A DNA stretch of 64,000 nucleotides from Sulfitobacter sp. F26204 (GTDB lineage Bacteria; Pseudomonadota; Alphaproteobacteria; Rhodobacterales; Rhodobacteraceae). Below are positions 1 to 64,000 of this stretch, piece after piece. A program made the translations under genes and the position numbers. The first letter of the stretch is position 1. Each line of letters begins with the position of its first letter. The notes below the pieces were generated by a model, which worked only from the letters and a program-made list of their open reading frames with translations, had not been told where the DNA came from and ran no database searches. The stretch is taken from assembly GCF_026410305.1 (NCBI RefSeq), contig NZ_JAPMLQ010000007.1:186001-250000 (forward strand), written 5' to 3'.

Positions 1-312
1 AAGCGTCCGCAAGATCCTGACGGTTACCCCTGTGCAATGGCTGTCTCAGCCTTGCAAGAGGATGGTTTGGCGCAGGCCTGGGACAGCATGAAAGCACTGG
101 TGGCCTGGCGTCGGGAAAACGGGTTCTGGGATCAGGCGCGGGCAACGCAGGCGCGATATTGGTTTGAAGAAGACGTCAAACAGCGGTTGCTGGCGCAGTT
201 GCAGGGACCGGAGGCGCGCGCGGCATTGGCCCAGTTAAGCGATCAGGTTGCAGCGGGAGAGGTTGATCCCTCCGTCGCTGCGCAGGGTTTTGTCGAAGGA
301 TTAGGACGATAG
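1..312 (+). CDS. meaB: MeaB/ArgK-type GTPase, C-terminal fragment
   Basis: The reading frame is open from base 1, so only the last 103 residues are present; the GTPase domain lies outside the window. The tail contains the stretches VSALQEDGLAQAW and ARYWFEEDVKQRLL, which resemble the helical C-terminus of the MeaB/ArgK P-loop GTPases. These proteins chaperone methylmalonyl-CoA mutase and control loading and repair of its cobalamin cofactor. No mutase gene is visible here. The identification rests on the C-terminal region only, so the family is likely but the exact subfamily is less certain. Confidence 0.75.
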   Translation, partial: KRPQDPDGYPCAMAVSALQEDGLAQAWDSMKALVAWRRENGFWDQARATQARYWFEEDVKQRLLAQLQGPEARAALAQLSDQVAAGEVDPSVAAQGFVEGLGR

Positions 313-442
313 CGTCAGGCGTGAAACGCTTGGGAAGTTACTGCGCGTTCACTTTCAGCTCATTCGACCTTTCGGCCGCCTTGTCCGTGTAAACCTCTGC
401 TTCCCATTTGAAAGACAGGTATACGGCATTATTGAGAATGCG

Positions 443-1393
443 TTAACCTGCTTTGGGGTGCGCGCGATTGTAGACTTCCATCAATCGCGCCGTATCCACG
501 GCCGTATAGGCCTGCGTGGTCGACAGCGATGCATGGCCCAGCAATTCCTGAATTGCACGCAAATCGCCGCCGGCATCCAGCAGATGTGTAGCAAAACTGT
601 GGCGCATGGCATGTGGGGTTGCCGTTGCGGGCAGGCCCAGTTGCATCCGCGCATCAGCCATCACCTTGGCAATGCTGCGCGCGGATAAAGGCCCGCCTCT
701 GATCGCCCTGAAAAGCGGTGCATCGGGCGTTTTGGGGTAGGGGCACAGGCGTGAGTAGTTTTCAACTGCCTCGCGTGCCGCCGGCAAGACCGGTACCATG
801 CGTTCCTTGCCCCCCTTGCCGAAAATCCGCAAGGACTCAGGCAATGGAGCATCGCGTCCCGTCAGCGCAAGCGCCTCGGAAATGCGCAGCCCACATCCCC
901 AGAGCAGGGTCAATACCGCGACATCACGCGCTGAAACCCAGGGCCGATCAGATTGGATTTCCACACAATCGATCAAAGCCTTGGCTGCATCGACCGCAAG
1001 AGGACGTGGCAATTTCTTTTGATACTTCGGTGCACGTGTCGATAAGACGGCGGTTGGTTCAAACCCTTCACGCGACGCAAGCCAACGGTAGAACGCTTTG
1101 ACGGCCGACAGCTTTCGTGCCATTGAACGTGGGCCAACGTCAGGGCCGCGCGTGCGTGCCATCCATGCGCGCATGTCGGTGATCGTGATCTGTGCCAGCG
1201 CGGCCAACCCTTGGGATTCTGCCTTGAAGGCGGTGATGAAAGCGAGAAAATCCGCAACATCGCCCTGATAGGCGGTGATGGTGTTTTCCGCGGCGCCCTT
1301 CAGGCTGCGCTGGTGATTCAGCCACGTTTGCAATGCGTCACGTGCTGCAGGGCTGATCAGCCTGATGTCGTTGGCGTGTTCGGCGCGGCTCAA
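443..1393 (-). CDS. xerC: Tyrosine recombinase XerC
   Basis: This 316-residue protein is a site-specific tyrosine recombinase of the XerC/XerD type, which resolves chromosome dimers at dif during cell division. An N-terminal SAM-like DNA-binding domain (about residues 15-110) precedes the catalytic domain. The catalytic set is complete: Arg170 in GCGLRISEAL, a lysine in the GKGGKER hairpin (192-198), HAMR (261-264), His287 in LLGHASL and the nucleophile Tyr296 in TTQAYT. The start is a TTG overlapping the stop of the upstream DUF484 gene (TTGA), so the two are probably translationally coupled. The xerC-DUF484 pairing is common in proteobacteria. XerC rather than XerD is inferred from this neighbour. 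Confidence 0.93.
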   Translation of the reverse strand: MSRAEHANDIRLISPAARDALQTWLNHQRSLKGAAENTITAYQGDVADFLAFITAFKAESQGLAALAQITITDMRAWMARTRGPDVGPRSMARKLSAVKAFYRWLASREGFEPTAVLSTRAPKYQKKLPRPLAVDAAKALIDCVEIQSDRPWVSARDVAVLTLLWGCGLRISEALALTGRDAPLPESLRIFGKGGKERMVPVLPAAREAVENYSRLCPYPKTPDAPLFRAIRGGPLSARSIAKVMADARMQLGLPATATPHAMRHSFATHLLDAGGDLRAIQELLGHASLSTTQAYTAVDTARLMEVYNRAHPKAG

Positions 1394-2097
1394 GACAACC
1401 AGCGGCGCATGGCGCGTTCGAAAACGCCGGTGAAAAATGTCAGCAAATCGGTACCCTGCTGCGGTCCGAACATATGCGGATCTTCGGCCCCGAGCACCAG
1501 GACCCCAGGCAGGCGACCCGCGCCAAAATCAAGTTTCAGACAGGCTTCCGATCGGATCCAGTCTGCCTTTTCGCCATAAATCTGTTCTGACCCGTCCTGA
1601 ACACCGCGTAGGGTGACTTGTCGTGCGATGCCGCCACGACCGTTGGTCAAATAATCGTCGATAAAGCCCGGTTCTGCGACGCTCAGCACATCGCCCAGAC
1701 GCTGCACCGCTGGATCATTGTCGTTCTGTACCGATTCAAGGACCAGTTTCACGGCATCAACGCGCAGTATGTCACCGACTTCACCACCCAGATTGCGCAG
1801 GAAGGGTTCAAATTCGACCGGATCAAGCATGCGCAGGATGGCGCGGTGGATCTGATTGGTACCGGCAAGGTTTTCGTAGGCAGCAGCAATCACGCTACGG
1901 TGGGTGTCTTCCAACCGGTCAAGCCGTGCTTCGAGCCGTTCCATGGCGATGCCACGCAAATCGACGATATTGCCGCCCATCGCTTTTTCATTGGCTGCGA
2001 TCAACGCTTGCATGACATCGTTGTCATCCAGAATAACGTCGGGTTTGGAAATGATCGCCTCTCGCAAGGCGTCATCGATCTTGGGATTGCTACTCAT
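1390..2097 (-). CDS. DUF484 family protein
   Basis: This 235-residue cytoplasmic protein belongs to the DUF484 family, which has a GAF-like fold and is routinely found next to xerC. The N-terminal part (about 1-80) is a charged helical region with a probable short coiled coil around MERLEARLDRLEDTH. The C-terminal half should form the GAF-like domain. No catalytic residues are known for the family and its function is unestablished. The gene runs directly into xerC with a 4-base overlap, so co-transcription is almost certain. Confidence 0.85.
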   Translation of the reverse strand: MSSNPKIDDALREAIISKPDVILDDNDVMQALIAANEKAMGGNIVDLRGIAMERLEARLDRLEDTHRSVIAAAYENLAGTNQIHRAILRMLDPVEFEPFLRNLGGEVGDILRVDAVKLVLESVQNDNDPAVQRLGDVLSVAEPGFIDDYLTNGRGGIARQVTLRGVQDGSEQIYGEKADWIRSEACLKLDFGAGRLPGVLVLGAEDPHMFGPQQGTDLLTFFTGVFERAMRRWLS

Positions 2098-2240
2098 ATC
2101 AGTCTCGTGCTGTTTGCGGTCCTATAACATGGAGGCAGAGAGAAATCTGCCCCCAAGTTGTGCTATTGGCCACCTGTGGCTGATCGGTGTCAGCCTGCAC
2201 CGACGCTCCAGCGGCTTTGGAAGGTGCCGGGTCTGTCGGA

Positions 2241-2894
2241 TCAGAGGATGTTCTGGCCGGTCTTCGCCCAGTCTTTCATGAACTGGTCCAGACCTGCATT
2301 TGTCAAAGGATGGGTTGCCAGCTTCTTGATGACTTCAGGCGGCGCAGTCATCACGTCTGCGCCGATCAGCGCGCAATCGTGCACATGCGCGACCGAGCGG
2401 ATCGAGGCGGCGAGAATGTTGGTTTCAAAACCATAATTGTCATAAATTGTACGGATGTCCTGGATCAGGTCCATACCATCAACATTTATGTCGTCCAGAC
2501 GCCCGATGAATGGCGAGATAAAAGTCGCACCGGCTTTGGCAGCGAGCAAGGCCTGATTGGCGGAAAAGCACAGGGTGACGTTGACCATGCGGCCTTCGCC
2601 TGACAGGGTCTTGCAGGCCTTCAACCCGTCCCATGTCAGCGGCAGCTTGATGGCGATGTTATCGGCAATCTCGGCCAGTTTGCGACCTTCAGCGATCATC
2701 GCATCTGCTTCCATGGCGACGACTTCGGCACTGACGGGACCTTGGACAAGATCACAGATTTCCTTGGTGACTTCCATGATGTCGCGGCCGGATTTCAGGA
2801 TCAAAGAAGGATTGGTCGTGACCCCATCGACCATGCCCAGATCATTGAGTTCGGCAATGGCGTCGATTTCGGCGGTATCTACGAAAAATTTCAT
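2241..2894 (-). CDS. fsa: Fructose-6-phosphate aldolase / transaldolase-like protein
   Basis: The 217-residue length is typical of the short transaldolase subfamily (TalC/FSA). These single-domain TIM barrels either interconvert pentose-phosphate intermediates or cleave fructose 6-phosphate to dihydroxyacetone and glyceraldehyde 3-phosphate. Visible signatures are FVDTA at the N-terminus (Asp6), GVTTNPSLI (24-32) and the Schiff-base lysine Lys83 in [10 protein letters not shown]. An AAGGACA ribosome binding site precedes the ATG. It is divergent from priA across an 85-base gap. Which of the two reactions dominates cannot be decided from sequence. Confidence 0.9.
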
Positions 2895-2979
2895 GCGAGC
2901 TGTCCTTGCGGTTGAGAGGGGATGCGTTGATCTTGGGTCTAGCCTATGATTTGGCGACCTGAAACCCTCTTTTAGCGAT
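2895..2979. promoter_or_regulatory. Divergent fsa/priA intergenic region
   Basis: This 85-base gap separates the start codons of two divergently transcribed genes and must carry both promoters. I could not pick -35/-10 boxes with confidence. Confidence 0.4.
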
Positions 2980-5187
2980 GTGGACCCTTTGGTGGACAGC
3001 CCTGAATTCTTCGACCATGGCGATCTGATTGCTGTGTTGACAACACAGCCTCTGGGGCGTGCGCTGGATTACAAAGCACCCGAAGGCGGCTGCCATCTAG
3101 GCGCATTTGTCGAAGTGCCTCTTGGTCCTCGCAAGGTGTTGGGCGTGGTCTGGGGACCGGGGCAGGGCGATTATGATTATGCCAAGGTGCGTCACGTTAT
3201 CCGTGTTTTGGACGCTGCACCGATGCGCCTTGAGTTGCGTTCGTTCCTGGAACGTGCAGCGGCTTATACGCTGACGCCGATGCCTGCGATGCTGCGTCTG
3301 GCGACAAGAGCGCCGGGGTTGGGTGACCCGCCTTCCATGCGAAAAATTTACCGGAGAGGGGATAAGCAACCGTCCAAAATGACGGATGCACGGCGGCGTG
3401 TGCTGGCGACTTTGGACGAATACGGTGATCTTTCCTTTACGTTAAAGGAACTCGCCGAGATGTCGGGCGTGACCGCATCGGTGATCAAGGGATTGGTCAC
3501 TCAGGACACAGTGTTTGAAGAAGACAGCCCGCGCGATCTGCCGTTTATGCCTATGGATGCAGGCCGCCCCAGCAAATCTCTGACAGAGGATCAAGCTGCC
3601 GCTTCTGCCGCACTTGCCCAAGGCGTGCGTGCAGGGAGATATGGCACGACGCTGCTGCGCGGGGTCACAGGATCTGGCAAGACCGAAGTATATCTTGAAG
3701 CTGTGGCTGCTGCATTGAAAACAGGACGGCAGGCGTTGGTCTTGTTACCGGAAATCGCGCTGACGGAACAGTTCCTGACCCGTGTTCAGGAAAGGTTCGG
3801 GGCAAAACCTGCCGAATGGCATTCTGGTGCAACCATGACCGAGCGGCGGCGTATCTGGCGGATGGTCGGTCAAGGGCAGTGCCAATTGGTGATCGGGGCG
3901 CGTTCGGCACTGTTTCTTCCTTTTCAGAACCTTGGTCTCATCGTCGTCGATGAAGAACACGACACCTCTTACAAGCAGGAAGAAGGGGTCCTTTACAATG
4001 CACGTGACATGGCAGTGCTGCGCGCAGCGATTTGTGGGGCGCAGGTGGTGCTGGCCTCTGCTACGCCGTCATTGGAAAGTTGGGCAAATGTCGAAGCCGG
4101 CAAATACAATCGGCTTGAACTGACCTCCCGTTTTGGTCCGGCAGTGATGCCGACGATGGGGGCGATTGACATGCGCAGCGAAGGCCTGCCAAGTGATCGT
4201 TGGGTTTCACCTTCCTTACAGGGAGAGGTCAACAAGCGTCTGGAAAAAGGTGAACAGGCGATGTTGTTCATCAACCGCCGTGGCTATGCACCGGTCACCC
4301 TGTGTCGGGCGTGCGGGCATCAGATCGGTTGCGACGATTGTGATGCCCGTATGGTCGAGCACCGCTTTCTGAAACGATTGGTCTGTCACCAATGTGGTGA
4401 AAGCAAACCGATGCCCGACGCCTGCCCAAGCTGTGAGGCGGTGGGCAAACTTGCACCTGTCGGACCGGGGGTTGAGCGGCTCGGAGAAGAAGCGGCAGCA
4501 ATCTGGCCAGAGGCGCGCATTGCGACCTTGAGTTCGGATATGTACGGTTCTGCACGTGCTCTCAAAGCCGAGATCGCCGGCATCGCTGACGGGGCGGCTG
4601 ACATTGTTATCGGCACACAATTGGTGGCCAAGGGGCATAACTTTCCCAATCTGACCCTTGTTGGCGTCATTGATGCGGACCTTGGATTGATGGGATCCGA
4701 TCTGCGGGCAGCGGAACGGACGTTTCAGCTGATGCGTCAGGTTGCCGGGCGTGCAGGCCGTGTCGAGGCACCGGGCATGGCGTTACTTCAAACTTATCAG
4801 CCGGAACACCCCGTCATTCGCGCGATCCTGGCCGGCGACGAAGAAAAGTTTTGGGCGGCAGAGGCGGCGGAGCGACGACAGGCAGGAGTTCCCCCCTACG
4901 GGCGTATGGCAGGGATAATTCTGTCAGGTTCGGATGCGGCCGCAGCTTTCGATGCAGGCAACCTGCTGGCCCGTCAGGATGGTGCCCTGCGCCGCATCGG
5001 TGCGCAGGTGTTCGGGCCGGCACCGGCCCCAATCGCACGCGTTCGGGGGCGGCATCGCGTGCGCCTGCTGGTAAAAGCCGAAAAATCCGCGCCGTTGCAG
5101 GACGCCTTGGCAGACTGGGTCGGACAGTTGCGTTTGAAGGGCGATCTGCGCCTGGCAGTCGATATCGATCCTCAGAGTTTCTATTGA
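2980..5187 (+). CDS. priA: Primosomal protein N' (PriA helicase)
   Basis: PriA is the 3'-5' superfamily 2 helicase that reloads the replisome at collapsed forks. The protein is up to 735 residues. It has an N-terminal DNA-binding domain (about 15-110), Walker A GVTGSGKT (228-235), the DEEH box (324-327) and a zinc module with eight cysteines (442, 445, 451, 454, 469, 472, 482, 485) embedded in the helicase core. The C-terminal domain follows motif VI (QVAGRAGR). The start is unclear: GTG at 2980 and GTG at 2992 are both possible and neither has a strong ribosome binding site. The gene stands alone. Confidence 0.95.
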
Positions 5188-5442
5188 CGGTGTAGCAACA
5201 TCCTGAATCTGGTGCTTCCTAACTGTAAAAACCGTTAGTTGTGCTTGCCTTCAAACATGGACAGGTAACGACATCCCGCCGTCGGCGCGCAAGGGAGACA
5301 AAGCCAGTAAATGGTGGCGGATTCACGAGCAGGCAAAAGGCGGCATCTGTTGTGCTACAAGGGCGCGCACGACATTTGAAAGCGTTCTGCATGGGGTGTT
5401 TTCCATATCGTCTTTTTTGTGGGACAGGCGTAAGGGTGACGA
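5188..5442. other. Intergenic region priA-MFS
   Basis: These 255 bases hold no open frame with protein-like composition. A short inverted repeat near 5219-5238 (CTAACTG...CGTTAG) could end priA transcription weakly, but no T-run follows it. I see nothing else definable. Confidence 0.3.
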
Positions 5443-6675
5443 ATGGCTCAATACATCTCCCTTGAAGAGGCCAAAGCCCTACCGTTTTGGCGTCGACCGG
5501 TTTCGCTGTTATTCTTGCTGGCATTGGCGATGCCGATTGCGTTCAATACCTGGGCTGCCTTGTTGAACAATTTTGTTGTTGAGGTTGCGGGGTTTGACGG
5601 CGCAGACATCGGTCTGTTGCATACGGTTCGCGAGATACCCGGCTTTCTGGCTGTAGGCGTAATTGCGATCATCGTTTTTGTGAGAGAACAGGTGCTGGGG
5701 CTGGTGTCCTTGATCCTGCTGGGGGTTGCGACAGCCTTTACCGCTTGGTTCCCGTCTCTGGCCGGGATTTTGACGCTGACGATGCTGAGTTCTATCGGGT
5801 TTCACTATTTTGAAACGGTGAACCAATCCTTGCAGTTGCAATGGCTCAAGATCGAGGATGCACCGCGAATGCTGGGCTGGTTGCTGGCTGCTGGCTCTTT
5901 TGCCACGCTCCTTGCCTATCTTGCAATCATGGCGCTGTGGGAAACCTTCAATCTGTCCTACAATAGCGTCTATATGATCGGGGGCGGCGTGACCGTCATG
6001 ATCGCGGTCTTTGCAATGCTGGCCTATCCTCAGTTTGAATCTCCGACGCCGCAACACAAGACCATGATTCTGCGCAAGCGGTACTGGTTGTATTATGCGC
6101 TACAATTCATGGGCGGTGCACGCCGCCAGATTTTCATGGTCTTTGCCGGTTTCATGATGGTGGAACGGTTCGGCTTTGAAGTGCACGAAATCACTACGCT
6201 TTATTTAATCAATTTGGTGGTGAACATCTTGTTTGCACCACTTCTTGGGCGGGCTGTTGGATATTTTGGCGAACGACGTACCTTGGGATTTGAATATATT
6301 GGACTGGTATTGGTCTTTCTCAGTTATGGCGGTGTCTATTTTCTGGGTTGGGGCGTCATAGTGGCTGCCACCCTGTATGTGCTGGACCATATGTTTTTTG
6401 CACTGGCAATGGCACAAAAAACCTATTTTCAGAAAATTGCGGATCCTGCTGACATCGCGCCTACGGCTGCTGTTGCCTTTACCATCAACCACATCGCAGC
6501 GGTGTTTTTGCCGGTTGTGTTAGGTTTGCTCTGGCTGGTGTCCCCTGCTGCCGTGTTCTTTCTGGCGGCGGCGATGGCAGCGGTTTCTTTTGGCTTGGCA
6601 ATGCTTGTCCCTCGGCATCCGACGCCGGGAAATGAAACCGTTTTCAGCAATGGTATCCCACAGGTTGCGGTATAG
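5443..6675 (+). CDS. MFS transporter, substrate unknown
   Basis: The 410-residue protein is strongly hydrophobic with about ten to twelve membrane segments in two halves, as expected for a Major Facilitator Superfamily permease in the inner membrane. The N-terminus contains a short cytoplasmic lead (MAQYISLEEAKALPFWRRP) before the first helix at about 22-42. The segment RKRYWLYYALQFMGGARRQIF in the middle marks the inter-domain loop and the start of the second half. I see no residues that identify a substrate. It is followed by a non-coding gap and appears monocistronic. Confidence 0.75.
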   Translation: MAQYISLEEAKALPFWRRPVSLLFLLALAMPIAFNTWAALLNNFVVEVAGFDGADIGLLHTVREIPGFLAVGVIAIIVFVREQVLGLVSLILLGVATAFTAWFPSLAGILTLTMLSSIGFHYFETVNQSLQLQWLKIEDAPRMLGWLLAAGSFATLLAYLAIMALWETFNLSYNSVYMIGGGVTVMIAVFAMLAYPQFESPTPQHKTMILRKRYWLYYALQFMGGARRQIFMVFAGFMMVERFGFEVHEITTLYLINLVVNILFAPLLGRAVGYFGERRTLGFEYIGLVLVFLSYGGVYFLGWGVIVAATLYVLDHMFFALAMAQKTYFQKIADPADIAPTAAVAFTINHIAAVFLPVVLGLLWLVSPAAVFFLAAAMAAVSFGLAMLVPRHPTPGNETVFSNGIPQVAV

Positions 6676-6853
6676 CATGCGACAGGGAGCCGGCCGCACC
6701 AGCCCTTTCAGTGGGGAGGTCTGCCTAATTGGTGATGATGATTTCCCTGTTGGTGGATAGGACAATCCTGTTTTGCGGTCACGGCAACGGGTTGTAACTC
6801 TTCATACCGGTCCTTCGATCTTGTGAAATGCTTGCAAATTGCGGGAGCTGGCC

Positions 6854-6879
6854 GGGTCAGGTGACATCACCCTTGACCC
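6854..6879 (+). other. Inverted repeat upstream of prmA
   Basis: GGGTCAGGT pairs with ACC(CT)TGACCC across a 6-base loop with a two-base bulge. It lies about 50 bases before prmA and is not followed by a T-run. It could be an operator or a leader RNA hairpin, or a terminator remnant of the upstream MFS gene. Confidence 0.3.
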
Positions 6880-6927
6880 CGAATACACACAGGCCTACGC
6901 GAAACCTGACCAACACCGGAGATGAGA

Positions 6928-7800
6928 ATGGCGACCTTCACCGCTTTGACGACACTGACAGGACGTGACGCTGCCTATGCGCTGGGCGAAGCGATGGAAC
7001 GGCTGGAACCGGAACCGACCGGCGTAGGCGTCTTTGAGATGGAGGACGGATCAGGTTTGTGGGAAGTCGGTGCCTATTTCGAAGCGCTACCCGATGATAC
7101 AGCACTTGCCGTATTGGCGGTGGCGATGAAGGCAAAACCATTTGTCGTTTCAGAACTTCCCGACACCGATTGGGTCGCCCATGTGCGTCGTGAACTGGCT
7201 CCTGTCGAGGCCGGTCGCTTTTTTGTATATGGCTCTCATGATGCGGATAAAGTGCCGGTTGATTGTGAGCCTTTGCTGATCGAAGCTGCGATGGCATTTG
7301 GAACGGGACACCATGGTACCACCCTGGGCTGCCTGCGAGCGCTGGACCGCCTGGCGAACGATGGGTTTGTCGGTAGGCGTGTGATTGACGTGGGGTGCGG
7401 CACGGCGGTGCTTGCCATGGCAGCGGCACGAATTTGGCCCGAGATGGTGCTGGCCAGCGACATTGACGAGGTTGCGGTAGAGGTCGCGCAGGCCAATGTT
7501 GTGGCCAACGGGCTCACCGACCGTGTTACCTGTGTCGAAGCTGCGGGCTTTGACCATCCCGTTCTCGCGGCGGCTGCGCCTTTTGATCTGGTATTTGCAA
7601 ATATCCTGAAGGGGCCGCTGATCGCGCTCGCGCCCGATATGGCGTCGGCAATGCAACCGGGGGGCTATGCGATTCTATCCGGTATCCTTAACGAACAGGC
7701 GGATGAAGTGATCGCGGTTTATGCGCAATCCGGCATCAATCTTATCCATAGTCAAAGCATTGTTGACTGGACCACTCTCACCCTTCAAAAAAAGACCTAA
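6928..7800 (+). CDS. prmA: Ribosomal protein L11 methyltransferase
   Basis: PrmA trimethylates several amino groups of ribosomal protein L11 using S-adenosylmethionine. The 290-residue protein has an N-terminal substrate-recognition domain (about 1-100), then FGTGHHGTT (124-132), the SAM-binding loop DVGCGT (154-159) and the NILKGPL motif that resembles the catalytic NPP(Y/F) loop of N-methyltransferases. I chose ATG 6928 because CGGAG at 6917-6921 then has a 6-base spacing; ATG 6922 would abut the ribosome binding site. A clear terminator follows. Confidence 0.92.
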   Translation: MATFTALTTLTGRDAAYALGEAMERLEPEPTGVGVFEMEDGSGLWEVGAYFEALPDDTALAVLAVAMKAKPFVVSELPDTDWVAHVRRELAPVEAGRFFVYGSHDADKVPVDCEPLLIEAAMAFGTGHHGTTLGCLRALDRLANDGFVGRRVIDVGCGTAVLAMAAARIWPEMVLASDIDEVAVEVAQANVVANGLTDRVTCVEAAGFDHPVLAAAAPFDLVFANILKGPLIALAPDMASAMQPGGYAILSGILNEQADEVIAVYAQSGINLIHSQSIVDWTTLTLQKKT

Positions 7801-7821
7801 ATTCATGGGGTTTTACGGTTT

Positions 7822-7845
7822 AATCTGGGCACTTGCCCAGATTTT
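7822..7845 (+). terminator. Intrinsic terminator of prmA
   Basis: AATCTGGG and CCCAGATT form a perfect 8-bp stem (extendable to 10) around a short loop, followed by TTTT. It lies about 20 bases after the prmA stop. Confidence 0.75.
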
Positions 7846-7913
7846 GCCACATTTCGTGGTTAGTATATCGTTAACAGCGGTGGGGGCCGATTGTTAGATG
7901 AAAGACCACTGTC

Positions 7914-8264
7914 ATGGTTGAGACCCACGATCATTTTGTAAACCGCCTGAACACGCTTGGGCGCAAGCATAAAAAAATGACGCATGGATATTCTACGAAG
8001 ATCGGCAAGGATGGGTTGATCGTCGTCAAGGCCAAGCGCCGCCGCATGGGAGGCGGTGTTGCGATCAAATTCGTGCTGCTGCTTGCCATCGGATTTTTCG
8101 GGTTCAAGATTTTCGCGCTTTCCGCTGTTGGCCCCGTGACCTACAACGAACGGCTGTCCAAATTGGAAAACGGTACTGTGATTGAAAAGGTCGGGGCCAG
8201 GGCGCTTGCAATTGACCCCGTCACCCAATCGGTTGCCGGATCTGTCGGAACGGTAATGCGCTAG
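7914..8264 (+). CDS. Small single-pass membrane protein, unknown function
   Basis: This 116-residue protein has a basic N-terminal 45 residues (several Lys/Arg including KAKRRR), one hydrophobic helix at about 49-68 and a C-terminal part of about 45 residues. The charge pattern suggests an N-in, C-out bitopic inner-membrane protein. I do not recognise a characterised family; proteins of this form occur in other Rhodobacterales. It is flanked by terminators on both sides, so it is a single-gene transcription unit. Confidence 0.65.
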   Translation: MVETHDHFVNRLNTLGRKHKKMTHGYSTKIGKDGLIVVKAKRRRMGGGVAIKFVLLLAIGFFGFKIFALSAVGPVTYNERLSKLENGTVIEKVGARALAIDPVTQSVAGSVGTVMR

Positions 8265-8316
8265 AAATTTCGTCCGATTGCCGGACATGACGAACAACTG
8301 CTATCTCCAAGGCATG

Positions 8317-8355
8317 AAAAAGCCGCGCTTTCTGAGGGTCAGAGCGCGGCTTTTT
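8317..8355. terminator. Bidirectional intrinsic terminator
   Basis: A-run, GCCGCGCT, a 13-base loop, AGCGCGGC and T-run form a 13-bp stem including the A/T arms. It sits between the convergent small membrane-protein gene (plus) and the DUF1127 gene (minus) and has T-runs in both orientations. Confidence 0.9.
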
Positions 8356-8413
8356 TAATTTGTCGACATCCCCGAAAGGCGGGCGGTGCAGGGGGCCGGA
8401 CTATCCGTCGTGT

Positions 8414-8623
8414 TTAGCGGAAGAACTCTGGCTGCGCGACCGCGTCGATGTCCCCACGTACCAGACCGATATCATCCAGTTCGCGATCAGACAAAGCGGC
8501 CAGTGCTGCGCGCGTGACGCGCGCGTCGTTCCATGCAACGACAGCGGCGAGGCTGCGAGAGAAGAAGGAAGAAACGGCTGAAGCTGAGCCGTATGCTGTG
8601 CGGGTTGTGTCAAAAGCTGCCAT
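8414..8623 (-). CDS. DUF1127 domain protein
   Basis: The 69-residue protein ends in the DUF1127 signature ALAALSDRELDDIGLVRGDI, a short Arg/Leu-rich helical motif abundant in alphaproteobacteria. Known small DUF1127 proteins in this class have been linked to RNA turnover, phosphate and carbon metabolism, and stress responses, often under RpoH control. The N-terminal part has two short amphipathic helices. AAGGACGG lies just upstream of the ATG. Which role applies here is unknown. Confidence 0.85.
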   Translation of the reverse strand: MAAFDTTRTAYGSASAVSSFFSRSLAAVVAWNDARVTRAALAALSDRELDDIGLVRGDIDAVAQPEFFR

Positions 8624-8955
8624 TTGAGCCGTCCTTATACATATTTGTTATGCCGATTTCCTCGGCGGTATGAGGGCCAGATAGGCAGAATGGATTCGCT
8701 TCGCAATGGCAATAAGCGCATGCGTGATCTGCGTTTTCTGCATAGGTCGGGAAGGCAGATAAAACACCGGAAATTAAGGCAAAATTGTGTTCCGGACGGG
8801 CAGTTCCAGAGCCTTTGGATGGGCAAAAGCGGGCCTGTGATCCGTTTGCGACGCAACGCAGGTCGCAATCGAACTTCTGCACAAATGCTTGGCGGATGTT
8901 CGCGTTTCGTGCTAGTGCACCAAAAAAGCAACAATTTTTCTGAGGGCAGGACCAA
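8624..8955. other. Intergenic region between DUF1127 gene and ruvC
   Basis: These 332 bases separate two divergent genes and should contain both promoters; GGCAGGA at 8945-8951 is the ruvC ribosome binding site. Several frames stay open through it on both strands, but none has a ribosome binding site or recognisable homology. I did not call a gene here. Confidence 0.4.
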
Positions 8956-9459
8956 ATGCGGATAATCGGCATTGATCCGGGGTTACGTAACCTCGGCTGG
9001 GGCGTAATCGACGTGACGGGCAATCGAATCTCTCATGTGGCAAACGGGGTGTGTCATTCCCAGGGCAACGATCTGGCGCAAAGGTTGTTGTCCCTCCACT
9101 TGCAATTGACCGAGGTCTTCACTGTCCATCGGCCATTGTCGGCGGCAATTGAACAGACCTTTGTCAACAAGGACGGTGCAGGTACATTGAAGCTGGGTCA
9201 GGCGCGGGGCATCGCGATGCTGGTTCCGGCACAGGCCGGACTGCCGGTCGGGGAATATGCGCCCAACAAGGTCAAGAAAACGGTCGTGGGCGTGGGGCAT
9301 GCGGACAAGGGACAGGTGGCCCATATGGTCAAGGTGCAATTGCCCGGTGTGGTCCTGCACGGGCCGGATGCGACCGACGCCCTGGCGATTGCAATCTGTC
9401 ATGCGCATCACGGCGGAGCCAGCTCCCTGGCGGCGGCTGTGGCGAGGGCCACTGCATGA
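8956..9459 (+). CDS. ruvC: Holliday junction endonuclease RuvC
   Basis: RuvC resolves Holliday junctions by symmetric nicking. The protein is 167 residues, the usual size, with the RNase-H-fold catalytic acids at the same positions as in E. coli: Asp7 (GIDPG), Glu66 (AIEQTF), Asp138 and Asp141 (GPDATDALA). The stop overlaps the ruvA start by four bases (ATGA), and ruvB follows, so this is a full ruvCAB operon. Confidence 0.97.
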
Positions 9460-10115
9460 TTGGCAAGATCACCGGTCGTATAGAATACCGCGCCGCCGAC
9501 CACGTTCTGATTGATGTGCGCGGTGTGGGCTATCTGGTTTATTGTTCTGATCGCACCCTCGCTGGTTTGCCCGGAACCGGTGAGGCAGCGGCGCTCTATA
9601 CAGATTTGCTGGTGCGCGAGGATGTCCTGCAATTGTTTGGATTTCAGACGCTGGTAGAGAAGGAATGGCATCGCCTGCTGACCTCGGTACAGGGGATCGG
9701 CGCCAAGGCTTCTTTGGCGATCCTCGGGGCACTTGGGCCGGACGGGGTGAGCCGTGCTATTGCCCTGGGGGATTGGAATGCGGTGAAGGCCGCCAAAGGG
9801 GTTGGACCCAAGATTGCCCAGCGGGTTGTGCTTGACCTGAAAGACAAGGCACCCGGCGTGATGGCAATGTCAGGGACTCTGGCCGATGCACAGGGTGGCG
9901 TGGAAGCCGAAGTTATCGAACAGAGTACCAGGGCCAAAAAAGCAACGCCGTCAAACCCGTCTGCGCAGGCAGAGGCGCTGTCGGCGCTGGCCAATCTTGG
10001 ATATGCTCCCGGTGATGCAGCAGGTGCTGTCGCCGAGGCTGCAGGCAACATGCCGGATGCACAAACGCCGGATCTGATCCGCGCGGCGTTGAAACTACTT
10101 GCCCCCAAAGGCTAG
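9456..10115 (+). CDS. ruvA: Holliday junction branch migration protein RuvA
   Basis: RuvA forms tetramers that hold the four-way junction and position the RuvB motors. The 219-residue protein has the N-terminal OB fold (about 1-62), the central helix-hairpin-helix region ([26 protein letters not shown]) and a C-terminal RuvB-contacting three-helix domain (about 165-219) after an Ala/Lys-rich linker. Translational coupling to ruvC is indicated by the ATGA overlap. Confidence 0.96.
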
Positions 10116-10156
10116 GGTGATGCAACAGGCCGGGACGGGCCTGACGCACGTAAAGG

Positions 10157-11182
10157 ATGACTGTGACCGAGATTGATCCCACCGTAAGGCCTGAAATGTT
10201 GCCAGAAGATTTTGACCGTGCCCTGCGTCCGCAGATGTTGTCGGAATTCGTTGGGCAGGCCGAGGCACGGTCGAATCTGGCCGTGTTCATACAGTCTGCC
10301 AAACAGCGTGAGGAAGCGATGGATCATACCTTGTTCCATGGCCCACCCGGGCTGGGCAAGACCACCCTCGCACAGATCATTTCGCGTGAATTGGGGGTCG
10401 GGTTTCGCATGACCTCGGGGCCGGTTCTGGCCAAGGCCGGTGACCTTGCTGCGATTCTGACCAATCTGGAAGCGCGCGACGTGTTGTTTATTGATGAAAT
10501 CCACCGATTGAATCCTGCTGTCGAAGAGGTGCTCTATCCCGCGCTGGAGGACTTTGAACTGGATCTGGTGATCGGTGAGGGACCTGCCGCACGCACGGTG
10601 CGCATAGAATTGCAGCCCTTCACTCTGGTCGGTGCGACAACACGTATGGGTCTGTTGACGACGCCGTTGCGGGACCGATTTGGCATTCCCACAAGGCTGC
10701 AATTCTATACCGAGGATGAATTGTTCATTATTGTGGACCGCAATGCACGGAAACTGGGCGCACCTGCTGACGAGGGCGGGGCGCGCGAGATCGCAAAACG
10801 GGCAAGAGGCACGCCGAGGATTGCAGGGCGATTGTTGCGCCGTGTAGTGGATTTTGCTGTTGTGGAGGGGAACGGACGGGTCACGCAAGAGCTTGCTGAT
10901 ATGGCGCTGACACGCCTGGGAGTTGATCATCTGGGGCTGGACGGGGCCGACCGGCGCTATTTACGGCTGATCGCAGAAAATTACCAGGGCGGCCCGGTGG
11001 GAATCGAAACCATGTCAGCGGCATTGAGCGAGAGTCGCGATGCCTTGGAAGAAGTCATTGAACCGTTTCTGTTGCAGCAAGGATTGATCCAGCGCTCGCC
11101 GCGCGGGCGCATGCTGGCGCAAAAGGCCTGGACCCATCTGGGATTGGTTGCGCCTAAGTCGCAGAGTGATTTGTTCGGATGA
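10157..11182 (+). CDS. ruvB: Holliday junction DNA helicase RuvB
   Basis: RuvB is the hexameric AAA+ motor of branch migration. The 341-residue frame shows Walker [10 protein letters not shown], Walker B FIDEIHR, sensor 1 GATTRMG, the arginine-finger segment PLRDRFG, and a C-terminal winged helix ([12 protein letters not shown]). ATG 10157 directly follows AAAGG; the in-frame GTG at 10163 has better spacing and would give a protein two residues shorter, so the exact start is uncertain. Confidence 0.96.
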
Positions 11183-11209
11183 ACCGGTGGATATGAGTTT
11201 AAAGGCAAG

Positions 11210-11839
11210 ATGAAGATGGACGTTGCACAGGTCGAGGGTTTGTTTACCCGGAGTGATGGCAGTTTCGCATTTGCACGCTGGGGGCGGCCCATATGCCCTG
11301 TGGTTTTTGGTGTGGAGGATGCGACCCTGGCGGTGGTGAAGGCCGCGATTTCCGCAACCTGCGAACTGGCCGGGCATGAGATGGGCGACATGGATGCGGA
11401 ATTGGGATCAAACCTGATGATGTTCTTTTTCAGCAACTGGGCAGAGCTGATGGAGGTTCCGGGTCTGGAGAAGCTGGTGCCTGATCTTGCCTCACAGGTG
11501 GCGCGGCTGGAAGCGGGTGATGCCAACCAGTACCGGTTTTTCCGTTTCGACGATCGCGGAGCGATCAAGGCTTGCTTTATTTTCCTGTGCATGGATCGTC
11601 ATTTGCGCGAGGTGCCGGCCCAGACCTTGGTGTTGAGCCAGATTGCCCAGGCGATGCTGTTGTGGTCCGACAGCGCCTTTCAAGATCGCTCCCCCTTGAT
11701 GATGGTTAAAGAGGCAACGGTGCTGCACCCTGACATCGCGGCGCTGATCCGAGCAGCCTATGATCCTGTCCTGCCTGTTGCCGCAGGAGATGCCTCTCAT
11801 GCCTTGCGTCTTGCGGCGCGTATCGAGGTGGCGCAATGA
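11210..11839 (+). CDS. Conserved protein of unknown function between ruvB and ybgC
   Basis: A 209-residue soluble protein with no signal peptide or membrane helix. The N-terminal half has the segment FAFARWGRPICPVVFGV, and the middle has acidic and hydrophobic helices (LMMFFFSNWAELMEVPGL). I do not recognise a characterised family. Its stop overlaps the ybgC start (ATGA), tying it to the Tol-Pal operon, and it follows ruvB by 27 bases. Position suggests an accessory role in this operon, but no function can be assigned. Confidence 0.7.
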   Translation: MKMDVAQVEGLFTRSDGSFAFARWGRPICPVVFGVEDATLAVVKAAISATCELAGHEMGDMDAELGSNLMMFFFSNWAELMEVPGLEKLVPDLASQVARLEAGDANQYRFFRFDDRGAIKACFIFLCMDRHLREVPAQTLVLSQIAQAMLLWSDSAFQDRSPLMMVKEATVLHPDIAALIRAAYDPVLPVAAGDASHALRLAARIEVAQ

Positions 11840-12234
11840 GCCATTCCTTCGCCCTGCGCATCTTTTACGAAGACACGGATATGGCGGGCATTGTCTATTA
11901 CGCCAACTACCTCAAATATATCGAAAGGGCGCGCTCTGATATTGTCGAACAGATGGGGGTAGACCAGCGGGCGATGCGAGAGGAGAACCTGGTGTTTGTT
12001 GTCACCAGGGTCGAGGCGGATTACCTGGGCGTTGCCCGTTTTGGAGACCGCCTCGAGGTGCGAACCACCCATCATGCCAAGGGGGCGGTGCGCTGGATGT
12101 TTGATCAGGAAGTACTGCGCGAAGGGGATGTGATTTTTCGCGCCAAGGTCACAGCAGTTTGCATGAACACCGATGGCAAACCGGTGCGTTTGCCAGCAAA
12201 ACTCCGCTCACTACTGCAGGATCCGGCGGGTTAA
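11836..12234 (+). CDS. ybgC: Tol-Pal-associated acyl-CoA thioesterase YbgC
   Basis: YbgC is a hot-dog-fold thioesterase that precedes tolQ in most proteobacteria and is thought to act on short or lipid acyl-CoAs at the membrane. The 132-residue length is normal. The family signature FYEDTDMAGIVYYANYLKY (10-28) contains the active-site aspartate (Asp13/Asp15) and the Tyr/Asn region on the catalytic helix. It is coupled by a 4-base overlap to the unknown gene before it. Confidence 0.93.
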   Translation: MSHSFALRIFYEDTDMAGIVYYANYLKYIERARSDIVEQMGVDQRAMREENLVFVVTRVEADYLGVARFGDRLEVRTTHHAKGAVRWMFDQEVLREGDVIFRAKVTAVCMNTDGKPVRLPAKLRSLLQDPAG

Positions 12235-12286
12235 CGCCATTCCGCTGGCTTTCGGACTTGTACTCCGCTAGATTCTCCCCAAATGA

Positions 12287-12302
12287 GCCTCGAAAACGAG
12301 GC
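12287..12302 (+). other. Hairpin upstream of tolQ
   Basis: GCCTCG-AAAA-CGAGGC is a perfect 6-bp stem with a GNRA-like tetraloop, about 55 bases before the tolQ start. No T-run follows. It may slow or stabilise the transcript between ybgC and tolQ. Confidence 0.35.
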
Positions 12303-12356
12303 CTTGAGGCAGTCAGCCGCATAGAGCGGCACAATAGTAGAAATAGAGCGGATATC

Positions 12357-13052
12357 ATGGAAGCAGAGACGCTGGCATTGGCGCAGGAGATTGACTTCTC
12401 CATGTGGGGGCTGTTTGCGCGGGCAACATTTGCGGTCAAACTGGTGATGATCGTCTTGATCATTGCTTCGTTCTGGTCCTGGTCGATCATCATTCAGAAG
12501 TCGATCCAGTATCGCGCGGCACGCGCAGGTGCAGACGGATTTGACAAGGCTTTCTGGTCGGGGGAGCCCCTGGACGGCTTGTTTGACCAGATAGGCAGTG
12601 ATCCGGACGGCGCCGCCGAAAAGGTGTTTGCTGCGGGGATGACAGAGTGGCGACGCTCGCATCGGGACGATGGCGGATTGATACCCGGGGCGACGGCGCG
12701 GATTGATCGCAGCATGGATGTGGCGATTGCCAAGGAAAGCGACCGTTTGCAAAAGGGTCTCACCGTGCTGGCCACGGTCGGATCATCGGCCCCGTTTATC
12801 GGTCTGTTCGGCACGGTGATGGGGATCATGAACGCCTTTATCGAGATTGCGGAACAGCAGAATACCAATCTCGCCGTCGTGGCTCCCGGCATCGCCGAGG
12901 CGTTGTTGGCCACGGGTCTGGGATTGCTGGCGGCGATACCTGCGGTGATTTTTTATAACAAGCTGAACGCGGACAGTGAGCGGATCATCGGCAATCACGA
13001 AGCCTTTGCAGATGAATTTGCGACCATCCTCAGCCGCCAAGTGGACGCCTGA
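12357..13052 (+). CDS. tolQ: Tol-Pal system proton channel protein TolQ
   Basis: TolQ (231 residues) is the inner-membrane stator of the Tol motor and belongs to the MotA/TolQ/ExbB family. A first membrane helix lies at about 22-44 (LVMIVLIIASFWSWSIIIQ); two more lie in the C-terminal half (VGSSAPFIGLFGTVMGIMNAF and GLGLLAAIPAVIFYN), with the conserved proton-path Thr/Pro-Gly region. ATG 12357 fits the family N-terminus MEAETLALAQEIDFSMW; the frame is open upstream but reads through ybgC. Confidence 0.95.
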   Translation: MEAETLALAQEIDFSMWGLFARATFAVKLVMIVLIIASFWSWSIIIQKSIQYRAARAGADGFDKAFWSGEPLDGLFDQIGSDPDGAAEKVFAAGMTEWRRSHRDDGGLIPGATARIDRSMDVAIAKESDRLQKGLTVLATVGSSAPFIGLFGTVMGIMNAFIEIAEQQNTNLAVVAPGIAEALLATGLGLLAAIPAVIFYNKLNADSERIIGNHEAFADEFATILSRQVDA

Positions 13053-13055
13053 ACC

Positions 13056-13532
13056 ATGGGGGCGGGCGCGATCAAGAAACAGAGCGGCGGGCGCGGAAGA
13101 CGCAGAAGCCGTGCGCAGCCGATGGCGGAAATCAACGTCACGCCCTTTGTGGACGTCATGCTGGTGTTGTTGATCATTTTCATGGTTGCAGCACCTTTGT
13201 TGACGGTCGGTGTTCCGGTTGAATTGCCCAAATCGGCGGCAGGTGCTTTGCCGACCGAACAGGAGGAACCGCTGACCGTGACAGTTACTGCAGCGGGTGA
13301 GGTGCAGATCCAGACCACTACTGTCGAACGTGGCCAGCTTGTCACACGATTGCGCGGAATCGCAGCCGAGCGGGCGAGCGACCGGGTATTCCTGCGTGCG
13401 GATGGCGCGGTGCCCTATAGTGCCGTCATGGAAGTCATGGGCGCATTGAACGCCGGTGGCTTTTCCAACATAGGTCTTGTCACTGACATCGGCGGGCCTG
13501 CGCTGGACGGCAGCGACACATCGGGGAACTGA
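13056..13532 (+). CDS. tolR: Tol-Pal system protein TolR
   Basis: TolR (158 residues) pairs with TolQ to form the proton-driven motor. A basic, Gly-rich N-terminus leads into AEINVTPFVDVMLVLLIIFMV, which holds the single membrane helix and the essential aspartate (VDVMLVL). A periplasmic domain of the ExbD/TolR fold follows (about 55-150). It starts 3 bases after the tolQ stop. Confidence 0.95.
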   Translation: MGAGAIKKQSGGRGRRRSRAQPMAEINVTPFVDVMLVLLIIFMVAAPLLTVGVPVELPKSAAGALPTEQEEPLTVTVTAAGEVQIQTTTVERGQLVTRLRGIAAERASDRVFLRADGAVPYSAVMEVMGALNAGGFSNIGLVTDIGGPALDGSDTSGN

Positions 13533-13535
13533 TCC

Positions 13536-14627
13536 TTGCACACCGGTCAATATATTTCTGGCGCGGGGCATCTGGGGTTGATTGCCTGGTTGCTGTTGGG
13601 CGGGTTTTTTGCGCGCGATCCCGAACCATTCGAAATGACAGAAGTATCGGTGATCTCTGGTGCGGATTTTGATGCGATGATCGCGGCAAGACAATCTCCG
13701 CAGTCGGTCACGGAAGTGGCGCAACCTGCAGCGCCTGAGACAAGCACAGATCAGCCGGAAATCAGTAGCGCGCCTGATCAGGTGATCGAACAGCCGGCAC
13801 CGGTGCAGACAGACAGCCCACCAGAGGACAGAACGCCAGAGGTCGCAGAGGAGGCGCCACAGGTCGAGGAACCGCCACAGGATTTGTCCGAACCGGTTGG
13901 TGACATCGCCGTATTGGTGCCACAAACCGCTCCCGAAGCAGCGCCGCGTCCGGTGGAACGTGTTGCACCGGAACCCGTGGCACAGCCTGATCCCGAAGCG
14001 ACAGCAGACCCTCAAGAACAGGAAGCCGTGGCACCGGATGCGGCGGGTGAAACACCAGAGCAGGAAAGCCAGGAGGCGACGGCACCAGAAGAAGCGGTGG
14101 CAGAAATCGTGACAGAAGCAACCTCCGCCCCTGCGGCGTCAACCCGTCCACCGGGCAGGAGGCCTGCGGCACCGGTCGTACAGGCAGCGCAGCCCTCCCA
14201 GACGCCCAGCGAAAACCCCGCGACGCCTGCTGCTGATGCTGTGGACAACAATGATGTCCTGGCCGCTCTTGCCGCTGCCCAGGAACCGGTTGCACCGCCA
14301 AGCGGCCCGCCCCTGTCCAGCGGTGAAAAGGACGCCCTACGCGCCCAGATCGCAAAATGCTGGAATATTGGATCGCTCTCGACCGAGGCGCTGGGCACGA
14401 TCGTTGTCATAGCGGTCAAGATGAACCAGAACGGGACGCCGGTCACTGAAAGCATACGAAAAATCAGCTCATCGGGGGGATCGGATGCTTCGGCAAAACG
14501 CGTCTATGACAGTGCGCGCCGGGCTATCATCCTGTGCGGGTCAAAAGGGTACAACCTTCCGCAAGGCAAATTCAGCCAATGGCAGAATATCGAAATGACC
14601 TTTGATCCCAGCAAAATGGGATTTTGA
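13536..14627 (+). CDS. tolA: TolA-like envelope-spanning protein
   Basis: The 363-residue protein has an N-terminal membrane anchor (GLIAWLLLGGFF), a long Pro/Glu/Ala/Gln-rich periplasmic region (about 45-240) and a folded C-terminal domain of about 110 residues (from LSSGEKDALRAQIAKCWN). This is the domain plan of TolA, which links TolQR to Pal. The start is a TTG three bases after tolR, because no ATG or GTG precedes the anchor. Low-complexity sequence means identification rests on architecture and position between tolR and tolB. Confidence 0.88.
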   Translation: MHTGQYISGAGHLGLIAWLLLGGFFARDPEPFEMTEVSVISGADFDAMIAARQSPQSVTEVAQPAAPETSTDQPEISSAPDQVIEQPAPVQTDSPPEDRTPEVAEEAPQVEEPPQDLSEPVGDIAVLVPQTAPEAAPRPVERVAPEPVAQPDPEATADPQEQEAVAPDAAGETPEQESQEATAPEEAVAEIVTEATSAPAASTRPPGRRPAAPVVQAAQPSQTPSENPATPAADAVDNNDVLAALAAAQEPVAPPSGPPLSSGEKDALRAQIAKCWNIGSLSTEALGTIVVIAVKMNQNGTPVTESIRKISSSGGSDASAKRVYDSARRAIILCGSKGYNLPQGKFSQWQNIEMTFDPSKMGF

Positions 14628-14629
14628 CG

Positions 14630-14755
14630 ATGGTGTTTCACATACAAGGTGGCGTGCATGATGAAGGGGCGATCCGGGTAAAAATTCCCCTGCGCAAGCC
14701 AGTCGAGACACGCCACACATATGCCACGTACATTCCCGAAAGGATGCACATCTGA
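14630..14755 (+). CDS. Possible 41-residue ORF between tolA and tolB
   Basis: An uninterrupted frame starts with ATG two bases after the tolA stop and ends with a TGA that overlaps the tolB ATG (TGATG). The product would be basic ([13 protein letters not shown]... ending PERMHI) with no membrane segment. It lacks a good ribosome binding site of its own and could be chance, but its tight fit suggests a coupling peptide or leader. Confidence 0.3.
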
Positions 14756-16092
14756 TGCAACAATTGTTATTGAGCCTTTTCCTGTCCCTTGGCCTGATCC
14801 TCACCGGTGCCTCTCCGAATTCAAGCGTTGCACAGGCACAAGAGCCGCTGCGCATCATTATTGATGAGGCGATCATCGAACCCTTGCCCGTAGCTGTGCC
14901 GGCCTTTCAGGCAGAAAGCCCGGAAGCAGGGAAAATGGCTGTTGATCTGGCGCGCGTGGTCGCGGCGGATCTGACCGGCACCGGGCTATTTCGTGAAATC
15001 CCGTCCTCGGCTTACATTTCAACCATCAGTGATTTCAATGCCAGCGTCCAATTTGCCGACTGGAAGGCGATCAACGCGCAGGCACTGGTCACAGGGGCGG
15101 TGAACGTACAAGGCAATACGCTTAATGTGAAGTTCCGCCTGTATGATGTGTTTTCCGGTGCGGAACTGGGCAGTGGTTTGCAATTTTCGGGCACGGTCGA
15201 TGGCTGGCGCCGTATGGCGCACAAGGTATCGGATGCAGTTTATGCCCGCATCACCGGCGAAGGCCCCTATTTTGACAGCCGTGTAGTTTACGTTTCCGAA
15301 ACCGGTCCAAAGGACGATCGCAAGAAGCGGCTCGCGATTATGGATTATGACGGGGCCAACGTCCAATACCTTACCGATTCTGGTGCGATTGTGCTGGCGC
15401 CGCGTTTCTCCCCGACGGGTGACCGGGTGCTCTATACCGGATACGAAAGCGGATTTCCGCGCATCTATGTGCTTGATATCGGATCGGTTCAGCGCCGCGT
15501 TCTGGAAAGCGCGGAAGGCACGATGAGCTTTGCGCCGCGGTTCTCGCCTTCGGGGCAGACAGTAGTGTATTCGCTTTCGCAAGGCGGCAACACCGACATT
15601 TACTCAATGGACATCAACTCTGGTCAATCGGTACGATTGACCAATACGCCAGCGATTGAAACAGCGCCCAGCTATTCACCCGACGGCAGCCGGATCGTGT
15701 TTGAAAGCGATCGGTCAGGCACCCAACAACTTTACGTTATGCCGGCGACGGGTGGCGAAGCGCAGCGAATTTCCTTCGGTGAGGGGCGATATGGTACCCC
15801 GGTCTGGTCACCGCGTGGGGATTTGGTTGCTTTTACAAAGCAGAATAAAGGGCGGTTTCACATCGGCGTGATGCGTCTGGACGGATCACAGGAACGGTTG
15901 CTGACGGCATCTTTTCTGGATGAAGGACCGACATGGGCACCGAACGGACGCGTGATCATGTTCGCACGCGAAACCCAAGGCGAGGCTGGTTCCTCCACTT
16001 TGTATTCCGTGGATATTTCGGGCCGCAATCTGCGCCCTGTCAGCACGCCTTCGGGTGGCTCCGATCCGTCGTGGTCACCCTTGCAGAAGTGA
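14755..16092 (+). CDS. tolB: Tol-Pal system beta-propeller protein TolB
   Basis: TolB is a periplasmic protein that binds Pal and is displaced by TolA. The 445-residue precursor has a Sec signal peptide (about 1-26, ending SSVAQA), an N-terminal domain (about 30-165), and six WD40-like/PD40 blades with recurring motifs such as [28 protein letters not shown] and [20 protein letters not shown] at about 14738-14744 is the ribosome binding site. Confidence 0.96.
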
Positions 16093-16179
16093 TAACACTC
16101 AAGGATGATGGCCGTAGAATTCCCTCTCGACCATACTTATGGTAAATTTAGAAAAACAAAGAGACGAGGCAGACCCAAG

Positions 16180-16698
16180 ATGAAGCGATTTTTGACCTAT
16201 AGCTTGCTGATTGCAGCACTCGGCCTGACAGCCTGTACAAACCCGGATCGTTTTGGTTCGGACAGTCTTGATGCAGGCACGAACACCGGCACAACAGGAG
16301 GGATCATTCCCGGCAGCGCGAATGATCCTGCATCGACGGCCTATTTCCAGCAAGCGGTCGGGGACCGGGTGCTGTTTGAGGTCGACCAATCGACACTGAC
16401 CAACCAGGGACGTACGACACTGGATGGGCAGGCGTCGTGGCTTTTGACCAACACCGATTATCAAGCTGTCATAGAAGGCCATGCCGATGAACAAGGGACA
16501 CGTCAATATAACCTTGCACTTGGCGCGCGCCGTGCCAATGCGGCACAGGAGTATCTGATCTCCAAAGGTGTTCCTGCATCGCGTCTGAAGGTTGTGAGCT
16601 ATGGCAAGGAGCGGCCGATCGAAATTTGCTCGAACGAAGCCTGCTATGCCAAAAACCGTCGCGCTGTGACTGTTCTTGCCGGTGGCCTCACGAGTTAA
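16180..16698 (+). CDS. pal: Peptidoglycan-associated lipoprotein Pal
   Basis: Pal (172 residues) anchors the outer membrane to peptidoglycan. The N-terminus MKRFLTYSLLIAALGLTAC is a lipoprotein signal with the modified cysteine in LTAC. After a Gly/Thr-rich linker comes the OmpA-like domain (about 65-170), with the meso-diaminopimelate-binding stretch EGHADEQGTRQYNLALGARR. I took ATG 16180 because it begins the signal peptide; the frame runs open 75 bases further upstream. Confidence 0.95.
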   Translation: MKRFLTYSLLIAALGLTACTNPDRFGSDSLDAGTNTGTTGGIIPGSANDPASTAYFQQAVGDRVLFEVDQSTLTNQGRTTLDGQASWLLTNTDYQAVIEGHADEQGTRQYNLALGARRANAAQEYLISKGVPASRLKVVSYGKERPIEICSNEACYAKNRRAVTVLAGGLTS

Positions 16699-16755
16699 CC
16701 GCTGCAACCCTGGCCAGATGTTTCCAAGATGATCAAACGAAGGACAACCATACCC

Positions 16756-17583
16756 ATGAGATTGCGTTTTTTCGCGACACTTGTACTGGCGATAATGGTG
16801 AGCCCCGTATCGCTGATGGCGCAGGATGCCCAGACTCTGGCGGATGTACGTCAGGAATTGACCATTCTGTACACCGAAGTTCAAAAGCTGCGGCGCGAAT
16901 TGTCGACCTCCGGCAGCGGAGGTGTGAACACTTCGGGCAATTCCGTGCTTGAACGGGTGGGTACGATGGAAAGTGAACTCCAACGTCTGACAGCCAAGAC
17001 CGAAGAATTGGAAAACCGGATCAACCGTATTGTTGCGGATGGTACTGCCCGCATCGGCGACCTGGAATTCCGTCTTGTGGAACTTGAGGGCGGCGACATC
17101 TCGACATTAGGGGAAACCACCACATTGGGTGGCGCGGACCAGACAAGCACCGCGGCACCCTTGACCAAACCGGCGACGCCATCCCAAACCGCCTCACTCG
17201 CGGTTGGAGAAGAGGCAGACTTCAAGCGGGCGCAGGAGGCGCTCGCATCCGGTGACTTTCGCGCCGCCGCTGACTTCTTTGCGACCTTCAATCAGACCTA
17301 TCCGGGTGGCCCATTAGCAGCAGAAGCTGACCTGCGACGCGGCGAGGCACTGGAAAAGCTGGGTGACGTGCGCGAAGCGGCACGCGCTTACCTTGCCAGT
17401 TTCAGCGCAGATCCTGAAGGGGCCATCGCACCGAACGCCCTGTATGAACTGGGGCGCACATTGGGTGTGTTGGGACAAACCCAGGAGGCCTGCGTAACAT
17501 TGAATGAAGTTGATCTACGCTTTCCGGGTAATCCGGCGGCGGAACAAGCGCTGAACCAGCGAAGAAACATCGGCTGTTCTTGA
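16756..17583 (+). CDS. cpoB: Tol-Pal cell division coordinator CpoB/YbgF
   Basis: CpoB couples Tol-Pal action to peptidoglycan synthesis at the septum. The 275-residue precursor has a signal peptide (MRLRFFATLVLAIMV...SLMA), a trimerising coiled coil (about 20-105, heptad-like Leu/Glu stretches such as ERVGTMESELQRLTAKTEELE), a Thr/Pro-rich linker and three TPR repeats in the C-terminal 130 residues. ATG 16756 starts the signal peptide behind GAAGGAC; ATG 16729 in the same frame would add nine residues. Confidence 0.88.
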   Translation: MRLRFFATLVLAIMVSPVSLMAQDAQTLADVRQELTILYTEVQKLRRELSTSGSGGVNTSGNSVLERVGTMESELQRLTAKTEELENRINRIVADGTARIGDLEFRLVELEGGDISTLGETTTLGGADQTSTAAPLTKPATPSQTASLAVGEEADFKRAQEALASGDFRAAADFFATFNQTYPGGPLAAEADLRRGEALEKLGDVREAARAYLASFSADPEGAIAPNALYELGRTLGVLGQTQEACVTLNEVDLRFPGNPAAEQALNQRRNIGCS

Positions 17584-17586
17584 AAC

Positions 17587-18843
17587 ATGCCGGAAACCCT
17601 GGCCAAATTGTTGTCAGAGGCGTTCCTACCTCATCCGCCCAGGCTGCTGGGGGTTGCCGTTTCAGGGGGCAGCGATTCCATGGCGCTGCTGAAGCTGCTT
17701 CAAGCCTTCTGTAAAACCGAAAGCATCAGCTTGCGTGCTGTGACTGTCGATCACGGTCTGCGCCCCGAAGCCGCAGATGAGGCGGCTTTTGTGTCGCGGT
17801 ATTGCGCCAGCATCGGTGTGCCGCACGATACCTTGGTCTGGGGCAAATGGGCCGGTGCGGGCAATCTGCAAAATTCAGCACGTCTTGCACGCTATGAACA
17901 TATGGCAGATTGGGCCAAACGGCACGGAATCACGACAATCGCTACGGGGCATACTGTAGATGATCAGGCCGAAACGGTCTTGATGCGGCTTGCGCGCCGC
18001 TCCGGTGTGGACGGGCTGTCAGCGATCCAGCACCGTGTTTTGCGCCATGGGGTCACCTGGGTGAGACCCCTGCTAAAGGCGCGACGGGAAATACTGCGCG
18101 CATACCTCAGGGAAGGCGCTGTGCGCTGGATCAATGACCCAAGCAATGAAAACGAGGTGTTTGACCGCATCAAGGCGCGCAAAGTACTGGAACTCCTGAA
18201 CCCTCTGGGCATTGATGCCGAAGCATTGGGCGAAGTCGCCGAAAACATGGCAGAAGCACGAAAATCGCTGGAGTGGCAGACTTTTCTGGCGGCCAAACAT
18301 GTGGTGTCAGTACAGGCAGGTGCTGTTGTGTTGGCCGAAGTCGGCTTCAGGCTACAACCGGCCGAGATCCGGCGACGTTTGATGATCAAGGCGATCAATT
18401 GGATCACGGGCCGTGTCTACGCGCCGCGCCGCGGGGCCTTGGCCAATGTTTTTACTGCGCTGGAGACTGGACAGGCTGCGACGGTAGGCGGCTGTCACAT
18501 TCGACGCATTGGCGGGCGGATCTGGATTTTCCGCGAATATAACGCAGTGCGAGACCTTGAAGCCGCAACAAATGAACTTTGGGATGACCGCTGGAAGCTG
18601 TCGCTTGTCCTGCCGGACGAGATGGATGACCACCTCAAAGTGCGTGCACTTGGGGCAAGCGGCCTCAAACAATGTTCTGACTGGCGGATCACGGGCAGGC
18701 CCTATGTGGTTTTGCAATCTACACCAGCCGTGTGGCGTGGTGAAATTTTGGTGGCGGCACCACTGGCAGGCTGTGCAAAAATCTGGCATGCGGAGCTGGA
18801 CGAAACGCCCGATGACTTCTTCGCGACACTATTATCGCATTGA
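17587..18843 (+). CDS. tilS: tRNA(Ile)-lysidine synthase TilS
   Basis: TilS attaches lysine to cytidine 34 of tRNA-Ile(CAU), changing its codon specificity from AUG to AUA, and is essential. The 418-residue protein carries the N-type ATP pyrophosphatase P-loop SGGSDS (26-31) and the downstream GHTVDDQAETVLMRLARRSG helix. The C-terminal domains are more divergent. It begins 3 bases after cpoB and is followed by ftsH, the usual tilS-ftsH order. Confidence 0.94.
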   Translation: MPETLAKLLSEAFLPHPPRLLGVAVSGGSDSMALLKLLQAFCKTESISLRAVTVDHGLRPEAADEAAFVSRYCASIGVPHDTLVWGKWAGAGNLQNSARLARYEHMADWAKRHGITTIATGHTVDDQAETVLMRLARRSGVDGLSAIQHRVLRHGVTWVRPLLKARREILRAYLREGAVRWINDPSNENEVFDRIKARKVLELLNPLGIDAEALGEVAENMAEARKSLEWQTFLAAKHVVSVQAGAVVLAEVGFRLQPAEIRRRLMIKAINWITGRVYAPRRGALANVFTALETGQAATVGGCHIRRIGGRIWIFREYNAVRDLEAATNELWDDRWKLSLVLPDEMDDHLKVRALGASGLKQCSDWRITGRPYVVLQSTPAVWRGEILVAAPLAGCAKIWHAELDETPDDFFATLLSH

Positions 18844-18945
18844 ACCTGAGCGTTTCCTGTCTATCTTGTAGTGCAAGCGGTGCACGTCATGTGTTCCAGA
18901 TGGTCCGTTTCGACAAGCGGGGCAAAAGTATTTAGGAGAATTTCC

Positions 18946-20868
18946 TTGGGAAATGTTCGCAATCTTGCGTTTTGGGTCGTACTAATGTTGCTTGTGTTGG
19001 CGTTGTTCAACCTGTTCAGCGGCTCCAGCGGTAATTTGCAAAGCAATGAGGTGACCTATTCCGAATTTGTGAGTTCGGTTGAAGGTGGCGAAGTACGCAA
19101 CGCGACACTGGACGGTGAACAGGTGCGCTTTCGTAAAGCTGACGGTGTCGATTATATCGCGATCAAACCGGAAGATGCAGAGATCACCAATCTTTTGATC
19201 AACAACAATGTCCCCTTGCAGGCACGCCCACAACAGCAATCCGGTTTTCAGACCTTTCTGATGTCATTGCTGCCGATCGTCCTGCTGATCGGCGTCTGGA
19301 TCTATTTCATGAACCGGATGCAGGGCGGGGGCAAAGGCGGAGCGATGGGCTTTGGTAAATCCAAAGCCAAGATGCTTACCGAAAAACATGGCCGTGTGAC
19401 CTTTGACGATGTTGCCGGCATTGACGAAGCCAAGGAAGAACTGGAAGAGATCGTAGAGTTTCTTCGTAACCCGCAAAAGTTTTCACGTCTTGGCGGGAAA
19501 ATTCCCAAAGGTGCCCTTCTTGAAGGCCCTCCCGGTACGGGTAAGACCCTGCTGGCGCGCGCAATTGCAGGCGAGGCGGGCGTGCCGTTCTTTACAATTT
19601 CAGGCTCGGACTTTGTCGAGATGTTTGTTGGTGTCGGTGCATCCCGTGTGCGCGACATGTTTGAACAGGCCAAAAAGAACGCGCCTTGTATCGTGTTCAT
19701 CGACGAAATCGACGCAGTCGGCCGGTCCCGCGGGGCCGGGTATGGCGGTGGCAATGACGAACGCGAGCAGACGCTGAACCAGCTTCTTGTTGAAATGGAT
19801 GGTTTCGAAGCCAACGAAGGCGTGATCATCATTGCGGCGACCAACCGAAAGGATGTGTTGGACCCCGCCTTGCTGCGGCCAGGCCGTTTTGACCGGCAGG
19901 TTACTGTTGGCAATCCTGACATCAAGGGGCGCGAGAAAATTCTTGGTGTGCATGCCCGCAAGACGCCGCTCGGCCCAGACGTAGACCTACGTATCATTGC
20001 CCGTGGCACTCCCGGTTTTTCAGGGGCGGATCTGGCCAACCTCGTGAATGAGGCAGCATTGGGCGCGGCGCGCCTTGGCCGTCGTTTTGTTACCATGATC
20101 GACTTTGAATCCGCCAAGGACAAGATCATGATGGGGGCAGAGCGACGCTCTATGGTGATGACGGCTGCACAAAAGGAAATGACTGCCTACCATGAGGCCG
20201 GTCACGCATTGGTTGGCATGTTGCTGCCGAAATGTGATCCTGTTTACAAGGCCACGATCATTCCGCGCGGCGGGGCATTGGGCATGGTGATGAGCCTGCC
20301 CGAAATGGACCGGTTGAACATGTTCAAGGATGAATGCCACCAGCGGCTTGCCATGACTATGGCAGGCAAGGCTGCGGAAATTCACAAATACGGTGAAGAA
20401 GCGGTTTCCAATGGTCCGGCAGGCGATATCCAGCAAGCATCTGCGCTTGCACGTGCGATGGTCCTGCAGTGGGGCATGTCTGACAAGGTCGGCAACATCG
20501 ACTATTCCGAAGCTGCTCAAGGCTATCAGGGAAGCACCGGTGGATTTTCGGTCTCGGCCAATACCAAGGAACTGGTTGAGAAAGAAGTGCAGGGGTTCAT
20601 TCAGGATGGCTATGAATGGGCGGCCAGGTTGATCAAGGAAAACGAAGAAAAATTTGAACGACTGGCGCAGGGGCTGCTGGAATATGAGACCCTGACTGGC
20701 GGCGAAATCCAACGTGTCATGGACGGGCTGCCTCCGGTTTCCGAGAATGACGATGATGAGGATGGCAAAGGCGACAAACCAAGCCTGACAGCCATTCCCA
20801 AGGCAAAGGGAAAAGGTAAGAAAACGCCGTCTGATGATGGCGGGATGGAGCCCGAACCCTCGGTCTGA
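18946..20868 (+). CDS. ftsH: ATP-dependent zinc metalloprotease FtsH
   Basis: FtsH is the membrane-anchored AAA+ protease for membrane-protein quality control and, in many bacteria, turnover of RpoH. The 640-residue protein has two membrane helices (about 6-25 and 104-121) around a small periplasmic domain, Walker A GPPGTGKT (194-201), the SRH region, and the zinc-binding HEAGH (416-420). The start is TTG 18946, seven bases after TAGGAG and matching the family N-terminus; the frame is open upstream to 18871 but without a ribosome binding site. The C-terminus is Lys/Asp-rich. Confidence 0.96.
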
Positions 20869-20905
20869 TCAATGTCAGTTCAGGTATCGCCACAAAAAGT
20901 CATGA

Positions 20906-20930
20906 GGCTCCGCATTCGCGGGGCCTTTTC
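20906..20930 (+). terminator. Intrinsic terminator after ftsH
   Basis: GGCTCCGC-ATTC-GCGGGGCC forms an 8-bp stem with one G-U pair, followed by TTTTCTTTT. It lies about 40 bases after the ftsH stop and closes the ruv-tol-tilS-ftsH region. Confidence 0.8.
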
Positions 20931-20978
20931 TTTTGGCACGCCCGAAAGCATTGTGACCCCCATCGCAGGAGAAACTTG

Positions 20979-21557
20979 ATGCCCGAACTTGTGACGACGG
21001 ATCATACCGCCAGAATCGTCTGGTTGGGGAAGGTGCCTGAAAACCGTAGCAACATTCGATCTGAACCGGTCCGCGAGGCCTTTGCCAGTTATGAAGGGTT
21101 CGCAGGCGATTATCATGCCGGTCTGACACGAGCGTCATGTGTGCGTGTGCAGACCCAACATCCCAAAGGCACCGAAATCCGAAATGTGCGCCAGTTTTCG
21201 GTCCTGTCCAGCGAAGAGATCGCCGAGATCGCGGCCGACATGGGTGTTGCCGCACTGGACCCGGCTCAGTTTGGCGCATCCATCGTTATCGAAGGCATTG
21301 CGGATTTCACCCATGTACCCCCAAGTTCCAGACTTCAGGCGGAAAACGGAACCACAATTGTAGTCGACATGCTGAACGGCCCATGCAATTTTCCCGCACG
21401 CGAGATAGAAAAAGACGAACCCGGTCACGGCAAAGCATTTCTGGCAGCGGCCAGAGGACGGCGCGGTGTCTGCGCCTGGGTGGAACGTCAGGGAGAACTG
21501 AAGGTTGGCGATAAACTGTTTCTGCATATTCCCGCCCAACGCGCCTGGGCACCGTAA
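20979..21557 (+). CDS. MOSC domain protein
   Basis: A 192-residue protein with the beta-rich MOSC (molybdenum cofactor sulfurase C-terminal) fold. It contains the diagnostic NGPC cysteine motif (about residue 128) and conserved stretches GDYHAGLTR and EIRNVRQFSVLS. Stand-alone MOSC proteins are thought to move sulfur or bind molybdenum cofactor; the substrate here is unknown. ATG 20979 has AGGAG six bases upstream. It lies alone between the ftsH terminator and fhs. Confidence 0.85.
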   Translation: MPELVTTDHTARIVWLGKVPENRSNIRSEPVREAFASYEGFAGDYHAGLTRASCVRVQTQHPKGTEIRNVRQFSVLSSEEIAEIAADMGVAALDPAQFGASIVIEGIADFTHVPPSSRLQAENGTTIVVDMLNGPCNFPAREIEKDEPGHGKAFLAAARGRRGVCAWVERQGELKVGDKLFLHIPAQRAWAP

Positions 21558-21621
21558 GCGGGCAAACCCTCGCGCGCGAATGGAACGCTGCAATAGTGCC
21601 TCGCCGCTTCGGAAGGTGGAA

Positions 21622-21699
21622 ATGTCGGAAACGCAACCTCAATTCAAGGGGGCAGGCGGCTATGACTATGCGACAACGACTTGTATCAGGGGATTCTGA
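21622..21699 (+). CDS. Possible 25-residue ORF just upstream of fhs
   Basis: ATG 21622 is preceded by GGAAGGTGG, a good ribosome binding site, and the frame ends at TGA 21697-21699, directly adjoining the fhs start at 21700. The predicted peptide is MSETQPQFKGAGG... ending TTCIRGF. It has no known relative to me. It may be a leader peptide coupled to fhs. Confidence 0.35.
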   Translation: MSETQPQFKGAGGYDYATTTCIRGF

Positions 21700-23376
21700 A
21701 TGGCTTATAAAACCGACATCGAAATAGCACGCGCAGCGTCAAAACAACCCATTCAGGAGATTGGTGCAAAACTGGGCATCGGCAGCGGGGATCTGCTGCC
21801 CTATGGCCATGACAAGGCCAAGGTTAGCCAGGCCTTCATCAATTCCGTTCAGGATCGCAAGGATGGCAAGCTGATCCTTGTCACAGCGATCAATCCTACT
21901 CCGGCTGGCGAAGGCAAGACGACGACAACCGTGGGCCTGGGTGATGGCCTGAACCGCATCGGCAAGAAAGCCGCCGTCTGTATTCGCGAAGCATCCCTGG
22001 GACCGAATTTCGGGATGAAGGGCGGGGCGGCCGGTGGTGGTTACGCGCAGGTTGTTCCGATGGAAGAAATGAACCTGCACTTTACCGGCGATTTCCACGC
22101 GATCACTTCGGCGCATTCGTTGCTGTCGGCGATGATCGACAACCACATTTACTGGGGAAATGCGCTTGAGATCGACACCCGTCGCGTTGTCTGGCGCCGC
22201 GTGGTCGACATGAACGACCGTGCCCTGCGCCAAATCACCGCTTCATTGGGTGGCGTGGCCAACGGCTTCCCCCGTGAAACCGGCTTTGACATTACGGTTG
22301 CATCCGAAGTAATGGCGATCCTCTGTTTGGCCAAAGACCTTGCCGACCTGCAAGAGCGTTTGGGAGCGATGATCGTGGCTTATCGACGCGACCGCACACC
22401 GGTATTTGCACGTGACATCAAGGCGCACGGCGCGATGACAGTTCTGCTGAAGGACGCCATGCAGCCAAATATCGTGCAAACGCTCGAAAACAACCCCGCC
22501 TTTGTTCATGGAGGTCCTTTTGCCAATATCGCACATGGATGTAATTCGGTAATTGCGACGACAACCGCCTTGAAACTGGCAGATTACGTTGTGACCGAAG
22601 CGGGCTTTGGTGCTGACCTTGGTGCCGAAAAATTTCTTAACATCAAATGTCGTAAGGCCGGTCTTGCACCGTCCTGTGTGGTTGTCGTGGCCACCGTGCG
22701 CGCAATGAAGATGAACGGCGGCGTTGCCAAGGCCGATCTGGGGACAGAGAATGTCGAAGCTGTGAACAGCGGCTGTGCAAACCTTGGACGCCATATCGAA
22801 AATATGAAATCCTTTGGCGTGCCTGTAGTCGTGGCGATCAACCATTTTGTCACCGATACCGATGCCGAAGTGCAGGCGGTGAAGGACTATGTGGCAACTC
22901 AGGGTGCCGAAGCGGTTCTGTCGCGGCATTGGGAACTGGGTTCTGAAGGCTCCGCCGACCTTGCCGCCAAAGTTGTCGAAACCATTGAAACGAGCGAAAG
23001 CAACTTCACGCCGATTTATCCGGACGAAATGTCCTTGTCTGACAAGATCAACACCATCGCCACCAAGATTTACCGAGCCGATTCAGCGAAGATGGATCAA
23101 AAAATCCTGAACCAGTTGAAGGATTGGGAAGACCAGGGCTATGGCAACTTGCCGGTCTGCATGGCAAAAACCCAGTACAGCTTTACCACGGACCCTGAAC
23201 GCCGTGGCGCGCCAACGGGTTTTGACATTCCGGTACGGGAGGTGCGCCTCTCGGCTGGGGCAGGTTTTGTGGTCGCCATCTGCGGCGAGATCATGACGAT
23301 GCCCGGCTTGCCACGCGTGCCATCTGCGGAAAGCATTGGCTTGAATGATGCTGGCGAAGTTGAAGGCTTGTTCTAA
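21700..23376 (+). CDS. fhs: Formate-tetrahydrofolate ligase
   Basis: Fhs makes 10-formyltetrahydrofolate from formate, ATP and tetrahydrofolate. The 558-residue protein is full length, with the P-loop [10 protein letters not shown] (67-76), [22 protein letters not shown] for nucleotide and potassium binding, and LTGDFHAI-like HFTGDFHAI. folD follows, so together they interconvert formate with methylene-tetrahydrofolate. In marine Rhodobacterales this route handles C1 units from methylated compounds such as DMSP, glycine betaine or methylamines. Confidence 0.97.
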
Positions 23377-23383
23377 GGGACGC

Positions 23384-23432
23384 GTGGGTTTTACCCACCC
23401 TACAGAGATTGCGTAGGGAGGGTGAAATCCAC
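23384..23432. repeat. Palindromic element between fhs and folD
   Basis: Two 20-base arms (23384-23403 and 23413-23432) pair around a 9-base loop with one mismatch and two G-U pairs. The left arm is itself a palindrome (GTGGGT-TTT-ACCCAC). The form resembles short dispersed repeats with a GTAGGGTGGG core that I recall from many proteobacteria. It sits inside the operon, so it may be an RNA hairpin affecting folD expression. Confidence 0.6.
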
Positions 23433-23445
23433 CGAAAGGATTGAA

Positions 23446-24348
23446 ATGACAGCAAAGATTATCAACGGCAAAGAGTTTGCCGCCCGCGTGCGCGGTCAGG
23501 TCGCCGAGCACGTGACCCGCCTGAAAAATGACCACGGCATCACACCGGGACTGGCGGTTGTGCTGGTGGGCGAAGATCCTGCTTCTCAGGTCTATGTGCG
23601 CTCCAAGGGCAAAATGACCGTTGAGGTCGGAATGAAATCGGTCGAACACAAACTGGATGCCGACACTTCTGAAAAAGACCTGCTTGCTGTGATTGATCAA
23701 TTGAACACCGACCCTGAAATTCACGGTATTCTGTGTCAACTCCCGCTGCCTGAACATCTCAACGAAGACTTGATCATCAATTCCATTGATCCTGCCAAGG
23801 ATGTCGATGGTTTTCATATCTCAAACGTTGGTCTGTTAGGCACCGGGCAGAAATCCATGGTGCCTTGTACGCCGTTGGGTTGCCTCATGATGTTGCGTGA
23901 CCATCACGGTTCAATCTCCGGCATGGATGCGGTTGTCATCGGCCGTTCCAACATCGTGGGCAAGCCGATGGCGCAGCTTTTGCTAAATGACAGTTGCACC
24001 GTTACCATCGCCCATTCGCGCACCAAGGATCTGGCTGATGTGGTGCGTCGTGCCGACATCGTCGTAGCTGCTGTTGGTCGTCCTGAAATGGTGCCCGGCG
24101 ACTGGATCAAGGAAGGGGCGACAGTCATTGATGTGGGCATCAACCGGCTTGATGCGCCGGAAAAGGGTGAGGGCAAGACCAAGCTGGTGGGTGACGTGGA
24201 TTATGACACATGTTCCGCGCGCGCTGGTGCCATCACACCTGTTCCCGGCGGGGTCGGCCCGATGACCATCGCTTGTCTGCTGGCCAATACCGTCACCGCC
24301 TGTTGCAGAGCCAACGGGCTGGATGAACCGGAAGGGTTGACCGCATAG
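23446..24348 (+). CDS. folD: Methylene-THF dehydrogenase / methenyl-THF cyclohydrolase FolD
   Basis: FolD (300 residues) is bifunctional: NADP-dependent oxidation of methylene-THF and hydrolysis of methenyl-THF. YVRSKGK places Tyr50 and Lys54 at the standard catalytic positions; GRSNIVGKP and [10 protein letters not shown] are the family cofactor and substrate loops. ATG 23446 follows GAAAGGA; the frame opens earlier at GTG 23422, which lies inside the palindromic repeat. Confidence 0.96.
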
Positions 24349-24405
24349 GATCGCCAGATCGCTTTTGCCAAAGGCACACGGCCCCATGAGGGACGTTCCA
24401 TTCCC

Positions 24406-25182
24406 CTAATCGGCCTGCGCCCTGTCGCTGCTGTACAAGGAAGGTTTATTCGGCACGGCGGATGTGGTGCGCGCCTTTATTTGTTGTGCCAGATAAGCAC
24501 CGATCAGCGCTGATCCCTTGACCGATGGATGGGTGTTGTCGGATGCAAACAATGCCGGATCGTTGCGGTTTATCACATCTTCGGAATCCAGAAATGTGAT
24601 GCCCTGCCGTGACATTGCCCAGCGTGCCAGGCGTTTTTCAATTTCAACCAGATCGTCGCGGCAACCCTTGAACGAGGTCTGGCCCGATCCGGCATAATAT
24701 CCCATCCAAATCACCTGCGCGCCGGTGCTCTGGCGTAACTTTTGGATAAAGGATGGGATTGACCCCTGCATTGCATCAGGGTTGATCAAGGCATCGACAG
24801 TCTGCCCACAGGCGCCGCAGCCACAATCGGCCCCCAGATCATTGGCACCGCCATTGACGACGACCCAGTTCCAGCGCCCACCGGGAAATTGCCGTTGAAT
24901 ATCGAGCCCGACGGCAGCTGCGACCGCGGAAGAATTGTCAAATTGAGCGCCAGGCACGGCCTTGCTTACCACGCGACGGCCCAGGGTTCTTTGCATCGCG
25001 TCCGGAATCGACGCATTTGCCAGGCTGTTCCAGGCCATGATGGAATCGCCTAAAACCAGAATGTCACCGCCGCCGCGCGGTGCCGGATCTGTACATGCAG
25101 ACAGGATGAAAAATACGGGAAGTGTTGCGATGATCCGCAACAAGCGCGACAAGCTGAAGATTGATGATCTGACAGTGTTCAT
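24406..25182 (-). CDS. SGNH/GDSL-family hydrolase lipoprotein
   Basis: The 258-residue precursor begins with a basic signal and a lipobox (FILSAC, Cys29-30), so it should be a lipoprotein. The mature part has the SGNH blocks: LGDSI (catalytic Ser), a Gly in block II, GGANDLG (Asn block) and DNTHPS with the Asp-His pair near the C-terminus. A run of cysteines (CGCGACG) near the middle is unusual for this family. The substrate could be an ester on glycan or lipid. It is convergent with folD. Confidence 0.82.
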   Translation of the reverse strand: MNTVRSSIFSLSRLLRIIATLPVFFILSACTDPAPRGGGDILVLGDSIMAWNSLANASIPDAMQRTLGRRVVSKAVPGAQFDNSSAVAAAVGLDIQRQFPGGRWNWVVVNGGANDLGADCGCGACGQTVDALINPDAMQGSIPSFIQKLRQSTGAQVIWMGYYAGSGQTSFKGCRDDLVEIEKRLARWAMSRQGITFLDSEDVINRNDPALFASDNTHPSVKGSALIGAYLAQQIKARTTSAVPNKPSLYSSDRAQAD

Positions 25183-25391
25183 TCACCGCATCTAGGTCTG
25201 AATGATGAAAGGTAAAGCCGCAGGGCAGGACCTCATCCAAACGGTTTCGTGAGGAAGCCGAGAGCGGATGAAGCCGAGGTTGGGCACCAAATAGGAGCGG
25301 ATACCGATACGAGGTGTCACCGGAATGCCTGTGAAGACGGTTTGCCCAATGGCAAATGCCCGCTTGAGTGGTGTCTTGTGGTTTGGCCTGT

Positions 25392-25422
25392 CACCCTTTG
25401 GCAAATGTCATGCCAAAGGGTG
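25392..25422. other. Perfect 12-bp stem-loop upstream of rpoH
   Basis: CACCCTTTGGCA and TGCCAAAGGGTG pair without mismatch around a 7-base loop. No T-run follows on the plus strand, so it is probably not a simple terminator for rpoH-direction transcription. It could be an operator, or a 3' stem-loop of an upstream transcript. Confidence 0.5.
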
Positions 25423-25459
25423 TGAAGCGTCGGAAAACCCACTCTTTTCCATTTTCTTG

Positions 25460-25487
25460 TGAACCAAACCCGGCCCCCGTGCGTAGG
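25460..25487 (+). promoter_or_regulatory. Candidate RpoE-type promoter of rpoH
   Basis: TGAACC (25460-25465), a 16-base spacer and CGTAGG (25482-25487) match, with one difference in the -35 box, the two promoters found between rpoE and the flavoprotein operon. Transcription would start about 25494, leaving a leader of about 40 bases before ATG 25534. Confidence 0.55.
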
Positions 25488-25533
25488 TATCATATCAGGG
25501 AATTTGCAAGGGCAGAAGTTGAAGGGGGACGGG

Positions 25534-26412
25534 ATGGCGTTGGCGAATGTGCGGGAGGTTAACTTTACCCAAACTGCGATGAAGGCGGAAATGCTGGATG
25601 CAGAGACCGAACTGAAGCTTGCTTACGCCTGGCGGGATGATCGTTGTGAGCAATCCCTGCATCGACTGATCACGGCCTATATGCGCTTGGCAATCTCGAT
25701 GGCCTCCAAATTCAAACGCTATGGCGCGCCAATGAACGATTTGATTCAGGAAGCCGGCCTTGGTCTGATGAAGGCTGCGGACAAATTCGACCCTGACCGC
25801 GGTGTGCGGTTTTCCACATACGCCATTTGGTGGATCAAGGCGAGCATCCAGGATTATGTGATGCGGAACTGGTCCATGGTCCGAACCGGTACGACGTCAT
25901 CTCAGAAATCACTGTTTTTCAACATGCGCCGGGTGCAGGCCCGCCTGGAACGGGAGTCAGCCAGTGCGGGCGTAAAGCTGGACGGCCATCAATTGCGGCA
26001 GCTGATTTCAACAGAGATCGGGGTGCCCCTGCGGGACGTTGAAATGATGGAGGGGCGGCTTTCAGGCTCGGACTATTCCCTGAATGCCACGCAATCCTCA
26101 GAGGATGAGGGCCGCGAATGGATTGATGCGTTGGAAGATGAAACCGATCAGGCCGCCGAAACCGTAGGCAATGCACAGGATCGGGAGAAAATCCGCGAAT
26201 GGTTGCTCCAGGCTTTGGTGAACCTGACGGATCGCGAACGGTATATCGTACGCGAAAGAAAGCTGCGCGACCAAGCCCGCACTCTTGAAAGTCTGGGTGA
26301 TGAACTGGGCCTGAGCAAGGAGCGGGTGCGCCAACTTGAGGCAGCGGCCTTTGAAAAGATGCGCAAAGCACTGGAAACGCAAGGGGATGCGGTACAGCAC
26401 TTTCTGCAATGA
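25534..26412 (+). CDS. rpoH2: RNA polymerase sigma factor, RpoH (sigma-32) family, RpoH2-like
   Basis: A 292-residue group-3 sigma factor. It has region 2 (LIQEAGLGLMKAADKFDP, FSTYAIWWIKASIQDYVMRNW), the RpoH box QKSLFFNMRR (124-133) specific to heat-shock sigma factors, and region 4 with the helix LGLSKERVRQLEAAAFEKM. Its nearness to rpoE-chrR and the RpoE-like promoter upstream suggest it is the RpoHII paralogue, which in R. sphaeroides acts downstream of RpoE under photo-oxidative stress. I chose ATG 25534 behind GGGGGA; the in-frame GTG 25459 would lie upstream of the proposed promoter. Confidence 0.88.
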   Translation: MALANVREVNFTQTAMKAEMLDAETELKLAYAWRDDRCEQSLHRLITAYMRLAISMASKFKRYGAPMNDLIQEAGLGLMKAADKFDPDRGVRFSTYAIWWIKASIQDYVMRNWSMVRTGTTSSQKSLFFNMRRVQARLERESASAGVKLDGHQLRQLISTEIGVPLRDVEMMEGRLSGSDYSLNATQSSEDEGREWIDALEDETDQAAETVGNAQDREKIREWLLQALVNLTDRERYIVRERKLRDQARTLESLGDELGLSKERVRQLEAAAFEKMRKALETQGDAVQHFLQ

Positions 26413-26500
26413 TCTGCAACGCCGTTGTCGATCGAGGTGTGTGTTGCCAAAACAACAGTGGCATGGTGCACCGTCCCCGAAGTGCGTTGAAACAGAAAAG

Positions 26501-27136
26501 TCAGATACGGAACAACGGCTGCAGCAACCGTGGCAACAGCGCTGCAAAACGAAGTGGCGCATCTGTTGCGGCGAGGCAGATACATGCTGCGCCGTCGTCA
26601 GCTTTGGGCGAATGTTCCAGACTGTGATCTGCAACTTCCAGATCACCGACGCCAAAACGCCCCGTGCTGTCGCTAAAGCTGCCTTGCAACACCAAGGTGA
26701 GTTCCATGCCGTTGTGACTGTGGTCGGGCACCGCCTGACCCGGCGGGATGTAGAGTAACCTGACAGAGCCTTCGCTCCCTTGCGACAGGATGCTTTGACG
26801 CGCGCCCATTCCGAGTGATTTCCACCGCGGCGTCTGTCCCTTCAATGCCTCCACCACCGGCGAAGGAAAAATTCCCTTGCGTCCGTATTCAGGTCGAGGC
26901 GTGACAGGATGGTCAAGCTGAGACAGGGTAGCGCCTTTGAGGTCACTGGACAGAACTGCCGTCGCGCCGCTTTCCAAGACAGCACCCCCGATTGCCAAAT
27001 GGGCTTCAAAGGTGGCACGGCAGTCCAGACACATCGAAATATGACTTGCAACAACCAATGCGAAAGGGTGTTCCAGCACGCCGGCGGCAAATGCCGCAAG
27101 CAAGGAATCTGGACTATGGTGTGTGATTGCGTTCAT
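26501..27136 (-). CDS. chrR: Anti-sigma factor ChrR (zinc anti-sigma plus cupin)
   Basis: ChrR holds RpoE inactive until singlet oxygen or related oxidants appear. The 211-residue protein has the N-terminal zinc anti-sigma domain with His6/His7, then HISMCLDC giving His32-x3-Cys36-x2-Cys39, and a C-terminal cupin (about 100-205) with His139, His141, Glu145 and His171, the ligand pattern of the second zinc site that senses the signal. It lies one base after rpoE, in the same minus-strand operon, and is convergent with rpoH2. Confidence 0.92.
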   Translation of the reverse strand: MNAITHHSPDSLLAAFAAGVLEHPFALVVASHISMCLDCRATFEAHLAIGGAVLESGATAVLSSDLKGATLSQLDHPVTPRPEYGRKGIFPSPVVEALKGQTPRWKSLGMGARQSILSQGSEGSVRLLYIPPGQAVPDHSHNGMELTLVLQGSFSDSTGRFGVGDLEVADHSLEHSPKADDGAACICLAATDAPLRFAALLPRLLQPLFRI

Positions 27137-27137
27137 C

Positions 27138-27701
27138 TTATCGCATGTCCTTTAACACATGACGTAAACGGTCAAGACCCAACCGGATCCGTGATTTGAT
27201 AGTTCCAAGCGGGAGCCCCATCTCGGTGCTGATTTCCTGATGAGTCAACTCACCCAGATAGGCCTTTTCGACGATCGTGCGCTGCTCGGGAGACAGTTGG
27301 CGCAATGCGGCCTTTAGGTATTCTGCCTCTTGTTCGACGACCAAGACCTCACTGGCGTCAGGTTCGAATACCGCCCCTTTGAACAAATCTTCGGGAACCG
27401 GCCGGCGTTCCTTGCGCAGCAAGTCAATCTGGCGGTTGCGGGCTATTTGATAAATCCACGCCGAGACCTGTGCACGTGCGGGATCAAACTGATCTGCCTT
27501 GCGCCAGACCGTCAACATCACGTCTTGCACAATCTCCTCGGCCTGCGCTGCGCCACTGCCCGAACGCATCACAAAACCTTTCAGGCGTGGGGCAAAGTGA
27601 TCAAAAAGCAGAGCAAAGGCCGCCCGATCCCGGTTATCCCGAACCGCGATCATACAGGCCGTCTGTGTTGAAATGGGGGGAGCAGGCGGCACTTTCGACA
27701 T
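27138..27701 (-). CDS. rpoE: ECF sigma factor RpoE (ECF11 type)
   Basis: A group-4 sigma factor with region 2 (FAPRLKGFVMRSG, QAEEIVQDVMLTVWRKADQFDP, YQIARNRQIDLLRKE) and region 4 (LTHQEISTEMGLPLGTIKSRIRLGLDRLRHVL). Pairing with ChrR identifies it as the singlet-oxygen responsive type. The frame is open to 27773, but the candidate promoter places the transcript start near 27767. ATG 27701 (MSKVPPAPPI), behind AAAGGAT, gives 187 residues, the usual family length, so I chose it. Confidence 0.92.
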   Translation of the reverse strand: MSKVPPAPPISTQTACMIAVRDNRDRAAFALLFDHFAPRLKGFVMRSGSGAAQAEEIVQDVMLTVWRKADQFDPARAQVSAWIYQIARNRQIDLLRKERRPVPEDLFKGAVFEPDASEVLVVEQEAEYLKAALRQLSPEQRTIVEKAYLGELTHQEISTEMGLPLGTIKSRIRLGLDRLRHVLKDMR

Positions 27702-27773
27702 ATCCTTTGTCGCCCGACAACACAGAAGATGGGCACTTGGAACGGAATATAGGTCAATCATCGACATACCCAT

Positions 27774-27801
27774 ACTACGTCCGCAGATAAATTTTGGATC
27801 A
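27774..27801 (-). promoter_or_regulatory. Candidate RpoE autoregulatory promoter of rpoE-chrR
   Basis: On the minus strand: TGATCC (27801-27796), 16 bases, CGTAGT (27779-27774). Its -35 box is one half of the palindrome GGATCA-ATTG-TGATCC shared with the opposite promoter. Confidence 0.7.
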
Positions 27802-27805
27802 ATTG

Positions 27806-27833
27806 TGATCCGAAAACTTTTTCACAGCGTATC
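27806..27833 (+). promoter_or_regulatory. Candidate RpoE promoter of the flavoprotein operon
   Basis: TGATCC (27806-27811), 16 bases, CGTATC (27828-27833). The start site would be about 27840, about 20 bases before ATG 27861, with AAGGAAC as ribosome binding site. It mirrors the rpoE promoter on the other strand. Confidence 0.7.
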
Positions 27834-27860
27834 AGAATAAAACCACTGCAAGGAACAAGA

Positions 27861-29141
27861 ATGTCTTTTGACGCGCCTCCCACAAATACCCAACGCATCG
27901 CTGTCATCGGTGGCGGTATTTCCGGGCTTGCTGCGGCATATCTGCTTGCACCTCAACACGCCGTCACTGTCTATGAGGCCGCACCAAAGCTGGGAGGGCA
28001 TGCGCGTACTGTCATTGCCGGGCGCAATGGTAATCAACCGGTGGATACCGGATTCATCGTCTTCAACTACGCAAATTATCCGCATCTGACGCGAATGTTC
28101 CAAACGCTTGATGTTCCGGTTGTGAAAAGCGACATGAGCTTTGGTGCGACGATCAATGGGGGCGGCATTGAATACGGGCTACGCGACCTACGGTCTTTGA
28201 CCGCACAAAAGCGTAACTTGCTCCGGCCCGGATTCGCACGGATGTTGCGAGACATCTTGCGATTCAATGCCAAGGCTGAAGGTCTGGTCAAGGATGATAG
28301 CACCACGATTGGCGCATTGATGTCCGAACTCAAGATGGGAAGCTGGTTCGAACGCTACTACCTGATGCCCATTTGTGGTGCGATATGGTCAACACCACCA
28401 GAAGGCATTCGCGGCTTTCCGGCCCATGCGCTGCTGCGGTTCTTTCGCAATCATGCATTGTTGAGCCCCAGTGGCCAGCATCAATGGTGGACGGTCGATG
28501 GCGGCAGCACCGCCTATGTGACCCGCCTGGAGCGTCATCTGCGCGGCCAAGGGGTTGTGATCAGAACCGGCACCCCCGTGCAACAGGTCGCGCGTGATGG
28601 TGTACAAAGCACCATTTATTGCGCAGACAGGGAACCGGCTTGCTTTGATCATGTCATTTTCGCCTGTCACGCGGATCAGGCCTTGGGCGTGCTTGCCCGG
28701 CCTACCTTTCAGGAACAAGCAACCCTTTCTGCGATCCGGTTTCAGCACAACCAAATGGTCCTGCATTGCGATGCAAATCAAATGCCGCAACGCAAGGCCG
28801 CTTGGTCAAGCTGGGTCTACAAGGCCGACACAACCCGGCCGGAACCTGTTATCGGCGTCACTTATTGGATGAACCGTCTTCAGAATATCGCTCAGGATGA
28901 TCCGCTCTTTGTGTCATTGAACCCATCAGAAACCGTACCGGAACATTTGATCTATGACCAAAAGCTGTTTCGCCATCCGGTGTTTGACGGGCCTGCCTTG
29001 GCGGCGCAACAGCGCCTGACAGAAATGCAGGGGCACAACAACACATGGTTCGCCGGTGCTTATACGCGCCATGGCTTTCATGAGGACGGTTTCGCAAGCG
29101 CAGTCCGCATTCAACGTCTGCTGAATCGCCAGCTCGCATGA
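27861..29141 (+). CDS. FAD/NAD(P)-binding amine-oxidase-like flavoprotein
   Basis: The 426-residue protein has the Rossmann dinucleotide fold VIGGGISGLAAAYLL (FAD-binding GGGISG at 17-22) followed by VYEAAPKLGGHARTV, typical of the amine-oxidase / phytoene-desaturase-like flavoproteins. The C-terminal FAD segment is FAGAYTRHGFHEDGFASAVRI. In R. sphaeroides the homologous gene sits first in an RpoE-controlled operon linked to furan fatty acid formation, so a fatty-acyl desaturase or oxidase role is a reasonable inference. Its stop overlaps the next start (ATGA). Confidence 0.85.
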   Translation: MSFDAPPTNTQRIAVIGGGISGLAAAYLLAPQHAVTVYEAAPKLGGHARTVIAGRNGNQPVDTGFIVFNYANYPHLTRMFQTLDVPVVKSDMSFGATINGGGIEYGLRDLRSLTAQKRNLLRPGFARMLRDILRFNAKAEGLVKDDSTTIGALMSELKMGSWFERYYLMPICGAIWSTPPEGIRGFPAHALLRFFRNHALLSPSGQHQWWTVDGGSTAYVTRLERHLRGQGVVIRTGTPVQQVARDGVQSTIYCADREPACFDHVIFACHADQALGVLARPTFQEQATLSAIRFQHNQMVLHCDANQMPQRKAAWSSWVYKADTTRPEPVIGVTYWMNRLQNIAQDDPLFVSLNPSETVPEHLIYDQKLFRHPVFDGPALAAQQRLTEMQGHNNTWFAGAYTRHGFHEDGFASAVRIQRLLNRQLA

Positions 29142-29893
29142 TGTACCAACCGCATCATATTGCGGCGGTGACGACGCACAGACGGCGCGGTGAAATCCGC
29201 AACCGGTTCAGCTATGGTGTTGATTTTGTATGGATCGATCCCGAAGCGACGATAGAACAACCAGGCTTGTTCTCGCGTAACCGCTTCAACCTGTTCTCGG
29301 TGCATGACTCTGATCACGGCGGCGCTCTGGCGGCTGGGAAAGGTTCCTCCTGGGCGCGTGCGGTGTTGAGCGCACATGATGTCGACGAATCAACAATTGG
29401 CATGCGTTTATTGACGCAACCGCGTTTTCTCGGCTATGGTTTCAATCCTGTCAGCTTTTGGTTGGCTTTTCGCGATGACGCCTTGATTGCCGTAATCGCC
29501 GAGGTTTCGACCCCCTTTGGCGATCGACATTCCTATCTGTGTCATCTGCCGGAATTTGCCGAGATCACAAACGTTAGCCGGATCACGACACCCAAAGCGC
29601 TGCATGTTTCGCCGTTTCAAGATGTGAAAGGCAGCTATGAATTCAAATTTGATATTCGATCAGATCGCATCGCCATCACCATATTGCACCATAACGGGGC
29701 AGAGGGTGTGATCGCCTCTTTATCCGGTCTGCGCGCCCCCCTGACAAATCGGGGGATATTGCGGGCCAGTCTGCGGCGACCATTTGGTGCACTGCGTGTC
29801 ATGATCTTGATCCATTGGCAGGCGCTCCGCTTGAAACTGAAAGGCGCCAAATACCGCACCCGTCCCAAACCGCCAGAATCCGAGGTTACCTGA
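29138..29893 (+). CDS. DUF1365 domain protein
   Basis: A 251-residue member of DUF1365 (COG3496), which is almost always encoded beside the flavoprotein and a cyclopropane-synthase-like methyltransferase. Conserved-looking parts include the N-terminal RRRGEIRNRFSYGVDFVWID, LTQPRFLGYGFNPVSFW and HVSPFQDVKGSYEFKF. No catalytic residues are established. It overlaps both neighbours (ATGA before, TGATG after). Confidence 0.85.
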   Translation: MMYQPHHIAAVTTHRRRGEIRNRFSYGVDFVWIDPEATIEQPGLFSRNRFNLFSVHDSDHGGALAAGKGSSWARAVLSAHDVDESTIGMRLLTQPRFLGYGFNPVSFWLAFRDDALIAVIAEVSTPFGDRHSYLCHLPEFAEITNVSRITTPKALHVSPFQDVKGSYEFKFDIRSDRIAITILHHNGAEGVIASLSGLRAPLTNRGILRASLRRPFGALRVMILIHWQALRLKLKGAKYRTRPKPPESEVT

Positions 29894-31050
29894 TGCACAT
29901 GTTCACCAAACGCATAAAACATGATTTTTTAGAAAGCTGCGGCAGAATTCAGGTGGGCAGTTTGCACCTGCAAACGCCCGAGGGCGATCTGTATGATTTC
30001 GGTGCCGGCAGCCCTGTCGCGGAAATGCAGATTTATGACTGGTCTGTCGTGACCGCCGTTGCCGCACGTGGAGATATCGGTCTGGGGGAAACCTATGTTG
30101 CCGGTTTATGGGACACACCTTCAATTTCGGCCCTGACTGAAGTCGCCCTGCGCAACGTGGAGCATTTTCAGGGATATATGTATGGCGGGTTCTGGAATAA
30201 TCTGAAATTCCGGTTTGTGAACCGGCTGTTACGAGCGAATTCCTTGAAAGGGGCGTCGCGCAATATTCGTGCACATTACGATGTCGGGAATGAATTTTAT
30301 CAATTGTGGCTGGATGAAGGGATGACCTATTCCTCGGCACTTTTTACCGATGCGGACCAGGATCTGTTTCGCGGCCAGAATCGCAAATACGATCGCATAT
30401 TGGACCGTATCGACAGCGCTGAAACAGTTTTGGAAATCGGCTGTGGTTGGGGCGGGTTTGCCGAGCGCGCGGTCGAAACAGGCCGCCAGGTAACGGGTTT
30501 GACCATTTCGCCCAGTCAAAAAGGCTATGCCGATGCGCGGCTGGATGGCCGCGCCGACATCCGGCTACAGGATTACCGCAAATGCGAAGGAAAATTTGAC
30601 AGCATTGTCTCAATTGAGATGATCGAAGCCGTTGGTCAGAAATACTGGCCGGCCTATTTTGGTACCCTCAAGGCACGTCTGGCAAATCAAGGGCGTGCCA
30701 TGGTGCAGGCAATCACCGTGCCAAACGCGTATTTTGACACCTACCGCAGCACGTCGGATTACATCCGCCACTACACATTTCCGGGCGGCATGTTGCTGTC
30801 GAATGCAATGATTGCCGAACAGGCAAACAGCGCAGGGCTCAGAGTTGTGGATACCTTCGCTTTTGGCGCAGATTATTCGCGCACCTGTGCGATATGGAAT
30901 GACCGTTTGAATCGTATGACAGATCGTATCACGGCGCTGGGCTATGATGAACAGTTCCTGCGCAACTGGCGATATTATCTGGGTGTGTGCTCAGCCTCCT
31001 TTGCAACAGGACAAACCGATGTTGTTCAGGTGGAACTCGCTCATGCATGA
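29893..31050 (+). CDS. Cyclopropane-fatty-acyl-phospholipid synthase-like methyltransferase
   Basis: A 385-residue SAM-dependent methyltransferase. The family signatures are AHYDVGNEFY (127-136), MTYSSALF (144-151) and the SAM loop EIGCGWGG (181-188), with the later YIRHYTFPGG. CFA-family enzymes transfer a methylene or methyl group to unsaturated acyl chains of membrane phospholipids. In this operon context a methyltransferase making methylated acyl chains that are precursors of furan fatty acids is plausible. The ATG overlaps the DUF1365 stop. Confidence 0.88.
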   Translation: MHMFTKRIKHDFLESCGRIQVGSLHLQTPEGDLYDFGAGSPVAEMQIYDWSVVTAVAARGDIGLGETYVAGLWDTPSISALTEVALRNVEHFQGYMYGGFWNNLKFRFVNRLLRANSLKGASRNIRAHYDVGNEFYQLWLDEGMTYSSALFTDADQDLFRGQNRKYDRILDRIDSAETVLEIGCGWGGFAERAVETGRQVTGLTISPSQKGYADARLDGRADIRLQDYRKCEGKFDSIVSIEMIEAVGQKYWPAYFGTLKARLANQGRAMVQAITVPNAYFDTYRSTSDYIRHYTFPGGMLLSNAMIAEQANSAGLRVVDTFAFGADYSRTCAIWNDRLNRMTDRITALGYDEQFLRNWRYYLGVCSASFATGQTDVVQVELAHA

Positions 31051-31780
31051 GGGGCGGACCACATGGATCATCGGGGCAAGCGAAGGCATCGGGGCGGCAC
31101 TTGCCCGCGACTGGGCCAGGCGGGGCACACGAATGATCCTTTCTGCGCGCGGGTCGGGGCGATTGAATGAACTGGCAACAGAATTGGGCCCGGACCACGT
31201 GGCGATTTCAATGGATGTCGGTGACCGCAGCAGCGTTGATACAGCGGTTGCCAAGATTGCCGGCTTGGGTCCCCTGGACCGAATCGTACATTTGGCCGCT
31301 CTATATGATCCTGGCAAGATCGCCGATCTGGACCCTGACACCGCAGCCCAAATCGTGACGGTGAACCTGATGGGCTGTTTTCACATTGCTCAGACGGCAC
31401 CGGGTTTATTGCGCCGGGGCGGTCAATTGGCGTTCTGTGGTTCGGTTGCAGGATACATCGGTCTGCCACAGGGACAGATTTATTCAGCTTCCAAGGCGGG
31501 GGTGATCAATCTGGTCGAATCCCTGCGGGCAGAGCTGGCAGGGCAGATTGATGTCAGGCTGATCTCACCAGGGTTCGTGGATACCCGCCTGACCCAGCGC
31601 AATGATTTCAACATGCCAGCGATGGTCTCTCCCGAGATTGCAGCACAAAGGATCATTGCGGGGTTGGATGGGCGTCGATTTGAAGTGCATTTTCCGCGCC
31701 GTTTGACCTTGCTGTTAAAGCTGCTGCAGACGCTGCCCTATTGGGCGACTCTCCCCTTGACCGGCAGATTGACGAAATGA
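31043..31780 (+). CDS. Short-chain dehydrogenase/reductase
   Basis: A 245-residue SDR. It has the cofactor motif GASEGIG (11-17) and the catalytic set Ser134, Tyr147 and Lys151 (YSASK). The membrane-facing C-terminus is hydrophobic with KLLQTLPYW. ATG 31043 overlaps the stop of the methyltransferase gene, which gives the family N-terminus; the frame opens further upstream inside that gene. The substrate is unknown; operon position suggests lipid modification. Confidence 0.85.
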   Translation: MHEGRTTWIIGASEGIGAALARDWARRGTRMILSARGSGRLNELATELGPDHVAISMDVGDRSSVDTAVAKIAGLGPLDRIVHLAALYDPGKIADLDPDTAAQIVTVNLMGCFHIAQTAPGLLRRGGQLAFCGSVAGYIGLPQGQIYSASKAGVINLVESLRAELAGQIDVRLISPGFVDTRLTQRNDFNMPAMVSPEIAAQRIIAGLDGRRFEVHFPRRLTLLLKLLQTLPYWATLPLTGRLTK

Positions 31781-31861
31781 TCCAGAGCTTTAACCGGATG
31801 AAGGCTGATCGCCATTCATACCCTCAAAAATATACCCGTCCGTGATGAAGGAAACAGTGCT

Positions 31862-32260
31862 GTGAAAATCTTGATCCTGTATATCGTCACGCTGATTTTC
31901 TTTCTTGGGGCTGACGCTTTCGGCCTGCGCTACATCGTGAAACCCGTGTTCGATCGCTATGTTATGCATCTTTATGCAGATCCTTTCCGCGTGGTGCCGG
32001 CCTTGTTGTTTTACCTGGGGTATGTTGCTGGCATGCTTTGGTTTGTCTCGGTACCGGCCCTGCGTGATGGCGATCCCTTGGCCGCTTTGTGGGGTGGTGC
32101 GCTGTTGGGGATGTTTGCATATGGCACATATGAATTCACCAATTTTGCCACACTGCGTGATTGGTCGATGCAACAGGTTGTGGTTGACACGATATGGGGT
32201 GGGCTCTTGACCGGAGTTTCAGCATGGTTTGGTGTCTTGATTGCCCGCATGACGGCCTGA
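31862..32260 (+). CDS. DUF2177 family membrane protein
   Basis: A 132-residue inner-membrane protein with four predicted helices and the DUF2177 marks DAFGLRYIVKPVF and GMFAYGTYEFTNFATLRDWS. The start is GTG 31862 behind AAGGAA. It lies 81 bases after the SDR gene on the same strand and is likely the last member of the RpoE-linked operon. Its function is unknown. Confidence 0.82.
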   Translation: MKILILYIVTLIFFLGADAFGLRYIVKPVFDRYVMHLYADPFRVVPALLFYLGYVAGMLWFVSVPALRDGDPLAALWGGALLGMFAYGTYEFTNFATLRDWSMQQVVVDTIWGGLLTGVSAWFGVLIARMTA

Positions 32261-32357
32261 CTTTCATGCTCTGATGGGCGCGAAAGGCCTATAGAGTCCG
32301 GAAAACTTCACTGCAATATCAGCCTGTCGCCAGGCCACTCCTGTGAAAGTACCCGGG

Positions 32358-33029
32358 TCACCTTGCGGTGCGCGGCATTGGTATGGCGATAGCGGTCCTG
32401 CCAGTCATCACGGCACAGGCGTCCGGCTGCATCAGCTGGCGAAAGACATTCGACGTGCTGTTCAGACCACCGGTGTAGGTGCCATAGGCGGGCAGGATCA
32501 GACGGTCACGGTCATAGAGAAAGGCGGGCCGCGTGACCCGGCCTCCCCCGATGGCAACAGATACCTTGGGGTGAAAATGCCCCGAGACTTCGCCGCTGGC
32601 ACCCGCAGTTGCAATATGACGAAAGCTTAATTGGGCAATCTGTATCTCACTTTGATGATTGCCCCCCTGATCAATCGGCCCGGGATCATGATTGCCCTCG
32701 ACCCATATCCAATGACGGCCGTGCTGGAGTCTGGTGATCAACAGGCTTTCCTCTGCCCGTAGCGCGCGCGCGGCTTGCGGATCATCAAAACTGTCACCCA
32801 GACATACAACAGTTTGCGCGGCGGTCAGGGCCAGATCGGCTGCCAGTCGGGTCAAGGTGTCGCGGGTTTCATAGGGCGGTAACACTGTGCCGCCGCGCCG
32901 GGCGATGCGCTCTGATTTACCCAGATGCAAGTCGCTGACACATAACAGATGTTTCTCCGGCCACCAGAGCGCCCCGGTATTCAGTGCTTTCAGTTGCACA
33001 CCGGCAAGGGTGAAGTCATGTGCCTTCAT
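32358..33029 (-). CDS. pdeM: Ligase-associated metallophosphoesterase PdeM
   Basis: A 223-residue calcineurin-like phosphoesterase with the full metal-binding set: SDLHLG, GDSFDD, GNHDPG and GHFHPK. This family is named for its association with ATP-dependent DNA ligase and an Lhr-like helicase in a presumed DNA repair cassette. The helicase gene is 65 bases upstream on the same strand. The ligase and exonuclease partners are not in this window. Confidence 0.88.
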   Translation of the reverse strand: MKAHDFTLAGVQLKALNTGALWWPEKHLLCVSDLHLGKSERIARRGGTVLPPYETRDTLTRLAADLALTAAQTVVCLGDSFDDPQAARALRAEESLLITRLQHGRHWIWVEGNHDPGPIDQGGNHQSEIQIAQLSFRHIATAGASGEVSGHFHPKVSVAIGGGRVTRPAFLYDRDRLILPAYGTYTGGLNSTSNVFRQLMQPDACAVMTGRTAIAIPMPRTAR

Positions 33030-33094
33030 CCTTTGTTCATGTTGGAAAACGATGTTCTTGGCAAGGGATGACAGGGTGCCCTCTTGGGGTGTGT

Positions 33095-35524
33095 CTAGGG
33101 CGCGGGAGCAGGGTGAATTTGCGCCAAGCCCGAGAGTTCCATCAGCCGCCCGGCTTCTTCGGCCAGCAACCGTTCCTCCGCCGCCCCCTTGACGGGAACG
33201 CGGCCCATTTCAAGAAACAGCGGTGCGGCCAAGGGCGACACATGCGGCAGGTGACGATGGTCGATACGGCCGCCAATCCGCGTCATCATCTCTTCGATTC
33301 TACCAAAGTCGACCAAGCCGCGCAGGGCCTCTTCGCGGGTGATTTGCAACATCAGATGATCAGGGTCGTATTTTTGCAGAGTGTCATAGAGAATATCACT
33401 GGAAAATGTCGTCTGTCGTCCGGATTTGCGCGACTGGGGGCTGTTCCGTTCAATCAATCCAGCGATCGTCGCCGAGGCGCGAAAACTGCGTTTCATCACC
33501 GCATTCCCGGCCAGCCAAGTATCAAGCCCCTTGTGTAACGCCGCCAGATCGAACAGGGCAGGCGCATTCTGGACCTGGTCCAATCCCCAGATCAGCAAGG
33601 CGTAGTCGGTGGCGACAAAGCCAAGCGGGTGCAGTCCCAAATCTTCCATGCGCTTGGTCAGCAAAAGCCCTAGCGTTTGCATCCCGTTGCGTCCCGCAAA
33701 ACCGTAAATCACTGTTTGTTCCCGACCTTCATGGGGGAAACTTTCGATCAGCAAGCGGCCCGGTTGCGGGAGCGCACTGAAGCTGCGTTGCAGATGAAGC
33801 CATTCGGCGGTATGGGCCGGCAAGTCGGGCCAGTCGCTACCTGTGAAGAGGTCCAGCACGCGGGCAGAAAGCTGAGTCGAAGTAGCAAATTTGGTCCCGG
33901 TGAAGGTTGCGATCTTGGGCTTTTTTCGCCCATCGCGGCTGACCTCAACTGTCATGTCGCGCAGCCCTTCATATTTCACAATCTGTCCGCCAATGAGAAA
34001 GGTGTCACCGGGGGTTAGGGTCGCGGCAAAGGCTTCTTCGATCTCGCCAAGGGGCTTGCCACCGCGGCTGCGGCGCATGCGGACCTTGAGCGTGTCACTG
34101 TCCTGAATGGTGCCGATATTCATGCGGATACGCTGGCTGCTGCGGGGGTCGCGTAGTTGCCAGCGTCCATCAGAACGTTGCAACAGACGTTGCCATCGGT
34201 CATAGGCCTTCAAGGCATAGCCCCCCGTTGCACAAAAATCGAGGCAGGCATCAAATTCGGCGCGGCCCAGCGTGCAATACGGCCCGGCCGTTGTCATTTC
34301 TGCATAGAGAGCACCGGCATCAAATGGACCGGCACAAGCAGTTATCAGGATATGCTGGCACAGAACATCGCGGGGGCCGGGGCCACGTGGGTCACCATCC
34401 AGTTCGCCCGCCCGCACCGCGTCAAGTGCAGCGACACATTCAACCACTTCAAAGCGGTTGGCTGGCACCAGAAGCGCCTTGGACGGGGCGTTGTAGCGGT
34501 GGTTGGCCCGCCCGATGCGTTGCACCAGACGTTTGACGTTCTTGGGGGCCCCTATCTGGATTACAAGATCCACATCGCCCCAGTCGATGCCAAGATCAAG
34601 GCTGCCGGTGCAGACGATGGCGCGCAGATCCCCACGCACCATTGCCGCTTCGACGGCCCTGCGCTGCGCAGGGTCGAGGGAACCGTGGTGGATCCCGATA
34701 GGCAGGCCATCATCGTTTGCAAGCCACAGATTATGAAAGAAGATTTCAGCCTGGGCACGGGTGTTGTGAAAGATCAGCGTGGTTTTATGTTGCTTGACCT
34801 GTTCCATCACTGCCGCAATTGCATAGGCCGCACCGCCGCCGGACCATGGCGGTGGCGTGTCAGTGGCAAGCATTGCGATGTCGGGTGCCGGACCGGGGTC
34901 GGCCAGCAGAATGTCGCAGCCGTCTGGGTGGCGCGCCATGTACTGTGCGATGGTTGCGGGGTCTTCTACCGTCGCCGAAAGCCCGACACGTTTGAGATCG
35001 GGACAGAATGTTTGCAGCCGCGCCAGCGCCAGCATCAACTGGTCGCCACGTTTTGAGTCCGCCAGGGCGTGTATTTCGTCAATGACCACGCGTTTGAGCC
35101 CCTTGAACATATGCGCGCCATCTTCGTAACTGATCAGCAGGGCGAGGCTTTCTGGTGTGGTCAAGAAGATGTGCGGAGGGTCCGCCCGCTGACGCCTGCG
35201 CCGCGACTGCGCGGTGTCGCCCGTGCGTGCGTCAATGGTCACGGGGAGAGACATCTCGTGGATAGGGGTGATGAGGTTGCGTTGAATATCCGATGCCAGG
35301 GCTTTGAGCGGCGAGATGTAAAGCGTGTGCATGCCGTCATGGGGGGCTTGGGCGAGATCAATCAATGTCGGCAGGAACCCGGCCAGTGTTTTGCCGCCAC
35401 CTGTCGGAGCAATGAGCAAAAGCGACGCAGCATCAGCCCGCGCCAACATCTGTTGTTGATGCGGGTGGATCGCCCAGCCCCTGGTCGCGAACCAGTCTTG
35501 GAAGAGTTGCGGTACCTGGCACAT
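33095..35524 (-). CDS. Ligase-associated DEXH-box helicase (Lhr-like)
   Basis: An 809-residue superfamily 2 helicase of the Lhr family. It has Walker A APTGGGKT (39-46), DEIH (149-152), SATVEDP motif III, IGRANHRYN motif VI, and the long C-terminal extension (about 450-809) typical of Lhr-like proteins. Lhr helicases unwind DNA-RNA hybrids 3'-5' and are implicated in DNA repair. It is upstream of pdeM in the same transcription unit. Confidence 0.92.
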   Translation of the reverse strand: MCQVPQLFQDWFATRGWAIHPHQQQMLARADAASLLLIAPTGGGKTLAGFLPTLIDLAQAPHDGMHTLYISPLKALASDIQRNLITPIHEMSLPVTIDARTGDTAQSRRRRQRADPPHIFLTTPESLALLISYEDGAHMFKGLKRVVIDEIHALADSKRGDQLMLALARLQTFCPDLKRVGLSATVEDPATIAQYMARHPDGCDILLADPGPAPDIAMLATDTPPPWSGGGAAYAIAAVMEQVKQHKTTLIFHNTRAQAEIFFHNLWLANDDGLPIGIHHGSLDPAQRRAVEAAMVRGDLRAIVCTGSLDLGIDWGDVDLVIQIGAPKNVKRLVQRIGRANHRYNAPSKALLVPANRFEVVECVAALDAVRAGELDGDPRGPGPRDVLCQHILITACAGPFDAGALYAEMTTAGPYCTLGRAEFDACLDFCATGGYALKAYDRWQRLLQRSDGRWQLRDPRSSQRIRMNIGTIQDSDTLKVRMRRSRGGKPLGEIEEAFAATLTPGDTFLIGGQIVKYEGLRDMTVEVSRDGRKKPKIATFTGTKFATSTQLSARVLDLFTGSDWPDLPAHTAEWLHLQRSFSALPQPGRLLIESFPHEGREQTVIYGFAGRNGMQTLGLLLTKRMEDLGLHPLGFVATDYALLIWGLDQVQNAPALFDLAALHKGLDTWLAGNAVMKRSFRASATIAGLIERNSPQSRKSGRQTTFSSDILYDTLQKYDPDHLMLQITREEALRGLVDFGRIEEMMTRIGGRIDHRHLPHVSPLAAPLFLEMGRVPVKGAAEERLLAEEAGRLMELSGLAQIHPAPAP

Positions 35525-35550
35525 GCTTTGCTAGATAGCATGAGTTGGAA

Positions 35551-35596
35551 CGGGGGCCAGCCCCCGTCAGCTGACGCTGACTCCCCCGGAGTTTAG
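35551..35596. repeat. Dense palindromic repeat element
   Basis: Three hairpins occur back to back: CGGGGG-CCAG-CCCCCG (35551-35566), GTCAGCTGAC with GCTGAC (35566-35580), and a CTCCCCCGGAG palindrome (about 35581-35591). This pattern matches a dispersed element I recall from Rhodobacterales genomes, usually at gene ends. It lies between two minus-strand genes. Confidence 0.55.
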
Positions 35597-36396
35597 CGGC
35601 AAGATGAAGGTTGTTTGCGTGGTTTGAGATCTTGCAGCAGTGATTTCACCTGGTTCGGCAAGCTAAGGTCGGATCCTGGCGGGGCTGCGTCGATTGCGCT
35701 TGCCACGTCCTTGACCAGAATGCCGATGGTATTGTCATCGGCCATGCCGTCGCGGGCAAATTCGATGTCTTCAAAGCCGCTGGCAAACCAGTTCTGGCCT
35801 GAGGAAGTATTGATCAGTTGCAGCAGTCTGGTTTCCTCCAGTCCGAGCTGATCGGCCCAGTCCAGCACCAGCCGTGTCATTACCGTGTTTGATGCTGCCA
35901 AAAGATTGTTGAGGACCTTGGCCTGCATGCCTGTACCGTAGCCGCCCATGCGGTGAAAATAACGTCCCATGGCGTTAAACAGCGGTTGCGCGGCATCAAG
36001 TTCCGTTTCGCCGCCGCCGAGCATGAAGCTGAGGCGAGCTTCACGTGCGGCGATTTGTGCCCCTGACATCGGGGCGTCGATCAGGACGATATGGCGGGGT
36101 ATCCTGTTGCGCAGGCCAAGTACATATCGTGGCGAGAGGGTGGAGCACAGGATGATGCGTTTCAAGGGCGCTGCGGCAAGGAAATTCTGAGCGCCGAACA
36201 GGACATCATCGGTTTGGGCCCTGTCGCGCACCACGGTGATCAGCGTTTCTGTTCCAGCGGCGCATTCGGTGATTTGATCTGTGATGTGAGCGGCCTGCGC
36301 GGGCACCACATCAAAACCGCCTGCCTTGAAATCTGCCGCACGCAACGCATCCAGCATGGCGGCACCCATGCGACCGCACCCTGCCACTGTGATCAT
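35593..36396 (-). CDS. 3-hydroxyisobutyrate-dehydrogenase-like NAD(P)-dependent oxidoreductase
   Basis: A 267-residue beta-hydroxyacid dehydrogenase. The N-terminal Rossmann motif is VAGCGRMGAAM; DAPMSGA is the substrate loop; KVLNNLLAASN carries the family catalytic lysine. The family reduces or oxidises short hydroxy acids such as tartronate semialdehyde, 3-hydroxyisobutyrate or sulfolactaldehyde. Nothing nearby identifies the substrate. Confidence 0.82.
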   Translation of the reverse strand: MITVAGCGRMGAAMLDALRAADFKAGGFDVVPAQAAHITDQITECAAGTETLITVVRDRAQTDDVLFGAQNFLAAAPLKRIILCSTLSPRYVLGLRNRIPRHIVLIDAPMSGAQIAAREARLSFMLGGGETELDAAQPLFNAMGRYFHRMGGYGTGMQAKVLNNLLAASNTVMTRLVLDWADQLGLEETRLLQLINTSSGQNWFASGFEDIEFARDGMADDNTIGILVKDVASAIDAAPPGSDLSLPNQVKSLLQDLKPRKQPSSCR

Positions 36397-36418
36397 AAAT
36401 CGTCCTGCTATCGGCGCG

Positions 36419-37726
36419 TCATTTGACGATCACTTCGTCTTTGACAAACATGTTTGCCCATGCCCGTTCCACCAGTTCCGGCGACATTTGATAGGGTATG
36501 CCTTCGAAATCACAGATTGCTATCATCTGATCAATCAGAAAAATCGGCTGGTAGTTGGCATAGATGTTGTCGATCGTCGGGTATTTTGTCTTGAGCAGGT
36601 AAACCAGGGTGGCCTCGTCCAATGGCATGCCGCGTTTACGGGCGACCATGGCAAAAATCTTGAGATAGTTTTCCTGGTTCGGACCGTCGATCTTGATCTT
36701 GAAAAAGATACGGCGCAGGGCGGCGGTATCGAAAATCTTGTTCGGGTGGAAGTTGGTGGAGAAAATCACCAGCGTATCGAAAGGCACCTCGAATTTTTCT
36801 CCCGATTGCAGGGCGAGAATATCCTTGGATTCTTCAAGGGGAACGATCCAGCGGTTGACGATGCTCTGCGGTGTTTCCTTTTGGCGTCCAAGGTCGTCGA
36901 CAATGAAAATACCGCCGGTCGATTTCAGTTGCAGTGGGGCCTGGTAGGTTTTTGCCGTCGGGTTATAAACCAGATCAAGCATGTCAGTTGTCAGTTCGCC
37001 ACCTGTGATCACTGTGGGGCGTTCGCAGCAGACATAGCGGGTGTCAAAGCGCGTGACACGGCGCAGCGAGTGGGGATCCTGAACGTTCTCTTCGGCTTTG
37101 GAGTGAACGATAGGATCATAAATTGTGATCACCTGTGACGCATATTCAATGGCAAAGGGCACATAGACCTTGTCACCCAAGGCATCGCGGATGCCGTTGG
37201 AGATGGAAGATTTGCCGTTGCCCGGCGGGCCATACATCAGGATCGAGCGGCCCGCAGAGACAGCGGGGCCAAGATGGTCCAGCAGGCTGTCGGGCAGAAC
37301 CAGATGACCCATCGCGCCGATCAGTTGATCCCTGGTGACCTGGATATTGCGCACGGACTGGCGTTTGACCTGTGCGCTGTAAACATCAAGGGGCACGGGC
37401 ATCGGGCCGAAATATTCGGACTGTGCCAGAGCATCAAGCGCGCGCGCCTTGCCTGCGTCGGTCAGTTGATAGCCCATCTCGTTACCATTATTGGCATTCA
37501 GGGTACCTGTTGCTTCGATCAGGCGTTGTTCGCGGGCCATGTCCACCAGTTCCTGCGTGATCGGAATAGGCAAACAGACAGCAGAAGCCAATTCGCTGAC
37601 AAGGTCGATGTTCTTGCGAAAGATCGTCTTGATGATGATGTCGCGCATCATCACGATAGGCAGTTGCATATCCTCAAGCCGTTTGGGCGGAGGAGGTGCC
37701 ATTACTGTGGATGTTTGCATGTTCAT
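36419..37726 (-). CDS. Winged-helix AAA+ ATPase of the tad locus
   Basis: A 435-residue protein. Residues about 22-100 look like a winged-helix (ITQELVDMAREQRLIEATG, then GYQLTDAGKARALDAL). An AAA+ module follows with Walker A GPPGNGKS (166-173), Walker B IFIVDD (273-278), sensor STN (323-325) and Arg338-339. The helicase-like parts are absent. ATPases of this type occur at the end of tad loci in Rhodobacterales, but I know of no characterised role. GAAGGAACC is the ribosome binding site. It follows cpaA by 165 bases on the same strand. Confidence 0.75.
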   Translation of the reverse strand: MNMQTSTVMAPPPPKRLEDMQLPIVMMRDIIIKTIFRKNIDLVSELASAVCLPIPITQELVDMAREQRLIEATGTLNANNGNEMGYQLTDAGKARALDALAQSEYFGPMPVPLDVYSAQVKRQSVRNIQVTRDQLIGAMGHLVLPDSLLDHLGPAVSAGRSILMYGPPGNGKSSISNGIRDALGDKVYVPFAIEYASQVITIYDPIVHSKAEENVQDPHSLRRVTRFDTRYVCCERPTVITGGELTTDMLDLVYNPTAKTYQAPLQLKSTGGIFIVDDLGRQKETPQSIVNRWIVPLEESKDILALQSGEKFEVPFDTLVIFSTNFHPNKIFDTAALRRIFFKIKIDGPNQENYLKIFAMVARKRGMPLDEATLVYLLKTKYPTIDNIYANYQPIFLIDQMIAICDFEGIPYQMSPELVERAWANMFVKDEVIVK

Positions 37727-37891
37727 GGTGCGGTTCCTTCGGGCAGGCGTGCGCGGGCAATGCAGAGTGGGGTTCGAATATGGCGTCTAATGCTCAATTC
37801 CGGCTTTTCTATGGAGAATCGGGGTTTGTTTACCGCCTCTTCCCGGAGCGAGGAGATGCGATCCAGGAGTGTAGAACCGCGCTGTAATGCT

Positions 37892-38383
37892 TTAGGATCC
37901 ATAGAGCGTACCCAATAGGAGATAGATCGCGAGCGCCGGACCAAGGGCGAGGCCCATGGGAAACTTCTTGCGATCCCAGCTCACCCAATGTGGGGCAAGT
38001 TCGCGCAAGGGCGTATATTTTGCGCCTCTGTGCGCCACCGCAGCAGCCAACAGGGCCGCAGCAAACAACGCCATCAACAAACGCAAATCACCCAATGCGA
38101 TATAGGGGGCGGCGGCGGCTGCAAACTTTGCGTCGCCTGCGCCCATGGCACCTGCACCGTTCAGGATCACGCCCACCACCAGTACAATCAGCAATGCGGC
38201 CAAACGCCAGAGATAGGCGGTGAAGGGCATCAGGAATACGCCGATCACCAAAAAGACCAGCGCCAAAAGGACAACAGACTGGTTGGTGATCTTCATCTGG
38301 GCCATGTCGGTGAAGGCCACATATAGGCAAATCGGCAGAACGAAGGGCAAAAACCACATCGCATGTGTGGCATCAATCGCCAT
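37892..38383 (-). CDS. cpaA: Prepilin peptidase CpaA (TadV)
   Basis: A 163-residue type IV prepilin peptidase of the A24 family, an integral membrane aspartic protease. It has the conserved aspartates Asp26 (in FTDMAQ) and Asp84 in GAGD (81-84), and about four to five membrane helices. It should process the Flp pilins at the end of this locus. Confidence 0.9.
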   Translation of the reverse strand: MAIDATHAMWFLPFVLPICLYVAFTDMAQMKITNQSVVLLALVFLVIGVFLMPFTAYLWRLAALLIVLVVGVILNGAGAMGAGDAKFAAAAAPYIALGDLRLLMALFAAALLAAAVAHRGAKYTPLRELAPHWVSWDRKKFPMGLALGPALAIYLLLGTLYGS

Positions 38384-38387
38384 GAGG

Positions 38388-39239
38388 TCAGCCGTTCTCT
38401 AGCGCGCGCAGCGAACGGACCGCGGCTTCGAAATGCTGGGGGTGGGTGTCGATTGCTTCACGCAGCAGGCTCTTTCCGGTTTCCACATCACCCTGTTTGA
38501 CTGCAGAAAGGGCCATTGTGTGCAACAATTGCGCACGTTCCGACTGATCCATCGGTATCACCGGCAAGGTGTAGTCACGTTGGGCAGAGCGTGCGAGAAT
38601 CAGGTTGTTCTTCGCGGTGAACAATGCGGGATCCTGCCGGATGGCATCAGAAAAAAGACGTTCCGCGGCGGGGTAATCACCACGGGTCAGCTTGGAATAT
38701 CCCCAGTTGTTCATCACCGCACCGGGGGTTGTCGTAAGACCGACGGCAATTTCATAAAAGCTGTCGGCTTTTTTCCATTCCTTGTTGCTGTCGGCAACAA
38801 TTGCTTCAAGACGGTAGCGCTTGAAGGTTTCATGGGTTGGGGGGACGGCGTCCAGAACCTTTTCTGCTGCAGCCCAGTCACCGGCACGGATCAGTGCATC
38901 GGCCTGTTCGACGCTGTCATCGGCCGTGGCCTCGGGCATCTTGACGACCTTGCCCCATGCGCTGGCCCCTTCGGTTGCACGTTTGGCTCTCACCAGTGAC
39001 GCGGCAAGTCCGCGTTGGTGGTCTATGCGATCAGGGTCCTTGGCCGTTGCGCGCTGGAAGTAGGTCACAGCTTCGTTCGGGTCGGCGACCGTCAGCATGA
39101 CATCTGAAATATCGTTGCCATCCAGTGCATCAACGTCTTCGAATGCCCGTTCGACGGTATCATTCGCGTTCTTTTCACCACAGCCTGCAACTGCGGTAAC
39201 CCCTGCAACGCAGAGGGCCAATAGGATAGGGTGGCGCAT
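38388..39239 (-). CDS. TPR lipoprotein, TadD-like (second copy)
   Basis: A 283-residue precursor with a lipobox (VAGC, Cys20) and at least three TPR-like repeats in the C-terminal half (YYSKLTRGDYPAAERLFSDAI, LHTMALSAVKQGDVETGKSLLREAI). TadD is a TPR lipoprotein needed for Flp pilus assembly; this is the longer of two such proteins in the locus. Confidence 0.75.
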   Translation of the reverse strand: MRHPILLALCVAGVTAVAGCGEKNANDTVERAFEDVDALDGNDISDVMLTVADPNEAVTYFQRATAKDPDRIDHQRGLAASLVRAKRATEGASAWGKVVKMPEATADDSVEQADALIRAGDWAAAEKVLDAVPPTHETFKRYRLEAIVADSNKEWKKADSFYEIAVGLTTTPGAVMNNWGYSKLTRGDYPAAERLFSDAIRQDPALFTAKNNLILARSAQRDYTLPVIPMDQSERAQLLHTMALSAVKQGDVETGKSLLREAIDTHPQHFEAAVRSLRALENG

Positions 39240-39287
39240 TTTAGCGTCCTTTTTACTGCTCTGCCTCGGCCTTTGCGGCCACGACTA

Positions 39288-39806
39288 TCATAGTGTCGGA
39301 CTGATCAGGTAGTCACCCGAGCCTCGCCGCACCAATTTGTAATTTTCGTCGTCAAGAGGTAAAGTATCAGAGTTTTCTGATTTTGCGAGTGCTAACCTCA
39401 AATTGTCGCGAATTGCGTCACTTTCGCCATTATCAAGCGCATAGGCACGGCGCAAAATCTGTTCGGCCTCTACGGTTTTGCCCCGTTCCATCAGGACAAC
39501 ACCCAGATTGTTCCAGACTTCCGGCTGCTTTGCATCTTTTTTGACTGCGCGTCGCAGCAGGCTTTCCGCCTGTCCCAAACGGCCAAGGCCAAGATTGGCG
39601 CTGCCCAGACCGGAAAGAACCTCTACGTCCAGACCGTTTTCAAGAGCCGCCCGATTAAAAGACTTGATTGCCAGTTCAAACTGTCCTGCTGCCATCAAAC
39701 GGTGCCCCACTTCGATCCCGTCCTCCGCAACCGCATTTTGATTGACACCCGGGGCAAAGACCTGATCCCCCGCAGCAGAAAAGCCACCCGGCGAACAGGC
39801 GGCCAA
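39288..39806 (-). CDS. tadD: TPR protein, probable TadD lipoprotein with unusual start
   Basis: The part that can be read from a standard start (TTG 39806) begins MAACSPGG and contains TPR repeats (LSGLGSANLGLGRLGQAESLLRRAV, VEAEQILRRAYALDN). Upstream in the same frame, codons back to ATA 39860-39858 give a full lipoprotein signal ending LAAC. No ATG, GTG or TTG exists in that stretch. It starts 6 bases after the tadC stop. Either an ATA or CTG codon initiates, or a start-codon mutation has occurred. Confidence 0.7.
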   Translation of the reverse strand: MAACSPGGFSAAGDQVFAPGVNQNAVAEDGIEVGHRLMAAGQFELAIKSFNRAALENGLDVEVLSGLGSANLGLGRLGQAESLLRRAVKKDAKQPEVWNNLGVVLMERGKTVEAEQILRRAYALDNGESDAIRDNLRLALAKSENSDTLPLDDENYKLVRRGSGDYLISPTL

Positions 39807-39865
39807 TCCGATAGCTGAAAGGAGTGCCAGAGCGCCGAAAAGGACACGCTCAACCGATATGTGTT

Positions 39866-40849
39866 TTATTGCCCCGGTCCTGACATTTTGCCCAGTTCTG
39901 TGATGCCATGTACCGACGGTCCGACCAGAATGATCAGAAGCGGCGGCACGGTCAGGCCCATAGTGGCAAGTGTCATCTTGGTTGGCAACTTGTTTGCGGC
40001 TTCTTCCGCGCGCATTACGCGCTTGTCGCGCATCTCTGCGGCGTAAACCCGCAATGCATCCGAGATCGAGGTGCCAAAGGCAGCGGATTGTACCAGCACC
40101 GTTACAAAGGACGATACATCCTGAACGCCACAGCGTTCGCCCATGTCATTGAGAACGGTAATCTTGTCTTTACCGGCCTTCATTTCATAAGCGACCACTT
40201 CGAACTCTTCTGCCAATGCAGGGTAGGATGCCTTGAGTTCCCGGGCCACGCGCACAATACATTGATCCAGAGACTGCCCTGCTTCGACGCAAACCAGCAT
40301 CATATCAAGCGAATCCGGAAACCCACGGGTGATTTCCTCTTTGCGGGCGGCAACACGGCGGGTCACCCAGTATTTTGGCAGGTAGTACCCAGCAGCACCG
40401 GGACCGATGGTCCACATCATGGTTTTCTGCGTGCTCAGCCCTTCGCCACCGCCCAGAAAATTGATGTAAATGATGCCTGCCACCAGCCCCAGCAGGCCCA
40501 GTGTCATCTGGGCGAAATAAAACATCCGAACGGCATCGCGGCCTTGGTAGCCGGCTTGGCGCAATTCAAGTTGCTTGGCAGAAAGTTCGGCCACGTCTTC
40601 GGGTTCCAGAAACTTGGCGAATTTCTGCAGCTGTTGGTTGCCGCCCGCGTGACGCAATTGGTTTTTACCGTCGTCTTTTGAGGATCCGGTGTTTGAGGCT
40701 CGTTTGAGCTTTTCAAGGGGATCTTCGGGCTGACGTAGCATCATGATGACAGTCACGGCAACAAGGCTTAACCCCAGAACGCCGACGATGATAATCAGAC
40801 CCATGGGTCCCAGAAGTGCGGTGATCTGATCGTTGATTGCAGTAATCAT
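39866..40849 (-). CDS. tadC: Tad inner-membrane platform protein TadC
   Basis: A 327-residue member of the type II secretion GspF/TadC family. It has one N-terminal membrane helix, a central cytoplasmic GSPII_F domain with RVARELKASYPALAEEFEVVAYEMKAG, and C-terminal helices. TadC and TadB form the pilus assembly platform with the ATPase TadA. Confidence 0.92.
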   Translation of the reverse strand: MITAINDQITALLGPMGLIIIVGVLGLSLVAVTVIMMLRQPEDPLEKLKRASNTGSSKDDGKNQLRHAGGNQQLQKFAKFLEPEDVAELSAKQLELRQAGYQGRDAVRMFYFAQMTLGLLGLVAGIIYINFLGGGEGLSTQKTMMWTIGPGAAGYYLPKYWVTRRVAARKEEITRGFPDSLDMMLVCVEAGQSLDQCIVRVARELKASYPALAEEFEVVAYEMKAGKDKITVLNDMGERCGVQDVSSFVTVLVQSAAFGTSISDALRVYAAEMRDKRVMRAEEAANKLPTKMTLATMGLTVPPLLIILVGPSVHGITELGKMSGPGQ

Positions 40850-40862
40850 GTCCGGTTCCCCT

Positions 40863-41825
40863 TTACACTTTGATGTCTGTTAAGATCCGCATCACGAACA
40901 GGTTCGCAGCAAGAAAAATGCCAACCAGGAAACATGCCGGGATAAAGAGCGGGTGATCCAGCACCGCGTCGTAATAATGCGGATCAGAGACCTTGATCAC
41001 GATCAAGGCCACGATCGGGAAGGCGGACAGGAACTTGCCTGACCATTTCGCCTCAGCGGTGATTGCCTTGACGCGACGGAACAGTCGGAAGCGGGCACGG
41101 ATCACCTTGGCCAGACCGGCAAGAATTTCAGCGAGATTACCCCCGGATTGCTGCTGGATTGTTACGGCAACCGCGAGAAAGCGCAAATCCTGCATATCCA
41201 GGCGTTCGGCCATGTCTTTCAGCGCTTCGCCGACATCTCGGCCATAGGCAGCCTCATCCGCGATCACCCCGAATTCCGAGGCGAGAGGATCCTGGACTTC
41301 CTTTGCGACGATAGAAATCGCACTGGTAAAGGGGTGACCCACCCGCAAGGAGCGCACCATCAATTCAACTGCGTCTGGCAGTTGTTCCTCGATCATGGCC
41401 ATGCGTTTGCTGGCCTTGGACGACACCCAGAAATAGACTGCGCCAATACCGATTCCGACAGCAAGCAAGGCCCGGACCGCTGGTTCGGTCTCGGTACCGA
41501 TGGTCAGACCCAGAAAGGCGATAACCGCCAGGCCGCCCATCAACATGATCAATTGTTGCGGTGTAAAGGCAATTGCGGCCTTCTGTGCCTTGTCGGACAA
41601 CAAGGAATACAGCGGAATGGACTTGGCATCCATATGCTGCTCCATTTCCTTGCGCAGCTTTTCCAATACCTCTTCCCGGCGCGACCCTTTCTCCAGCATC
41701 TCAAGCCGGCGGTTCACGCGACTGTTCAGGCTGATGGATTTGCCAAAGGCCACGAGATACAGGCCTTCGACCAGCACCAGCACACCGACAAAAATCAGGC
41801 CATAGATAATTGGTTCAGCAGACAT
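40863..41825 (-). CDS. tadB: Tad inner-membrane platform protein TadB
   Basis: A 320-residue GspF/TadB protein with membrane helices near both ends and the GSPII_F region VELMVRSLRVGHPFTSAISIVAKEVQ and VTIQQQSGGNLAEIL. The frame opens at 41855, but MSAEPIIYG at 41825 fits the family N-terminus. It is followed directly by tadC. Confidence 0.93.
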   Translation of the reverse strand: MSAEPIIYGLIFVGVLVLVEGLYLVAFGKSISLNSRVNRRLEMLEKGSRREEVLEKLRKEMEQHMDAKSIPLYSLLSDKAQKAAIAFTPQQLIMLMGGLAVIAFLGLTIGTETEPAVRALLAVGIGIGAVYFWVSSKASKRMAMIEEQLPDAVELMVRSLRVGHPFTSAISIVAKEVQDPLASEFGVIADEAAYGRDVGEALKDMAERLDMQDLRFLAVAVTIQQQSGGNLAEILAGLAKVIRARFRLFRRVKAITAEAKWSGKFLSAFPIVALIVIKVSDPHYYDAVLDHPLFIPACFLVGIFLAANLFVMRILTDIKV

Positions 41826-41881
41826 TTCGTTGATCCTTATTGCGCTTTTTTGCACATGGTTTCAGGCATCGGGGCATATGG

Positions 41882-43315
41882 TTATTGGGCCGCGATTGGT
41901 TCGTAGATGGAAGATGGCAGATCATAGCCCCACATGCGGAACCGTTCTGCATAGTGGCTGCGTACACCGGTGGCGGTGAAATGGCCGATGATCTTGTTTT
42001 CGGGCGTCAGGCCGACGCGCTGATAGCGGAAAATCTCCTGCATCGAGATCACATCACCTTCCATGCCGGTGATTTCCGTGATCGAGGTCATGCGCCGCGA
42101 ACCGTCTTGCAAGCGCGAGGCCTGTACGATGAGGTTCACAGCAGAGGACACCTGGGAACGGACGGCCTTGAGCGGCATTTCAATACCCGCCATGGCAATC
42201 ATGTTTTCCAGTCGAGACACGCCATCGCGCGCACTGTTCGCGTGGATTGTGGTCATGGAGCCATCGTGGCCGGTGTTCATGGCCTGCAACATGTCGATCA
42301 CTTCTTCGCCGCGGGTTTCCCCGACGATGATCCGGTCAGGGCGCATCCGCAGGGCGTTTTTCAAACAGTCGCGCGGCGAAACCTCGCCTTTGCCTTCGAC
42401 ATTTGGCGGGCGGCTTTCCATCCGGCCAACATGGGTCTGTTGCAGCTGAAGTTCCGCCGTATCCTCGATCGTCAGGATGCGCTCGGAATTGTCGATGAAC
42501 GAAGACAGCGCGTTCAGCGTGGTGGTTTTACCTGACCCCGTACCGCCGGAAACAATGATATTCAGCCGTGTCGCAACAGCGGCCTGCAAATAGGCTGCCA
42601 TTTCTTCGGTGAAGGCCCCGAAATTCACCAGGTCGTCGATGCCTAGTTTGTCTTTTTTGAACTTCCGAATGGAAACCAGCGATCCATCCACCGCGATTGG
42701 TGGGACCATGGCGTTGAAACGTGAACCATCCTGCAAACGGGCATCCACGTAGGGGTTTGATTCATCGACCCGACGGCCAACGGCGGATACGATTTTATCG
42801 ATGATCCGCAACAGATGGCGTTCGTCCTTGAATGTGATGTCTGTCAGTTCCAGCTTGCCGTCGCGTTCAACAAAGATTTGTTGCGGGCCGTTGACGAGAA
42901 TATCGTTGACGCTTTCATCCTTGAGCAATGTCTCAAGCGGCCCCAGCCCCGTAACTTCGTCATAAAGCTCGGAGTTGAGCGTCATGCGGTCTTCTCGGTT
43001 CAGGACGATCGACTTTTCAGCCAGGATTTCAACAGCGATCTCGTTGATTTCCTGCCGCAAATCCGCTTCGGTGGCGTGTTCGAGTGCGGCAAGATTGAGG
43101 TTGTCCAAAAGCGCGCGGTGCAGCTCAAGCTTGATGTCAGACATACGCTGCTTGCGCTTTACTTCCTTATCAACCGGTGCGGCCTTTGCTGGGGCCAAAG
43201 CCTTGCGCATGGAGGCCGCGGGCTTTTTCTCTTCAATCGAGGTGACGTTATCAATAATCTCGACCGGTTTTTGCGGAGCGGCTTTTGCACCTGGTTTCTT
43301 GTATTTGGAAAACAT
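41882..43315 (-). CDS. cpaF: Tad/Flp pilus assembly ATPase CpaF (TadA)
   Basis: A 477-residue type II/IV secretion-type hexameric ATPase powering Flp pilus extension and retraction. It has a helical N-terminal domain, the [13 protein letters not shown] subdomain, Walker A GGTGSGKT (257-264), the Asp box and Walker B ([14 protein letters not shown]). It is the only ATPase of this type seen in the locus. Confidence 0.95.
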
Positions 43316-43336
43316 TTTGTTTCTTTCCGTGAATGA

Positions 43337-44575
43337 TTAAGCGGCTTCAGCCTGATCGTTCTTGAGATCGTGAATGGAAGCAGCCAGTTTCATCAGTTCT
43401 TTGCGCAGCGGGCTTTTGGGGGCTGAATTGGCCAGTGGCATACCGTGGTCATTGGCCTGGGTGATGGGCTTGCCTCCGTCGGGCAATTGAACATCAATCG
43501 AGATGGCCAGTGACTCAGCCATACGTTTGACGCGGCCCTTGGCGTTTAGGTCAGTGAATTTGGGCGCACGGTTCAGGACATACCGCAGCTTTTCCACCGG
43601 CAGTTCTTCGGACTGCAAGGCGCGTTTGAACCGCAGCGTGTTCTGTGCACTGCGCATATCGAGTTCGACCATCGCAAAATAGACATGCGCCATGTTCAGC
43701 ACGGCTTCGGACCAGTGAACAAGGGTCGAGGGCATATCGACAATGACATAGTCAAATTGGTTGCGTGCCATTTCAAGGACGCGTGTCACGTCTTCGGATG
43801 TAATCAGGTCAAGCGGCAACATATCCGTAGGCGCGGTCAAGACTTGCAAGACATCTTCATATGTCAGCAATGCCTGGCCAAAAATCTCTTCATCCATGTT
43901 TTCTGTCTCTGACAACATTTCATAGACAACTTCACGACGGGGCAGATCGAGGAATGTGGCAACTGAACCGAATTGCAGATCCAGATCCAAAAGGCAGACC
44001 GACGGTGCGTTCTTCTTGTCCACGTTGGCCAGTTCCCAGGCCAGGTTCACGGCCATGGTCGTGGATCCGGTCCCACCAGCGAGGCCATGCACAACGATCA
44101 AAGCGCCGTCTTTTCGCGCCCCTGCTTCCAGTGTCGGCGCCTGCACTGTCTCCACTACGGGTGGTTTGCCATCGGAGCGCAAACGTTGCACGGCCTGTGC
44201 CAGTTCACCTTCGGGCAGGGGGTAGGGAACGAATTCATCCGCCCCTTTGCGCAACAATGAATGAAGGGCGGCAGGCGTCACATCTTCAGCGATGAGGATC
44301 ACCTTGATGTCCCGGTTCTTCGCCTGTTCAATGATCTCGGTCATCAATACAAGGTTTTCTTCGTCGGATTCATCCATCGCGAGAGCGATAAATTCCATGG
44401 CCTCTGCTTCGGGCTGGCCAAAGAATGCCAATGCTTCTGCAAAACCGAGGTCGCCCCAGCTTTCTCCCAGGACTTCTTCCATATCTTCGATCAACAGATC
44501 AAAGTTTTGCACATCGCGGCTGACAGTACAGGCCACAATCGGCGTTGTCTGAGGTTGCGGCATTACACTACTCAT
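43337..44575 (-). CDS. cpaE: Pilus localisation ATPase-like protein CpaE (TadZ)
   Basis: A 412-residue protein with an N-terminal receiver-like domain (about 10-135) and a C-terminal MinD/ParA-like domain. The P-loop region is GLAGGTGSTT (164-173), lacking both lysines of the deviant Walker A; such substitutions are typical of TadZ proteins. CpaE/TadZ sets the pole at which the pilus is built. ATG 44575 is used rather than GTG 44596. Confidence 0.9.
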   Translation of the reverse strand: MSSVMPQPQTTPIVACTVSRDVQNFDLLIEDMEEVLGESWGDLGFAEALAFFGQPEAEAMEFIALAMDESDEENLVLMTEIIEQAKNRDIKVILIAEDVTPAALHSLLRKGADEFVPYPLPEGELAQAVQRLRSDGKPPVVETVQAPTLEAGARKDGALIVVHGLAGGTGSTTMAVNLAWELANVDKKNAPSVCLLDLDLQFGSVATFLDLPRREVVYEMLSETENMDEEIFGQALLTYEDVLQVLTAPTDMLPLDLITSEDVTRVLEMARNQFDYVIVDMPSTLVHWSEAVLNMAHVYFAMVELDMRSAQNTLRFKRALQSEELPVEKLRYVLNRAPKFTDLNAKGRVKRMAESLAISIDVQLPDGGKPITQANDHGMPLANSAPKSPLRKELMKLAASIHDLKNDQAEAA

Positions 44576-44856
44576 AGCCTTATATCCTTTGCTCACAAGG
44601 GTTCAGCAAAGGTGTACGCTGCATCTTTGTGCAGATTTTCACCCCTTGCGATCACCCATGCCTGGCATTTTGCGCAGACACATTTGTCCTATAGGGCGAG
44701 ATATTGCAGCCAACTGGGGCAAGATTGGGGCCAAAAGGTTTCGATTGTTGGGTATGTTGAAACGATCCTGTTCTTCTCACGGGATTGGTGAGGCCGGATC
44801 AAAGACACCTGTCCCTGTTCAACAGGGGCAGGGCCGGGTCATCAAGACTGTATTAT
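44576..44856. other. Intergenic region upstream of cpaE
   Basis: These 281 bases precede cpaE on the minus strand. CCCTGTT-C-AACAGGG (44813-44827) is a hairpin just after the OmpA-like gene; it lacks a T-run on the minus strand. A cpaE promoter is likely but not identified. Confidence 0.3.
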
Positions 44857-45528
44857 TTATTCTTCGGTAAGAACTGAACTGCCCAAAGTCGTTGGGGGCA
44901 CCGCACTGGCGACATAATCGCGATAGATGATCTGCGCGTATTTGCCATCAAGAACGGTAGGATGCCGTGAAACAAAGCCGTTCACCTCGGTCACAGTACG
45001 CCGATTCCGGCGTTCGCGGCCTTGGGTCACAATCAATGGCTGGGTTTCACCAAAAGAGGCAACCGCCTCAAGTCGGGAGCGGCTGATGCCCTGACCTGTA
45101 AGATAATGGACCACAGCATCCGCGCGGCGTTTGCCAAGGGCGCGGTTATAGCTGTCAGACCCGACAGCATCTGTATGTCCGTATACGCGAAAACGGATTT
45201 CGGGGAATTGTTTGATCCAGCCAGCCTGTTGGCGCAATATTGCCTGCGCTTGCGCATCAAGCTGCGCTGAGTTGAACGCGAAGTTGACCATGGACTGAAC
45301 TTCAGAGGCAAATCGGTTCGCAAGATCAAAGGTATACTGCCGTTCGCCTGTCATAACCAAACGGTTGTTCAGCGTTGCGTTGCCGAAATATCCAGTGTCT
45401 GTCAATGCGCCCGCTTCGCGGTAAAATTGAGTGTATACCGGATCAGAACTCGGCGCGCAGCCAATCACTGTCGCCAGTGCTGCCATGATACCTGAAAATT
45501 TCAATTTTGTGCGCATTTGGGTTTTCAT
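44857..45528 (-). CDS. OmpA-like lipoprotein in the CpaD position
   Basis: A 223-residue precursor with a lipoprotein signal (VIGC, Cys24) and a C-terminal OmpA-like peptidoglycan-binding domain (NFAFNSAQLDAQAQAIL, YGHTDAVGSDSYNRALGKRRADAV). The slot right after the secretin is where CpaD/RcpB lies in other tad loci, so it probably supports the secretin at the outer membrane. ATG 45528 begins the signal. Confidence 0.85.
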   Translation of the reverse strand: MKTQMRTKLKFSGIMAALATVIGCAPSSDPVYTQFYREAGALTDTGYFGNATLNNRLVMTGERQYTFDLANRFASEVQSMVNFAFNSAQLDAQAQAILRQQAGWIKQFPEIRFRVYGHTDAVGSDSYNRALGKRRADAVVHYLTGQGISRSRLEAVASFGETQPLIVTQGRERRNRRTVTEVNGFVSRHPTVLDGKYAQIIYRDYVASAVPPTTLGSSVLTEE

Positions 45529-45532
45529 CTGA

Positions 45533-46972
45533 TTAGTCCAGTACATACCCATATGACCCGCCAAAGTCTTGTTTGGCAACCTCTCCGGCAGCACCTTTCT
45601 TGGGTGTGCGGGTGCCTTCGGAGGTGCGGCCAAACAGGAACAGGTCTTTTTCAGTGGGAGGCTTGATCCGGTCGGTTGGCAGCGCCAGCGCTTCGCCCCG
45701 TGTAGGTGAAACAAGATGGGCTGTCACAATGATCACCAATTCGGTCTGATTGCGTTGATATTCTGCGGAACGGAACAATGCACCCAAAACCGGTACATCA
45801 CCGATCCAGGGCAGCTGGCTGGAATTGTCGGTAAAGTCGTCCGTCAACAATCCGGCAATCGCAAAACTTTCGCCGTCGCGCAATTCAACCGTGGAGGAGG
45901 TCTCGCGGCGGGTAAAGCCGGAAATTTCAATGCCGTTGCCCAAGGAAATACCGTTTGTGGGATCAATCGCAGATACAGCGGCACGCATTTCCAGGTTGAT
46001 CAGGTCTTTGTCGACAACACGGGGGATAAAGGCCAGTTCAACACCGAAGGGTTTGAATTTGATAGAGATCGCCCCGAGTTCTTGCGCCACCGGCACCGGA
46101 TATTCACCACCAGCAAGAAATTTCGCTTCCTGACCGGAAAGAGCGACGAGGTTGGGTTCGGCAAGAAACCGGACAACGCCTTTTTGTTCCAGAGCTTCCA
46201 ACAGGATGCCCACCTGAGTTGAGCCGGCATTGAAGCCGAACAGAACGGCACCTGCATTCTGGTTTGCAGCAGGGATGTTTCCGCCCAGGGAAGTTGCAAC
46301 ACCGGGCGCGGCATTGGTTGTGCCCGTACCGCCATTAAGACCAGTACTGCCGCCCAACACGCCATTTAACGAGAGTGAAGAACTCAGTGATTTGGAAACG
46401 TTCCGCTGCATTTCAGCAAAACGAACCTTCATCATCACCTGCTGTACGCCACCGACGCTCATCAGGTTTGAAACCCGATCGGGTGCATAGCGTTCAGCAA
46501 GGTCAAGTGCACGTTGCAGCCGCTGCGTCGACGATACCACGCCCGAGAGAACGATGCCGTCGTTTGCTGTGCGTACCTCGATTTTTTCACCCGGCAGAAT
46601 CTGGCGCAGACGTTCCTTGAATTCGGATACATCCGCCGCGACCCGTACATTGACGTTGGTGATCAACTGGCCGCTGGCATCCAGCAGGGTCAGAGTGGTC
46701 AGGCCCGGGGACTTGCCCAGCACATAAATGGTGCGGTCCGACAGGGACGAAATATCCGCGATGCCGGGATTGGCGATGCTGAGTTCCGCGAATGGTATGT
46801 CGCTTTCCACCACAACTGCCCGGTTCATTGGAACATTGAGGGTGGAATTCGTACCCTTTTTCACGACCCGCAAGGTTTCCGCAAAGGCCGGGGCCGGTGT
46901 GGACATTGCCAATGGCATGACGCTAAGGGACAGCCCGACGAGGGCTGCTTTCATAAATCTGTCAATTTTCAT
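45533..46972 (-). CDS. cpaC: Tad pilus outer-membrane secretin CpaC (RcpA)
   Basis: A 479-residue secretin forming the outer-membrane pore of the Flp pilus. After a signal peptide it has an N-terminal domain with VVESDIPFAELSIANPGIADI, a BON-like region and the C-terminal secretin core (VRFLAEPNLVALSGQEAKFLAGGEYPVPV, SSQLPWIGDVPVLGALFRS). ATG 46972 is behind AGGT. Confidence 0.93.
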   Translation of the reverse strand: MKIDRFMKAALVGLSLSVMPLAMSTPAPAFAETLRVVKKGTNSTLNVPMNRAVVVESDIPFAELSIANPGIADISSLSDRTIYVLGKSPGLTTLTLLDASGQLITNVNVRVAADVSEFKERLRQILPGEKIEVRTANDGIVLSGVVSSTQRLQRALDLAERYAPDRVSNLMSVGGVQQVMMKVRFAEMQRNVSKSLSSSLSLNGVLGGSTGLNGGTGTTNAAPGVATSLGGNIPAANQNAGAVLFGFNAGSTQVGILLEALEQKGVVRFLAEPNLVALSGQEAKFLAGGEYPVPVAQELGAISIKFKPFGVELAFIPRVVDKDLINLEMRAAVSAIDPTNGISLGNGIEISGFTRRETSSTVELRDGESFAIAGLLTDDFTDNSSQLPWIGDVPVLGALFRSAEYQRNQTELVIIVTAHLVSPTRGEALALPTDRIKPPTEKDLFLFGRTSEGTRTPKKGAAGEVAKQDFGGSYGYVLD

Positions 46973-47117
46973 GTGACCTGCCTTTTTGATCACGCCTCAG
47001 AGAAGGGTCTTGATGCCCGTCGTTTGGATCACTCTGCGTCAGTTTCATTTTTATTGCAAGAATCAACATCTTCGCAGGTCATGCTTATGTGGGTAAATGG
47101 CAACATAACCACAAAAG

Positions 47118-47148
47118 AAAACAGCGCTGCGAGGGTGCAGCGCTGTTT
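47118..47148 (-). terminator. Intrinsic terminator between cpaB and cpaC
   Basis: On the minus strand, AAACAGCGCTGC, a 6-base loop and GCAGCGCTGTTT form a perfect 12-bp stem followed by TCTTTT. It lies about 30 bases after the cpaB stop. Confidence 0.85.
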
Positions 47149-47179
47149 CAAGCAATTGGTTTTGCCCGTTTTTCGCGAT

Positions 47180-48037
47180 CTAGTTGGTGCAGGGGATCGG
47201 CAACTCGACCACGTCAGCACCGCGACGGGTACGTATGGTGCATACCTTTTCCGCTTCGACTTCGACGGCTTTCACCTCATCCTCAAAGCCCAGGAGCGCA
47301 CGCTGATCTACCTCGATGGCAGCAGCGATCGTGTCATCCTCTGCGCCTACAAGAGACAAGGAAAGGCTTCCGGTTGATTGTGCCTGTGCAAGGGCGGCAA
47401 CTTGCTGCGGGCTTACTGAAACTGTGACGGTGCGTGCAATCGTTGCCTCGTCAAGATTACCACCAGCGCTTTGGTCAATCGCGATCAGTTTGACCGCAGC
47501 TTCGATCAATTTGGTGACCTCGCCGGAATCGCCGTTGCGGCCACGGCTGGTACGACCTGTCCAATAAACGTCGACCTTGTCACCAGGGCGCAGGAACCCG
47601 GACACGCCGCTGGAAACATCAACCTTGATGGTAAAGGCACGCTGTCCACGCTCAAGGCGTGACGTCAGACCGGAGTCTTCGCCCGGTTCCGTCACCTTGA
47701 GCGCCATGATGGCCTCGTCTTTTTCCATGGCACGCAGCACAACGCGCAACTCATCTGTATTTTCCGGAAAAAGTGCCGTCAGATCAGTAAAGGTTCCTTC
47801 GGGAATGGCATTTTCGGGCCAATCCACCGCGCGTACATTCTCTTGCGACAGACGTTGCCCGTATCTCAGTGACTCCTTGGCTACATATACTGTCTTCGTC
47901 GGCACGATCTTTGCCAATGCTTCCTGAGCACGGGCATTGGCATATTGATACTGTGCAATCCTATCCTTTGCCAAGTATACAGCCCCGCCAGCAAGCACCA
48001 CGCCCACCAATAGGACCAGTCCAAATACCATCCGCAT
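47180..48037 (-). CDS. cpaB: Flp pilus assembly protein CpaB (RcpC)
   Basis: A 285-residue protein with an N-terminal membrane anchor (VFGLVLLVGVVLAGG) and the SAF/CpaB domain (VYVAKESLRYGQRLSQENVRAVDWPENAIPEG). RcpC/CpaB is periplasmic and helps pilus assembly, possibly contacting the secretin. ATG 48037 has GAGG eight bases upstream; ATG 48046 would overlap that site. Confidence 0.9.
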   Translation of the reverse strand: MRMVFGLVLLVGVVLAGGAVYLAKDRIAQYQYANARAQEALAKIVPTKTVYVAKESLRYGQRLSQENVRAVDWPENAIPEGTFTDLTALFPENTDELRVVLRAMEKDEAIMALKVTEPGEDSGLTSRLERGQRAFTIKVDVSSGVSGFLRPGDKVDVYWTGRTSRGRNGDSGEVTKLIEAAVKLIAIDQSAGGNLDEATIARTVTVSVSPQQVAALAQAQSTGSLSLSLVGAEDDTIAAAIEVDQRALLGFEDEVKAVEVEAEKVCTIRTRRGADVVELPIPCTN

Positions 48038-48176
48038 GTCATTCACCTCTTGCTACTCTTCGTACCGGGATTGGCCCCGGTTGCCTGTTTTTCCAAATCA
48101 ACAATAAGGGTCGATTATGGCGATTGTTTGCCTGTGCCGTGGAAAGGCTGGGGCTGCCTGGACGCTTTGCCCAAAC

Positions 48177-48208
48177 AAAGACGCCGGCCACTTTGGGCCG
48201 GCATCTTT
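48177..48208 (-). terminator. Intrinsic terminator after the second Flp pilin
   Basis: On the minus strand, AAAGATGCCGGCC, a 6-base loop and GGCCGGCGTCTTT form a 13-bp stem with one G-T pair, followed by GTTTGG. It separates the pilin from cpaB. Confidence 0.8.
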
Positions 48209-48226
48209 ATCATGTATCGGATGGTT

Positions 48227-48412
48227 CTATACGTCGCCGGCGGTTACGTCTTGCAGATAGCTGCCGGTACCTTCGCCAACATTGTCGGAACTACCCTTGA
48301 TGCTCAGAAGCACAGCACCCGCGAGGGCGACAACTGCAGCAGTCAATACTACCCAATCGACCGTTACGGCACCGTCTTCGGATATTCGGAAATTGCGGAT
48401 TCTTTTCATCAT
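48227..48412 (-). CDS. flp: Flp family type IVb pilin (second copy)
   Basis: A 61-residue prepilin: short charged leader MMKRIRNFRISEDG, cleavage expected after the Gly, then AVTVDWVVLTAAVV and a short tail. Flp pilins usually have Glu5-Tyr6 in the mature protein; here Asp5-Trp6. The hydrophobic core is nearly the same as in the adjacent copy, but the tail differs. ATG 48412 is preceded by GAGGG. Confidence 0.85.
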   Translation of the reverse strand: MMKRIRNFRISEDGAVTVDWVVLTAAVVALAGAVLLSIKGSSDNVGEGTGSYLQDVTAGDV

Positions 48413-48461
48413 GTCGATGCCCTCAGGACTGATTGAATAAAAAGTCATGTTCAATGGAAAA

Positions 48462-48494
48462 GGGGTCGCGCTCTGACACGCAGAAGGCGACCCC
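48462..48494 (-). terminator. Intrinsic terminator between the two pilins
   Basis: On the minus strand, GGGGTCGC, a 17-base loop and GCGACCCC form a perfect 8-bp stem followed by TTTT. It lies between the first pilin stop and the second pilin start. Confidence 0.8.
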
Positions 48495-48525
48495 AAAAGC
48501 TTTGGATTGAGCTTGTGAACCCAAA

Positions 48526-48708
48526 TTAGTTATTAGGGTTACGACCGTCCAGGAATGAGGCGGTGTTGCCTGTCAGGGTTGTCGCGCCTGTGGAGATTGA
48601 GGAATAGGCTGCGACGGCCAGGCCAACAACGGCTGCTGTCAGCACAACCCAGTCAACTGTTACGGCGCCGTCTTCGTCTGCACGGAAGTTTTTGATAAAG
48701 TTCATCAT
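48526..48708 (-). CDS. flp: Flp family type IVb pilin (first copy)
   Basis: A 60-residue prepilin with leader MMNFIKNFRADEDG, then AVTVDWVVLTAAVVGLAVAAY and a Thr/Asn-rich tail. It also has Asp5-Trp6 in place of Glu5-Tyr6. A strong ribosome binding site (GGAGGG) and a TTGCGC-N16-TATAAC promoter precede it on the minus strand, as expected for a highly expressed pilin. Confidence 0.87.
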   Translation of the reverse strand: MMNFIKNFRADEDGAVTVDWVVLTAAVVGLAVAAYSSISTGATTLTGNTASFLDGRNPNN

Positions 48709-49074
48709 GGTATGTCCCTCCAAGGATCATGTAAGTGTTGTTCACAACCTTGCCGTCCTTCGTGGGTGCCGTTTCTCTCAGTTGGCAACCTGTCCGACTT
48801 GGTATGACGTTATATAGCCCTCTGAATGGGGCGCAAATTTGGCGGCAAATGTGACTTTTTCGTTTATATCTAAAATATACGTCTTTGGCTTTGTAAGTAC
48901 CTGAAGTTGAAGCATAAATAATGTGATTATTGTTTGCCTTTAATCAAATTTTCCGGGTTTTTCGCTGAAATAAGGCGAAACCGCCATGTTTTGCGCCATG
49001 ATTGACTGGTTTGAGAGGCCTTTTTGTGGGATATTTCTGGAAAATCGAGCCAACAAGAATAAAAGCAGGCAGGG
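48709..49074. promoter_or_regulatory. Upstream region of the first pilin and lytic transglycosylase
   Basis: These 366 bases hold no gene. On the minus strand, TTGCGC (48836-48831), 16 bases, TATAAC (48814-48809) looks like a sigma-70 type promoter for the pilin. The remainder is AT-rich and probably holds the transglycosylase promoter, which I could not pin down. Confidence 0.55.
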
Positions 49075-49884
49075 ATGTTCCGAATTCTTACATCATCGCT
49101 TCTGGCGGGAATTATTTGCATGGGCCCGGCACAGGCCGAGGGACCAAAACCGTTTGCGGATTTCAGCGCCAAGCGAGTGAAGCCACCAAAAGCAGGAAAC
49201 ACCAATCGCATCAATATCCAGATCGACCCGACGGCATCTGCGCGTGCACCTGCCGCCGCGGTCGCCGCGCCCTCCGCTCAGGCGGGGGTACCGCAACCGG
49301 GAAATTACGCTTGGTTCTGGAACAAAATATCGCCTGATGCTGCAAACGCCGGACCTGGACGGTTGCAGGCGGCGATAACTGCACTGGCGGGCGCATCCAA
49401 CAAGGTTCCGGTACCGCGGTTGCAACAATTGCAGGACATCGCGAAGGCGAATGGCATCGACATTTTACGCTCGACCGTGGGCACACAGGTTTCGCCCGCG
49501 CTGGTTTTAGCGGTGATAACCGTTGAATCCTCTGGTAAGGCAGATGCGATCAGTCGCGCGGGGGCGCAGGGATTGATGCAACTGATGCCTGATACCGCCA
49601 GCCGGTTTGGTGTCGAGGACAGCATGTTGGCCACGCAGAACATCCTGGGGGGCGTTAAATACCTGAACTGGCTGATGGAGGAATTCGACGGTGATCCGAT
49701 CCTGGTGCTGGCAGGGTATAATGCCGGAGAAGGGTCGGTACGCAAACATCAAGGTGTGCCGCCGTTTCCCGAAACCCGTGACTATGTCCCAAAGGTACTG
49801 GCCGCGTTTCAGGTGGCCAAGGGGCTGTGCAAGACGCCACCGGAGTTGATCACAGATGGTTGTGTCTTTGCAGCGTTGAACTAA
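49075..49884 (+). CDS. Lytic transglycosylase, SLT domain
   Basis: A 269-residue precursor with a signal peptide (MFRILTSSLLAGIICMGPAQA), a Pro/Ala-rich middle and a soluble lytic transglycosylase (SLT) domain from about 125. The catalytic Glu151 lies in ITVESSGKADAISRAGAQGLMQLMPDTA, followed by the LAGYNAGEG motif. It cuts glycan strands with a 1,6-anhydro product. Next to the tad locus, it could clear peptidoglycan for the pilus, but it has its own promoter and terminator. Confidence 0.9.
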   Translation: MFRILTSSLLAGIICMGPAQAEGPKPFADFSAKRVKPPKAGNTNRINIQIDPTASARAPAAAVAAPSAQAGVPQPGNYAWFWNKISPDAANAGPGRLQAAITALAGASNKVPVPRLQQLQDIAKANGIDILRSTVGTQVSPALVLAVITVESSGKADAISRAGAQGLMQLMPDTASRFGVEDSMLATQNILGGVKYLNWLMEEFDGDPILVLAGYNAGEGSVRKHQGVPPFPETRDYVPKVLAAFQVAKGLCKTPPELITDGCVFAALN

Positions 49885-49887
49885 AAA

Positions 49888-49908
49888 GGGCAGGCGAAAT
49901 TCCTGCCC
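49888..49908. terminator. Bidirectional intrinsic terminator
   Basis: GGGCAGG-7-base loop-CCTGCCC with T-rich sequence on the plus strand (TCTCTTTC) and TTTTT on the minus strand. It ends the transglycosylase gene and the convergent scoAB operon. Confidence 0.8.
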
Positions 49909-49939
49909 TCTCTTTCGTGCAATATATCGTCAGGTTCAG

Positions 49940-50563
49940 TTAGACTATCGTCGCCTGTGTTGCTGCGCGCAGTTCAGCTTCTGTGACGCCATCAGCACAT
50001 TCCACAATGCGCAGCCCCCCTTCGACCACATCCAGAACACCCAGATTGGTGATGATTCGATCTACTACGGCCTTGCCGGTCAAGGGCAGGGTGCATTCCC
50101 TTAACACCTTGCTGTCTCCGTGTTTGTTGGCATGATCCATCAGGACAATCACGCGCCCGACGCCCGCCACCAGATCCATGGCACCACCCATGCCTTTGAC
50201 AAGCTTTCCTGGAATCATCCAGTTGGCCAGATCGCCGTTTTCAGCAACTTCCATCGCACCCAGGATCGCCGCTGCAATCTTGCCACCGCGGATCATACCG
50301 AACGACGTGGCTGAATCAAAATAGGCAGTGCGGTTCAATTCGGTGATTGTTTGCTTGCCTGCGTTGATCAGGTCGGGATCTTCCTCGCCTTCAAAAGGAA
50401 ACGGCCCCATGCCCAACATGCCGTTTTCCGATTGCAGTGTAATATCCTTGTCGCCGACATAGTTGGCCACCAGCGTCGGAATACCGATACCGAGGTTGAC
50501 ATACATACCGTCTTCAAGCTCTTCGGCCGCCCGTGCGGCCATCTGGTTTCTGTCCCAAGCCAT
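49940..50563 (-). CDS. scoB: 3-oxoacid CoA-transferase subunit B
   Basis: A 207-residue family I CoA-transferase beta subunit. The catalytic glutamate lies in LQSENGMLGMGP, and GMVRGG-like FGMIRGGKI and GGAMDLV follow. With ScoA it transfers CoA from succinyl-CoA to acetoacetate. It begins 3 bases after scoA. Confidence 0.93.
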   Translation of the reverse strand: MAWDRNQMAARAAEELEDGMYVNLGIGIPTLVANYVGDKDITLQSENGMLGMGPFPFEGEEDPDLINAGKQTITELNRTAYFDSATSFGMIRGGKIAAAILGAMEVAENGDLANWMIPGKLVKGMGGAMDLVAGVGRVIVLMDHANKHGDSKVLRECTLPLTGKAVVDRIITNLGVLDVVEGGLRIVECADGVTEAELRAATQATIV

Positions 50564-50566
50564 GGT

Positions 50567-51271
50567 TCAAGCCTCCTCGCGTTTGCGGGTTGTCCGCTGT
50601 TCGATACGTTTTTCGTGCGTCCCCTGAATCAGGCGATGCACATAAATGCCAGGCAGGTGAATCCCGTCGGGATCAAGTGACCCCTTCGGAACGATTTCCT
50701 CGACTTCGGCGATGCAAACCTTGCCGCACATGGCGGCGGGTGGGTTGAAGTTTCGCGCTGTCTTGCGGAACACCAGGTTGCCGGTCTCATCCGCCTTCCA
50801 TGCTTTGACAATGCTCAGATCTGCAAAAAGCCCCTTTTCAAGGATGTATTCCTCTCCGTTGAACTCTTTCACTTCTTTACCTTCGGCAATGACGGTGCCA
50901 ACGCCCGTTTTGGTATAGAATCCGGGAATACCACAGCCACCGGCGCGCATACGCTCGGCCAAAGTACCCTGAGGATTGAATTCAAGCTCCAGTTCGCCGC
51001 TCAGATACTGGCGCATGAACTCTGCGTTTTCGCCAACATAAGAGCTGATCATCTTTTTGACCTGCTTGGTGTGCAGCAGGATTCCGATGCCAAAATCGTC
51101 GACACCGGCGTTGTTGGAGGCAAAGGTCAGGTTTTTGGCACCGTTTTCCTTGATGGCCTGCAACAGCAATTCGGGGATGCCGCAAAGGCCAAACCCCCCG
51201 GCTGCAATAAGCATGCCATCCGCCAGCACGCCCTCCAGCGCCTCGGCGGCTGAACCATAGACTTTTTTCAT
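50567..51271 (-). CDS. scoA: 3-oxoacid CoA-transferase subunit A
   Basis: A 234-residue CoA-transferase alpha subunit with GGFGLCGIPE (CoA-binding) and NNAGVDDFGIGILL. The pair is complete and probably serves ketone-body or polyhydroxybutyrate carbon use. Confidence 0.93.
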   Translation of the reverse strand: MKKVYGSAAEALEGVLADGMLIAAGGFGLCGIPELLLQAIKENGAKNLTFASNNAGVDDFGIGILLHTKQVKKMISSYVGENAEFMRQYLSGELELEFNPQGTLAERMRAGGCGIPGFYTKTGVGTVIAEGKEVKEFNGEEYILEKGLFADLSIVKAWKADETGNLVFRKTARNFNPPAAMCGKVCIAEVEEIVPKGSLDPDGIHLPGIYVHRLIQGTHEKRIEQRTTRKREEA

Positions 51272-51360
51272 GGGCTTGTTCCCTCTCGAAGGTCAATTTC
51301 GTTCTTATGTTTGTGACGATGCATTGCTGCGGTGTCAAATCCTTCGCAAGGGAACAGGTT

Positions 51361-51924
51361 TCAGATGATGCGCACCTGCGTGCCAACCGGACAAAGTGCA
51401 AACAGTTCCTCGATCTTTTCATTATAAAGACCGATACACCCGTCGGACGAACGCCGTCCGATCTTGCGTGTGTCATGGGTGCCGTGGATGATGTAGGCAG
51501 GCCAACTCAGATACATTGCATGGGTGCCTAACGGATTGTTCGGGCCGGGAGGCATGTATTTATAGTCTGGAAAGCGTTCCATCATCGATGCGGTCGGGGT
51601 CCAATCCGGCCCCTCCTTTTTCCGCACGATCTTGGTATAACCACGTTTGGTCAATTCCTCAGAGGCCGGAACCGATGTGGGGTAAACGCGGTAATCGTCA
51701 CCCGCCCCGTTCCAGAAATGCAATGCGCGTGAGGTGGTATCCGCAACAATTGCGCCTTTGCCCAGTGTGTCGAAATGATCCTGCCAGCGCTGGGCGATAA
51801 AACTGGTGGCGTTACGTCTGACGCCTGGCTGGTTGGCGGTCTCTGCGCGTAACAGCGTTGGCGCAAAAAGCGCAACAGCGCCGCCCGCGATGATCCTGCG
51901 CCGTGTGAAAGTTGAATGTGTCAT
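51361..51924 (-). CDS. L,D-transpeptidase (YkuD domain)
   Basis: A 187-residue exported enzyme. An RRRII motif at 8-12 looks Tat-like, then a hydrophobic segment to about residue 27. The YkuD catalytic motif is HGTHD...SSDGCIGL with Cys163 as nucleophile and His147/His150. Such enzymes make 3-3 cross-links or attach proteins to peptidoglycan. Confidence 0.88.
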   Translation of the reverse strand: MTHSTFTRRRIIAGGAVALFAPTLLRAETANQPGVRRNATSFIAQRWQDHFDTLGKGAIVADTTSRALHFWNGAGDDYRVYPTSVPASEELTKRGYTKIVRKKEGPDWTPTASMMERFPDYKYMPPGPNNPLGTHAMYLSWPAYIIHGTHDTRKIGRRSSDGCIGLYNEKIEELFALCPVGTQVRII

Positions 51925-52007
51925 TGCTCTGCCTTTCGACCGTTTCTTTCAGGCCGGTCTCGCACCGCGGGCAGAGCGTTTCAAATCACAAAGATATGAA
52001 GCGGCAT

Positions 52008-54617
52008 TTAGTCGCTCTTCTTCGTCGCCGCCTTCTTTTTGGCGGCGGGTTTCTTAGCCGCAGTTTTCTTTGGTGTGGCCTTCTTCTTGGCGGCGGGCTT
52101 CTTCTTGCCTGCCTTTTCGGCACGTTCGTCGATCAAATGCACCGCCTGATCAATAGTGATGTCGTCCGGGTCAATCGTTTCGGGGATCGTTGCGTTGATC
52201 TTTTCCCATTTGACGTAAGGGCCGTATTTCCCCTTCATCACATTCACTGCTCCGCCGGCGACAGGATGTTCGCCAAGCTCGCGCAGTGGTTTGGCCGCTG
52301 CGCCGCGGCCACCACGTGACGCGACCTTTTCGGCCAGCAACTGTACGGCGCGGTTCATGCCAACGGTGAACACCTCGTCAATATCGGCCAGATTAGCGTT
52401 GGTGCCACCACGATCCGAGGTGCTGGCGGCGTGTTTGAGGTATGGTCCATAGCGCCCGATATTGGACCAGACCATAATCCCATCTTCGGGATGCGGTCCG
52501 ATTTCGCGGGGCAGGGACAAGAGCATCAATGCCCGCTCCAGATCCAGTTCTTCAGGTGGCCAGTCCTTTGGGATCGACTGGCGTGGCGGTTTCTTGTTTT
52601 CTTCTGTCACGGCACCGCGTTGCACATAGGGGCCGAAACGCCCTTTGAATACACGGATTTCATCGCCGTCGTCCTCGCCCAGCAATTTGCCATCCGGCGG
52701 GATCGCAGATGCTTCGGCTTCGGGGTTTGGCGGGCCAAAGGGACGGGTATAGCGACATTCTGGATAACTGGAACAGCCGATGAACGCCCCGCCTGATCGT
52801 GCTGTGCGCATCGAAAGCCGTCCTTTTCCGCAGTTCGGGCACAGGCGGGGGTCGCCGCCATCCTCAAGCGGTGGAAACAGATGCGGCTCCAGCACCTCGT
52901 TGATCTTTTCCAGCACCTCGGTGATGCGCAGATCAGCAGTTTCTGCGATCGCGGCAGAGAAATCGCGCCAGAAACGGCCCAGGACCTCTTTGTAATTCGC
53001 ATCATTGGCCGAGACCTGGTCGAGTTGATCCTCAAGGTCAGCAGTGAAATCATAGCCGATGTATTTGCGGAAATAATTTTCAAGGAATGCTGTCACCAGC
53101 CGCCCCTTGTCTTCCGGAATCAGCCGTTGGCCCTCACGCCGAACATAGCCGCGATCCTGAATCGTCGTGACGATGCTGGCGTAGGTCGAGGGGCGGCCAA
53201 TACCAAGTTCTTCCATCCGCTTCACCAGTGTTGCCTCGGTATAGCGTGGCGGCGGCTGTGTGAAATGTTGTTCAGGCGTCACCGAGCGTTTGTCAGTCTT
53301 GTCGCCTTCACTGATCTGCGGCAACCGCTTGTCGTCTTCGTCAACGACGTCGTCACGGCCTTCTTCGTAGACCCGCAAGAATCCGTCGAACAAAACGACC
53401 TGACCCGTCGCGCGCAGACCAACCTGGCCGTCCTTGCTGCCCACTTCGACCGTGGTGCGTTCCAGACGCGCGCTGGCCATCTGGCAGGCAAGGGTGCGTT
53501 TCCAGATCAAATCATACAGTTTCGCCTGATCATCAGCGAGATTGAGCGACCGTGCATCCTTGGCCATGTCAGTGGGCCGGATACATTCGTGCGCTTCCTG
53601 CGCGTTCTTGGCCTTGTTTTTGTAAATACGCTGTTCTTTGGGCACATATTCCGAGCCATACCGATCTTTGATCGCGTCCCGCGCCATCACCACGGCTTCT
53701 GGTGCCATGTCGATGCCATCGGTCCGCATATAGGTGATATGGCCTGCTTCATAGAGGCGCTGCGCGGTGGACATCGTGGCCTTGGCCCCCATGCCGAACT
53801 TGCGCGATGCTTCCTGTTGCAGGGTCGAGGTCATAAACGGGGCCGAAGGATTGCGTGTCGTCGGTTTCGCTTCAACGCTGGTTACGCTCAAATCGCGTGA
53901 GGTAATCGCCTGTTCGGCCATTTCCGCCTGAGTCGCATCGGCCAGGTCAAATTTTTCCAGTTTTTTGCCGGCCAGCGTCGTCAGCCGTGCTTCGAATTCC
54001 TGACCGCGGGGCGTGGTCAACAGCGCCTTGACGGTCCAATATTCGCGGGCACGAAAGGCTTCGATCTCCATCTCGCGCTCAACGATGATACGCAGCGTGA
54101 CCGATTGCACCCGCCCTGCGGATTTCGCACCAGGCAGTTTGCGCCATAAAACCGGCGACAGATTAAATCCGACAAGATAATCCAATGCGCGGCGCGCCAG
54201 ATATGCCTCAACCAGCGGCATGTCCACTTGCCGCGGGTTTTGCATTGCCTCGGTCACGGCCTTTTTGGTGATCTGATTGAACACGACGCGGCTGACTGGT
54301 GTATCTTTCTTGATGGATTTGCGTTTGGTCAGCGCCTCCTGCAGGTGCCAACTGATGGCTTCGCCTTCGCGGTCGGGGTCCGTTGCGAGGATCAGTTCGT
54401 TGTCACTGGAGAGAGCATCGGCAATCGCTTTGACGTGCTTTTTACTGTCGCTTGCAACCTCCCATTTCATGTCGAACTCGTTTTCGGTGTCGACCGACCC
54501 GTCTTTGGGCGGCAGGTCACGTACATGACCGTAAGAAGCGAGAACGGTATAGTTATCGCCCAGGTATTTGTTGATCGTTTTGGCCTTGGCCGGGGATTCG
54601 ACAACAACTACGGGCAT
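52008..54617 (-). CDS. topA: DNA topoisomerase I
   Basis: An 869-residue type IA topoisomerase that relaxes negative supercoils. It opens with the toprim domain (VVVESPAKAKTINKYLG and ILATDPDREGEAISWHL), has the active-site tyrosine in ITYMRTDGID, one C4 zinc finger (CPNCGKGRLSMR...FIGCSSYPEC) and extra C-terminal repeats ending in a Lys/Ala-rich tail. ATG 54617 begins MPVVVVESP; upstream codons in frame are not family-like. Confidence 0.96.
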   Translation of the reverse strand: MPVVVVESPAKAKTINKYLGDNYTVLASYGHVRDLPPKDGSVDTENEFDMKWEVASDSKKHVKAIADALSSDNELILATDPDREGEAISWHLQEALTKRKSIKKDTPVSRVVFNQITKKAVTEAMQNPRQVDMPLVEAYLARRALDYLVGFNLSPVLWRKLPGAKSAGRVQSVTLRIIVEREMEIEAFRAREYWTVKALLTTPRGQEFEARLTTLAGKKLEKFDLADATQAEMAEQAITSRDLSVTSVEAKPTTRNPSAPFMTSTLQQEASRKFGMGAKATMSTAQRLYEAGHITYMRTDGIDMAPEAVVMARDAIKDRYGSEYVPKEQRIYKNKAKNAQEAHECIRPTDMAKDARSLNLADDQAKLYDLIWKRTLACQMASARLERTTVEVGSKDGQVGLRATGQVVLFDGFLRVYEEGRDDVVDEDDKRLPQISEGDKTDKRSVTPEQHFTQPPPRYTEATLVKRMEELGIGRPSTYASIVTTIQDRGYVRREGQRLIPEDKGRLVTAFLENYFRKYIGYDFTADLEDQLDQVSANDANYKEVLGRFWRDFSAAIAETADLRITEVLEKINEVLEPHLFPPLEDGGDPRLCPNCGKGRLSMRTARSGGAFIGCSSYPECRYTRPFGPPNPEAEASAIPPDGKLLGEDDGDEIRVFKGRFGPYVQRGAVTEENKKPPRQSIPKDWPPEELDLERALMLLSLPREIGPHPEDGIMVWSNIGRYGPYLKHAASTSDRGGTNANLADIDEVFTVGMNRAVQLLAEKVASRGGRGAAAKPLRELGEHPVAGGAVNVMKGKYGPYVKWEKINATIPETIDPDDITIDQAVHLIDERAEKAGKKKPAAKKKATPKKTAAKKPAAKKKAATKKSD

Positions 54618-54820
54618 AAATTCAGGCACCTTCAATCAATACTGGAGCGGTCTTTGCGGTGTGACATGTGGGATTGTGGGGGGGATTGTCAATGCGGCAG
54701 GTGAGCGACATGCCCCCTGGCGCAGCAGATCGACGATGCAAAAGAGCTGCATGGCTGGGATGAATTACGGAAATCTTTCCTTGCATTGTCCCAGCGACAG
54801 GCCTGTTCTGCAGCGGGGAT

Positions 54821-55960
54821 TCAGCTGACCTTGCTGAGTAATCCACCGGGCTGTCGCGCGATTTGCCCCTCAAGTTCAAGATCAACAAGGACCGGGGCCA
54901 CCTCGGCGGCCGGTGCGCGCAGGTCACGTATCAACTGATCCTCAGCAACGGGCGAGGGACCAAGCCGGGCGAGAATCTGCAAATGTAGTGCTGCGGTTTC
55001 GCGTAACCCTCTTTTTGCCGGTGCGGTTTTGGGTGTTGGAAGGGGGAGTTGCGGGGCAGAGGGCGTGCCGAGCACCTCAATTACATCAGCGGCAGAGCGG
55101 ATCAACGTGGCACCGTCACGCAGCAGCATATTGCATCCCGACGCACGGGCATCAAAGGGATGGCCGGGAACGGCCAGCACGTCACGCCCTTGGTCCAAAG
55201 CGTCACGCGCCGTGATCAAACTGCCGGATTTCGCAGCGGCCTCAATCACAATCGTCGCACGAGACAAGCCCGAGATGATGCGGTTGCGCGTTGGAAAATG
55301 TCGCGCCATCGGTTGCAGGCCCATCGGTTGTTCAGTCAGCCGCAGGCCGGTTTTGGCAATCGATTGGGCCAATTCAGTGTTTTCGGCAGGGTACATTACG
55401 TCAATCCCGCCAGCCTGTACCGCCAGTGTGCCGGTATCGAGCGCGCCCAGATGCGCCGCCGCATCCACGCCACGGGCCAGTCCCGATACCACTACATAGC
55501 CTGCGGCACCCAGATCACGGGCCAGTAACCTGGCCATGCGCGTGCCCAGAGACGAGGCATTGCGGGCCCCCACAAGCGAGATCATCGGACGCGCCAACAG
55601 GGCAAGATTGCCCAAGGTCCAGAGAAACGGCGGCGCATCATCGATTTCGGCCAACACAGGGGGATATTGGGCATCCCCCAGGGCGACCAATCGCGCGCCC
55701 AGGGCGCGGGCGCAGCGCAATTCGTTAATTACAACCGCTTCAGGGCAGGGACGGTAGTCTTCAACGCCCGCGGCTCTGGCCACCTCTGGCAACGCGGCCA
55801 AAGCCTTTTGTGCAGTGCCGTTTTCAGCCAGCAATCGTTTGTAGGTCGCAATGCCTACCCGGCGCGAGCGCAACAGTCGGAGACGGGCAAACTGTTCGCC
55901 TTCCGGGGGGGGTGGGAGTGGGGGGTGAGAGGAAGAAGGATCGAGTTCCTTGTCAGTCAT
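54821..55960 (-). CDS. dprA: DNA processing protein DprA
   Basis: A 379-residue Rossmann-like DNA-binding protein that loads RecA on single-stranded DNA taken up in transformation. It has a N-terminal SAM-like region, VSGLARGVDAAAHLGAL, a core ending GKSGSLITARDALDQGRDVLAVPGHPFD, and a C-terminal winged-helix (about 310-379). The gene is next to topA. Many Rhodobacterales have it without proven competence. Confidence 0.93.
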   Translation of the reverse strand: MTDKELDPSSSHPPLPPPPEGEQFARLRLLRSRRVGIATYKRLLAENGTAQKALAALPEVARAAGVEDYRPCPEAVVINELRCARALGARLVALGDAQYPPVLAEIDDAPPFLWTLGNLALLARPMISLVGARNASSLGTRMARLLARDLGAAGYVVVSGLARGVDAAAHLGALDTGTLAVQAGGIDVMYPAENTELAQSIAKTGLRLTEQPMGLQPMARHFPTRNRIISGLSRATIVIEAAAKSGSLITARDALDQGRDVLAVPGHPFDARASGCNMLLRDGATLIRSAADVIEVLGTPSAPQLPLPTPKTAPAKRGLRETAALHLQILARLGPSPVAEDQLIRDLRAPAAEVAPVLVDLELEGQIARQPGGLLSKVS

Positions 55961-56087
55961 CCCGGTGCTCCGTCTGTTGCTGGAATCAGGTATAGGCGGA
56001 CCTGGTTAACAGTGCATGAACAGATTGCTGAAAATACACGTCAGCTTGGAATCGATCTTGCAGGTCGCAGTGGCGGGCCTTGCGCGA

Positions 56088-57509
56088 TCAAGCCGCCGAG
56101 CCCCCCACCGTCAATCCGCCGATCATCAAGGTCGGCTGACCCACACCAACCGGCACCCATTGCCCCTGTTTACCACAATTCCCCATGCCCGGATCGAGCG
56201 TAGGGTCATTGCCGATAGCGCGGATCTGTTTCAGCGCCGTTGCACCGTCGCCGATCAGGGTTGCACCTTTGACGGGGGCACCGACCACACCGTCTTGAAC
56301 CCGATAGGCCTCGGTGCAGGAAAACACGAACTTGCCATTGGTGATGTCCACCTGTCCGCCGCCAAACCCAACGGCATATATGCCGTCCTTCAAACCGGCC
56401 ACAATATCAGTCGGGTCGGTTTCACCACCCGTCATATAGGTGTTGGTCATGCGGGGCATCGGAATATGGGCATAGGACTGGCGACGCCCGTTGCCCGTGC
56501 TTTTCACCCCCATCAGCCGGGCATTCTGCCGGTCCTGCATATAACCTACAAGCTTGCCATCTTCGATCAGCACATTTTTTGCGGAGGGGGTGCCTTCATC
56601 ATCCACTGAAATCGACCCACGGCGATCGGGAATCGTGCCATCGTCCAGAACCGTAACTCCCTTTGCCGCGATCTGTTGGCCCATCAATCCGGCAAAGGCC
56701 GAACTTCCCTTGCGATTAAAATCACCCTCCAGCCCGTGACCGATGGCTTCATGCAGCAGGATACCCGGCCAGCCAGGGCCAAGCACCACGTCCATCACCC
56801 CAGCCGGAGCGGGCACCGCCTCGAGGTTCACAATTGCAATCCGCAGGGCCTCGCGGGCCTTGGCCTGCCAGTCCGCGGCGGCCAACAGCCCGACCAGACC
56901 GATACGTCCGCCCCCGCCGGCTGAGCCACTTTCACGACGTCCATTGTGCTCTACGATGACGGATACATTTACCCGCGTCATTGGACGAATATCTCGTACC
57001 GATGTGCCTTCAGGCCGCAATATCTCGATTTCCTGCAAACTCGCGGCGATGCTGGCGCTGACCTGCACTACCCGAGGGTCGAGATCCCGTGCAAAGGCGT
57101 CGATCTCACGCAGTGTTTCGATCTTTACCGGAAAGGCGGCCCCCTCTATCGGATCCGTTTCCGTATAGAGTTTCTGGTTGGTCCCCTCGGGCGCATCCGC
57201 CCAGGTGCCACCGCCGCTGCCGACGGCCAGCCGCGCGGTTTCAGCAGCCCGGCGCAAGGCCGCTTCGGAAATCTCTGTAGAATGGGCATAGCCTGCGACT
57301 TCTCCGCGCACGGCGCGCAGGCCAAAACCTTCCGAAGCATCATAGCTGGCGGTCTTGAGCCGTCCGTCATCAAACATCAGCGCCTCGGAACGGCGGCGTT
57401 CAAAGAACAGCTCACCATCTTCCGCACCCTGTGTTGCTTCGCGTAAAACGATCAGCGCAGTATCGCGATCCAGATCATTTTCGAACGGCGAAAAAGGCGT
57501 TTGGGTCAT
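56088..57509 (-). CDS. tldD: Metalloprotease TldD
   Basis: A 473-residue TldD/PmbA family protease with the zinc motif HEAIGH (253-258). With PmbA (TldE) it cleaves small modified peptides. ATG 57509 (MTQTPFSPFEN) is preferred; ATG 57563 lies upstream without a ribosome binding site. It is divergent from ctaC. Confidence 0.92.
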   Translation of the reverse strand: MTQTPFSPFENDLDRDTALIVLREATQGAEDGELFFERRRSEALMFDDGRLKTASYDASEGFGLRAVRGEVAGYAHSTEISEAALRRAAETARLAVGSGGGTWADAPEGTNQKLYTETDPIEGAAFPVKIETLREIDAFARDLDPRVVQVSASIAASLQEIEILRPEGTSVRDIRPMTRVNVSVIVEHNGRRESGSAGGGGRIGLVGLLAAADWQAKAREALRIAIVNLEAVPAPAGVMDVVLGPGWPGILLHEAIGHGLEGDFNRKGSSAFAGLMGQQIAAKGVTVLDDGTIPDRRGSISVDDEGTPSAKNVLIEDGKLVGYMQDRQNARLMGVKSTGNGRRQSYAHIPMPRMTNTYMTGGETDPTDIVAGLKDGIYAVGFGGGQVDITNGKFVFSCTEAYRVQDGVVGAPVKGATLIGDGATALKQIRAIGNDPTLDPGMGNCGKQGQWVPVGVGQPTLMIGGLTVGGSAA

Positions 57510-57687
57510 TAGGCAATCCTGTATCTGCAAATAAGTTTGCTGTTTCGCGTCCGTTTGACGCAATCGAAAGACTTTATCTTGAGCTTAGAATATGATTGTA
57601 AGCAGCAGGAAGACAACGGGAGCGGTGCCAACCAGGCATCCTAACGTGAAATCATAGCCAAATTTGGTCACAAGATCAGGACGACAC
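57510..57687. promoter_or_regulatory. Divergent tldD/ctaC intergenic region
   Basis: These 178 bases separate two divergent genes and should carry both promoters. AGGACGAC just upstream of 57688 is the ctaC ribosome binding site. No clear boxes were assigned. Confidence 0.4.
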
Positions 57688-58611
57688 ATGAAACATCTTT
57701 TTTCTCTGACTGCGTTTATGGCCAGCTTTGCGGCCTTGCCAGCAATGGCGCAGGATACACTGCAGATTGAGGGGCTTGACGTTATCGGGGCACCGGTCGA
57801 CGGTGAAATGGGCTTTCAGCCCGCCGTAACGCGGCTTGCTCAGGACATCCATGATCTGGATTTTCTGATTCTCGTGATCATCACGGTCATTACACTTCTT
57901 GTGACCGGCCTGATTCTTTGGGTCTGTGTCCGTTTCAACGCGAAGCGTAACCCGACCCCTGCGTCCTTTACGCATCACACACCGGTCGAAATCGCATGGA
58001 CAATCGGTCCCATCGTGATTCTGGTGTTGATCGGTGCCTATTCCTTGCCGATCCTGTTCCGCCAGCAGGAAATCCCGCAGGCGGACCTGACGATCAAGGC
58101 GATCGGCAACCAATGGTACTGGTCTTACGAATATGTCGACGAAGGTTTCGGTTTTGACAGCTACATGATCGGTGCCCCGGCCACCCTGACCTCCGAAGAA
58201 GAAGAGGCCGGTGCCGTTGCCAACGTATTGAACGACGTGATGGTCGCAAAGCTGGAAAATGCTGGCTACACTCGCGATGAATGGCTGCTGGCCACAGACA
58301 CTGCGGTTGTTGTACCTGTCGGCAAGACCGTCGTGGTTCAGGTAACAGGCTCTGACGTGATCCATGCATGGACCGTTCCGGCATTCGGCGTAAAACAGGA
58401 CGCGGTGCCCGGTCGTTTGGCCGAATTGTGGTTCAGCGCAAAGGAGGAAGGCATCTATTTTGGTCAGTGTTCCGAACTTTGCGGACAGGCACATGCCTAT
58501 ATGCCGATTACTGTAAAAGTTGTCTCGGAAGCAGCCTATGCAGACTGGATCGGCAAGGCCAAGGCAGAATACGCAGGGATTGCGCCAGCGATCCAAGTCG
58601 CGTCGAACTAG
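57688..58611 (+). CDS. ctaC: Cytochrome c oxidase subunit II (aa3 type)
   Basis: A 307-residue precursor with a signal peptide ending MAQ, two membrane helices (about 56-80 and 104-125) and a CuA domain. The CuA ligands are present: His226, Cys261, Glu263, Cys265, His269 and Met272 ([14 protein letters not shown]). A terminator follows, as in other Rhodobacterales where ctaC is separated from ctaB. ATG 57688 starts the signal peptide. Confidence 0.95.
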
Positions 58612-58618
58612 ACCGTAG

Positions 58619-58640
58619 GGCGGGGATCACCCCGCCTTTT
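58619..58640 (+). terminator. Intrinsic terminator of ctaC
   Basis: GGCGGGG-ATCA-CCCCGCC-TTTT forms a perfect 7-bp stem. It lies 8 bases after the ctaC stop. Read-through could still feed ctaB. Confidence 0.85.
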
Positions 58641-58688
58641 ATCACAGCGTAGCGGGGGGGTCTCCGCTCTCCATTTCATCGGGTCAAA

Positions 58689-59624
58689 ATGTCGGATATT
58701 GCCAACACCCCAGCGCGCGAATACGAGGCACAGCTTGGTGATTATTTCGCCCTGTTGAAGCCGCGTGTGATGCAGCTTGTCGTTTTCACGGCGCTTGTTG
58801 GTATGCTGGCTGCGCCAGTCTCCGTGCACCCTGTGATCGGTTTCGCTTCCATTCTATTTGTTGCTATCGGGGCTGGGGCTTCGGGTGCGCTGAACATGTG
58901 GTGGGATGCGGATATTGATGCGGTGATGAAACGCACGGTTAAACGCCCAATCCCGGCGGGCAAGGTCCAGCCTGGTGAGGCCTTGGCCCTCGGCGTCGCC
59001 CTGTCCGGCATGGCAGTGATGATGCTGGCACTGAGTGCCAATCTACTGGCTGCGGGCATGCTGTTGTTCACGATCCTGTTCTACGCTGTCTTCTATACAA
59101 TGTGGCTGAAACGCGCGACGCCGCAGAACATTGTCATCGGTGGTGCCGCCGGTGCCTTCCCACCGGTGATCGGCTGGATCATCGCAACGGGCAGTTTCTC
59201 TGTCGAAGCATGGTTGATGTTCGCGTTGATCTTCATGTGGACGCCGCCACATTTCTGGGCTTTGGCCCTGTTTATGCGCTCGGACTATGACGATGCAAAT
59301 GTGCCGATGCTGACCGTGACCCATGGGCGCCCCGCGACCCGGCGTCATATTCTGGCCTATACCGCCCTTTTGTTTGTGCTGGCCATTGGGACTGGTTTCA
59401 CGGCCATCGGTGGCTACGTCTATCTGGCTTTCGCAGTTGTCTTGAATGTCATGTTCCTGCTGGGAGCCTATCGAATATGGCAACGCGACGAAGTCATGGC
59501 CGAAGCAGATAACTATGCGGTAGAGCGCAAGTTTTTCCGCCTTTCACTCTTCTATCTGTTCCTGCATTTCGGCGCGATCTTGATCGAAGCAACCTTGCGG
59601 CCCTACGGTTTGGGGGGCTGGTGA
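58689..59624 (+). CDS. ctaB: Heme o synthase (protoheme IX farnesyltransferase)
   Basis: A 311-residue polytopic membrane prenyltransferase with about seven to nine helices. The Asp-rich motif NMWWDADIDAVMKRT and the second motif YDDANVPMLTVTHG are the prenyl-substrate sites. It makes heme O for the oxidase. The stop overlaps the next start (TGATG). Confidence 0.95.
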   Translation: MSDIANTPAREYEAQLGDYFALLKPRVMQLVVFTALVGMLAAPVSVHPVIGFASILFVAIGAGASGALNMWWDADIDAVMKRTVKRPIPAGKVQPGEALALGVALSGMAVMMLALSANLLAAGMLLFTILFYAVFYTMWLKRATPQNIVIGGAAGAFPPVIGWIIATGSFSVEAWLMFALIFMWTPPHFWALALFMRSDYDDANVPMLTVTHGRPATRRHILAYTALLFVLAIGTGFTAIGGYVYLAFAVVLNVMFLLGAYRIWQRDEVMAEADNYAVERKFFRLSLFYLFLHFGAILIEATLRPYGLGGW

Positions 59625-59812
59625 TGGCGTTGCGCGCTGAACACGAGATACACACGCGTCGCAAAGGGCGTAATGTGGGGGTTGGCCTGATGTTGGGCGG
59701 CTTCGTCCTTCTGATCATGGTTCTGACCTTTGTGAAGATCACACAGACTGATTTTGCACGTTCGCCGGGCACGACTACGCCGGCCGCCGGCACTGCAGGG
59801 GGGACAGATTGA
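59624..59812 (+). CDS. Small CoxF-like single-pass membrane protein
   Basis: A 62-residue protein with a basic N-terminus (HTRRKGRN), one membrane helix (about 18-40, VGLMLGGFVLLIMVLTFV) and a short Thr/Ala tail. Small proteins in this slot between ctaB and ctaG are called CoxF or CoxW in alphaproteobacteria and are thought to aid oxidase assembly. It overlaps ctaG by one base. Confidence 0.75.
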   Translation: MALRAEHEIHTRRKGRNVGVGLMLGGFVLLIMVLTFVKITQTDFARSPGTTTPAAGTAGGTD

Positions 59813-60387
59813 TGGCCTTATCTGGACCTGCAAGAACCGTTGTACAAACCGTATCGGTTGTTGTTTTCATGGGAGCCATGGCTTGGGCGTCTGTGCCATT
59901 TTACGACTGGTTTTGTCGTGTCACCGGATTTGGCGGTGTACCCGGACAGGTTGAAGCCGCTTCGGATGAAATTCTGGATCAGACCGTCAAGATCCGGTTT
60001 GATGGAACGGTCAACAGCCACATGGGCTGGGAATTCAAACCTGTCGTTCGCGAAATGGAATTGCGTATCGGCGAAGTGGGATTGGCATTTTACGAGGCCT
60101 ACAATCCGTCGTCGCGACCCATTGCAGGACAGGCCAGCTATAACGTGACACCCTATGCTGCCGGCGCTTATTTCGACAAGATCGACTGCTTTTGTTTTAC
60201 AGAACAGGTGCTCGCTCCCGGCGAACGGGTACAAATGCCTGTCAGCTTTTTCATTGATCCCGAAATCGTCAATGACGATGATGGGAAGTATGTACACACC
60301 ATCACGCTTTCCTATACATTCTACGAAATTGACCTGCCCGAGGGTTATGCAGCCCTGGATGCAGAAACAACAACAGACCTGAACTAG
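59812..60387 (+). CDS. ctaG: Cytochrome c oxidase assembly protein CtaG (Cox11)
   Basis: A 191-residue Cox11-type copper chaperone with an N-terminal membrane helix and a periplasmic domain. The copper motif is KIDCFCFTEQ. It delivers CuB to subunit I. ATG 59812 lies behind GGGGGGAC and overlaps the previous stop. Confidence 0.95.
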   Translation: MALSGPARTVVQTVSVVVFMGAMAWASVPFYDWFCRVTGFGGVPGQVEAASDEILDQTVKIRFDGTVNSHMGWEFKPVVREMELRIGEVGLAFYEAYNPSSRPIAGQASYNVTPYAAGAYFDKIDCFCFTEQVLAPGERVQMPVSFFIDPEIVNDDDGKYVHTITLSYTFYEIDLPEGYAALDAETTTDLN

Positions 60388-60402
60388 TAAGGGACGGACC
60401 AC

Positions 60403-61209
60403 ATGGCCCACGCAAAAAATCACGATTATCATATCCTCGCACCGTCCAGTTGGCCGCTGCTGGGAGCTCTGGCAGGTTTTGCCATGCTTTTTGGCGCGGT
60501 GCTTTGGATGCACGATGTGACGCCGTTCCTGTTTCTGGGCGGCTTTGTTGCCGTCCTCTATGTGATGTTCGGCTGGTGGCGCGACGTCGTGCTGGAAAGC
60601 AAGATCGGCGATCACACGCGTGTGGTACAGATTGGCCTTCGCTATGGTGTCATCTTGTTTATCACCTCCGAAGTCATGTTCTTTTTCGCCTGGTTCTGGT
60701 CTTTCTTCAAACATGCCATGTACCCGATGGAGGACTATGCAGGGTCTGAGTATACAGCGCCTTTTGTCTATCCGGTTGATGCCTTCCATCTGCCTTTGAT
60801 GAATACGCTGATTCTGTTGTTGTCCGGTTGCGCGGTGACATGGGCGCACCATGCCCTTGTCCATGAAAACAACCGCAAGGACCTGATTGCCGGTCTGGCG
60901 ATTTCCATCATCCTTGGCATCGCCTTTACCGGCTTGCAGGCTTATGAATACTCGCATCTATTGCACTCCGGTTGGGAGTTTGGCGGCGACGAATTCTATT
61001 CCAACTTCTTCATGGCAACCGGTTTCCACGGGTTTCATGTTCTGATCGGGACAGTCTTTCTGACTGTTTGTCTGATCCGTGCAATGCGGGGCGATTTCAC
61101 CCCTGAACAGCACATCGGATTCGAGGCCGCCGCCTGGTATTGGCACTTTGTGGACGTGGTCTGGTTGTTCCTGTTCTTTGCCGTTTACGTCTTTGGCATT
61201 CCCGGCTGA
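60403..61209 (+). CDS. ctaE: Cytochrome c oxidase subunit III
   Basis: A 268-residue polytopic protein with seven membrane helices. It has [14 protein letters not shown] near the second helix, [14 protein letters not shown] and [10 protein letters not shown]. It stabilises the aa3 oxidase and its proton uptake. A strong terminator follows. Confidence 0.96.
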
Positions 61210-61260
61210 TAAGCCCCATGCACGGGGTTGCATCTGCGACCGCAATATCTGAAAACCCAA

Positions 61261-61290
61261 ACACGCGAAGACCCCCCTTCGCGTGTTTTG
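61261..61290 (+). terminator. Intrinsic terminator after ctaE
   Basis: ACACGCGAAG, a 6-base loop and CTTCGCGTGT form a perfect 10-bp stem, followed by TTTG. It lies about 50 bases after the ctaE stop and just before the SURF1 gene. Confidence 0.85.
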
Positions 61291-61300
61291 TTATGCTTGA

Positions 61301-61984
61301 GTGTCCATGAACCGCGCCTTGTTTCTCATCATCATCGGCCTCGGAGGGGCGGCGATACTGGTCTCCCTTGGGTTGTGGCAGGTGCAACGCCTTGGCTGGA
61401 AGCAAGACATCATCGCAGGTATTGAAGCGCGCATTTTTGCAGCCCCGGTCACATTGCCCGCCGTTGCGGACCGCGACGCCGATGCCTATTTGCCGGTTGT
61501 GGTCAGTGGCGAGTTTTCGGGTGATACATTGCGCGTGCTTGTTTCCCAAAAGGAGACAGGAGCAGGTTATCGTTTGATAACCGCATTCGAGACAGAAGGC
61601 CGCCGTATCATGATAGATCGCGGATTTATCCCGGTGGAGGACAACAACATGGCAACTCCGCAGAGCCGGGTTGAGGTGATTGGCAACCTGCAATGGCCAC
61701 AAGAGTCAGACGGTTTTACACCGGACCCGGATCTTGACAGGAATATCTGGTTTGCGCGTGACGTTCCTGCCATGGCCGGTTTTTTGCAAACCGAACCGCT
61801 GTTGATTGTCGCCCGCAAGCTTTCGCAGGATGGTTCTGGTGTGACACCCTTGCCGGTCGACACCAACCGCATCCCGAACGACCACTTGCAATATGCGATC
61901 ACCTGGTTTTCATTGGCGGCCATTTGGCTGGCCATGTCTGTTCTCTTCTTACGCCGCCGCCGCGGTACCAAATCCGAAAGCTGA
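61301..61984 (+). CDS. surf1: SURF1-family cytochrome oxidase assembly protein
   Basis: A 227-residue protein with two membrane helices, at about 3-23 and 195-215, around a large periplasmic domain. Family marks are GLWQVQRLGWK near the first helix and NDHLQYAITWFSLA before the second. SURF1 helps insert heme a into subunit I. The start is GTG 61301 or ATG 61307; the latter would give 225 residues. Confidence 0.9.
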   Translation: MSMNRALFLIIIGLGGAAILVSLGLWQVQRLGWKQDIIAGIEARIFAAPVTLPAVADRDADAYLPVVVSGEFSGDTLRVLVSQKETGAGYRLITAFETEGRRIMIDRGFIPVEDNNMATPQSRVEVIGNLQWPQESDGFTPDPDLDRNIWFARDVPAMAGFLQTEPLLIVARKLSQDGSGVTPLPVDTNRIPNDHLQYAITWFSLAAIWLAMSVLFLRRRRGTKSES

Positions 61985-61988
61985 AAAA

Positions 61989-63377
61989 ATGCGCTATATC
62001 TCGACACGCGGCCACGCGCCTGCACTGAGTTTTGAAGACACCATGCTGACCGGTCTGGCGCGTGACGGCGGTCTATATGTGCCCGAAGAAATTCCGAGCT
62101 TATCCCATGACCAGATCGCCGCAATGTCGGGTCTATCCTACGAAGACATCGCATTTTCGGTCATGCGCCCCTTCGTTGGTGACACATTTACAGATGCTGA
62201 ATTTCGCGAATTGATTGCTAATGCTTATGCCGGTTTCGGTCATGAGGCCCGCGCACCCTTGGTACAGCTTGCACCGAACCACTTCCTGCTTGAGCTGTTT
62301 CACGGTCCCACCCTGGCCTTCAAAGACTTCGCGATGCAATTGATCGGTCAGATGTTTCAAAAAGCCCTTGGCCGTAAAGGAGCGCGTGTCACCATTGTCG
62401 GCGCGACCTCGGGCGACACAGGTTCTGCAGCGATCGAGGCCTTTCGCGGCCTTGAAAATGTAGACGTCTTTATCCTTTATCCGCATGGGCGCGTCAGCGA
62501 GGTGCAGCGCCGCCAGATGACCACTCCGGACGAAGCCAACGTACATGCCTTGGCCGTCGACGGTGATTTTGATGATTGTCAGGCCCGGTTGAAGGATATG
62601 TTCAACGATTTTGAATTCCGTGATGGCGTAAAACTGGCTGGCGTCAATTCGATCAACTGGGGCCGCGTGCTGGCGCAAGTGGTCTATTATTTCTCTTCCG
62701 CTGTTTCTTTGGGTGCACCCGCAAGGGAAGTGAGCTTTACCGTGCCTACGGGAAACTTCGGTGACATTTTCGCAGGCTATATCGCTAAACGCATGGGCCT
62801 GCCGATCAAGGATCTGGTGGTTGCGACCAACCAGAATGACATCCTTGACCGCTGCCTCAAGGGGCAAGGGTATCACAAGGGGGTTGTTGAACCTTCGATC
62901 AGTCCCTCGATGGACATTCAGGTCAGTTCAAATTTTGAGCGCGCTTTGTTTGACGCCTATGGGCGGGATGCAAATGCGGTTGCACAACTGATGCAGGAAT
63001 TGGGGCAGGGCGGTTTTGACATCAGTCAGGGAGCGATGCAGGCCTTGCAGGATATTTATACCTCGGGACGGGCCAGCGAAGCGGAAACCAGCGCGACCAT
63101 TACCAACCTGTTGAAAACCACCGGTGAACTGCTGTGTCCACATTCGGCCGTGGGGGTGAAAGTGGCAAAGGAACAGCGCGATGAGACAACGCCGATGATC
63201 ACCCTCGCCACGGCCCATCCAGCGAAGTTTCCCGATGCGGTCGAAGCGGCGACAGGCATCCGCCCGCCGCTGCCAGCACGCATGGCCGATCTGTTTGAGC
63301 GCAAAGAGCGCCTGACCCGCGTACCAAATGACATTGACGCATTGAAATTACATATCAAAGGGGCGCTTGGCCTATGA
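61989..63377 (+). CDS. thrC: Threonine synthase
   Basis: A 462-residue PLP enzyme that converts O-phosphohomoserine to threonine. The PLP-binding lysine is Lys112 in TLAFKDFAMQ, and GATSGDTGSAA is the phosphate-binding loop. ATG 61989 begins MRYISTRG, the family N-terminus. The stop overlaps the next start (ATGA). Confidence 0.95.
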   Translation: MRYISTRGHAPALSFEDTMLTGLARDGGLYVPEEIPSLSHDQIAAMSGLSYEDIAFSVMRPFVGDTFTDAEFRELIANAYAGFGHEARAPLVQLAPNHFLLELFHGPTLAFKDFAMQLIGQMFQKALGRKGARVTIVGATSGDTGSAAIEAFRGLENVDVFILYPHGRVSEVQRRQMTTPDEANVHALAVDGDFDDCQARLKDMFNDFEFRDGVKLAGVNSINWGRVLAQVVYYFSSAVSLGAPAREVSFTVPTGNFGDIFAGYIAKRMGLPIKDLVVATNQNDILDRCLKGQGYHKGVVEPSISPSMDIQVSSNFERALFDAYGRDANAVAQLMQELGQGGFDISQGAMQALQDIYTSGRASEAETSATITNLLKTTGELLCPHSAVGVKVAKEQRDETTPMITLATAHPAKFPDAVEAATGIRPPLPARMADLFERKERLTRVPNDIDALKLHIKGALGL

Positions 63378-64000
63378 GCCTGAACGAACACCGCCTCTCC
63401 AATGGCTTTCGCATCGTTACCGAACACATGCCGGGCCTGGCCTCTGCATCGATCGGCGTCTGGGTGAACGCAGGTGGACGCCATGAAACCTCGCAACAGA
63501 ACGGCATTGCGCATTTCCTTGAGCATATGGCTTTCAAGGGAACTGAAAACCGAACGTCCTTGCAGATTGCCGAGGCGATCGAGGATGTTGGCGGTTACAT
63601 CAACGCCTATACAAGTCGCGAAGTAACGGCTTATTACGTGCGTGTGCTGGAAAACGATGTTGCCCTCGGGCTTGATGTCATTGCGGATATTCTGCGAAAT
63701 CCGGTGATGGATGCCAGTGAGATAGAGGTCGAACGTGGTGTAATCCTGCAGGAAATAGGACAGGCACTCGACACTCCCGACGACGTGATTTTTGACTGGC
63801 TTCAGGAACAGGCCTATCCGGGTCAGGCCTTGGGCCGGACGATCTTGGGGCCAAGCGAACGTGTGTCCAGTTTCAGCCGCGATGATTTGCAGGGCTTTAT
63901 CAAGGATCATTATGGTCCTGAACAGATGGTGCTCGCGGCTGCAGGAGCGGTGGATCACGACGAGATTGTGAAACTGGCCGAAACCCTGTTCGGTGACATG
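63374..64000 (+). CDS. M16 family zinc protease, N-terminal part
   Basis: The first 209 residues of an insulinase-family protease; the gene runs past the window. The inverted zinc motif HFLEH (His47, Glu50, His51) is present in NGIAHFLEHMAFKGT, and the downstream glutamate region EVERGVILQE follows. Alphaproteobacterial members resemble the mitochondrial processing peptidase beta subunit. It overlaps thrC by four bases. Confidence 0.93.
   Translation, partial: MSLNEHRLSNGFRIVTEHMPGLASASIGVWVNAGGRHETSQQNGIAHFLEHMAFKGTENRTSLQIAEAIEDVGGYINAYTSREVTAYYVRVLENDVALGLDVIADILRNPVMDASEIEVERGVILQEIGQALDTPDDVIFDWLQEQAYPGQALGRTILGPSERVSSFSRDDLQGFIKDHYGPEQMVLAAAGAVDHDEIVKLAETLFGDM

Follow-up and report, generated by a model that had tools for sequence, protein, structure and literature searches.

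The question raised by this locus is what a small DUF2177 membrane protein does at the end of an operon of predicted furan fatty acid genes. An earlier note on the 64,000-nucleotide stretch analysed here (the window) had described the gene order at 25460-32260 as rpoH2, chrR, rpoE and an operon of flavoprotein, DUF1365, CFA-type methyltransferase, SDR and DUF2177 genes, a grouping borne out by Pfam and NCBIfam profiles (Table 1). We consider it highly probable that the island represents the known ECF11 RpoE-ChrR singlet-oxygen/furan-lipid module in a variant form, with DUF2177 as a regulated accessory part; gene identities, the shared promoter, and the co-occurrence, linkage and promoter of DUF2177 in relatives are read here from sequence. 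Most of the island's interpretation is already published, and DUF2177 is the new part.

Table 1. Genes and RpoE-type promoters of the island, in window coordinates.
Feature	Position	Strand	Basis and remarks
RpoE-type promoter motif before rpoH2	25460..25485	+	TGAACC-N17-GTA
rpoH2, RpoH-type sigma factor	25534..26412	+	NF005693 435.5 bits, cut-off 315
chrR, cupin-type anti-sigma factor	26501..27136	-	TIGR02451 182.8 bits, cut-off 124.5
rpoE, ECF sigma factor	27138..27773	-	Sigma70_r2/r4; adjoins chrR
RpoE-type promoter for rpoE-chrR	27776..27801	-	TGATCC-N17-GTA
RpoE-type promoter for five-gene operon	27806..27831	+	TGATCC-N17-GTA
UfaD-type flavoprotein, amine-oxidase-type, predicted desaturase	27861..29141	+	PF01593 82.7 bits; operon's first gene, cf. 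RSP1091, RPA2571
UfaO-type DUF1365 protein, predicted furan-forming oxygenase	29138..29893	+	PF07103 219.4 bits; model pLDDT 95.2
UfaM-type CFA-family methyltransferase	29893..31050	+	PF02353 (CMAS) 242.7 bits; genome's only strong CMAS match
SDR, 245 aa, RSP1087-type core regulon member	31043..31780	+	PF00106 129 bits; RSP1087 likewise a 245-aa SDR
DUF2177, 132-aa predicted four-helix membrane protein	31862..32260	+	PF09945 119 bits, cut-off 26.9; model pLDDT 97.4; co-occurrence, linkage, promoter in relatives

Layout and promoters of the island

A ChrR-family anti-sigma factor stood beside an ECF sigma factor, rpoE and the target operons shared an RpoE-type promoter, and a UfaD-type flavoprotein, DUF1365 and a CMAS methyltransferase occurred together, as in a locus for 9M5 furan fatty acid (9M5-FuFA). 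Gene families, promoters and published counterparts thus supported the earlier view of an RpoE-ChrR island belonging to the type linked with furan fatty acids. The start taken at 25460 needed correction: it followed a GTG (25459) in overlap with the promoter, and the start that suits the rpoH2 profile is the ATG at 25534. Operon genes 1-4 overlapped or abutted (29138-29141, 29893, 31043-31050), and DUF2177 was separated from the fourth by an 81-bp gap holding no terminator-like site and no RpoE motif. The pattern TGAWCC-N17-GTA matched three times in 64 kb (0.41 expected; three or more in 1 of 100 shuffles), before rpoH2, rpoE-chrR and the operon, in agreement with the common promoter motif claimed for them. 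Among the 22 relatives listed, 18 had at least one RpoE-type site (spacer of 17-19 allowed) in the ufaD-rpoE interval, and two of the four misses had no usable stretch. Across the whole genome TGATCC-N17-GTA matched 43 times and the pattern read backwards once, an unfair control because the reversed pattern includes the rare word CTAG; no regulon list is claimed, since gene context was worked out only for the match near the photolyase gene and for the two window matches. The photolyase match was rejected, as it lay on the opposite strand inside an upstream coding sequence. The window itself had rightly been said to hold no photolyase: the sole PF00875 match in the genome is on another contig (C20, against C25 for the window). 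The label of photo-oxidative stress is fair in a regulatory sense, but a profile search of the genome gave no PF00124 reaction-centre match, and the host is therefore not an ordinary phototroph.

DUF2177 in other genomes

The earlier note had put forward co-occurrence of the five genes as a check, and for DUF2177 and DUF1365 it was found at all three taxonomic levels. DUF1365 was present in 29/31 class genomes with DUF2177 vs 113/258 without (p = 3.5e-8), in 82/83 vs 89/115 family genomes (p = 2.6e-6) and in 45/52 vs 82/297 phylum genomes (p = 7e-16), though these samples share genomes and the p-values overstate independence because relatives share descent. By listed positions, no more than 10 kb separated DUF2177 and DUF1365 in 9 of the 29 class genomes with both, in 11 of the 69 family genomes with both positions listed (13 more had no listed position) and in 15 of 45 at phylum level. 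This linkage recurred in several gene orders and families. Of the best 80 named loci among at least 592 DUF2177 relatives, 25 held ufaD, ufaO and ufaM, in three gene orders. In that set, selected for likeness of DUF2177, 24 of the 25 ufaO-holding loci had an SDR. Among the 14 linked loci fetched from other families the figure was only 3 (L210, L211, L241), so that the claimed co-occurrence of the SDR held in part only. Mapped on a tree of DUF2177, the linked state needed 12 changes, at least four of them forced by starred branches, and outside the class linkage was seen in one genome only (G684).

Promoters gave a second line of evidence. In the final scan, with gene starts taken from the aligned domain and identical upstreams merged, 43 of 156 distinct DUF2177 upstreams scored at least 10 at native spacing vs 0-5 at twelve other spacings, to which the matrix is blind within its training sites because these were picked by TGATC[CT]-N17-GTA. 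Six scored at least 10 on the opposite strand. Of the other genes in the best 80 named loci (of at least 592), 19 of 1108 scored. The scoring DUF2177 upstreams comprised 29 of 104 unlinked, 13 of 47 linked and one of five unlabelled, and in many of the unlinked promoters the site lay 15-40 bases before the start, the Pacificibacter type (L178/L179) being one example of an unlinked promoter with the motif; 113 of the 156 were below threshold. By gene order, all seven distinct upstreams of order B scored (L139, at 3.8, is identical to L113 and was counted there, hence 7/7 instead of 7/8), while none did in the window's own order (0/10) or in order C, where DUF2177 lies outside the operon (0/8). 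Outside the class one of 13 scored, weakly (10.7); Alphaproteobacteria alone supply the promoter evidence. RpoE-type motifs were found before the gene or its operon, and in the window only by way of the operon promoter, across the gap. Two other scans were set aside: one of 220-bp upstreams, in which 7/8 of order B and 18/52 unlinked exceeded the 99th percentile of 441 controls from stop-to-stop frames, was superseded, and one with misplaced starts (14/156 at 12 or more) was replaced.

DUF2177 might instead be a mere passenger, brought into the island by accident and then propagated by descent or transfer, that plays no part in the singlet-oxygen or furan-lipid response. Such a history would fit the 52 of the best 80 named loci (of at least 592) whose fetched flanks, some of them short, held no island gene at island-type scores, and many of these loci had a common neighbourhood of housekeeping genes. 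It would also fit the absence of the motif from most DUF2177 upstreams, and from nearly all outside the class, and a 9M5-FuFA chemistry that, in the published portions available, has no need of the protein. However, chance joining accounts poorly for linkage repeated in several families and gene orders, for promoters before unlinked copies close to the gene start, and for SAK1-dependent induction published for Chlamydomonas (PMC4067076), and we regard it as unlikely. The comparison across many genomes suggests rather that DUF2177 belongs to the furan-lipid/singlet-oxygen system: promoter, linkage and co-occurrence place it in the response in many Alphaproteobacteria, and the published alga list agrees. 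This singles out a small, well-conserved membrane protein of a little-known family as a concrete candidate whose gene is simple to delete.

Predicted furan lipid synthesis and the putative accessory genes

By family and gene order, the flavoprotein, DUF1365 protein and methyltransferase of the window are the counterparts of UfaD, UfaO and UfaM, the proteins that produce 9M5-FuFA (Lemke 2020, PMC7380195). In that work DUF1365 is UfaO, an O2-dependent furan-forming protein, and its description as poorly defined is outdated; the UfaO of locus L225 in the same-genus genome G154, whose RSP-like gene order made it a stand-in for R. sphaeroides sequences, was 53% identical to that of the window. In a search for a calycin-like barrel, the UfaO model had no PDB match at E 0.001 with Foldseek, and matches to a designed barrel (Z 7.4, rmsd 3.9, 129 aligned) and nitrobindin (Z 7.1, rmsd 4.2, 133 aligned) were not taken as homology, both being below Z 8. 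UfaM, UfaD and UfaO were reported as sufficient in vivo for 9M5-FuFA, in-frame deletion of RSP1087 (the SDR counterpart) left the R. sphaeroides fatty-acid profile unchanged, and single deletions across RSP1087-1089 likewise had no effect (PMC7380195). The SDR is therefore weakened as the missing biosynthetic step proposed for it; for DUF2177, published work argues against a requirement in making 9M5-FuFA.

It is very unlikely that DUF2177 itself performs a missing step of furan-lipid synthesis such as electron delivery to UfaD or UfaO. The available text of PMC7380195 assigns no reductant to UfaO, and residues D18, Y51, Y87 and D109 are invariant in the predicted membrane helices of DUF2177, both of which would favour such a step, but recombinant UfaD and UfaO made in wheat-germ extract were both active on liposomes (PMC7380195), and DUF2177 showed no clear match to a solved fold. 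Its model gave no PDB match at E 0.001 with Foldseek, the best VIA match (Z 5.8, rmsd 3.7, 102 aligned) was within the chance range for helical bundles, and fold matches to FtsX (Z 5.8) and LucB (Z 5.5) were not taken as homology.

The product of the methyltransferase bears on the lipid itself. The bicarbonate residues C139, E239 and H266 of E. coli-type cyclopropane synthase are Ser, Glu and Gln in the window enzyme, and all 34 operon-type copies examined kept Glu239 and lacked His266 and Cys139. Cotton GhCPS1 shares the Ser and the Gln, yet yields cyclopropane acids in yeast (PMC3132707), so the active site was dropped as proof of a methyl-alkene product, which sequence does not settle. No second, FufM-like CMAS was found in the genome, where the remaining CMAS matches reached only 31.1 and 23 bits; candidate FufM-like proteins stood beside DUF2177 in other genomes at 141-146 bits. 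That the operon protects membranes through an ordinary cyclopropane synthase is improbable: its CMAS membership, its three best solved relatives (all cyclopropane synthases) and the cotton enzyme would allow it, but the gene comes immediately after UfaD- and UfaO-type genes, as in RPA2571-2569, whose consecutive numbers run D, O, M and which make 9M5-FuFA (PMC7380195), it encodes the only strong CMAS of the genome, the operon-type active site is uniform, and yeast given the Agrobacterium pair, whose members are homologues of the plant enzyme's two halves, formed no cyclopropane acid (PMC3132707).

Proposed mechanism and known systems

For the UfaM/D/O chemistry and for control by ChrR we rely on published studies of relatives. 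Singlet oxygen or organic peroxide would release RpoE from ChrR, and RpoE would activate transcription of rpoE-chrR, rpoH2 and the ufaD-ufaO-ufaM-SDR-DUF2177 operon, with rpoH2 spreading the response. UfaM would methylate a membrane-bound 18:1 chain, UfaD would add a second double bond and UfaO would close the furan ring using O2; the furan lipid would be destroyed by singlet oxygen and is a proposed messenger for ChrR turnover. We infer that this organism makes furan lipids and that the operon promoter drives its DUF2177, SDR and DUF2177 presumably being co-regulated accessory parts. The step most likely performed by DUF2177 is the handling, turnover or placement of the furan lipid or of its products of oxidation, and not one in making 9M5-FuFA. 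A more specific idea, which we hold tentatively and think has a small but real chance, is that DUF2177 serves singlet-oxygen defence in Proteobacteria and green algae alike as a conserved intramembrane enzyme, working on furan lipids that have already trapped singlet oxygen, for example by reduction, rearrangement or removal of the ring-opened product. If true, it would add an unrecognised recycling or signalling step to the RpoE-ChrR response. The available published passages on DUF2177 (COG4852, PF09945) made no link to RpoE or furan lipids; an earlier mention is possible in the regulon lists of Dufour 2008, which reportedly cover the core and extended RpoE regulons.

The island resembles that of R. 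sphaeroides, in which rpoE-chrR lies near an RpoE-dependent ufaD-ufaO operon also holding an SDR (PMC7380195, PMC3818230, PMC5507510) and rpoHII is under RpoE, its transcription depending absolutely on sigma-E (PMC6852236). It differs in that the R. sphaeroides operon RSP1091-1087 lacks ufaM, which is RSP2144, numbered next to phrB (RSP2143), and carries RSP1089 (402 aa) and RSP1088 (186 aa); none of its five genes is reported as DUF2177 in the portions available. An RSP-like arrangement (ufaD-ufaO-MFS_2-DUF3833-SDR) occurs at locus L225. In R. palustris the consecutive tags RPA2571-2569 follow the same D, O, M order (PMC7380195), but a dimethyl FuFA is also made there via FufM (RPA0924), whereas the window's genome has no second CMAS above 31.1 bits. 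Chlamydomonas is a eukaryotic alga with another regulator, and no mention of furan lipids was found in the available text of PMC4067076, yet the SAK1-dependent singlet-oxygen genes of its Table 5 include CFA1, CFA2, DUF1365, DUF2177 and DUF1295. For heliorhodopsin operons the available text of PMC11109279 states no furan or RpoE link, but there too DUF2177 stands beside a light-sensing membrane protein.

Layout and promoters of the island

Profile searches of the window (G000:C25:186001-250000, in the 4.24 Mb, 99.84% complete host genome G000) bore out the gene list of the earlier note, but the position given there as the rpoH2 start is a promoter motif, the start codon being a later ATG (see table). 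Two RpoE-type sites lie back to back in one short stretch, with rpoE-chrR transcribed leftward and the five-gene operon (flavoprotein ufaD, DUF1365 gene ufaO, CMAS methyltransferase ufaM, SDR, DUF2177) rightward, and a third site precedes rpoH2; the window thus holds three matches where 0.41 were expected. The operon genes abut or overlap except for an 81-bp gap ahead of DUF2177, in which neither a terminator-like site nor an RpoE motif was found, and DUF2177 is here probably transcribed from the operon promoter. The rpoH2 and chrR genes are convergent. No rpoH2 match above 150 bits was found within the fetched flanks of the 14 named loci carrying ufaO, rpoE and chrR (among the best 80 of at least 592 DUF2177 relatives), and, on this sequence comparison, rpoH2 next to chrR may be a peculiarity of the window. 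The PF00124 reaction-centre profile had no match anywhere in G000, despite the full RpoE-ChrR/ufa island, so other photosensitisers would be the source of singlet oxygen in this host. The genome has one PF00875 photolyase match, which sits on a contig other than that of the window.

Positions of features in the window and in fetched loci around DUF2177 genes
Feature	Location	Strand	Remark
GDSL lipase/esterase	window 24406-25182	minus	flanks island, apparently unrelated
Promoter motif	window 25460		earlier taken as rpoH2 start
rpoH2 start (ATG)	window 25534
rpoH2 and chrR	window 25534-27136	convergent
UfaM-type methyltransferase	window 29893-31050
PdeM-type DNA-damage phosphoesterase	window 32358-33029	minus	flanks island, apparently unrelated
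FufM-like CMAS and/or DUF1295 beside DUF2177	L206:6263-8118, L207:2831-3850, L208:8274-9317, L212:8321-9355		Pfam
FufM-like CMAS and/or DUF1295 beside DUF2177	L226, L242, L244, L245		local profiles
Genes without profile match	L151:9131-9847 and L128:5215-5934 (minus strand)		upstream RpoE-type sites score >20

Published and predicted enzymes of the furan pathway

By analogy, published counterparts account for the flavoprotein, DUF1365, methyltransferase, SDR, rpoE and chrR, and for RpoE control of rpoH2, the match to named R. sphaeroides and R. palustris proteins being based on family, gene order and a stand-in locus (L225). As described by Lemke et al. (2020, PMC7380195), UfaM methylates 18:1, RSP1091 (UfaD) then desaturates the product, and furan ring formation needs RSP1090 (UfaO, DUF1365), which can form the ring with O2 when made in wheat-germ extract; the UfaM, UfaD and UfaO genes suffice in vivo, and R. 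palustris RPA2571-2570-2569 (D, O and M, consecutively numbered) likewise make the furan fatty acid 9M5-FuFA. The former description of DUF1365 as poorly defined is out of date. The same paper reports an unaltered fatty-acid profile after in-frame deletion of RSP1087, RSP1088 or RSP1089, so that the SDR, counterpart of RSP1087 and once proposed as a missing biosynthetic step, would not be needed for synthesis. RSP1087, itself an SDR, is counted among eight core RpoE-regulon genes (PMC5507510, PMC6852236), in contrast to a description of RSP1089-1087 as restricted to Rhodobacteraceae (PMC3818230).

The window methyltransferase is the sole strong CMAS of G000 (243.9 bits, the next matches reaching 31.1 and 23) and so, if this host makes furan lipids, has to be the source of UfaM activity; the CMAS profile search found no FufM-like enzyme, which would serve a dimethyl-furan branch, in this genome. 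Across the window protein and 33 relatives, numbered after E. coli CFA synthase as deduced from the alignment, Glu239 is kept, with Gln at His266 and Ser or Ala at Cys139 in 34/34. Cotton GhCPS1 shares the Ser and Gln, yet produces cyclopropane acids in yeast (PMC3132707), so these residues do not settle the UfaM product. In the account of that paper, the N-terminal half of GhCPS1 is an FAD oxidase domain, and yeast expressing an Agrobacterium pair whose members are homologous to its two halves made no cyclopropane acid, a result that would be consistent with a role in furan lipids. Operon-type UfaM and GhCPS1 possibly form one bacterial and plant subfamily. The UfaO model (pLDDT 95.2) is predicted to be largely beta strands with helices at the C-terminal end, and its best solved neighbours are barrels, a designed one at Z 7.4 and nitrobindin at Z 7.1, with similarities that do not suffice to claim kinship.

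Association of DUF2177 with the ufa genes and RpoE

The earlier note proposed DUF2177 as a candidate membrane part, and comparative evidence of co-occurrence, linkage and an own promoter in relatives bears this out; the evidence is new, though an earlier listing of DUF2177 in the extended RpoE regulon (Dufour 2008) is possible. Among the matches listed, its closest named relatives are from Rhodobacterales, e.g., Oceaniovalibus, Sulfitobacter, Pseudorhodobacter and Loktanella. DUF2177 was found in 31 of 289 genomes sampled across the class Alphaproteobacteria, and DUF1365 accompanied it in 29 of these versus 113 of the 258 without it (Fisher p 3.5e-8), with the family (198 genomes; 82/83 versus 89/115; p 2.6e-6) and phylum samples (349 genomes; 45/52 versus 82/297; p 7e-16) agreeing, although the p-values ignore shared descent and the three samples overlap. 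Outside the class, 15 of 16 DUF2177 genomes had DUF1365.

By listed positions, the two genes lay within 10 kb of each other in 9/29 class genomes that have both, in 11/69 family genomes with both positions listed (13 more lacked a listed DUF1365 position) and in 15/45 phylum genomes, including one outside the class (G684). Such counts are not expected at a chance level of roughly 0.6% per genome, and they may be low since contig ends can hide further cases. DUF2177 stood at the operon end as in the window, facing the SDR of a chrR-rpoE-SDR cluster, facing a reversed SDR-ufaM-ufaO-ufaD, behind a FufM-like methyltransferase, next to DUF1295, or after chrR. In a tree built from 156 DUF2177 proteins, with 5 rows unlabelled and many forks unresolved, the linked or unlinked label requires 12 changes, at least four of them forced by starred branches. 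For 52 of the 80 named loci (the best 80 of at least 592), the fetched flanks, which are short in some cases, held no island gene at island-type scores. Loci from other families have DUF2177 adjoined by a second CMAS methyltransferase, which is FufM-like, and/or by the steroid-reductase-like DUF1295, often near chrR, suggesting from sequence that these genes may form a larger module including the dimethyl-furan branch. Many unlinked Rhodobacteraceae DUF2177 genes (many of L146, L149 and L152-L205) share a neighbourhood resembling thrS, gloA, thyX and folA, and often face an apparent bufferin-type operon (DUF2282, DUF692, DUF2063, DoxX), labels recognised from sequence.

With a weight matrix built on 24 sites of the ufaD-rpoE intervals, chosen by TGATC[CT]-N17-GTA, 43 of 156 distinct 150-bp DUF2177 upstreams scored at least 10 at native spacing; only 0 to 5 did so when the spacer was changed by -6 to +6, and 6 on the opposite strand. 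Such promoters preceded 29/104 unlinked, 13/47 linked and 1/5 unlabelled genes, and 8/30, 6/30 and 3/20 in the class, family and phylum samples. Among the best 80 of at least 592 relatives, they were found in 7/7 loci of gene order B and in 19/51 outside orders A-C (one of which, L159, adjoins rpoE-chrR), the latter against 19/1108 for other genes of these loci (p 9e-18); none directly preceded DUF2177 in order A, that of the window (0/10), or in order C, with DUF2177 outside the operon (0/8). Upstreams in the Cereibacter-group loci L182 and L189 fell below threshold, with no motif seen. Outside the class only 1/13 scored, at 10.7, confining the promoter evidence to Alphaproteobacteria. Two genes with strong sites in L151 and L128 (see table) are possibly further regulon members or an undetected rpoE.

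Proposed role of DUF2177 and comparison with known systems

Since UfaM, UfaD and UfaO suffice, DUF2177 would act after or beside synthesis, by handling, repairing or placing either the furan lipid or its singlet-oxygen product. The R. sphaeroides relatives Cereibacter changlensis (L189) and Luteovulum azotoformans (L182) have an unlinked DUF2177, so a copy may also have been present in the published in vivo sufficiency test. The predicted model (pLDDT 97.4) has four long helices, and solved structures offered no clear match to it; eight columns are invariant across 38 sequences (D18, A47, Y51, G83, Y87, D109, W112, G113), and polar residues lie at like depth in several helices, where they may form a pocket. 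In Chlamydomonas, Table 5 of the SAK1 paper (PMC4067076) includes CFA1, CFA2, DUF1365, DUF2177 and DUF1295 among SAK1-requiring singlet-oxygen-induced genes, families shared with the surroundings of rpoE-chrR in several fetched bacterial loci. By analogy, this list would lend independent support to DUF2177 in a singlet-oxygen response.

In a same-genus genome (G154, locus L225), the operon reads ufaD-ufaO-MFS_2-DUF3833-SDR; its number of genes and their lengths agree with those published for R. sphaeroides as far as described (186 aa as for RSP1088; 243 versus 245 aa for RSP1087; 432, start uncertain, versus 402 aa for RSP1089). Another locus (L241, G762) combines both operon variants at one place, with DUF3833, MFS_2, SDR, ufaM, ufaO, ufaD, rpoE, chrR and DUF2177 by local profiles. 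Compared with L225, ufaM replaces the MFS and DUF3833 genes in the window and DUF2177 is added at the end; overall, the island is a normal representative of an already described system and shows a real variation.
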